DNA of 32,050 nucleotides from contig JAIDJJ010000217.1 of assembly GCA_029052265.1 (NCBI GenBank), positions 1 to 32,050 on the forward strand, written 5' to 3'. The position numbers were made by a program, and so were the translations under genes. Each line of letters begins with the position of its first letter. The first letter of the stretch is position 1. Of this stretch, positions 1 through 32,050 are shown one piece after another. Below the pieces are notes generated by a model that saw nothing but the letters and a program-made list of their open reading frames with translations, ran no database searches and was not told the origin of the DNA. The stretch is from Muribaculaceae bacterium. Its GTDB lineage: Bacteria; Bacteroidota; Bacteroidia; Bacteroidales; Muribaculaceae.

Positions 1-1
1 G

Positions 2-1306
2 AATTATGATTTTGATTCTCGGTATTTTGCATCTGCATCATTCCGTCGCGACGCATCCAGCCGTTTTTATAAAAAATCCCGTTGGGGCAGCTTCTGGAGC
101 GTTGGTGCCGGATGGAGAATTGATCACGAAAAATTCATGTCGGATATCGAATGGATCAACATGCTTAAACTCCGCACTGCATATGGCGAAGTCGGGAATG
201 ATGATGTCGGAGGATATTATCCCTGGCGTGCCACCTATGAAAACGCCCAGAATGCAGGTGAGGCAGGTTTCATACAGAGTTCGCTTGGCAACCGTGATCT
301 CAAATGGGAGGTTTCACGCAGTTTCGATGTCGCTGTCGAGTTTGCATTATTCAACCGGTTGCGCGGAAGCATAGAGTTTTTCAACAGATATTCAGACAAT
401 CTGTTGTTTTCCGTTCCTTTGTCGTATTCCACCGGACATACAAACCAGGATATGAACACAGGCACAATGTACAACCGTGGTGTAGAGATAGAGCTTTCCG
501 GGGATATTCTCACAACTCCTGATTTCACATGGGACGCTACCGTCAATGCCACCCACTATAAGAATAAAGTGACCAAACTTCCAGTCGACCCATACACGTC
601 AGGTGTTCATAAGATAGAAGAGGGCCATTCCCGCTATGATTTCTATTTGCGTCAATGGCGAGGTGTGGATCCTGCCACGGGTAGTAGCCTGTATGTGGTC
701 GATCCTCAATATCTTGAATCGTCAGAATCGCTTGTGGAGGTAGGCGGAGTCACCTACACAACCGATCATCAGGAGGCTTTATATGATTATTGCGGCAACT
801 CGATCCCCAAGCTGAGCGGCGGTTTTACCACAAACCTCAAATACCGTGATTTCAGCCTGACCATGTCGTTCTATTTCCAGGTCGGAGGGAAAATGTATGA
901 TTCCGGTTATGCCGGTCTGATGTCTCCCGGGACAAGCTCTCTTTCTTATTCGACAGTGCACAAGGATATAATGAACCGCTGGCAAAAACCGGGAGATATC
1001 ACGGATGTCCCCAGAATTTCAAATGGCAGCGACGCCAGTTCCCTGTATGCTTCAAGCGACCGTTTCCTTATTTCTTCAGATATGCTTGAACTGTCGAATA
1101 TCAACTTCGGATATTCCATTCCGAAACATATAAACAAGGTATTGGGCATATCTTCACTGCGCTTCTATGTCTCAGCTGAAAATGTATTTCAGATCACCAG
1201 ACGTAAAGGTATTTATCCGCGAAAGACTGTGGGTGGATATTCAAGCAACATGGATGTGTATCTTCCCGCGCGTGTGTTTACAGTCGGTATGAATCTTAAC
1301 TTCTAA
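2..1306 (+). CDS. SusC/RagA family TonB-linked outer membrane protein, C-terminal part (5' end outside the window)
   Basis: Frame 2 is open from the first base (NYDFDSRYFASASFRRDASSRFYKKSRWGSFWSVGAGWRIDHEKF...), runs into the listed 137..1306 ORF, contains the typical SusC motif LKLRTAYGEVGND and ends in a beta-barrel-like GMNLNF; followed directly by susD. Confidence 0.93.
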   Translation, partial: NYDFDSRYFASASFRRDASSRFYKKSRWGSFWSVGAGWRIDHEKFMSDIEWINMLKLRTAYGEVGNDDVGGYYPWRATYENAQNAGEAGFIQSSLGNRDLKWEVSRSFDVAVEFALFNRLRGSIEFFNRYSDNLLFSVPLSYSTGHTNQDMNTGTMYNRGVEIELSGDILTTPDFTWDATVNATHYKNKVTKLPVDPYTSGVHKIEEGHSRYDFYLRQWRGVDPATGSSLYVVDPQYLESSESLVEVGGVTYTTDHQEALYDYCGNSIPKLSGGFTTNLKYRDFSLTMSFYFQVGGKMYDSGYAGLMSPGTSSLSYSTVHKDIMNRWQKPGDITDVPRISNGSDASSLYASSDRFLISSDMLELSNINFGYSIPKHINKVLGISSLRFYVSAENVFQITRRKGIYPRKTVGGYSSNMDVYLPARVFTVGMNLNF

Positions 1307-1318
1307 ACGCTTTTCAAA

Positions 1319-2926
1319 ATGAGAACCAGTATAATCAAGATATTTTCAGCGGCGGCTGTTTCACTTATGTCGCTGTCACTTTGTGGATGTAATGATGATT
1401 TCCTTGAGACCAAATCCACTCAGAACGTTGATCAGGAGCAAATGTTCGAGACTACTGCGGGAGGAATGATGGCGGTGAACGGGCTTCACAAGCTCATGTA
1501 TACCCCTTCATTGTCGTCGACTTACGCCCAAGGAGGCTATCAGACATGGATGATATGGATGGAGATGATGGGTGAGGATCTTGTGTATACCAGATCGAAT
1601 GCGCAATTCCAATCGCATGCAAAATGGACATTGCACAGAAACACCACCTCAAGCCATCTGTCGTATCATTACCAACTGTTTTACCGGTTTGTCTCTAACG
1701 CCAACATGATATTGGAAAATATTGACAAGGCTCAGGGATTGCCTGAAGAAAAAGAGAATATCAAGGGGCAGGCGCTCGCTTACAGGGCATTTGCATATTT
1801 CAATCTGGTACAGGCGTGGGGACAACGTTACGTGCCGGGGCAAAATAATGACCAGCCCGGGGTAATCCTCAGGCTTGAAAGCACCACCGATAATATGCCC
1901 CGTGCAAGTGTGGAGGATGTGTATGACCGAATTAACCGGGATCTTGATGACGCCATAGAACATCTGGGCAATGTCGTCACCATAAAAAAAGCCAACAAAT
2001 CACATATTGACATCCATGTGGCTCGCGGATTGAAAGCCAGAGTGCTGCTCGCACAGGGGAAATGGATGGAAGCTGCCCTCATGGCGCAGAAAGTGATTGA
2101 CGAATCCGGTGCGCGCCTGCAGGACGACACCTACGTCACGACAGTCAACCGCATGAGCGACCAAAGCAATACCGAGTGGATATGGGGTAAGTTCGGACAG
2201 GAAGACCAGGCGGGGACATTAAAGGATTTCCACAGTTTCATGTCGAATAAAAATGCCAGCTATAACAAGAACACACCACGTGCGATATACAACCTTCTTT
2301 ATAACCGCATTTCAGATACGGATATAAGGAAAACACTCTGGTTCCCGGAAGCGCAGGATCCGAAAAGTCTGCCACGTCCAATCATCCCTACCGGAGGTCA
2401 GATACGCAACTATATGGCGAATAAATTTTTGCTTGCAGATGAAAACATGAAGTGTGGCGATGTGCCATGGATGCGTCTCCCGGAGATGATGCTCACTGTG
2501 GCAGAGGGGTATGCGCGTGCCGGCAACTATCCGGAAGCGGCGCGTGCTTTGTATCCGCTTGCCCATCACCGTGATCCGGAATACACCCTCTCGACAAATA
2601 CAGGAGATGCTCTGATAGATGAAATAATGTTTCAGCGACGTATAGAGCTTTGGGGTGAAGGATTCAGGTTTACAGACCTCAAGCGTCTCGGTCTTCCTCT
2701 GGACCGTGGTCCGAAGCCATTTGCAGAGGCATACGACTGTACATGGAACAGCAGTACAAAGATGCCGGCGATCATTGATCCGGAGGGTTCAAATTTCAAT
2801 ATGTATGATGCCCATACTATGGGTGAGGAATGCCGGTATCGAGAACCGGATCATAAAGAGTGGCAGTTTGTATTCCCGAAACGAGAAGTGGACGTAAACA
2901 CACTTTGCGAGCAAAACCCGCTTTAA
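1319..2926 (+). CDS. SusD/RagB family nutrient-binding outer membrane lipoprotein
   Basis: Lipoprotein signal (SLSLCGC), N-terminal NDDFLETKSTQ, YRAFAYFNLVQAWGQRY motif and C-terminal RRIELWGEGFRFTDLKRLG, all typical of SusD; 12 nt after susC. Confidence 0.95.
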   Translation: MRTSIIKIFSAAAVSLMSLSLCGCNDDFLETKSTQNVDQEQMFETTAGGMMAVNGLHKLMYTPSLSSTYAQGGYQTWMIWMEMMGEDLVYTRSNAQFQSHAKWTLHRNTTSSHLSYHYQLFYRFVSNANMILENIDKAQGLPEEKENIKGQALAYRAFAYFNLVQAWGQRYVPGQNNDQPGVILRLESTTDNMPRASVEDVYDRINRDLDDAIEHLGNVVTIKKANKSHIDIHVARGLKARVLLAQGKWMEAALMAQKVIDESGARLQDDTYVTTVNRMSDQSNTEWIWGKFGQEDQAGTLKDFHSFMSNKNASYNKNTPRAIYNLLYNRISDTDIRKTLWFPEAQDPKSLPRPIIPTGGQIRNYMANKFLLADENMKCGDVPWMRLPEMMLTVAEGYARAGNYPEAARALYPLAHHRDPEYTLSTNTGDALIDEIMFQRRIELWGEGFRFTDLKRLGLPLDRGPKPFAEAYDCTWNSSTKMPAIIDPEGSNFNMYDAHTMGEECRYREPDHKEWQFVFPKREVDVNTLCEQNPL

Positions 2927-2965
2927 TGTTTGATGCTAACAAAACCCATTATAATTATCGAAGTA

Positions 2966-5530
2966 ATGAAAAAGTTGATACTGACTTTATTGATTACAGT
3001 CTTTATTATTCCGTTTACATTGGCGCAGCCACGCAATGCAAAGTATGGTTTCGGTCTTGACTATTTCCTGCCATCCGGGGATTATACCCTGTCCCCGACT
3101 ATTCCCACCCCGGAAAGTGTCTTGGGATTCCAGGTCGGCAGACAGCATGTGGACTGGGCGCAGGTAGTCAACTATATGGAGACACTGGCGCGGGTCAGCG
3201 ACCGGGTGGCTGTAAAAGAGATGGGCCGCACTTATCAGCACCGTCCTTTCCTTGAGGTGATTTTTTCATCGGCGGCAAACATGAAGAATATTGATAATAT
3301 AAAAGAGCGGCATCTGGCGGTGAGCGATGACGGAGAAGTGGATATGGAAAACGATCCTGTTGTAGTGAACCTGATATACAGCATTCACGGAAATGAGCCG
3401 TCAGGGGTCAACGCCTCTCTTCCTCTTGCCTATTTTCTTGCTGCCGCAGAGGGTCCGGAAATTGATAAAATGCTCGACAAACTGGTGGTCGTCATGACTC
3501 CCGGCGCGAATCCGGATGGTATCAACCGGTTTGCCTCATGGGTCAACACATCCCGAAGCCTTACAGACGTAAGCGATCTTAATTCCAGGGAATTTACCGA
3601 GCCGTGGCCATCAAGCCGGACAAATCATTATTGGGCAGACTGCAACCGTGACTGGCTGATGATGCAGCATCCGGAAGGCATAAACGGGGTCGAGGTGTTT
3701 TTTGACTGGATGCCGAATGTGGTGGTGGATCTTCATGAACAAGGTTCGGCGCGCCCTTATTATTTCAGTCCCGGCCATCCGAAACGAACTAACAAGCTGA
3801 CATCGCAACTGAATCAGGATCTGACTTCCGACATATCTTCGGTGGTGGCAAAAGAGCTTGACAAGATCGGCACTGTATATTATTCTAAAGAAGGTTATGA
3901 CGACTATTATTATGGAAAAGGGGCTGCTTACGGGGATATACATGGAGCTGTATGTCTTCTGTATGAGCAAGGCACGAGCCGCGGGCATCTGCGGCAGACA
4001 GTCAACGGTCCGCGTTCGTTTGCCTGGACAGTAAGGAATCAGGCTCTCGCTTCGTATGCGACTCTTGTCGCGGCAGTGGACATGCGAAGCAGGCTGATAG
4101 AATACCAGAGAGATTTTTATAAGGAATCGCGTCGTAATGCAGCCCGGGAGGGAGTGAAAGGGTATGTGTTCGATTCAAGGGGATCCAGGTCGGTGGAATT
4201 TCATTTTCTGGAAAATATGAAACGGCACCGAATTGACATTTACCACCTTTCACACGATATATCAGCCGGGGGAGAATCATTTGAAAAAGAAGCCTCTTAT
4301 GTGATTCCGGTAGAGCAGAAAAATTCTGTGATGGTAAAGGCGGTGATGGAAGAGTTCACCGAATTTACAGACAGCACTTTCTATGATATCTCTGCGTGGA
4401 CATTCCCTCATGCCTTTAATCTCCGCTATGCTCCCCTTAAGTCTGTGGCAGGGCTTATGGGCGAAAAAGTCACTGATGTCTCATTCATGCCGGGGAAGGT
4501 GATAGGAGGTAAGAGTGATGTCGGATATGTTTTTGAAAGCAAAGAGTTTTATGCTCCTAAAATAATCAACGAACTGCAAAAGAAAGGACTGTACCTTCAG
4601 GCAATGTCACGTCCGTTTACATTCCATTCGGGTGATGTTGAAAAGACCATGGGATACGGCACTATTCTTGTGACATCCAGCAACCAGCCTTTGGATTCAG
4701 ATGAGATATTTCGGCTTGTGAGCGGATTGGCTGAAGAATGCGGTACTGACATCTATTCGGTAACCACGTCCCTTATGAGTGATCTGGATCTGGGTAGCCC
4801 CTCGTTCCGTCCGATCACCAAGCCGGAAGTGGCGATTCTTGTGGGTCGCACCCAGGGAGTCCCTGATTCCGGAGAGGCGTGGTTCCTGCTTGATTACCGG
4901 TTTCAGATGTGTCCTGTGCTGATAGAAAGCAACGTGCTTACGCCAAAGAAGCTTGCGCCTTATAATGTGATAATCGTGGCGAACGGGATGCCATCGCTCA
5001 CAGCCGACAGCCGGGATGCCCTGAAAAACTGGGTTGCCGACGGCGGCACTCTTATAGCAACGGGGAAAGCACATGAATTGCTGTCGTCTGCCGGAGTAAT
5101 GAACATTAAACCACGCAGCACAGCCATAAAAAATGATTCTACCCTTTATGGTACATTTGCCAATAAAACGGAAGATAGGGCAGGGCGTACCATAAAAGGG
5201 GCTATATTGCGATGTGGTCTCGACAAGACCCATCCTCTCGGATGGGGACTCGATCAGGATGAGATAATGGTAATCAAAAATAATAATCTGGTGTTTAAAA
5301 AAGATGACGATCCCTATGTCTCCCCGTTGCATTATATGTCAGATCCGTTGGTGTCGGGATATATGTCGCGACATAACCGGAAATTGGTAAAGGATGCTCC
5401 GGCAGTTTTTGCAAAACTGTATAAAAATGGAAATGTGATTTATTTTGTGGATGACATGAACTTCAGGTCATATTGGTTCGGCACAAGCAAAGTGTTTATG
5501 AACGCGATTTTATTCAGGGATTGTCTGTGA
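2966..5530 (+). CDS. Exported M14 family zinc carboxypeptidase with C-terminal GATase1-like domain
   Basis: Likely start at 2966 (MKKLILTLLITVFIIPFTLA signal peptide) rather than 2930; HGNEPSG (HxxE), VVDLHEQG and LLYEQGTSRG are M14-like active-site motifs; C-terminal APYNVIIVANGMPSLTADSRDALKNWVADGGTLIATG resembles GATase1-like folds. Confidence 0.88.
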   Translation: MKKLILTLLITVFIIPFTLAQPRNAKYGFGLDYFLPSGDYTLSPTIPTPESVLGFQVGRQHVDWAQVVNYMETLARVSDRVAVKEMGRTYQHRPFLEVIFSSAANMKNIDNIKERHLAVSDDGEVDMENDPVVVNLIYSIHGNEPSGVNASLPLAYFLAAAEGPEIDKMLDKLVVVMTPGANPDGINRFASWVNTSRSLTDVSDLNSREFTEPWPSSRTNHYWADCNRDWLMMQHPEGINGVEVFFDWMPNVVVDLHEQGSARPYYFSPGHPKRTNKLTSQLNQDLTSDISSVVAKELDKIGTVYYSKEGYDDYYYGKGAAYGDIHGAVCLLYEQGTSRGHLRQTVNGPRSFAWTVRNQALASYATLVAAVDMRSRLIEYQRDFYKESRRNAAREGVKGYVFDSRGSRSVEFHFLENMKRHRIDIYHLSHDISAGGESFEKEASYVIPVEQKNSVMVKAVMEEFTEFTDSTFYDISAWTFPHAFNLRYAPLKSVAGLMGEKVTDVSFMPGKVIGGKSDVGYVFESKEFYAPKIINELQKKGLYLQAMSRPFTFHSGDVEKTMGYGTILVTSSNQPLDSDEIFRLVSGLAEECGTDIYSVTTSLMSDLDLGSPSFRPITKPEVAILVGRTQGVPDSGEAWFLLDYRFQMCPVLIESNVLTPKKLAPYNVIIVANGMPSLTADSRDALKNWVADGGTLIATGKAHELLSSAGVMNIKPRSTAIKNDSTLYGTFANKTEDRAGRTIKGAILRCGLDKTHPLGWGLDQDEIMVIKNNNLVFKKDDDPYVSPLHYMSDPLVSGYMSRHNRKLVKDAPAVFAKLYKNGNVIYFVDDMNFRSYWFGTSKVFMNAILFRDCL

Positions 5531-5555
5531 GCAAAATCCGTTTTTAATAAATAGT

Positions 5556-6899
5556 ATGGAAACAGCATTTACACCGTGGACCCTGTTTGTCGACATAGGC
5601 ATAATATCGATATTGTTTCTTGTCGGCAAGTTGATGCGGGTCAAGATTAAGATCATACAGAAGTTGTTTATCCCGCCAAGTCTCTTGGCGGGATTCATGG
5701 CGTTAGGTTTTGGACCCCAGGGTCTGGGCTGGCTGCCGTTGTCAGGATATACGGGCACATACGCCGGTATCCTTATCGCGTTTATATTCGGATGTCTTCC
5801 CCTCACTTCCCGAAAAAGCAAAGGAGACAATGCAAATATCGGTAGCATGTGGGCGTATTCACAATGCGGCATGCTTCTGCAATGGGGAGTAGGCGGACTG
5901 CTCGGATTGCTTATACTTGGAAATATATGGGATGTCAGTCCGGGATTCGGAATCACTATGCCCGCCGGTTATTGTGGAGGTCATGGCACCGCGGCTGCTA
6001 TAGGTCAGGCTTTCGGGCAGCTCGGGCATCCGGAAATTCTGACACTTGCAATGACGGCGGCAACGTTTGGAATAGTCGCATCAGTTATAATCGGACTGAT
6101 TATAGTGAAATGGGGCACCCGTAAAGGGCACACATCCTTTCTCAACAATTACGAGGATCTGCCGTCGGAGTTGCGTACCGGATTGCTTCCGCACGACAGG
6201 CGAGAAAGTATGGGAACATCTACATTCTCGTCAATATCAATCGATTCATTGACGTTTAATTTCGTTATTGTTGCGGTAATAGCTCTCGGGGGATATGGAG
6301 TGAGCCGTCTTGTGACTATATGGCTTCCCGGTCTTGAACTGCCGGTGTTCAGTTGTGCGTTTGTGGTGGGTATCCTGCTTAACAAAATATTCTCCCGTAC
6401 CGGTGTGCGTGATTACATATGCCCGCAGACAGTATCACATTTGAGCGGATCATTTACAGACTTCCTTGTGGCGTTCGGCATCGCGTCGATAAAACTTTCG
6501 GTTGTCGTGGAATATATTGTCCCGCTGCTTATATTGCTTGTGTCCGGACTTTTGGTGACATTTATTTATGTCATGGTTGTGGCAAGGCGTATAATGCGCA
6601 GTCATTGGTTTGAAAAGGCAATATTCACATGGGGCTGGTATACCGGCACTATGGCTATGGGCATAGCATTGCTGAGAGTGGTCGACCCGTCGATGAAAAG
6701 CAGGTGTCTTGACAATTATGCATTGGCATATCTCTTCATAGCCCCTGTGGAGATAGCTCTTGTGACTTTTGCCCCATCCCTGTTTTTAGACGGTTACGGA
6801 ATCATCTTTTCCGCAGTGTGTCTGTTTGCCGCTCTGGGGGTGATGCTTACCGCTTATATGAAAAAATGGCATCTTAACCAATCAGATATAATACCATGA
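5556..6899 (+). CDS. Sodium/glutamate symporter (GltS) family protein
   Basis: Polytopic membrane protein with GltS-like segment PAGYCGGHGTAAAIGQAFGQLGHPEILTLAMTAATFGIV. Confidence 0.85.
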   Translation: METAFTPWTLFVDIGIISILFLVGKLMRVKIKIIQKLFIPPSLLAGFMALGFGPQGLGWLPLSGYTGTYAGILIAFIFGCLPLTSRKSKGDNANIGSMWAYSQCGMLLQWGVGGLLGLLILGNIWDVSPGFGITMPAGYCGGHGTAAAIGQAFGQLGHPEILTLAMTAATFGIVASVIIGLIIVKWGTRKGHTSFLNNYEDLPSELRTGLLPHDRRESMGTSTFSSISIDSLTFNFVIVAVIALGGYGVSRLVTIWLPGLELPVFSCAFVVGILLNKIFSRTGVRDYICPQTVSHLSGSFTDFLVAFGIASIKLSVVVEYIVPLLILLVSGLLVTFIYVMVVARRIMRSHWFEKAIFTWGWYTGTMAMGIALLRVVDPSMKSRCLDNYALAYLFIAPVEIALVTFAPSLFLDGYGIIFSAVCLFAALGVMLTAYMKKWHLNQSDIIP

Positions 6900-8152
6900 G
6901 AATAAGAAATGAGTTGAAAAGATTGGTGACAATCTTCATGATTATGTCATTTGCCGTGTCAATGGCTGATGCTTGTACTTCAGCTATCATCTCCGGAAAA
7001 TTGACAAAAGACGGCAGACCCTTGCTATGGAAGAACAGAGACACCGGAAATCTTAATAACTGTGTCCGTCATATGAAGGGGGAAAAGTATGATTTTGTCG
7101 CGATCACAGGGTATGGCGCCAATCCCAAGTCAGTATGGATGGGAACAAACTCTGCCGGGTTTTCAATACTCAATACGTTGTCCTACAATTTGAGCGATCC
7201 GGATAAAAATGAAAGAGTATCTACCCGCAACGGAGCATTGATGAGGCGTGCCCTCGAGATTTGCGGTTCTGTCGGAGATTTTAAAAATTATCTTGACACA
7301 CTTTCCCGCCCCATGAAGGTGGAGGCTAACTATGGAGTGATAGATGCATTGGGCAACGGGGCTTATTTCGAGGTTGACAATCAGCATTACATCATGTTTG
7401 ATGTTGATGATCCGGTTGTGGCTCCGCATGGCTACATGGTGCGCACTAATTTTTCATTCAGCGGACTGCATGACAAGGGTGGAGGTTATGTCCGTTATCA
7501 GGAAGCTAACCGGAAAATTTTCGAGGGATCCGCCTCTCACGACATTACTCCGGAATGGATAATAGACAATCTTTCCCGCAATTTCAGCAATCCTTTGATG
7601 GGAATAGATCTTCGCAGTGGCAATTTCAATAAGCCACATACAAACGGATGGTTCGTAGAGCAAGATTTTATAGCGAGGCGAAGCACTTCATGTGCGGCAG
7701 TGATTCAAGGGGTAAAGCCGGGCGAAGATCCGTCGTTCACAGTGATGTGGACAGTGATAGGGTATCCTCCTGTAGCTCCGGTCATACCGGTCTGGGTGAA
7801 AGGTGCGGAGTCCGGTCTTCCACGTCTTTTATGTTCGCCCGGTTCCGGGGGCATTTGCACAAGTCCTCTTTGCGATGGGGGATCAAGGCTCAGGAATGAT
7901 ATCTATGCCTACCATCGCGGATCTCTTACAGAGAATTACTTCAATTGGGAAAAACTCCACAACCGTCACGGCAACGGTTATATGCAGCTCAATGCAGATA
8001 TCGAGCGCGAATTGTATGATTCAGTCTATAAAGATATTGAAACGCTGCGTGGAGAGAAGGAGCTTCCGGAGGCGATGGTACATAAGATATACGATGAGGC
8101 GGACCGCATGGTTGCAGAATTGTATGACAGAAACTTTAAAATAATTCTTTGA
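6896..8152 (+). CDS. Exported N-terminal-nucleophile cysteine hydrolase (C45/linear amide C-N hydrolase-like)
   Basis: Signal peptide followed by ADA|CTSAIISGKLTKDGRPLLWKNRDTG, typical of Cys Ntn hydrolases; 4-nt ATGA overlap with the upstream symporter. Confidence 0.82.
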   Translation: MRIRNELKRLVTIFMIMSFAVSMADACTSAIISGKLTKDGRPLLWKNRDTGNLNNCVRHMKGEKYDFVAITGYGANPKSVWMGTNSAGFSILNTLSYNLSDPDKNERVSTRNGALMRRALEICGSVGDFKNYLDTLSRPMKVEANYGVIDALGNGAYFEVDNQHYIMFDVDDPVVAPHGYMVRTNFSFSGLHDKGGGYVRYQEANRKIFEGSASHDITPEWIIDNLSRNFSNPLMGIDLRSGNFNKPHTNGWFVEQDFIARRSTSCAAVIQGVKPGEDPSFTVMWTVIGYPPVAPVIPVWVKGAESGLPRLLCSPGSGGICTSPLCDGGSRLRNDIYAYHRGSLTENYFNWEKLHNRHGNGYMQLNADIERELYDSVYKDIETLRGEKELPEAMVHKIYDEADRMVAELYDRNFKIIL

Positions 8153-8186
8153 AACAGGCGCGGGCAGAATATCCCGCGCCTGTTTC
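8151..8186 (+). terminator. Hairpin terminator candidate at the end of the SusCD operon
   Basis: gaaacaggcgcggg / cccgcgcctgtttc: 14-bp perfect stem, 8-nt loop, followed by a weak T-rich tail (ttgt). Confidence 0.65.
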
Positions 8187-8300
8187 TTGTATGAAGGGAA
8201 AAGAAGTCGAAAGTGCGTTTTTCAGACGTTAAAAAGCACTAAAAAACACTTATTTGTTAAAATGGGGATGTTTTCTGCTTATTATTTCCCCAAGAAATAC

Positions 8301-8308
8301 TAATTTTG
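8301..8308 (+). promoter_or_regulatory. Bacteroidetes-type -7 box (TAnnTTTG) upstream of the DUF6242-like gene
   Basis: TAATTTTG matches the TAnnTTTG consensus; the -33 box is not clear. Confidence 0.4.
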
Positions 8309-8388
8309 CAGATTGTAACAAGTGCATGAACGCATGCAGGCATGATGCTCCATGTCTGAAAGCGTGCACCTAATCAACTTCATAAATA

Positions 8389-9918
8389 GTGAAAAAGACT
8401 TTAACCCGCCACATACCCTATCTTGTCCCTGCATTGCTGCTGGCGATGGGAGGCGTATCATCGTGCAACAAATCCACAACAACATCGGATGATGAAGTGA
8501 CTGTCACAATTTCAAATGTGGCTGTCAAAAGTTTCTCTTTGTCTTCTGATTCCAAGGTTATGTCAAACCTGGATTCGGTGTTTTTTTCAATTGACCTCAA
8601 TAACGGTGTGATCTTCAATGCGGATTCTTTGCCGAAGGGCACCAATATCTCGAAACTTGTGCCGGTAATCACATTTTCAAGTTCCGTTTCGGAGGCAGAA
8701 ATCGTGATGACGGGCGGTACTGAAGATGAGAAAAAAGTGGATTATCTTGAGAATCCTTCCGACAGTATCGATTTTACAAGAGACGTTAAGCTTAATGTGA
8801 CGGCAGCAGACGGGACAAACAAATACACCTACCGTCTCAAAGTGAATGTCCACAATCTTGATTCCGATTCATTGATATGGGATAAGCTTGGAGTGGCGTC
8901 TCTTCCGTCAAGGCTGCCTGATCCAGTGAATCAGAAATCGCTCGAACGAGACGGGGTGGTATATTCTTTGATCCATGAAAAAGACGATACATATACATGG
9001 GCATCCACCTCTTCAATTTCAGATGCGGATTGGGTAAAGCGTGAGACGACCTTCCGGTTTGAGCCTGATGTGAGAAGCCTTGTGTCAACAAAGGGTGGTT
9101 TCTGGATTCTCGGGATGGACGGGGATTTATATGAGTCGTCAGATGCCGAGACCTGGAACCATACAGGGGAAAAATGGATCACGCTCATCGGCGCATACAT
9201 GGATGATTATGTCTTGGGTGTGAAGGATGCGGAAGGAACCATGATGCATTGTCACTATCCTGCTACATCAGCGATCGCAGACTCCGAGATGGATGAGGAA
9301 TTCCCTCTATATAACCGCTCAATGTTCCGTACCATAGAGACACAATGGTCAGGCGATCCCACAGCATTTTTTGTAGGTGGAATGACAGCTACGGGAGAGC
9401 GTTCAAATCACACATGGGCGTTCGACGGGTCTAATTGGGCGACTATTGACGATACTCCGACTCCTGCTATTGAGGGGGCTTCTCTGTTTAAATATATAGT
9501 CTATCGTTCTACTTCCAACTCTTTCAAACAAGTGGCTTATGATGCCTGGATTGTGATAGGAGGCGTGTTGGCGAACGGAGATTATAACCGTGATATATAT
9601 ATATCATTCGACAATGGAGTGACATGGCGCGCTGCATCAGGAGCCCTGGCAATGCCGGATTCCTTCCCCGGAGTGTCGGGAGGTGACGCCATTGTGCTTT
9701 ATACATCGCTTGATGCGGATCTTTCCGATGCATGGAAGAGCGTCCCGACAAAGGGATTGCCTACACGTGCAGGAATCTCGTATACTCTCGACGGATATGA
9801 TATCACATGGGAGTGTCCTTATATATATATGATGGGTGGAATGCTCCGGACCGGAGACCTTTATGCTTCAGTATGGAGAGGCGTTCTTGCCCGGCTGACA
9901 TTCACACCAATAATCTAA
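8389..9918 (+). CDS. DUF6242-like lipoprotein
   Basis: 509-aa ORF with GTG start; lipoprotein signal GGVSSCNKS; Bacteroidetes-type surface or periplasmic protein; position upstream of a DUF6089-like gene and uppS/bamA. Confidence 0.7.
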   Translation: MKKTLTRHIPYLVPALLLAMGGVSSCNKSTTTSDDEVTVTISNVAVKSFSLSSDSKVMSNLDSVFFSIDLNNGVIFNADSLPKGTNISKLVPVITFSSSVSEAEIVMTGGTEDEKKVDYLENPSDSIDFTRDVKLNVTAADGTNKYTYRLKVNVHNLDSDSLIWDKLGVASLPSRLPDPVNQKSLERDGVVYSLIHEKDDTYTWASTSSISDADWVKRETTFRFEPDVRSLVSTKGGFWILGMDGDLYESSDAETWNHTGEKWITLIGAYMDDYVLGVKDAEGTMMHCHYPATSAIADSEMDEEFPLYNRSMFRTIETQWSGDPTAFFVGGMTATGERSNHTWAFDGSNWATIDDTPTPAIEGASLFKYIVYRSTSNSFKQVAYDAWIVIGGVLANGDYNRDIYISFDNGVTWRAASGALAMPDSFPGVSGGDAIVLYTSLDADLSDAWKSVPTKGLPTRAGISYTLDGYDITWECPYIYMMGGMLRTGDLYASVWRGVLARLTFTPII

Positions 9919-9939
9919 CTTCAGATTTTTAGGATTTCC

Positions 9940-10629
9940 TTGAAGAGAATACTGACATCAGTGATCATGACCACGGCGGCAATATTATCATACCCGGCGT
10001 TGGCAAATGCCCAGGAAGACTACCGGTTTGATGCCGGAGGCGGACCGGGTATTGCCGGTTATCTCGGAGATGCCAACTCCTCAAATGTATGGAAGAGTCC
10101 GTCATGGAATATGGAAATCCTTTTCCGTTATATCGCAAATCCGCGATGGGCATTCAAGACAGGGTTATATATTGGAGGGCTGTCGGGAGATTCCGGCAAA
10201 ACGGATAATATTTTTCCTGATGATAATACACATAGGTTCACTACGAATTTCTATGAATTGGGAGAGTTGGCAGAGTTCAACTTTTTCAATTATGGCATGG
10301 GTGAGACCTATCGGAAATTAAAGAGAATTTCCCCATATATAACAGCCGGCGCGGCTGTGACGATGTGGAAGACCGCAGGGAATACCGGTGCGTCATTCAC
10401 GATACCGTTCGGTGTAGGAGTGAAATACAAACCGAGCCGAAAGGTAAATCTCGGGCTTGAGTTCCTGATGAAGAAAACATTCAGCGACCGGCTTGACGGC
10501 GCAGCTCTTGATGATCCAATGGGCATCGCGAGTTCTGCCATAAAAAATACTGACTGGTATTCTACACTTACATTTACCGTAAGTTATGAATTTAGCAAAC
10601 GTTGTGCAGTGTGCAACTATAAAGACTGA
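9940..10629 (+). CDS. DUF6089-like outer membrane beta-barrel protein
   Basis: TTG start, signal peptide (AILSYPALANAQ), then FDAGGGPGIAGYLGDAN and alternating beta-barrel pattern; immediately upstream of uppS. Confidence 0.75.
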   Translation: MKRILTSVIMTTAAILSYPALANAQEDYRFDAGGGPGIAGYLGDANSSNVWKSPSWNMEILFRYIANPRWAFKTGLYIGGLSGDSGKTDNIFPDDNTHRFTTNFYELGELAEFNFFNYGMGETYRKLKRISPYITAGAAVTMWKTAGNTGASFTIPFGVGVKYKPSRKVNLGLEFLMKKTFSDRLDGAALDDPMGIASSAIKNTDWYSTLTFTVSYEFSKRCAVCNYKD

Positions 10630-10635
10630 ATCAAC

Positions 10636-11397
10636 ATGGACGAATTTCAGAAAAAGATATCCTCCCTCGACCGTGACCGGCTGCCGGTGCATGTGGCGAT
10701 GATTATGGATGGCAACGGAAGATGGGCAAAAAAGCAGGGATTTGCCCGTAGTGACGGGCATGCAGAAGGTGTGTCTACAGTACACAGGGTGACCAAATTG
10801 TCTTCCGATCTGGGAATAAAATATCTCACGCTTTATGCCTTCTCGACAGAAAACTGGAATCGTCCCGCCGATGAGGTAGATACACTTATGTATCTTATAG
10901 GATGGGCTATAGAGCGAGAATTGCCGGAACTTCTGGAGAACAATGTGCGCATACATCTGCTTGGTGATATCGACAGAATCCCTGAGGATGCGCGCAACCG
11001 CCTTCTATATGCCCGCGATGCCACCTCGCATTGCACCGGGCTCCAGCTCAATATGTGTCTCAGCTATTCATCAAGATGGGAGATAGCCGAGGCGGCACGG
11101 CGCATGGCGCGGAAAGTTGCCGCCGGAGAGCTTGATCCTGATTCCATATCCGAACAGATGGTTGCGGACAATCTCACAACTGCCGGAATCCCGGATCCGG
11201 ATCTTCTTATAAGGACCGGAGGGGAAGAGAGAATCTCTAATTATCTCCTTTGGCAGATAGCTTATAGCGAACTTTATTTCACCCCTGTGCTCTGGCCTGA
11301 TTTCTCGGATGAAGAATATGTCGATGCTATCATCGACTATCAGAACCGGGAACGCCGTTTTGGAAAGACCAGCGAACAAGTGCAGAATAACGAATAA
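10636..11397 (+). CDS. uppS: Isoprenyl transferase (undecaprenyl diphosphate synthase)
   Basis: HVAMIMDGNGRWAKKQG, TLYAFSTENWNRP and PDLLIRTGGEERISNYLLWQIAYSELYF motifs. Confidence 0.97.
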   Translation: MDEFQKKISSLDRDRLPVHVAMIMDGNGRWAKKQGFARSDGHAEGVSTVHRVTKLSSDLGIKYLTLYAFSTENWNRPADEVDTLMYLIGWAIERELPELLENNVRIHLLGDIDRIPEDARNRLLYARDATSHCTGLQLNMCLSYSSRWEIAEAARRMARKVAAGELDPDSISEQMVADNLTTAGIPDPDLLIRTGGEERISNYLLWQIAYSELYFTPVLWPDFSDEEYVDAIIDYQNRERRFGKTSEQVQNNE

Positions 11398-11409
11398 CTT
11401 ATCATCAGG

Positions 11410-14064
11410 ATGAAAAATCTGTTGAAGATTTCTTTGATTTCACTGACAGTGGCGGCAGCCTCGGGTGCATATGCCCAGGACGCGGTCCAGTCAATTGTAA
11501 ACGACACTATCTACAATCCCGACATTATCTATTCGCCGATCCCTAAGGTGTATGAGATCGCGGGCATCAGGGTGGAAGGTATAAACCATGTCGATGATTA
11601 TATAATAATCGCCCACTCAGGACTTTCAGTGGGTGAGAAAGTGGAAGTGCCCGGCGACGCATTGACTAATGCCACCAAGCGGCTGTGGAACCAGAGGCTA
11701 TATTCCAAGGTGCAGATCTTTGCGGAGAAGGCACTCGGCAACAAGATATGGATTGTGATTTCATTGCGACAGCAGCCCAGAATGTCTGAAATGAGGTTCA
11801 ATGGCGTGAAAGGTGGTGAAAAGAAAGATATCCAGGAACGTCTTTCTATGGTGCCCGGTCAGCAGATCACCCCTAATATCGTAGCACGTGCCACTCAGAT
11901 CGTGAAGGATTATTATGGCGCGAAAGGTTTCAAGAACGCAAATGTCAGGATCAGACAGGTGCCTGATGTGTCAAAAGAAAACCAGGTGTATCTCGATGTT
12001 GATGTCGATCGCCATAATAAGGTCAAGGTTCATAAGATCTACATCGGGGGCAATGAGGTCCTTTCCGACCGTAAGGTGAAAGCGTCTATGAAAAAGACAA
12101 ACGAGAACGGAAATATTCTCAATCTGTTTAAGCAAAAGAAATTCGTAGACAGCGACTACAAGGACGATAAGGCAAGAATCATACAAAAGTATAACGAGCT
12201 GGGGTACAGGGATGCACGCATTCTTCGTGACAGCGTTGTGAAATACGATGACAAGACAGTCGATGTGTATATCGATGTAGAAGAAGGCAAGAAATATTAT
12301 ATCAGCGATATAAACTGGGTGGGCAACTCCGTCTATCCTACAGAATTCCTTAACAATGTGCTCGGCATCTATCCCGGTGATGTCTACAATCAGAAACTTC
12401 TTGAGAAGCGCACTAAAGATGACGATGATGCCGTGAGCAGCTTCTATCTTGACAACGGCTACCTGTTCTTCCAGCTTGTGCCGATAGAGGAGAATATCAA
12501 GGGCGACAGCATCGCGCTTCAGATGAGGGTGATAGAAGGACCTCAGGCGAAGATCAACCGCGTCGTCATCAATGGCAACGACCAGCTGTTTGAAAAAGTT
12601 ATACGAAGGGAGCTTCGCGTTCGTCCCGGCGATCTGTTCTCCAAGTCGGAACTCATGCGTTCGGCGCGAGAAATTGCCGCTTCCGGACATTTCAACCCTG
12701 AAACAATGGGAATAAATCCGGAACCGGATGAAGACAACGGCACAGTGGATATTGTTTTCGATCTTGAATCAAAGGCAAACGACAAGGTGCAGCTTTCATT
12801 TGGCTGGGGTCAGACCGGTGTCACAGGTCAGGTAGCGCTCTCGTTCTCCAACTTCTCGATCAAGAATCTGTTCAATCCCGGGTCTTACAGGGGTATTATT
12901 CCGCGAGGCGACGGTCAGACGTTCTCTATTTCCGCCCAGACGAACGCCAAATATTATCAGAGCTACAGCATCTCGTTCTTCGATCCGTGGTTTGGCGGCA
13001 AACGACCGAATTCTCTTTCTGTGAGCCTTGATTACAGCCGTTCCACCGGTATAAACTCCAGCTTCTATACCAATCAGTATTGGAACAGCGGCATGAACTA
13101 CCTTTGGAATTACGGGTCATATGGTAATAACTCAAATTATTATTATCAGAACGCCTACGACCCCAACAAGGTGCTTCAGATGGCAGGTGTCAGTCTTGGA
13201 TTTGGAACGCGCCTCAGTTGGCCGGATGACTACTTCCAGTTCCAGGCATCATTGTCTTACCGGTGGTACTATCTTAAGAACTGGGAGTATCTGTACTACA
13301 TGAATAACGGTATCTCCAATTCATTGATGTTAGGTCTTGCACTGTCACGTTCAAGTGTCGATCAGCCTATCTACCCGCGTAGAGGATCTGAGTTTTCAGT
13401 TAATGTCACGCTCACGCCTCCTGCAAAGTGGTTCTCCGGAAAGAAAAATTGGGCTGAACTTGCAAAATTGTCCGACCGGTCGAACACAGATACAGAAGTG
13501 AGGGAAGCGGCTGCGAAAGAGATGTACAAATGGATCGAGTATTGGAAAGTGAAGTTCAAGAGCAAGACTTATACTCCGCTTACAGATCCAAACGGACAAT
13601 GGACTCTTGTATTGATGACCCGTGCTGATTTCGCGCTCCTCGGTTCATGGAACAAGTATTTCAAGACACCGTTCGAGACATTCTATTTCGGTGGAGACGG
13701 TATGTCGGGAAGTTACACTTATGCTACCGAAACGGTTGCCATGCGAGGTTACGAGAACGGACAGTTCACTCCCTGGGGTTATGAAGGATACGCCTATGGC
13801 AGGTTCGGTATGGAACTTCACTTCCCGTTTATGCTTCAGCCCTCGACCACAATATATGCTCTTGCGTTTGCAGAGGCAGGTAACTGCTGGACATCAGTAA
13901 AAGACTTCTCACCCTTCAATCTTAAGAGAAGTGCCGGTGTCGGTGTGCGCCTTTATCTTTCGATGCTCGGATTTCTCGGTATAGACTGGGGATACGGTTT
14001 CGATAAGGTGTGGGGTACGCGAGGAGGCAGCCAGCTGCACTTTGTGCTCGGTCAGGAATTTTAA
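11410..14064 (+). CDS. bamA: Outer membrane protein assembly factor BamA
   Basis: Signal peptide, several POTRA-like repeats and a C-terminal beta-barrel ending FVLGQEF; located uppS-bamA-skp. Confidence 0.96.
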   Translation: MKNLLKISLISLTVAAASGAYAQDAVQSIVNDTIYNPDIIYSPIPKVYEIAGIRVEGINHVDDYIIIAHSGLSVGEKVEVPGDALTNATKRLWNQRLYSKVQIFAEKALGNKIWIVISLRQQPRMSEMRFNGVKGGEKKDIQERLSMVPGQQITPNIVARATQIVKDYYGAKGFKNANVRIRQVPDVSKENQVYLDVDVDRHNKVKVHKIYIGGNEVLSDRKVKASMKKTNENGNILNLFKQKKFVDSDYKDDKARIIQKYNELGYRDARILRDSVVKYDDKTVDVYIDVEEGKKYYISDINWVGNSVYPTEFLNNVLGIYPGDVYNQKLLEKRTKDDDDAVSSFYLDNGYLFFQLVPIEENIKGDSIALQMRVIEGPQAKINRVVINGNDQLFEKVIRRELRVRPGDLFSKSELMRSAREIAASGHFNPETMGINPEPDEDNGTVDIVFDLESKANDKVQLSFGWGQTGVTGQVALSFSNFSIKNLFNPGSYRGIIPRGDGQTFSISAQTNAKYYQSYSISFFDPWFGGKRPNSLSVSLDYSRSTGINSSFYTNQYWNSGMNYLWNYGSYGNNSNYYYQNAYDPNKVLQMAGVSLGFGTRLSWPDDYFQFQASLSYRWYYLKNWEYLYYMNNGISNSLMLGLALSRSSVDQPIYPRRGSEFSVNVTLTPPAKWFSGKKNWAELAKLSDRSNTDTEVREAAAKEMYKWIEYWKVKFKSKTYTPLTDPNGQWTLVLMTRADFALLGSWNKYFKTPFETFYFGGDGMSGSYTYATETVAMRGYENGQFTPWGYEGYAYGRFGMELHFPFMLQPSTTIYALAFAEAGNCWTSVKDFSPFNLKRSAGVGVRLYLSMLGFLGIDWGYGFDKVWGTRGGSQLHFVLGQEF

Positions 14065-14113
14065 AAACAAAATTCCGGATTCCCTCTCTCTCGGAATCCG
14101 GAATTTTGTTTTT
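14063..14113. terminator. Strong bidirectional hairpin terminator after bamA
   Basis: aaaaacaaaattccggattcc / ggaatccggaattttgttttt: 21-bp perfect stem, 9-nt CT-rich loop, with A-tract and T-tract on its sides. Confidence 0.85.
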
Positions 14114-14301
14114 ATCGGTATATGATGACCGGATTGTCCGGTTTTTCTCATAACTGAGAGTGTTTTTCCGGTAGATTGAACCCGGATATCCTCATGTTCG
14201 TTTAAACTATGTCTTTAAACGTATGTCTTATAGATAAAATCAGATTCCGGTATAATTCCGGTATGTGCAAATGAATAAAAAATAACCAAAACAATATAGA
14301 T

Positions 14302-14817
14302 ATGAAAAAGATATTCCTTGCTTTATTCATGGTGCTGATGGCTGCGGGTGTGGTGTCTGCCCAGAAGTTCGCTCTGGTTGATATGGAATATATTCTCAAG
14401 AATGTACCTTCATATGAAATGGCAAACGAACAGTTGAACCAGATTTCACAGCGTTGGGAAAAAGAGGTCAATGAACTTGCCAAAGAGGCAGAGACCATGT
14501 ATAAGAATTATCAGGGCGACATGGTCTTTCTGACCGATGAGCAAAAGAAGAAACGCGAAGAGGAGATAGTTGCCAAAGAGAAAGAGGTGACAGATCTCCG
14601 TTATAAATATTTCGGGCCCGAAGGAGAACTATATAAGAAACGGCAATCTCTTATGAAACCGATTCAGGAAGATGTGTATAATGCGGTTAAGGCTGTGGCT
14701 GAAGAAAAAGGGTACCAGACCATTTTTGACCGGGCATCGTCGCAAAGCATCGTCTTCGCATCGCCCAGAATAGATGTAAGTAATGAAGTTCTCGCAAAAT
14801 TGGGTTATTCCAAATAA
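14302..14817 (+). CDS. skp: OmpH/Skp family periplasmic chaperone
   Basis: Signal peptide plus KFALVDMEYILKNVPSYEMANEQLNQISQRWEKEVNEL coiled-coil; OmpH pattern; after bamA. Confidence 0.9.
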   Translation: MKKIFLALFMVLMAAGVVSAQKFALVDMEYILKNVPSYEMANEQLNQISQRWEKEVNELAKEAETMYKNYQGDMVFLTDEQKKKREEEIVAKEKEVTDLRYKYFGPEGELYKKRQSLMKPIQEDVYNAVKAVAEEKGYQTIFDRASSQSIVFASPRIDVSNEVLAKLGYSK

Positions 14818-14823
14818 ATTGAG

Positions 14824-14831
14824 TAACTTTG
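14824..14831 (+). promoter_or_regulatory. Bacteroidetes-type promoter upstream of the second skp
   Basis: TAACTTTG at 14824-14831 matches TAnnTTTG, with a TTG about 21 nt upstream. Confidence 0.5.
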
Positions 14832-14901
14832 CGATTGGAAAACAAGAGAACTCTTGTAACCTGAAAAAACAGATAGAAAAATAAATAACAAACCAAACGA
14901 A

Positions 14902-15408
14902 ATGCTTAAAAAACTCTTGTTAGTGGCAGCCGTGCTTTTCCCGATGCTGGCTTCCGCGCAGACATTAAAAATCGGACTCGTAGACACCAATGAGATTTTC
15001 AACAAGATGCCTGAGACAGCAGAAGCTCAGACAAAGGTGGCTGAGGTCTCAAAGAAATACGAGGATGAATACGGAAAGCTCGGGGAAGAAATGAAGCGCA
15101 TGTATGATGAACTTCAGGCTATGAGTAACGACGAACTCCCTGCAATCAAGGAGCGTAAGACACGTGAGTTTACTGACTATCAGCAGAAAATGCAGCAGTT
15201 TGAGAACAATGCAATGCAGGATCTTCAGAAACTTCAGGCAGATCTTATGGGTCCTATCATGCAGAAAATCCGTACTGCTGTGGAGGCTGTAGGTAAAGAG
15301 AACGGCTATTCACTCATTCAGGAAAAGAATGCCCAGATCACACTTTATTATGATTCTCCCGTGGTCGACATCACTAATGATGTGAAGGCTAAGCTCGGAC
15401 TTAAATGA
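14902..15408 (+). CDS. skp: OmpH/Skp family periplasmic chaperone (second paralogue)
   Basis: Signal peptide plus LKIGLVDTNEIFNKMPETAEAQTKVAEVSKKYEDEYGKL; tandem to the first skp. Confidence 0.92.
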   Translation: MLKKLLLVAAVLFPMLASAQTLKIGLVDTNEIFNKMPETAEAQTKVAEVSKKYEDEYGKLGEEMKRMYDELQAMSNDELPAIKERKTREFTDYQQKMQQFENNAMQDLQKLQADLMGPIMQKIRTAVEAVGKENGYSLIQEKNAQITLYYDSPVVDITNDVKAKLGLK

Positions 15409-15431
15409 CCATAATCATTATTCTTTGATAT

Positions 15432-15458
15432 GAAAGCGGAGCCGTGTGCTCCGCTTTC
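15432..15458 (+). terminator. Hairpin terminator between skp and murI
   Basis: gaaagcggagc / gctccgctttc: 11-bp perfect stem, 5-nt loop, followed by tgtttgtct. Confidence 0.6.
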
Positions 15459-15501
15459 TGTTTGTCTACTCTTTAAACAGCATCCAAGAACGTATAAAAT
15501 C

Positions 15502-16320
15502 ATGCCAATAGGAATATTTGACTCAGGCTACGGGGGATTGACGATACTCAAGGAAATAGCGTCAAAAATGCCACAATACGATTATGTGTATCTCGGTGAT
15601 AACGCGAGGGCGCCTTATGGCTCCCGTTCGTTTGATATTGTATATGATTTTACGTTGCAGGCAGTGAAGGCTTTGTTTGGCAGGGGATGCCATCTTGTCA
15701 TACTTGCATGCAACACTGCTTCTGCCAAAGCTTTGAGGTCAATTCAGCAGAACGATCTCCCGGTCATCGATCCGTCAAGAAGGGTGTTGGGTGTGATCCG
15801 TCCAACTGTCGAGATTTTGCCCGAAGTCTCGAAAACAAAACATATAGGGCTTCTCGCCACTCCGGGCACAGTGGCAAGCCATTCTTATGCTATGGAACTT
15901 GAAAAAATGGATCCTGAGATGAAGATCGTTGAGCATGCGTGTCCCATGTGGGTGCCTATCATAGAAAATTGCGAGGCAGATTCTCCCGGAGCCGACTATT
16001 TCGTTAAAAAATATATTGATGAGATAATGTCGGCTGACCCGGAAATAGATACATTGGTGTTAGGGTGTACGCATTATCCTCTTCTGATCAATAAAATCAG
16101 ACAGTATACTCCAAATGGAGTATGTATATTCGAGCAAGGAAGACGTGTGGCAGAGAGTCTTGCAGACTATCTGAAACGTCATCCGGAGATAGACGTCAAA
16201 TGTCAAAAAAACGGAGATATTGAGTTCTTGACTACAGAGAGTCCGAAGAAATTTGATTCGCTCGCCTCCCTTTTTCTCGGGAAAGAGGTGAAGTCATCAA
16301 GGATAGTGCTGCCGGGATAG
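15502..16320 (+). CDS. murI: Glutamate racemase
   Basis: MPIGIFDSGYGGLTILKEI, YLGDNARAPYGSRS, LACNTASAKALR and LGCTHYPLL motifs; start at 15502 preferred over 15430 because the upstream part is a hairpin. Confidence 0.96.
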   Translation: MPIGIFDSGYGGLTILKEIASKMPQYDYVYLGDNARAPYGSRSFDIVYDFTLQAVKALFGRGCHLVILACNTASAKALRSIQQNDLPVIDPSRRVLGVIRPTVEILPEVSKTKHIGLLATPGTVASHSYAMELEKMDPEMKIVEHACPMWVPIIENCEADSPGADYFVKKYIDEIMSADPEIDTLVLGCTHYPLLINKIRQYTPNGVCIFEQGRRVAESLADYLKRHPEIDVKCQKNGDIEFLTTESPKKFDSLASLFLGKEVKSSRIVLPG

Positions 16321-16395
16321 TTTTAGTCACCTGTGGGATAGTACGGTTGATAAGGCAGGGATTCGCTAAAGGTAGAAAGTATAAATGACAATAGT

Positions 16396-16662
16396 ATGGC
16401 AGATAAAATATTAGACAAGATAAAAGAACTTATGCCGTCAGAGGCACTTCCTTTGTTGGATGAATATATAAGAGAGCATGAGCATGATGACGAAGCCTAT
16501 ACTTTACGCGGAATGAAATATTGGGCGATGGGTATGCGTGCGAATGCCATAAATGACTATCTTTCGGCGATACGCATAAATCCCGACAGCAAAGCCAGGT
16601 TGGCGTTGCTGTCGGCAAATGCGATACTTGATTATTACAACAAAGATTTACTCAATCCCTAA
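16396..16662 (+). CDS. Small TPR-like protein
   Basis: 88-aa ORF with TPR-like segment DEAYTLRGMKYWAMGMRANAINDYLSAIRINPDSKA. Confidence 0.65.
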   Translation: MADKILDKIKELMPSEALPLLDEYIREHEHDDEAYTLRGMKYWAMGMRANAINDYLSAIRINPDSKARLALLSANAILDYYNKDLLNP

Positions 16663-16823
16663 GAAACTGTTTAAATTTATTTGTCGAAGGAATTGAGAGG
16701 ATTTGTCGAGCAGATTTTTGATATTTATGATGGAGTTATGGGGTTCCATAATGACTGAATAAATATCATAAAGATGATGACAAAGACCTCAAAGACAAGA
16801 CAAAATAAATTTTAAACAGTTTC
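16663..16823. mobile_element. MITE-like quasi-palindromic element with terminal inverted repeats
   Basis: GAAACTGTTTAAATTTATTTGTC at the left end and the inverted copy GACAAAATAAATTTTAAACAGTTTC at the right end; the two ~80-nt halves align as an imperfect inverted repeat around ttatggggttccataa; TAA on both flanks (16660-16662 and 16824-16826). Confidence 0.65.
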
Positions 16824-17503
16824 TAAGACCTTTTCCTTCCGAATTTAGCACATTTGGGAGAAAAAGCGATTGTCACGCAACATCCTTCGGATTCGTAGCA
16901 GTAGAGTTGCATATCTATCGGTGAGTCGTATTCCGGGATAGACAGGACAGCTTTCCCGATAACCGGTTCCGGAGCCCCCGGCAGATTCATCATCCGGTCA
17001 ATCACCGGAAGTTTTTCTATGGTAATATTATTGCAGAAATCAAGCCCCGGGGTCATTGCCGCTTTATAGAGTGCCTCTTTTGCCGTCCAGGCTATAATAT
17101 TAGACTCAAGGTCGTCTTCATTTATAAAACCTTTCTCTTTATCGGAAAGGAATTTATCGCGCACTTTGATTACCTGTGTACGGTCGAGCTTTTCGGCATC
17201 GATCCCGAGGGCGGTGCGCCGGGAGAATCTCGACAGGTCAGCTTCGGGAGTTTTGGGCAATGTGGCTACAGCGAGAAGATGGCATGTATGTGTCAAAGAT
17301 ATTCTGGATGTCTCGCCAAAAAGGAAAGGGGCGCCGTTGGCGAAATGTCCGATTTCCCTGAATCCGTCAATCCCGTTTTCACAATATATCTGCATAGCCA
17401 TTTCTCTCCAAAGTTTCCCGGATTTTTCTTCCATTCCGGAGACTTCTTCCACTTTTATCCCGACGGGGGTGGGATGGCGCCAATATACAAATTCTGTTTC
17501 CAT
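16823..17503 (-). CDS. 4'-phosphopantetheinyl transferase superfamily protein
   Basis: LGIDAEKLDR...IIAWTAKEALYKA matches the PPTase signature; directly downstream of gldE. Confidence 0.87.
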   Translation of the reverse strand: METEFVYWRHPTPVGIKVEEVSGMEEKSGKLWREMAMQIYCENGIDGFREIGHFANGAPFLFGETSRISLTHTCHLLAVATLPKTPEADLSRFSRRTALGIDAEKLDRTQVIKVRDKFLSDKEKGFINEDDLESNIIAWTAKEALYKAAMTPGLDFCNNITIEKLPVIDRMMNLPGAPEPVIGKAVLSIPEYDSPIDMQLYCYESEGCCVTIAFSPKCAKFGRKRS

Positions 17504-17515
17504 GTTTCAATATTA

Positions 17516-18880
17516 TTATTCGTTGGAATCTTTTTCCGAAACGGATAGTGTGACCTTCACTTTTGTAATCCTGTGGCGGTCAATCTGGGTGACCTGGAAA
17601 CGGCAAGGTTCACGCTCGAGGCATTCTTTGAGAGTGGGGAAATCGCCTTTTATTTCAAGGAGAAGACCTGCCAAGGTTTCCGCCTCTCCGCAGTCGCCGA
17701 GTTGCTCTTCTTCAATCCCGACAATATGGCAAAAATCGCCCAACGGGATTTTTGCATCGAAAATATATGTATTGGCATTGATTTTTTTGTAGAAAGATGT
17801 CGATTCATCATATTCGTCATCAATTTCGCCTACAATTTCTTCAATAATGTCTTCAAGCGTCACCATTCCCTGAGTGCCTCCGTATTCATCCACCACTATG
17901 GCTATGTGAATTTTTTTCTTGCGGAAATCTTCAAGCAGGTCATCAATCATTCTTGACTCCGGCACGAAATAAGGCTCGCGCAACAATGTCTGCCAACGGA
18001 AGGAATCTCCCTGTTTCCCAATATAGGGAAGAAGGTCTTTTGAATACAGGATTCCTCGGATTGTATCCTGTGACGTGTCGTAGACAGGTATGCGTGAAAA
18101 TCCGGATTTAAGGATAACGTCCATTGCCTCGCTCCAGGTGTCGTGGTATTCAATAGCTGTGATGTCGACACGGGAGATCATAATGTCGCTAACCTCTTTC
18201 TCTCCGAAAGAAAGAATACCTTCAAGCATCTCCTTGTCTTGACCTTCCTTTATGTCAGAGATCTGCAAAGCCTTTTCAAGTTCGTCAGTCGACAGGTTTT
18301 CATTTTTCTTTGTCACTATTTTGTTGACAATATACGAAGACCTGACCATCATCTTGGCGAGAGGTGCGGTGATGCGGTAAAGAAATTTCAATCCTCCGGA
18401 TGCAAATTTCACCCATTTGACAGTGCGGCTGCGAGCCATGAGTTTTGGAAAAATCTCTCCGAAAAGCAACAGCAGGAAAGTGAGGAGCACAGTCTGCAGG
18501 AGGAAGTCTACAACAGAATTGTTGAAAGAAGCTACCTGATTTATAGCATAGCTGAGCACCACAACCATGGTGATGTTGACAAGGTTGTTGGATATTAATA
18601 TCGTGGCAAGCAGACGCTCGCTGTTGTGCAAAAGGAAGCATGCGTTTTTTGCTTGCCGGGATTCCTCTTCCCTGAGGTCCTCGATATCGGTTGCAGTAAG
18701 TCCAAAGTATGCAATCTCGCTGCCGGAGACAAATGCCGATATTATCAGGCAAAGTGCTGCAACAAAAATAAGTGTTCCCCACGACACCCAGTTCTCGGGT
18801 GTATGCAGATCTATCATCTGCGAAAGCAATATCAAAAGGGAAACGGTGGGTGTAGAAGATGGTAAAGGGTCAGTATCCAA
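17516..18880 (-). CDS. gldE: GldE-like CNNM/CBS/CorC-HlyC domain membrane protein
   Basis: N-terminal CNNM transmembrane domain (FVSGSEIAYFGLT), CBS pair (DIMISRVDITAIEYHDTW; HIAIVVDEYGGTQGMVTLEDIIEEIVGEIDDEYD), CorC_HlyC tail; adjacent to PPTase as is common in Bacteroidetes. Confidence 0.85.
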   Translation of the reverse strand: MDTDPLPSSTPTVSLLILLSQMIDLHTPENWVSWGTLIFVAALCLIISAFVSGSEIAYFGLTATDIEDLREEESRQAKNACFLLHNSERLLATILISNNLVNITMVVVLSYAINQVASFNNSVVDFLLQTVLLTFLLLLFGEIFPKLMARSRTVKWVKFASGGLKFLYRITAPLAKMMVRSSYIVNKIVTKKNENLSTDELEKALQISDIKEGQDKEMLEGILSFGEKEVSDIMISRVDITAIEYHDTWSEAMDVILKSGFSRIPVYDTSQDTIRGILYSKDLLPYIGKQGDSFRWQTLLREPYFVPESRMIDDLLEDFRKKKIHIAIVVDEYGGTQGMVTLEDIIEEIVGEIDDEYDESTSFYKKINANTYIFDAKIPLGDFCHIVGIEEEQLGDCGEAETLAGLLLEIKGDFPTLKECLEREPCRFQVTQIDRHRITKVKVTLSVSEKDSNE

Positions 18881-18906
18881 AATATGGGAGTGTTGGTTTT
18901 ATTTTG

Positions 18907-18938
18907 CAAAGTTAATTGTTTGGCACGATATATCCAAA
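18907..18938 (-). promoter_or_regulatory. Bacteroidetes-type promoter for gldE
   Basis: Minus strand TTTG - 20 nt - TAACTTTG (-33/-7 consensus), upstream of the gldE start. Confidence 0.55.
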
Positions 18939-18954
18939 TACTCTCAAAAGTCGT

Positions 18955-21900
18955 TTACACTTCCGAGAGTTTGTTTCCTCGTACATACCATAAATATCCC
19001 TTTACATCGCGGATCCCTGATGATTCTTGAAATGCGCTTATATAGTTTCTTACCTGTCTTCTGTAGGTTTTGTCGTAGGAGTCTGAGCCGAACTTATAAT
19101 CAAGTATTATAGCTTTCTTTCTGTCGGGAGAGATCATGATTCTGTCAGGACGGCGGTCGGATGAATGGGGAATAAGGACAGGACGTTCGTTGAGAACTTT
19201 CCAATTGCCGTCAAACCAATCTTTCACCTCCTCTTTCGAGAGAAGTTCAGCCAGCCACTTTCCCCAGGTTTCTTCTTGTTGGCGCGTTATGAGCCCCCGT
19301 GTCTTCAGGGATAGAAGAGCTTTTGGAAGATCTTCCGCAGTATATACCATTCCCATGACTGAATGCAGCAGATTCCCTTCAGAGCGGGGATCTGTGTCGG
19401 CAGCTTCCGGAGAGACAGTCGATGTGTCGGGATCTGAATCTTCTTCACTTGTTTCAAGAATGGTGTCGGCACTGAGGAGAGGGCTTGCCGGTGTGTCGCT
19501 TTCTACATATTGAAGAATGGACGGACTGCTGTCCACTCCGTATTCTTCTATGACCAGTTCATCTGCGGAGGGGGATTGCCCTGCGAAAGTGTCTGTCTTT
19601 TTGATAATTTCCGGTTTCTCTCCGAAGGATAAAATGTCAAAAGAGTCGTTCCAGTGTGAAAGTCCGCATGGGAGCATACAGTCAGATTCCTTACAATCTT
19701 GATATTTAAGGAGATAATTGTCGGAGTCCCCGCAGATCTCTTTCAGATAATGACCGATCCCTGTATCCGGACGCTTTGGCATTTTGGTGATGATGTATAG
19801 CTCGCTTACCGCACGGGTAAACGCGACGTAGATCGAGTTTAGCCTGTCCATCATGTAGAGATCGAAATATCTTAGATATATTTGTGCATGTTCTGTCTTT
19901 TCAAGTGCCGGAGTGGTCTCTATGGGGATGAATGGCGGCAATCCGGCTCCACTGAAACATGATGCAGGACGCACCCATCGCCATTCCGATTTTCTCAATG
20001 GAGTGAGTGATGCTGTGGCGAACGGCATTATCACGCATTTAAATTCAAGCCCCTTGGCTTTGTGCACTGTCATTATCTGCACGGCATCGGTGCCTTCCGG
20101 GGAGGATATCGACCGGTCTTTACCTTTGGAATCCCACCAATTGAGAAAGGAAGCGACATCGGCAGCGTATCTTTCGCAGTATTCAAGCACCATGTCTTGC
20201 AGGGCTGCAATGAATACTGCCTGTGAACGGCGGAGATTTTCGGGTACGAAATTTTCGGTTATCGCTTCAATCAGAGCCGGGAGTGCCACAGTCTGCATGG
20301 TAGACAGCATCCTGTTGATGGCTTCTTCTGGCGAATCTTCTTTAAGAAATCCGGAAATCTGTTCTGATACACTTTGATCAGGATGGCGCAGGGAATAGAA
20401 ACTGAAATTCGATCTGATTTCATCCCAGTTGTGATGAGCGTCAGCTTCCGCATCCGCATCAATTTCTTTCAGGGATGCCCCCCATATAAGTTTGCGCAAA
20501 ACACTTATGATTATACCGACCGCTTCGGCAGAGGATACGAGCAAAGATTCCTCACTGATGAAATCAATCTTGCGTTCGTTTTCGGCTAAGGTTGCATTGT
20601 ATGCCACGATTGCCGTTATAACGTCTTTCCCGAGTTGGTTTGTGTCGACCAGGAGAGCGATGTCCCGGCAGCTGTAGCCTCTGGAGAGTAATGATGTTAT
20701 AAGGGAGCCGATTCCGTCAAGGGGAGAAGACTCCTCATTGCACTCTTCGTTGCCTTCAGGAGAAGCGGCGGCACTGTCAAGGAAACGTATCTCGACATAC
20801 CCTTTCTCTTCTCTGTGGCTTGGATACTGCACCACGTTTTCATACAAATCCTGGAAATCGAGAGTCCCTTTCCCGAGATCAGAAATTTTCTCTACAAGAG
20901 CTTTGAAGAAAAAATTGTTAAATTCCACGATTCTTCTGTCAGAGCGCCAGTTGGTGTTCTCTTTTCTGCTCATTCCGGCAGCTATATGGCGCGGAAAGGC
21001 ATCCGGAACGCTTGTGGTGATCAGGGAGGGGTCGGCGTTGCGGAATCTGTAGATGCTTTGTTTTGCATCCCCGATAATAAGGTTATCTTGTCCCCGGCTG
21101 TCGTTTTCAGCCAGCAACGGATATAGATTGTCCCATTGCATCCGGGATGTGTCCTGAAATTCGTCAATAAGATAATGATTTATTGCCGTTCCAAGTCTTT
21201 CATATATAAAAGGGGTGTCGTCTTCGCCTATGATCCTTTTTAGCATGGAGTTTGTCTCGCCGAGCTGAATCATGTTGTTGGATTCAAGATACTCCAGCAT
21301 TTTCTTTCTTGCTTCCCCAAGCAGCCCGAGATAGGGCAGAAGCGGAGCGTATGCGCACCAGTGGCACCATTCTTTTGATTCCCTCCGTTCAAGCCAGATG
21401 GAATATGCTTCATACATGATCGCGGCGGTACGGTTGATTTCCGGCGCGAGAGTGGAAGACACCCCTTTTTTCAGCAACGGTTTGGAATCGGTTACAGAGA
21501 GGGGTTTGAAAGGAGGTTTGGTGGAAGTGTCGTTGAAATTAAGCAGTGGCAATTTGCGGATATGAGAATCAAACCATCTTTGGCAATGTTCTTTAGGGTC
21601 GAGTCCGGCTTTTCTCAACAATGCAGTGAGCCGTGAGCAGTTTTCCTGCGCTTCTTCAAGGGCTTCTCGCAAAGGGGCTTCCATCTGTTTTTTCAGAGCA
21701 ATATAAGCCTTGGCAAGAGGATCGTGGTCCGTGTCAGAATCGAAGTAGCCGTCCAATTCTTTCCTCACTCCTTTAAATTCCTCGCTTTCGAGCCGTTGTA
21801 TAGACCGCCGCAGGCGCGAGTAGATAGATTGCGGTGTTTCACTTTTTTGGAACACGTTCCACTGCGATCCGGCAGATGCGGCTTCGTCAACAAGAAGTCT

Positions 21901-22458
21901 CAGCCACATTGATGCCGATGATCCTTGTTTACCTTGATTATTGACAGTGTCGAGAGTAGCGTCGATTGCCGCCGTTGCAAGGTAGTCGGTGTCGATTTCT
22001 ACCTGATATGAGTCATTCAGGTTTGATTCATATGCAAAAGTCCTTAATATTGATTGAAAGAATGAGTCGATTGTCGATACCCTGAATGCCGAATAGTCGT
22101 TCAGAAGGGCGGAGAGGGCTTCTTTGCAGGCTATGCCGATGTTCCGGGGAGAAGTGTCGAGGTCGGAGGCGAAATCTTTCAGGTAAGCTACAGACGCCAG
22201 CAATTCCGGGGTTACAGGTTCATCCGCAGCCCGGGACAGATCAGCAAGTTTCGCGACGATACGTTGTTTCATTTCGTTTGTCGCCTTGTTGGTAAAAGTG
22301 ATGGCGAGGATTCTTCCGAGTCCGTCGGCAATTTCACGAGGATTACGCAGACGCCATGGTTTCCCGTCTTCTTTTATGGCGATGAGAAACCAGATGAATT
22401 TTTTAGCAAGCGTGAAGGTCTTTCCCGATCCTGCGGATGCGCGTTGTAACTGTAGCAA
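18955..22458 (-). CDS. UvrD/AddA-type helicase-exonuclease (RecB-like)
   Basis: RASAGSGKTFTL (Walker A), YLIDEFQDTSRMQW, VQIMTVHKAKGLEFKCVIMPF, YVAFTRAVSELYII helicase motifs and C-terminal nuclease-like IILDYKFGSDSYDKTYRRQVRNY; TTG start. Confidence 0.9.
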   Translation of the reverse strand: MLQLQRASAGSGKTFTLAKKFIWFLIAIKEDGKPWRLRNPREIADGLGRILAITFTNKATNEMKQRIVAKLADLSRAADEPVTPELLASVAYLKDFASDLDTSPRNIGIACKEALSALLNDYSAFRVSTIDSFFQSILRTFAYESNLNDSYQVEIDTDYLATAAIDATLDTVNNQGKQGSSASMWLRLLVDEAASAGSQWNVFQKSETPQSIYSRLRRSIQRLESEEFKGVRKELDGYFDSDTDHDPLAKAYIALKKQMEAPLREALEEAQENCSRLTALLRKAGLDPKEHCQRWFDSHIRKLPLLNFNDTSTKPPFKPLSVTDSKPLLKKGVSSTLAPEINRTAAIMYEAYSIWLERRESKEWCHWCAYAPLLPYLGLLGEARKKMLEYLESNNMIQLGETNSMLKRIIGEDDTPFIYERLGTAINHYLIDEFQDTSRMQWDNLYPLLAENDSRGQDNLIIGDAKQSIYRFRNADPSLITTSVPDAFPRHIAAGMSRKENTNWRSDRRIVEFNNFFFKALVEKISDLGKGTLDFQDLYENVVQYPSHREEKGYVEIRFLDSAAASPEGNEECNEESSPLDGIGSLITSLLSRGYSCRDIALLVDTNQLGKDVITAIVAYNATLAENERKIDFISEESLLVSSAEAVGIIISVLRKLIWGASLKEIDADAEADAHHNWDEIRSNFSFYSLRHPDQSVSEQISGFLKEDSPEEAINRMLSTMQTVALPALIEAITENFVPENLRRSQAVFIAALQDMVLEYCERYAADVASFLNWWDSKGKDRSISSPEGTDAVQIMTVHKAKGLEFKCVIMPFATASLTPLRKSEWRWVRPASCFSGAGLPPFIPIETTPALEKTEHAQIYLRYFDLYMMDRLNSIYVAFTRAVSELYIITKMPKRPDTGIGHYLKEICGDSDNYLLKYQDCKESDCMLPCGLSHWNDSFDILSFGEKPEIIKKTDTFAGQSPSADELVIEEYGVDSSPSILQYVESDTPASPLLSADTILETSEEDSDPDTSTVSPEAADTDPRSEGNLLHSVMGMVYTAEDLPKALLSLKTRGLITRQQEETWGKWLAELLSKEEVKDWFDGNWKVLNERPVLIPHSSDRRPDRIMISPDRKKAIILDYKFGSDSYDKTYRRQVRNYISAFQESSGIRDVKGYLWYVRGNKLSEV

Positions 22459-22498
22459 AGTGAATAGAAATTTAAAAGCTGACTTAATTCATTTATAG

Positions 22499-22547
22499 AA
22501 ATTTAGCCGGCTAAATTCTTTAAATAATTCTTAAAAATTTAGCCGGC
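22499..22547. repeat. Repeated AAATTTAGCCGGC motif forming palindrome and hairpin
   Basis: Perfect 18-bp palindrome AATTTAGCCGGCTAAATT at 22500-22517, second half-copy AAATTTAGCCGGC at 22535-22547. Confidence 0.7.
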
Positions 22548-22554
22548 ATCAGGT

Positions 22555-22893
22555 TTAGTTAGCCTTGTAGCCAAGATTTCTCAGAGTGGCAATGACATCG
22601 TTTTTCCGGTCTCCTTGAATAAGGATCTCACCCCCGCGGGCGCTTCCGCCGGTTCCTAGTTTCTGCTTGAGTGTTTTGGCGAGCTCTTCAAGTTCTTTGT
22701 CAGAGCCGGAAAATCCTTCAATTATGGTTGCGGTTTTCCCTTTTCGACCCTTTCGGTCGATTAAAACTTTGAGAGGGGATGCTTTGCCGTTGTCAGAGGG
22801 TTGGCTTTCCTGTGGCGTGTCGGGTGTGTTGTCAACAGGGATGGCGCCCGACTCCATAAGTGCTCCGAGTTTGTCTTTCCAGTCGATGTCCAT
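22555..22893 (-). CDS. SUI1/eIF1-like translation factor (YciH family)
   Basis: [71 protein letters not shown] is a classic SUI1 domain. Confidence 0.95.
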
Positions 22894-22894
22894 G

Positions 22895-24046
22895 TCAGAA
22901 AAGTAGCATCAGACGAGCCTGAAACCCGTTAAGGGTCATGGGGTCATGCCCTTCCCGGTCCCACACATGAGTGTAGGTATAGTTCAGACGTCCGGTGATA
23001 TAAGGATTAAAATAATAGTTGAAAGTCACGTTAAAACTGTTGCTTCTGCCCCCCCATATGTTGGCTTTCGCATCAGACAGTGTCGCGTAGTTATAATCAA
23101 GAACGCATTCGAGGGTCTTGTTTTTGGGGTTGGAGACAAGAGCAGTCGAGGATACGTAAGAATATCTGTCGCCGAAAATAATTCCCCTCAGGGTTGCATA
23201 ACACCCCTGTGCCCTGAACGCGTTGAGTCCCTGGCGTCTGTTTATCTGTTGGAAAAAATATTGAGATTCCAGCGCGAGTCTGTCATAAGACAGGAGCAAT
23301 TCGGGCGAAAGTTTGAAAAGGTTCTTCGAATTGCCGACAGTTGTGCCGATTGCCTCGACCTGTGCCACCTTGGTGGGGAAATTGGCGGAAATTGCAAAGC
23401 CGTCATGGATGTCTTCATTCCCCACAATATGTCTCTGCGGGGTGGAGAAGCCTCCGCTTATGCCCGCCTGAATAACCGGGCGGTCTTCCCGAGCGTTTCT
23501 CCATACAAGCCTTGTGAGAAGACCGTAACCCTGCTGGTTGAACAGCGGAGCGTTCATTATTTCAGTTCTGGCGCTTGATTCGACATGCGCGCTGACAGCT
23601 CCGAAAAAATGTTTTGAATAATTCACATACATCGCACCCATCTGAAGGCTTGGAGTGAAAAGGGCATTTGCAAGCGGCTGCTCGAATGTGCTTTTCATTG
23701 AAAGGGAAGTTGCGTGCAATCCGAACTGATGAATGAAATTGCCGAAGCGAATTGAACTATGGTCGTTGAATCCGTATTCTATCCACATGTTGCGTAGTCC
23801 GACTTTTGCATATGCATAACAGGCATCGATAGAGGCTGACCATTTTCCATATTTGAATTTCGCTCCGAGTCTGACTTCCGGAATGGCAACCCCGTCAGGA
23901 AACATGTCTTTCTGTGGGGATGCATACAACGCCCCGTCCATCAGGATTCTTCCTGATGGAGACACCTGCAGCTTCGGGCTGTCGTCAGCAGATATTGCAG
24001 ATGAGGAAAGAAGCGAGAGGAGTGCAAAAAGAAATTTTGCTTTCAT
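22895..24046 (-). CDS. Outer membrane porin-like protein (Porin_O_P-like)
   Basis: Signal peptide; [49 protein letters not shown]; alternating beta-strand pattern; ends in aromatic-rich strand LMLLF. Confidence 0.68.
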
Positions 24047-24220
24047 TTGAGTGATGATTTGGGATTCAGTTGCAGTTTAATCTTTCCCCGGATCTGAACC
24101 TGCTTGATGCGAGATGTTCAAATGGAAAGTTTAAACCGGCATGGGAATAATATTTAAAGTTCAAATTCAGTGCTGTTATTGCAAAACGCGCCTTTAGAAT
24201 AAAGCTGTTTGACCACTCCA

Positions 24221-24260
24221 TAAATCCAAGGGTAGCGTCGCGACGCTACCCTTGGATTTA
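24221..24260. repeat. Perfect 40-bp palindrome
   Basis: TAAATCCAAGGGTAGCGTCG|CGACGCTACCCTTGGATTTA; arms of 20 nt are exact reverse complements with no spacer. Confidence 0.98.
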
Positions 24261-24297
24261 AAAGATAAGCAATTGTGTCTGTTTCCCCGTTTCAGAG

Positions 24298-25392
24298 TCA
24301 GCGGAGTTGCTTCCGAAGATCGTTGATATTGGCAGCCCGCGCCTGCAACTCACCCTGTGCAGAATATATGAAGTAGGTGGGAAGGTCAGACACGTTGTAT
24401 TTCAAAGCCGCCTTTGAATATTCGCCATCCGGATCAAATACAGTCACCCAGGGAAGGTTCTTTGCCGCATCGCGCCAGGTGTATTGGTCAGGGTCGAGGG
24501 AAACGTGATAGAAATTGACATTTCCTCCCAGCGAAGAATACAGGCGTGAAAGTTCGAGGTTAAGAGCCGGAGATTCGGGATGGGTAAGAAGCGAAAATAT
24601 CACTACGGTTGGTTTGCCGTTGCCGACGAGCTCGGAGAGCTTCCTGTTTTTTCCGTTTTCATCAGGGAGGTCAATATCGATCACGGTAAGTTCTTCGGCT
24701 TCTATCTGGATGGTCTTTCCTTTTCCTTTGTTCCGCTGTTTTTGAGCATTGATGGTAGTCGTTTCCAAAAGGATGGTGTGAGGATCATCCGGGCGCAACT
24801 GTTTGAACCCGTTTGCTACGGCAGCAAAATATTTATAGTCATTCTCCGGGTCGAACAGAGCCTTGTCACCGATCAGTTTGGTAAGGATATAGTAACTTAC
24901 TATAGAGCCTTGTCCGTCGCGCATGTATTTGGTATACACATTCCGTTTGAATGACTCAAGGGAATCTGTGGATATACCGGCTGGAAGAGCCATCAATTCT
25001 TTGTCGAAACGTTCGAGACATTCCGCTTTTTGAGATCCGGAAAGAGAAAAGTCAGTGCCGAATTTTTCAACCGAAGAAGTTACTGTCACGGTCTCGGTCG
25101 AGTCGATTGGCACATAAATGAATTTGCCGTCCATTTCAAGTCTGAAAATTTCCGGTGCGGCAGGTGCAGGTCTGGAAATGGAGAAGGATCCGCTTCCGGA
25201 AGTACGGGTAGAGTCGATCGCCACCCATCTGCCATGGAAATCGGATTTTGCCAGGACCACGGGCTGGTTGTCAGCACCATATATTTCACCTTTAATTTTG
25301 AAATCATCGCTACCGCATGCAGTTGCGATAACAGAGAAAGCTATCGCCGCTGCAGTGAGCGGCGCCGAAAAGTATGTTAAATGTCGTTTCAT
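24298..25392 (-). CDS. TlpA-like thioredoxin-fold lipoprotein with DUF4369-like N-terminal domain, lacking CxxC
   Basis: Lipoprotein signal (IATACGSDDFKIKGEIYG), N-terminal KGEIYGADNQPVVLAKSDFHG, thioredoxin-like C-terminus GKPTVVIFSLLTHPES...NVSDLPTYFIYSAQGEL. Confidence 0.8.
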   Translation of the reverse strand: MKRHLTYFSAPLTAAAIAFSVIATACGSDDFKIKGEIYGADNQPVVLAKSDFHGRWVAIDSTRTSGSGSFSISRPAPAAPEIFRLEMDGKFIYVPIDSTETVTVTSSVEKFGTDFSLSGSQKAECLERFDKELMALPAGISTDSLESFKRNVYTKYMRDGQGSIVSYYILTKLIGDKALFDPENDYKYFAAVANGFKQLRPDDPHTILLETTTINAQKQRNKGKGKTIQIEAEELTVIDIDLPDENGKNRKLSELVGNGKPTVVIFSLLTHPESPALNLELSRLYSSLGGNVNFYHVSLDPDQYTWRDAAKNLPWVTVFDPDGEYSKAALKYNVSDLPTYFIYSAQGELQARAANINDLRKQLR

Positions 25393-25418
25393 GTCTTAAT
25401 ATTTTCCATTTGGGAGTG

Positions 25419-25426
25419 CAAATATA
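25419..25426 (-). promoter_or_regulatory. -7 box upstream of the TlpA-like gene
   Basis: TATATTTG on the minus strand (TAnnTTTG), in the intergenic region shared with pnp. Confidence 0.45.
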
Positions 25427-25460
25427 CAAAGAATAAGTGGTTTTAACGGAATAAAAATGT

Positions 25461-25468
25461 TAACTTTG
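25461..25468 (+). promoter_or_regulatory. -7 box upstream of pnp
   Basis: TAACTTTG (TAnnTTTG) 45 nt upstream of the pnp start. Confidence 0.5.
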
Positions 25469-25512
25469 CACTAATTTTCACTCAGCGAAGAAAAAACAAG
25501 AAAGAAATTTAT

Positions 25513-27891
25513 ATGTTAAAGCCAGTAAAGAAGACCATCGAGCTTGGCGACGGCCGTCAGATCACGATCGAGACAGGCAAACTTGCAAAGCAGGCTGATG
25601 GCGCGGTGGAGGTGCGCATGGGCAACACTATGCTCCTCGCCACCGTATGTTCTGCCAAGGAGGCGAACGAGGGTGTTGATTTCATGCCCCTCACAGTAGA
25701 GTATAAAGAAAAATATTCCTCCATAGGCAGATACCCGGGCGGCTTCCTTAAGAGAGAGGGACGTGCCAGCGATTATGAAATCCTGACGTCTCGTCTTGTA
25801 GACCGTGTGTTGCGTCCTCTCTTCCCCGACAATTATCATGCAGAGACATTTGTCAATGTCACCATGTATTCAGCGGATGCCAACGAGGCTCCTGACGCGC
25901 TTGCAGGTATTGCCGCATCCGCAGCGTTGATGTGTAGCGATATCCCGTTCCAGGGTCCTATCTCTGAGGTGCGTGTCGCCCGTGTGGACGGCGAATGGGT
26001 GATCAATCCCACATTTGAGCAGATGGAGCGTGCCGACATAGAACTGATGGTCGGCGCCACCTATGACAATATCATGATGGTCGAAGGTGAAATGAACGAG
26101 GTTTCGGAAGCCGAACTCCTCGAAGCTCTCAAAGTGGCACACGATGAAATCAAGAAGCATTGTCTCGCGCAGCTTGAACTCATGAAAGAAGCTGGCAAAG
26201 AGGTGAAGCGTGAGTACAATCATGAAGTCAACGATGATACCCTCCGCAAAGATGTAGAGGAGAAATGTTATGACAAGGCATATGCTATTGCCAGAACAGG
26301 GAGCGCCGACAAACATTGGCGTTCGGATAGCTTTAAGGCGATATGCGATGAATATATAGAGAATCTTCCGGAAATGACAGAGGAGCAGCTCGCTCTTTAC
26401 ACTCCCGAACAGCGTGTGGCGATGGTAAAACGCTATTATCATGATGTTGAGAAGGAGGCTATGCGCCGCTGTGTCCTTGATGAGGGTATCCGTCTTGACG
26501 GTAGAAAGACCACTGATATCCGTCCGATATGGTGTGAGGTGGATTATCTCCCCGGACCTCACGGAACAGCGATATTTACACGTGGTGAAACTCAGGCTCT
26601 TGTCACTGCCACTCTCGGCACAACTCTTGATGAGAAGATAGTGGATGACGTTCTCAACCAGAGCAAGGAGCGCTTCCTGCTTCACTATAATTTCCCCCCG
26701 TTCTCTACAGGCGAGGCACGTGCTCAGCGTGGCGTGGGACGTCGTGAGGTAGGACATGGCAATCTTGCTCACCGTGCGCTCAAGCGTATGTTCCCCGAGA
26801 ATTTCCCTTACACCTGCCGTATCGTCAGCGATATTCTTGAAAGTAACGGTTCTTCTTCAATGGCTACTGTATGTGGCGGCACTCTTGCCCTTCTCGATGC
26901 CGGTGTGAAGATGAAGCGTCCGGTAGCCGGTGTGGCTATGGGTCTTATTTCTGACAAGGGTGCGGTAAAATATGCAGTGCTCTCTGATATCCTCGGCGAT
27001 GAGGATCATCTCGGAGATATGGACTTCAAGGTGACAGGTACTGAAAACGGTATCACTGCTACACAGATGGATATAAAGTGTGACGGTCTTAGCTATGAGA
27101 TCCTTGAAAAGGCTCTCGAACAGGCACGTCAGGGACGTCTCCACATCCTTAATATAATTAAGGAGACAATTCCTGAGGCACGCGAGGATTACAAACCTCA
27201 TGTTCCCCGTCTGTTCACCCTTCAGATTCCGAAGGAGCTTATCGGTGCGGTCATCGGTCCCCAAGGAAAGATCATCCAGGGAATCCAGGAAGAAACAGGT
27301 GCAACCATTTCTATCGATGAGGATGAGAAGCTCGGAGTCGGTATTGTCGAGATCGCTTCCAAGGATAAGGAAAGCATCGATGCGGCTCTTGCGAAGATCC
27401 GTGCGATTGTAGCTCAGCCGGAAGAGGGTGAGGTTTACGACGGTACAGTCCGTTCTATCCTTGACTTCGGCGCATTTGTTGAGTTCATGCCCGGTCGCGA
27501 CGGTCTTCTCCATATAAGCGAGATTTCATGGGATCGTCTTGATTCAATGGATCAGAGCGGCTTGAAGGAAGGTGATAAAGTAAAGGTAAAACTTATCGAG
27601 ATAGATAAGAAGACCGGTAAGTATCGTCTGTCAATGCGTGTTCTCACAGAAAAGCCCGAAGGGTATGTAGAGCGTGAGGCTCGTCCCCGTCGTGAAGGTG
27701 GTGACCGTGGTCCCCGTCGTGAAGGTGGCGACAACCGTCCGCGCCGTGATAACTTCGGTCCTCGCCGCGATGGAGACAACAACGGACCCCGCAGGGAGTT
27801 CCGTCGTGATGGAGGTGACAACCGCCCGCGCCGCGACAACAACGGTCCGCGTCGTTTCACCCCCCGCAACAATGATGAGAATGCCGAATAA
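25513..27891 (+). CDS. pnp: Polyribonucleotide nucleotidyltransferase (PNPase)
   Basis: RNase PH domains, KH ([30 protein letters not shown]) and S1 ([33 protein letters not shown]) domains. Confidence 0.98.
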
Positions 27892-27910
27892 ATTTTCATT
27901 ATAATCTAAT

Positions 27911-27947
27911 AAAAAGATCGGACTTAAATAATGGGTCCGGTCTTTTT
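27911..27947 (+). terminator. Rho-independent terminator of pnp
   Basis: aaaaagatcgga / tccggtcttttt stem (one U-G pair), 13-nt loop, T-run. Confidence 0.8.
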
Positions 27948-27959
27948 TATTAACTGTCT

Positions 27960-28877
27960 ATGGAACTATCCGAGAAAGGTTTGGAATTGGCAGGTATCAT
28001 AATTGCTGTTTTGGCGGCGATGCCTGTTGCCTGTTGGTTTGGTAATTTTAATTTGAGATATCAAAAAAAACATCAGAACCTTAACAAGCTTGACTCTTCT
28101 CGCTTTTATCCAATAATGTTGTCGGTATCCGTTTTGTTGATTGCGATAGCGATATGGGTATTATTGAGGTTTCCCGAATCTAAAATAATATGGGTTGCGG
28201 GGTCGCTTCTGGAAATAGTGGCGGCTTATTATTATTTTAAACCTAAGTATATACATCATAATGATGATACCGACACGCAATCTATTGAAGGCACTTCGAA
28301 GGAGGAGAGGGGAGTGAAGAATATGTTGCTTGGGCTGTCTGTCTCCCCGTTGTTTGTAAATGTGTTGTTGTATTTGGCTGTCACCGGATTTTTACTTTGG
28401 TTTCTTCCGGATGTCGCGACTGTCAGGGATGATGGGAAAAGATATGATGTGAAAAGATATTTTGCACTTCCCTTTACCAAGGGGATGCATCCGGGCGGAA
28501 GCTATCTGGACAATGAAACCGAAGATACGCTTTTCCGGGTATTGGTCAGTTATTCATTCCCCGGGGTGGACAAAGGGAATGTTTATAGTATCACTGAGGC
28601 TTATCCACCCGGGAAATGGGTGAAAATGAAGAGCAGACCGGACTATGTTATGAAGAGATTGCCACCGTGGATGGATCCTTCAAACGGACGGAGGGGATCA
28701 TACCGGACCTGCCGCAGATTTATAGTCAACCGCCGGCAGATTGATGCGTTCGCCAATCTGGATATGGAAAAAGCCGGATTGAAAAACAACCGGCTTGTGG
28801 ATTCAATTCCCGAACCGAAGAATTCTCCGATATGGGAAGATAAGGTAAAAGTCAATAAATATAACGCCTATTGGTAA
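27960..28877 (+). CDS. Uncharacterised membrane protein (about 4 predicted TM segments plus soluble C-terminus)
   Basis: 305-aa ORF following the pnp terminator; hydrophobic segments LAGIIIAVLAAMPVACWF, FYPIMLSVSVLLIAIAIWVLL, IIWVAGSLLEIVAAYYYF, LSVSPLFVNVLLYLAVTGFLLWFL. Confidence 0.65.
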   Translation: MELSEKGLELAGIIIAVLAAMPVACWFGNFNLRYQKKHQNLNKLDSSRFYPIMLSVSVLLIAIAIWVLLRFPESKIIWVAGSLLEIVAAYYYFKPKYIHHNDDTDTQSIEGTSKEERGVKNMLLGLSVSPLFVNVLLYLAVTGFLLWFLPDVATVRDDGKRYDVKRYFALPFTKGMHPGGSYLDNETEDTLFRVLVSYSFPGVDKGNVYSITEAYPPGKWVKMKSRPDYVMKRLPPWMDPSNGRRGSYRTCRRFIVNRRQIDAFANLDMEKAGLKNNRLVDSIPEPKNSPIWEDKVKVNKYNAYW

Positions 28878-28879
28878 GA

Positions 28880-29761
28880 TCAGGCTTTTGTTGAATTGAT
28901 TATGGCTGCCACATCTTTCTCTGTGCCGTTGAATGGTCCGGTGTGCGCGAGCTTGATAGTGCACATTGCCGCAGCAAATTTTCCGGCTTCAACATAGCCG
29001 GCACCGCGACTTCGGCTGTAGAGGTAGCCCGCCATATAAGTGTCGCCGCAACCTGTGGCATCAACAACTTCCGAGGTGGGATAAGCCGGAATATCGTAGA
29101 AGACACCGTCTGCATATATTAATGAACCACGGTCACCAAGTGTGAGAAGAACTTCTTTGCATCCCCATTCCGCGAGCATACGTGCGGCTTCGCGCGGGTC
29201 GGCAGTGCCGGTGAGAGTTTCCATCTCCTTTTCATTAGCCTTGAGTATGTCGATATGCTGTAAGGCTTCTTTTTTGTCAGACCAGTCTATTGCATGTACC
29301 TGTTCGCCCCTCACTTCTCTCAGATAACCTTGTGCATCTACTGAAACTATCCCTTTTTGGGAAAGAAGTTTCAATGCGTCAAGAGAGAAATCGTCTGCCA
29401 AAAGAGTGCCGAGATGAAAAATCTTTGCTTCGGCGTTCTGAAGATTGTCGACAGTAAACGGATCGGCTTTTGCCAATACCCGCTGAGTGCGGTCGTTGGG
29501 GTTCGCTCCGTATTTGTTCTCAAAAAATACAGAGCGCCGGCTTGGTATCACGTCAACAACTATGCCTCTTGCCCTGATGTCTTCTACAGCTTGCATTTCG
29601 TCAGGTCCGACTGATGTGAGCAGTTTAAACCTGGAATGATCAAGATTTGCCAATGCATGTGCCACATAGAATGCAGTGCCTCCGGGCATGTAGGTTTCAA
29701 GACGTGGGGTGATTATTTTGTCAAGTGTTATGTGTCCGATACAACAGATATCCGGTGTCAT
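28880..29761 (-). CDS. PfkB family carbohydrate kinase
   Basis: MPGGTAFYVAHALANL and C-terminal VVDATGCGDTYMAGYLYSR (PfkB signature 2 like). Confidence 0.93.
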   Translation of the reverse strand: MTPDICCIGHITLDKIITPRLETYMPGGTAFYVAHALANLDHSRFKLLTSVGPDEMQAVEDIRARGIVVDVIPSRRSVFFENKYGANPNDRTQRVLAKADPFTVDNLQNAEAKIFHLGTLLADDFSLDALKLLSQKGIVSVDAQGYLREVRGEQVHAIDWSDKKEALQHIDILKANEKEMETLTGTADPREAARMLAEWGCKEVLLTLGDRGSLIYADGVFYDIPAYPTSEVVDATGCGDTYMAGYLYSRSRGAGYVEAGKFAAAMCTIKLAHTGPFNGTEKDVAAIINSTKA

Positions 29762-29767
29762 GATGAT

Positions 29768-31009
29768 TTAGTTTTTGAATTTGCCGCGCATTGCGGGTAT
29801 TGCATAAAATAGTACGGCACAATATGCCAAAGTCGGGACGATGAAGGAGGTCGACATGTTTGTCATACCTGCTACCCAACCCATAAGGAATGTACCGACG
29901 GCTCCTCCGAGTGGAGTCATCATGAGGAAAGAGGAAGCTATCTTGGTTGCGGAAGCACATCCGCTGATGGTGATTGCGAATATGGTAGGGAACATTATGG
30001 CTTCAAAAGCGTAGCACATGAACAGTCCTATCCTTGAGAGCAAACCGAGATCAAGTGTTACCAGCGCAGCCCCGATCACTGTCATCACAGCGCAGAATGC
30101 GAGAACTTTTTCAGCTTTTATATAGTTCATTATAGCGCTTCCCGCCACCCGGGCAAGAAGGAAAAGCCCCAGGGCTCCGAAAGAAAGAGCCCATGTCGCT
30201 GTTATTTTATCCATCCACCCATCTTCGGTGACATAATTGATAAACAGACTATTGATTGCGATTTCAGCTATTTCGTAACAGAAAAGGGCGAGCACTCCGC
30301 ATTTGAATCTGTTTGAACTCCACAGCCATTTTATGTTTCCACCAAGTGTGCGCTTTTCATTTGCCCCCGGGGCATCAGATTCATTCTTTATTTCCGGAAG
30401 TTTGACACGTGTGAATAAGAAAGCCACGAGGAGGACTATACATCCCATTATTGCATATGGGAGTGCCACTGAGCTTTCACCGTCGCCTGAGAACAGGAAG
30501 CCGCCCACGAGCACGGGCCCGAGGATGCATCCGAGTCCGTTGAATGATTGGGAGAGGTTAAGGCGGCTTGCAGCTTTTGCCGGGTCTCCAAGTTCAGCAG
30601 CATATGGATTGGCGGCGGTTTCAAGTACGGCAAGACCACATCCTATGATGAACAACGGGGCGAGGAAGAAACCGAAAGCCCCGATCATGTCTCCGGGGAT
30701 AAAAGCAAGAGCTCCGAGTCCGAATAGCAGTAGTCCGAACACTACGCCTCTGCGGTAACCATATTTTGTAATGAATATACCGGCGGGGAGGGCCATAAGG
30801 GCATAAGCCACATATGTGGATGCTTGCACCATAGTTGACTGGGCGACAGAGATCTCCATTGATTCCTGAAAATGCTTGTTGAGCACATCAAGTATGGAGC
30901 GGGCGAACCCCCACATGAAGAATAGGGACGTGATGAGGATAAAAGGCAGGAGATATGGGTTGGCGCCATTAGTGGAAGTCTTGGACGCCGTACATAAATT
31001 TGGTGTCAT
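29768..31009 (-). CDS. FucP-type sugar MFS transporter
   Basis: 12-TM MFS; ILITSLFFMWGFARSILDVLNKHFQ and CGLAVLETAANPYAAELGDPAKAASRLNLSQSFNGLG are typical of the FucP/GluP family. Confidence 0.92.
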   Translation of the reverse strand: MTPNLCTASKTSTNGANPYLLPFILITSLFFMWGFARSILDVLNKHFQESMEISVAQSTMVQASTYVAYALMALPAGIFITKYGYRRGVVFGLLLFGLGALAFIPGDMIGAFGFFLAPLFIIGCGLAVLETAANPYAAELGDPAKAASRLNLSQSFNGLGCILGPVLVGGFLFSGDGESSVALPYAIMGCIVLLVAFLFTRVKLPEIKNESDAPGANEKRTLGGNIKWLWSSNRFKCGVLALFCYEIAEIAINSLFINYVTEDGWMDKITATWALSFGALGLFLLARVAGSAIMNYIKAEKVLAFCAVMTVIGAALVTLDLGLLSRIGLFMCYAFEAIMFPTIFAITISGCASATKIASSFLMMTPLGGAVGTFLMGWVAGMTNMSTSFIVPTLAYCAVLFYAIPAMRGKFKN

Positions 31010-31063
31010 GTCTGGTTAATAAAACAGTCGGGAAAAATACCCGCACAAGATTAGTTCGAGTTG

Positions 31064-31095
31064 CAAAAGTAATCAATATTCCCCAAATAATCAAA
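31064..31095 (-). promoter_or_regulatory. Bacteroidetes-type promoter for the MFS-PfkB operon
   Basis: Minus strand TTTG - 20 nt - TACTTTTG (-33/-7). Confidence 0.55.
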
Positions 31096-31120
31096 TAAAT
31101 CATTGACTCTGATAGTTGGG

Positions 31121-31232
31121 ATTAGGGGCATGGCGTTTCTCCGAAACGCCACGTGCAGAATGCATAAGGTAATTTTAGAAGTTAGTATTTTCGTTTGAGG
31201 GGGCGTCTCGGAGAGACGCCCTGTCCCTATTA
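31121..31232. repeat. REP doublet (BIME-like): two inverted REP copies separated by about 50 nt
   Basis: Plus-strand attaggggcatGGCGTTTCtcCGAAACGCC (31121-31150) and minus-strand aatagggacagGGCGTCTCtcCGAGACGCC (about 31202-31231) are the same ~30-nt element in opposite orientation. Confidence 0.85.
31123..31199. repeat. Direct repeat copy 1 (77 bp, identical to 31974-32050)
   Basis: taggggcatggcgtttctccgaaacgccacgtgcagaatgcataaggtaattttagaagttagtattttcgtttgag occurs at both positions. Confidence 0.97.
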
Positions 31233-31873
31233 GACGCGCTGTTCCGGTTTTCAAATTCAAAGCCACCTAAAGAGTAGTCTTCGGGTTTCAAATGAAGTGG
31301 GTTTCTGCGGATATAGTCCACGCAATTTCTATAGTGTTCATTATTTCTAATGATTCTGTCAAAAGGCTCGGATTGCCAAAGGCAACCGCTTCTCCCGGTC
31401 AGTTTGTTGATTTTTCGTGTCGTAAATCTGATGAATGATTTAAAGATACTTTTAACAGTGTGATCTTCTAATGGAATAATCAGAGCATGTAAATGATTTG
31501 GCATTATAACGTATGCAGTGATGATGTACCTTTCGTTGTCGAAATGTTCAAGAGAATCAACTGCTATCCTGCGTATTTCAGGATTCCCAAGAATACAGCT
31601 GCCGTAGCCGATATCCGAGAAGTTTTCCATAGCTGCATTAATCGTTTTATGATACAACTTTTTGATCTCTTCATTCCATGGTTGGGGGTATAGTTTTATA
31701 AATGCATCTTTTTTTGAGGTGTATTCTTTTAAAACAGTTTGAGGCATTGAATCCGCTAACCGTAATGTGACGAACTGAACTTTTCCAGCTTGTTCCCAAT
31801 GAGGAAGGTTTTTCCTGAATATATTTATATCCATATTCCTGTCAAGAAATATTTCGGAGTTTTCAAGTTCCAT
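31175..31873 (-). CDS. REP-associated tyrosine transposase (RAYT, Y1/IS200-like Transposase_17)
   Basis: HUH motif in YVIMPNHLHALIIP, catalytic-Tyr context YRNCVDYIRRNPLHL, and CLWQSEPFDRIIRN; flanked by REP-containing repeats. Confidence 0.93.
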   Translation of the reverse strand: MELENSEIFLDRNMDINIFRKNLPHWEQAGKVQFVTLRLADSMPQTVLKEYTSKKDAFIKLYPQPWNEEIKKLYHKTINAAMENFSDIGYGSCILGNPEIRRIAVDSLEHFDNERYIITAYVIMPNHLHALIIPLEDHTVKSIFKSFIRFTTRKINKLTGRSGCLWQSEPFDRIIRNNEHYRNCVDYIRRNPLHLKPEDYSLGGFEFENRNSASNRDRASLRDAPSNENTNF

Positions 31874-31973
31874 ATTATTAATGGATTATAAGGTTTTATT
31901 TATTATGTGCTAAAAGTATAAATTAATTTTAGATAAAGCAAGCTTTTACTGAATTTTGTAAAAAAAAATTTAA

Positions 31974-32050
31974 TAGGGGCATGGCGTTTCTCCGAAACGC
32001 CACGTGCAGAATGCATAAGGTAATTTTAGAAGTTAGTATTTTCGTTTGAG
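31974..32050. repeat. Direct repeat copy 2 (77 bp visible, cut by the window end)
   Basis: Identical to 31123-31199, offset 851 nt; contains the REP hairpin GGCGTTTCtcCGAAACGCC. Confidence 0.97.

Follow-up and report, generated by a model that had tools for sequence, protein, structure and literature searches.

The right end of a 32,050-nt stretch of Muribaculaceae DNA (hereafter the window) very probably holds a REPtron, in which a RAYT (TnpAREP) gene of predicted activity lies between two direct copies of a REPIN and may be subject to gain, loss or exchange at these repeats. The REPIN-bracketed arrangement is already known, RAYTs flanked by REPs or BIMEs having been described since the report in PMC2817692; gain, loss or swapping of the whole block between species at its repeats would be new for the family. 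Full and solo-REPIN alleles of the site, an empty outgroup and a tenfold drop in synonymous divergence from the REPIN onwards make such turnover directly testable. They also suggest a reason for the patchy distribution of RAYTs, from which their horizontal transfer has been inferred (PMC6006769).

Structure of the locus

Two copies of a direct repeat (31123-31199 and 31974-32050) are identical at 77 of 77 positions and lie 851 nt apart on either side of the RAYT gene, as the preliminary description had claimed; an exact repeat of this length is not expected by chance. The REP doublet claimed for the left unit was likewise found. This left REPIN (31122..31232) consists of two inverted REPs with outward heads around a short spacer, the outer stems pair when the sequence is folded, and the element overlaps the 3' end of the RAYT gene. 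REP1 (31122..31150, plus strand) has the head TTAGGGGCA, a stem of GGCGTTTC and GAAACGCC and the loop TCC, while REP2 (31202..31231, minus strand) has the head ATAGGGACA, a stem of GGCGTCTC and GAGACGCC and the same loop. In neither head, TTAGGGGCA or ATAGGGACA, does GT[AG]G immediately precede the foot of the hairpin on its 5' side, and this REP is therefore not filed in the GTAG-tagged REP superfamily. The head GTAGGGGC occurs in one diverged REP of the three species compared below.

The right REPIN (31974..32050, plus strand) does end with the window, but the window end is also the end of its contig, C132, so that 77 bp is a lower bound. Extension past position 32050, suggested in the preliminary description, led to a second contig of the same genome, C341, whose start overlaps the end of C132 by 50 bp (suffix to prefix) and supplies the rest of the right REPIN together with two further degenerate REPs (L008:1-194). 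The first part of C341 matches the left copy without a difference from 31150 to 31223 (74 bp), and the repeat is thus at least 101 bp long. REP hairpins accordingly stand on both sides of the RAYT gene, as is typical of RAYT/TnpAREP genes. The joined order would be an MFS transporter gene, a REPIN, the RAYT gene, a REPIN with two extra REPs and a DUF4421 gene. In C341 (L008:53-191) the REPs to the right of the RAYT gene number three, at C341:53, 109 and 164, all in the same orientation with a period of 55-56 bp, as in a tandem expansion, and two of the three have degenerate heads.

The RAYT gene and its product

The RAYT gene (31175..31873, minus strand) encodes a protein of 232 amino acids with the HuH motif PNHLH (H127 and H129), a single catalytic tyrosine (Y187, in YIRRNP) and W166 followed by Q. 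Residues H127, H129, W166, D172 and Y187 are invariant in an alignment of 22 sequences of relatives. The protein matched the NCBIfam model REP_Tyr_transpos (NF047646) at 63.3 bits (E 2.1e-17), below the 80-bit cutoff, which is an equivalog naming threshold and not a biological definition of RAYTs; a Pfam search of the protein gave no match. Its only PDB sequence match was 4er8, the E. coli TnpAREP (phmmer, E 6.7e-5). Similarly, an AlphaFold2 model (pLDDT 82) had 4er8 as its best fold match (E 5.8e-7, prob 1.00), at a TM of only 0.40/0.54, which is moderate, followed by IS200/IS605 transposases; the model thus has the TnpAREP/IS200 HUH-Y1 fold. The gene is present as a single copy per genome, as is usual for RAYT/TnpAREP genes. 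With invariant catalytic HuH and Tyr residues, 4ER8 as the best fold and relatives that carry their own flanking hairpins, the identity of the RAYT is well supported. The GC content of the gene is 37%, against 49% for the MFS gene.

The gene is bracketed by the repeats as first described, but it is not merely adjacent to them: its reading frame runs through REP2 and stops within the REPIN spacer (31175-31177), so that REP2 is translated in frame and encodes the C-terminal tail ...SNRDRASLRDAPSNENTNF (31178..31240, minus strand). The last 24 residues (209-232), mostly translated REPIN, are predicted to be disordered (pLDDT < 50). Similar read-through was seen in a few relatives (L033, L034, L029 and L032). 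A role for the REP-encoded tail as a conserved functional element was considered and rejected, since in most relatives the frame closes ahead of the first downstream hairpin, and disorder is predicted for the tail. In two Verrucomicrobia (L029:3001 onward and L032:3001 onward) the RAYT frames span the whole REP array and about 357 codons more, possibly as a fusion.

Carriage of the RAYT by phages or plasmids was also rejected; the searches turned up no viral contig and no phage match, and plasmids yielded only distant RAYTs (28-34% identity). In related genomes RAYTs are found in pieces (L017/L021 in G014:C163 and L020/L024 in G012:C107), one of them with an internal stop, which suggests that decay of the gene is common in the genus.

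The site in related species

Evidence for gain, loss or exchange between species was not visible to the preliminary description, which had the sequence alone to work from. The MFS (sugar) transporter gene that forms the left flank (29768..31009, minus strand) is syntenic in the related genomes G022, G115 and G061, and the orthologue in G115 matches Pfam MFS_1. The same RAYT also adjoins the MFS gene in G022, where the REPIN recurs on the DUF4421 side; REPINs are thus present on both sides of the RAYT in this genome as in the source genome (G000). In G115 the site reads MFS, a single decayed REPIN and the DUF4421 gene, and no RAYT was found in this genome, which is 96% complete. In the outgroup G061 about 180 bp separate the MFS gene from its neighbour, the DUF4421 gene, and neither REPIN nor RAYT is present. 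The left REPIN matches its own locus only in G000, its orthologue in G022 (96%) and the decayed orthologue in G115 (74%). Full, solo-REPIN and empty alleles thus exist at this site, as read from the assembled sequences.

Presence and absence at a defined site, together with the shared HUH-Y1 fold, could also describe an insertion sequence of the IS200/IS605 type that has hairpin ends and transposes as a unit. This is very improbable. The motif is the class-2 YIRRNP rather than the YxxxQ of IS transposases, and a single copy per genome was found rather than multiple near-identical copies. Further, two whole REPINs stand as direct repeats in place of distinct left and right ends, and the RAYT-less allele of G115 retains a REPIN.

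The source genome is a MAG of 2.93 Mb, fragmented into 693 contigs and 85% complete, and the right junction depends on 50 bp of overlap within it, so that assembly errors at the repeats are possible. The contig breaks off after precisely 77 bp of the repeat, the length expected of a node in a de Bruijn graph with k=77, and the assembly k-mer is the most likely cause of this abrupt limit. In G022, contig C74 begins with 275 bp of 60% GC DNA immediately upstream of the RAYT gene (L133:1-275), unlike the rest of that genome and with no plasmid or Pfam match; it may be a chimeric assembly or a foreign insertion. Both features would suit an assembly artefact, with chimeric joining at a repeat in metagenome assemblies producing the RAYT junctions and the 77-bp right copy. 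We regard this as improbable, because two separate MAGs agree on the order MFS, REPIN, RAYT and on a REPIN on the DUF4421 side, and because G115 and G061 independently have the MFS and DUF4421 genes as neighbours, as the joined contigs predict. This synteny in the relatives also supports the order obtained by joining C341.

Divergence of the block and its history

Between G000 and G022 the RAYT gene differs at 2 of 64 fourfold sites (3%), while the flanking genes differ at 27-52% of theirs: 70/222 in the MFS gene, 39/139 in a kinase gene, 31/114 in the 27960 ORF and 66/127 in the DUF4421 gene (RAYT against pooled flanking genes, Fisher p = 8e-9). Protein constraint is not the cause of this low divergence, since a neighbour gene whose protein is 99.4% identical still differs at 93 of 397 fourfold sites. 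Up to 31118 the two sequences differ at many positions, but from 31119 to 31962 at few, which places the boundary of divergence at the REPIN; the upstream or promoter region of the RAYT gene (31874..31973, minus strand) is 98.9% identical to G022 over 31874-31962. On the other side, the 52% fourfold divergence of the DUF4421 gene stands against 97.5% identity of the REPIN. A TTT variant of the left REPIN (31152-31154 region) is common to G022 and G115 but is missing in G000, and also in the right REPIN of G022, a pattern that hints weakly, over three sites only, at a crossover inside the REPIN.

The clean evidence for exchange comes from this one species pair. A second pair, L035/L036, is ambiguous: RAYT differs at 4/78 sites and the upstream gene at 40/193, but the downstream neighbour is also low (5/92).

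These comparisons suggest that the REPIN-RAYT block was recently gained, lost or exchanged at its flanking REPINs, in the manner of solo LTRs, and recombination at the flanking direct REPINs would be the simplest account of the three species. By analogy with studied relatives, the RAYT would be a single-strand HUH nuclease that recognizes an NTAG-type head and the REP hairpin in single-stranded DNA, and that nicks and rejoins the REP, with REPINs as its non-autonomous substrate. Direct orientation and a spacing of 851 bp would allow the two REPINs to recombine with each other; this would delete the RAYT and leave one REPIN, which would then decay, as in G115. Alternatively, the block may have been acquired or exchanged by recombination at a resident REPIN, and such an exchange is proposed to explain the recent common origin of the G000 and G022 blocks inside much older flanks. 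The catalyst may be the RAYT or host recombination, and the sequence fits either.

An ordinary, vertically inherited and domesticated RAYT is the main competing explanation. The block would be ancestral and lost in G115, its low divergence would be due to homologous recombination or chance, and the REPINs would have no role. RAYTs have been described as single-copy and vertically inherited (PMC8049555), mobility of the tnpAREP gene has been stated to be without evidence (PMC8266576), and recombination could have been anchored by a conserved 53-bp promoter to the left of the REPIN. Yet the change in divergence coincides with a REPIN on both the MFS and the DUF4421 side, and chance is excluded by the Fisher test. 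We consider vertical inheritance possible but less probable than turnover at the REPINs.

A broader proposal, which we put forward tentatively and think somewhat doubtful, is that in gut Bacteroidales the RAYT modules are themselves mobile genes: the REPIN-RAYT-REPIN unit would spread between species and be lost by host- or RAYT-catalysed recombination at direct REPINs to give solo-REPIN alleles. On this view REPINs would be passengers of the transposase gene and, in addition, the sites at which it docks and is excised.

Relation to known systems

The locus resembles the RAYT/TnpAREP REPtrons of E. coli (yafM), Stenotrophomonas and Marinomonas (REPtrons Ma and Mb) in its HUH-Y1 protein, in a gene flanked by REPs or BIMEs and in gene-specific REPs; as in Marinomonas, the REPs are locally concentrated near tnpA (PMC8266576). 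Unlike in these REPtrons, the head is NTAG (TTAG or ATAG) 5 nt from the stem and not GT[AG]G at the stem foot. Two whole REPINs in direct orientation, a very low number of REPs and comparative evidence of block exchange also set it apart.

The NHxH, WQ and YIxxNP motifs and the occurrence in Bacteroidetes are shared with TnpAY1 subclasses 2.4, 2.6 and 2.7; Bertels groups 4 and 5 correspond to subclasses 2.4 and 2.6 (PMC6006769). In-frame insertion of REPs into the gene is a known trait of subclass 2.4, and subclass 2.6 has atypical REPs that lack GT[AG]G. Here, however, the in-frame REP lies in the C-terminal tail and not between HuH and Y, which does not fit subclass 2.4, and the HuH-Y spacing is about 60 amino acids, against medians of 88 (2.4) and 82 (2.6). 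At the E100/H101 positions the protein has D and R, which recalls subclasses 2.5 and 2.7, and the motifs are mixed across subclasses.

A gene between direct repeats and a one-repeat, gene-less allele in a sister species recall solo LTRs and composite elements lost by direct-repeat recombination, although the repeats here are 0.1-kb REPINs and no retroelement is involved. Loss of a RAYT with decay of its REPs has been proposed before (PMC3686654).

REP copies across genomes

The genome-wide count called for in the preliminary description was made with pattern, BLAST and covariance-model searches. With up to three mismatches the REP occurs at six sites in G000, divided equally between C132 and C341 and all part of this locus; the exact REP was not found elsewhere in this 85% complete genome, and among 60 relatives the REP core was carried by G022 only. 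Relaxed searches with the covariance model and the head-apex pattern, which keep the same head and a constant head-apex spacing, added two diverged sites in G000 (C540 and C573), as well as C4, C8 and C13 in G022 and C2 and C47 in G115. Control genomes of the same genus gave no match with this head-apex spacing. Dispersal of the REP across G000 is thus only weakly borne out; this lineage has a very small REP population, nearly all of it at the RAYT locus.

The preliminary description had set its reading of a RAYT/REP (BIME) system against a REP found beside this gene and nowhere else. For the exact sequence this is nearly the case, and a BIME-style genome-wide family is unsupported here; the identity of the RAYT is not thereby overturned. 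The HUH-Y1 protein, the private hairpins on both sides and the possession by each related RAYT of its own REPs all stand. In most other Bacteroidales and Verrucomicrobia RAYT relatives private hairpins likewise flank the gene on both sides, and in two of the RAYT-bearing relatives the cognate REPs are dispersed (57 in G070 and 51 in G099; range given, 50-57) and genome-private, with hardly any matches in the other genomes searched. As a family, these elements behave like RAYT/REP systems.

Two of the diverged copies, G000:C573:1188-1226 and G022:C4:21431-21469, are an orthologous decayed solo REP located just after a MutS2/Smr-like gene, which is evidence for an old dispersed REP. In addition, REPs or REPINs lie in or at a gene of the O-antigen ligase (Wzy_C) type in G022 (L226:1515-3242 on C8 and L228:1123-1815 on C13) and G115 (L229:3-512 on C47). 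These have the same head with different stems, and they add peptide segments in frame, leaving the reading frame unbroken.
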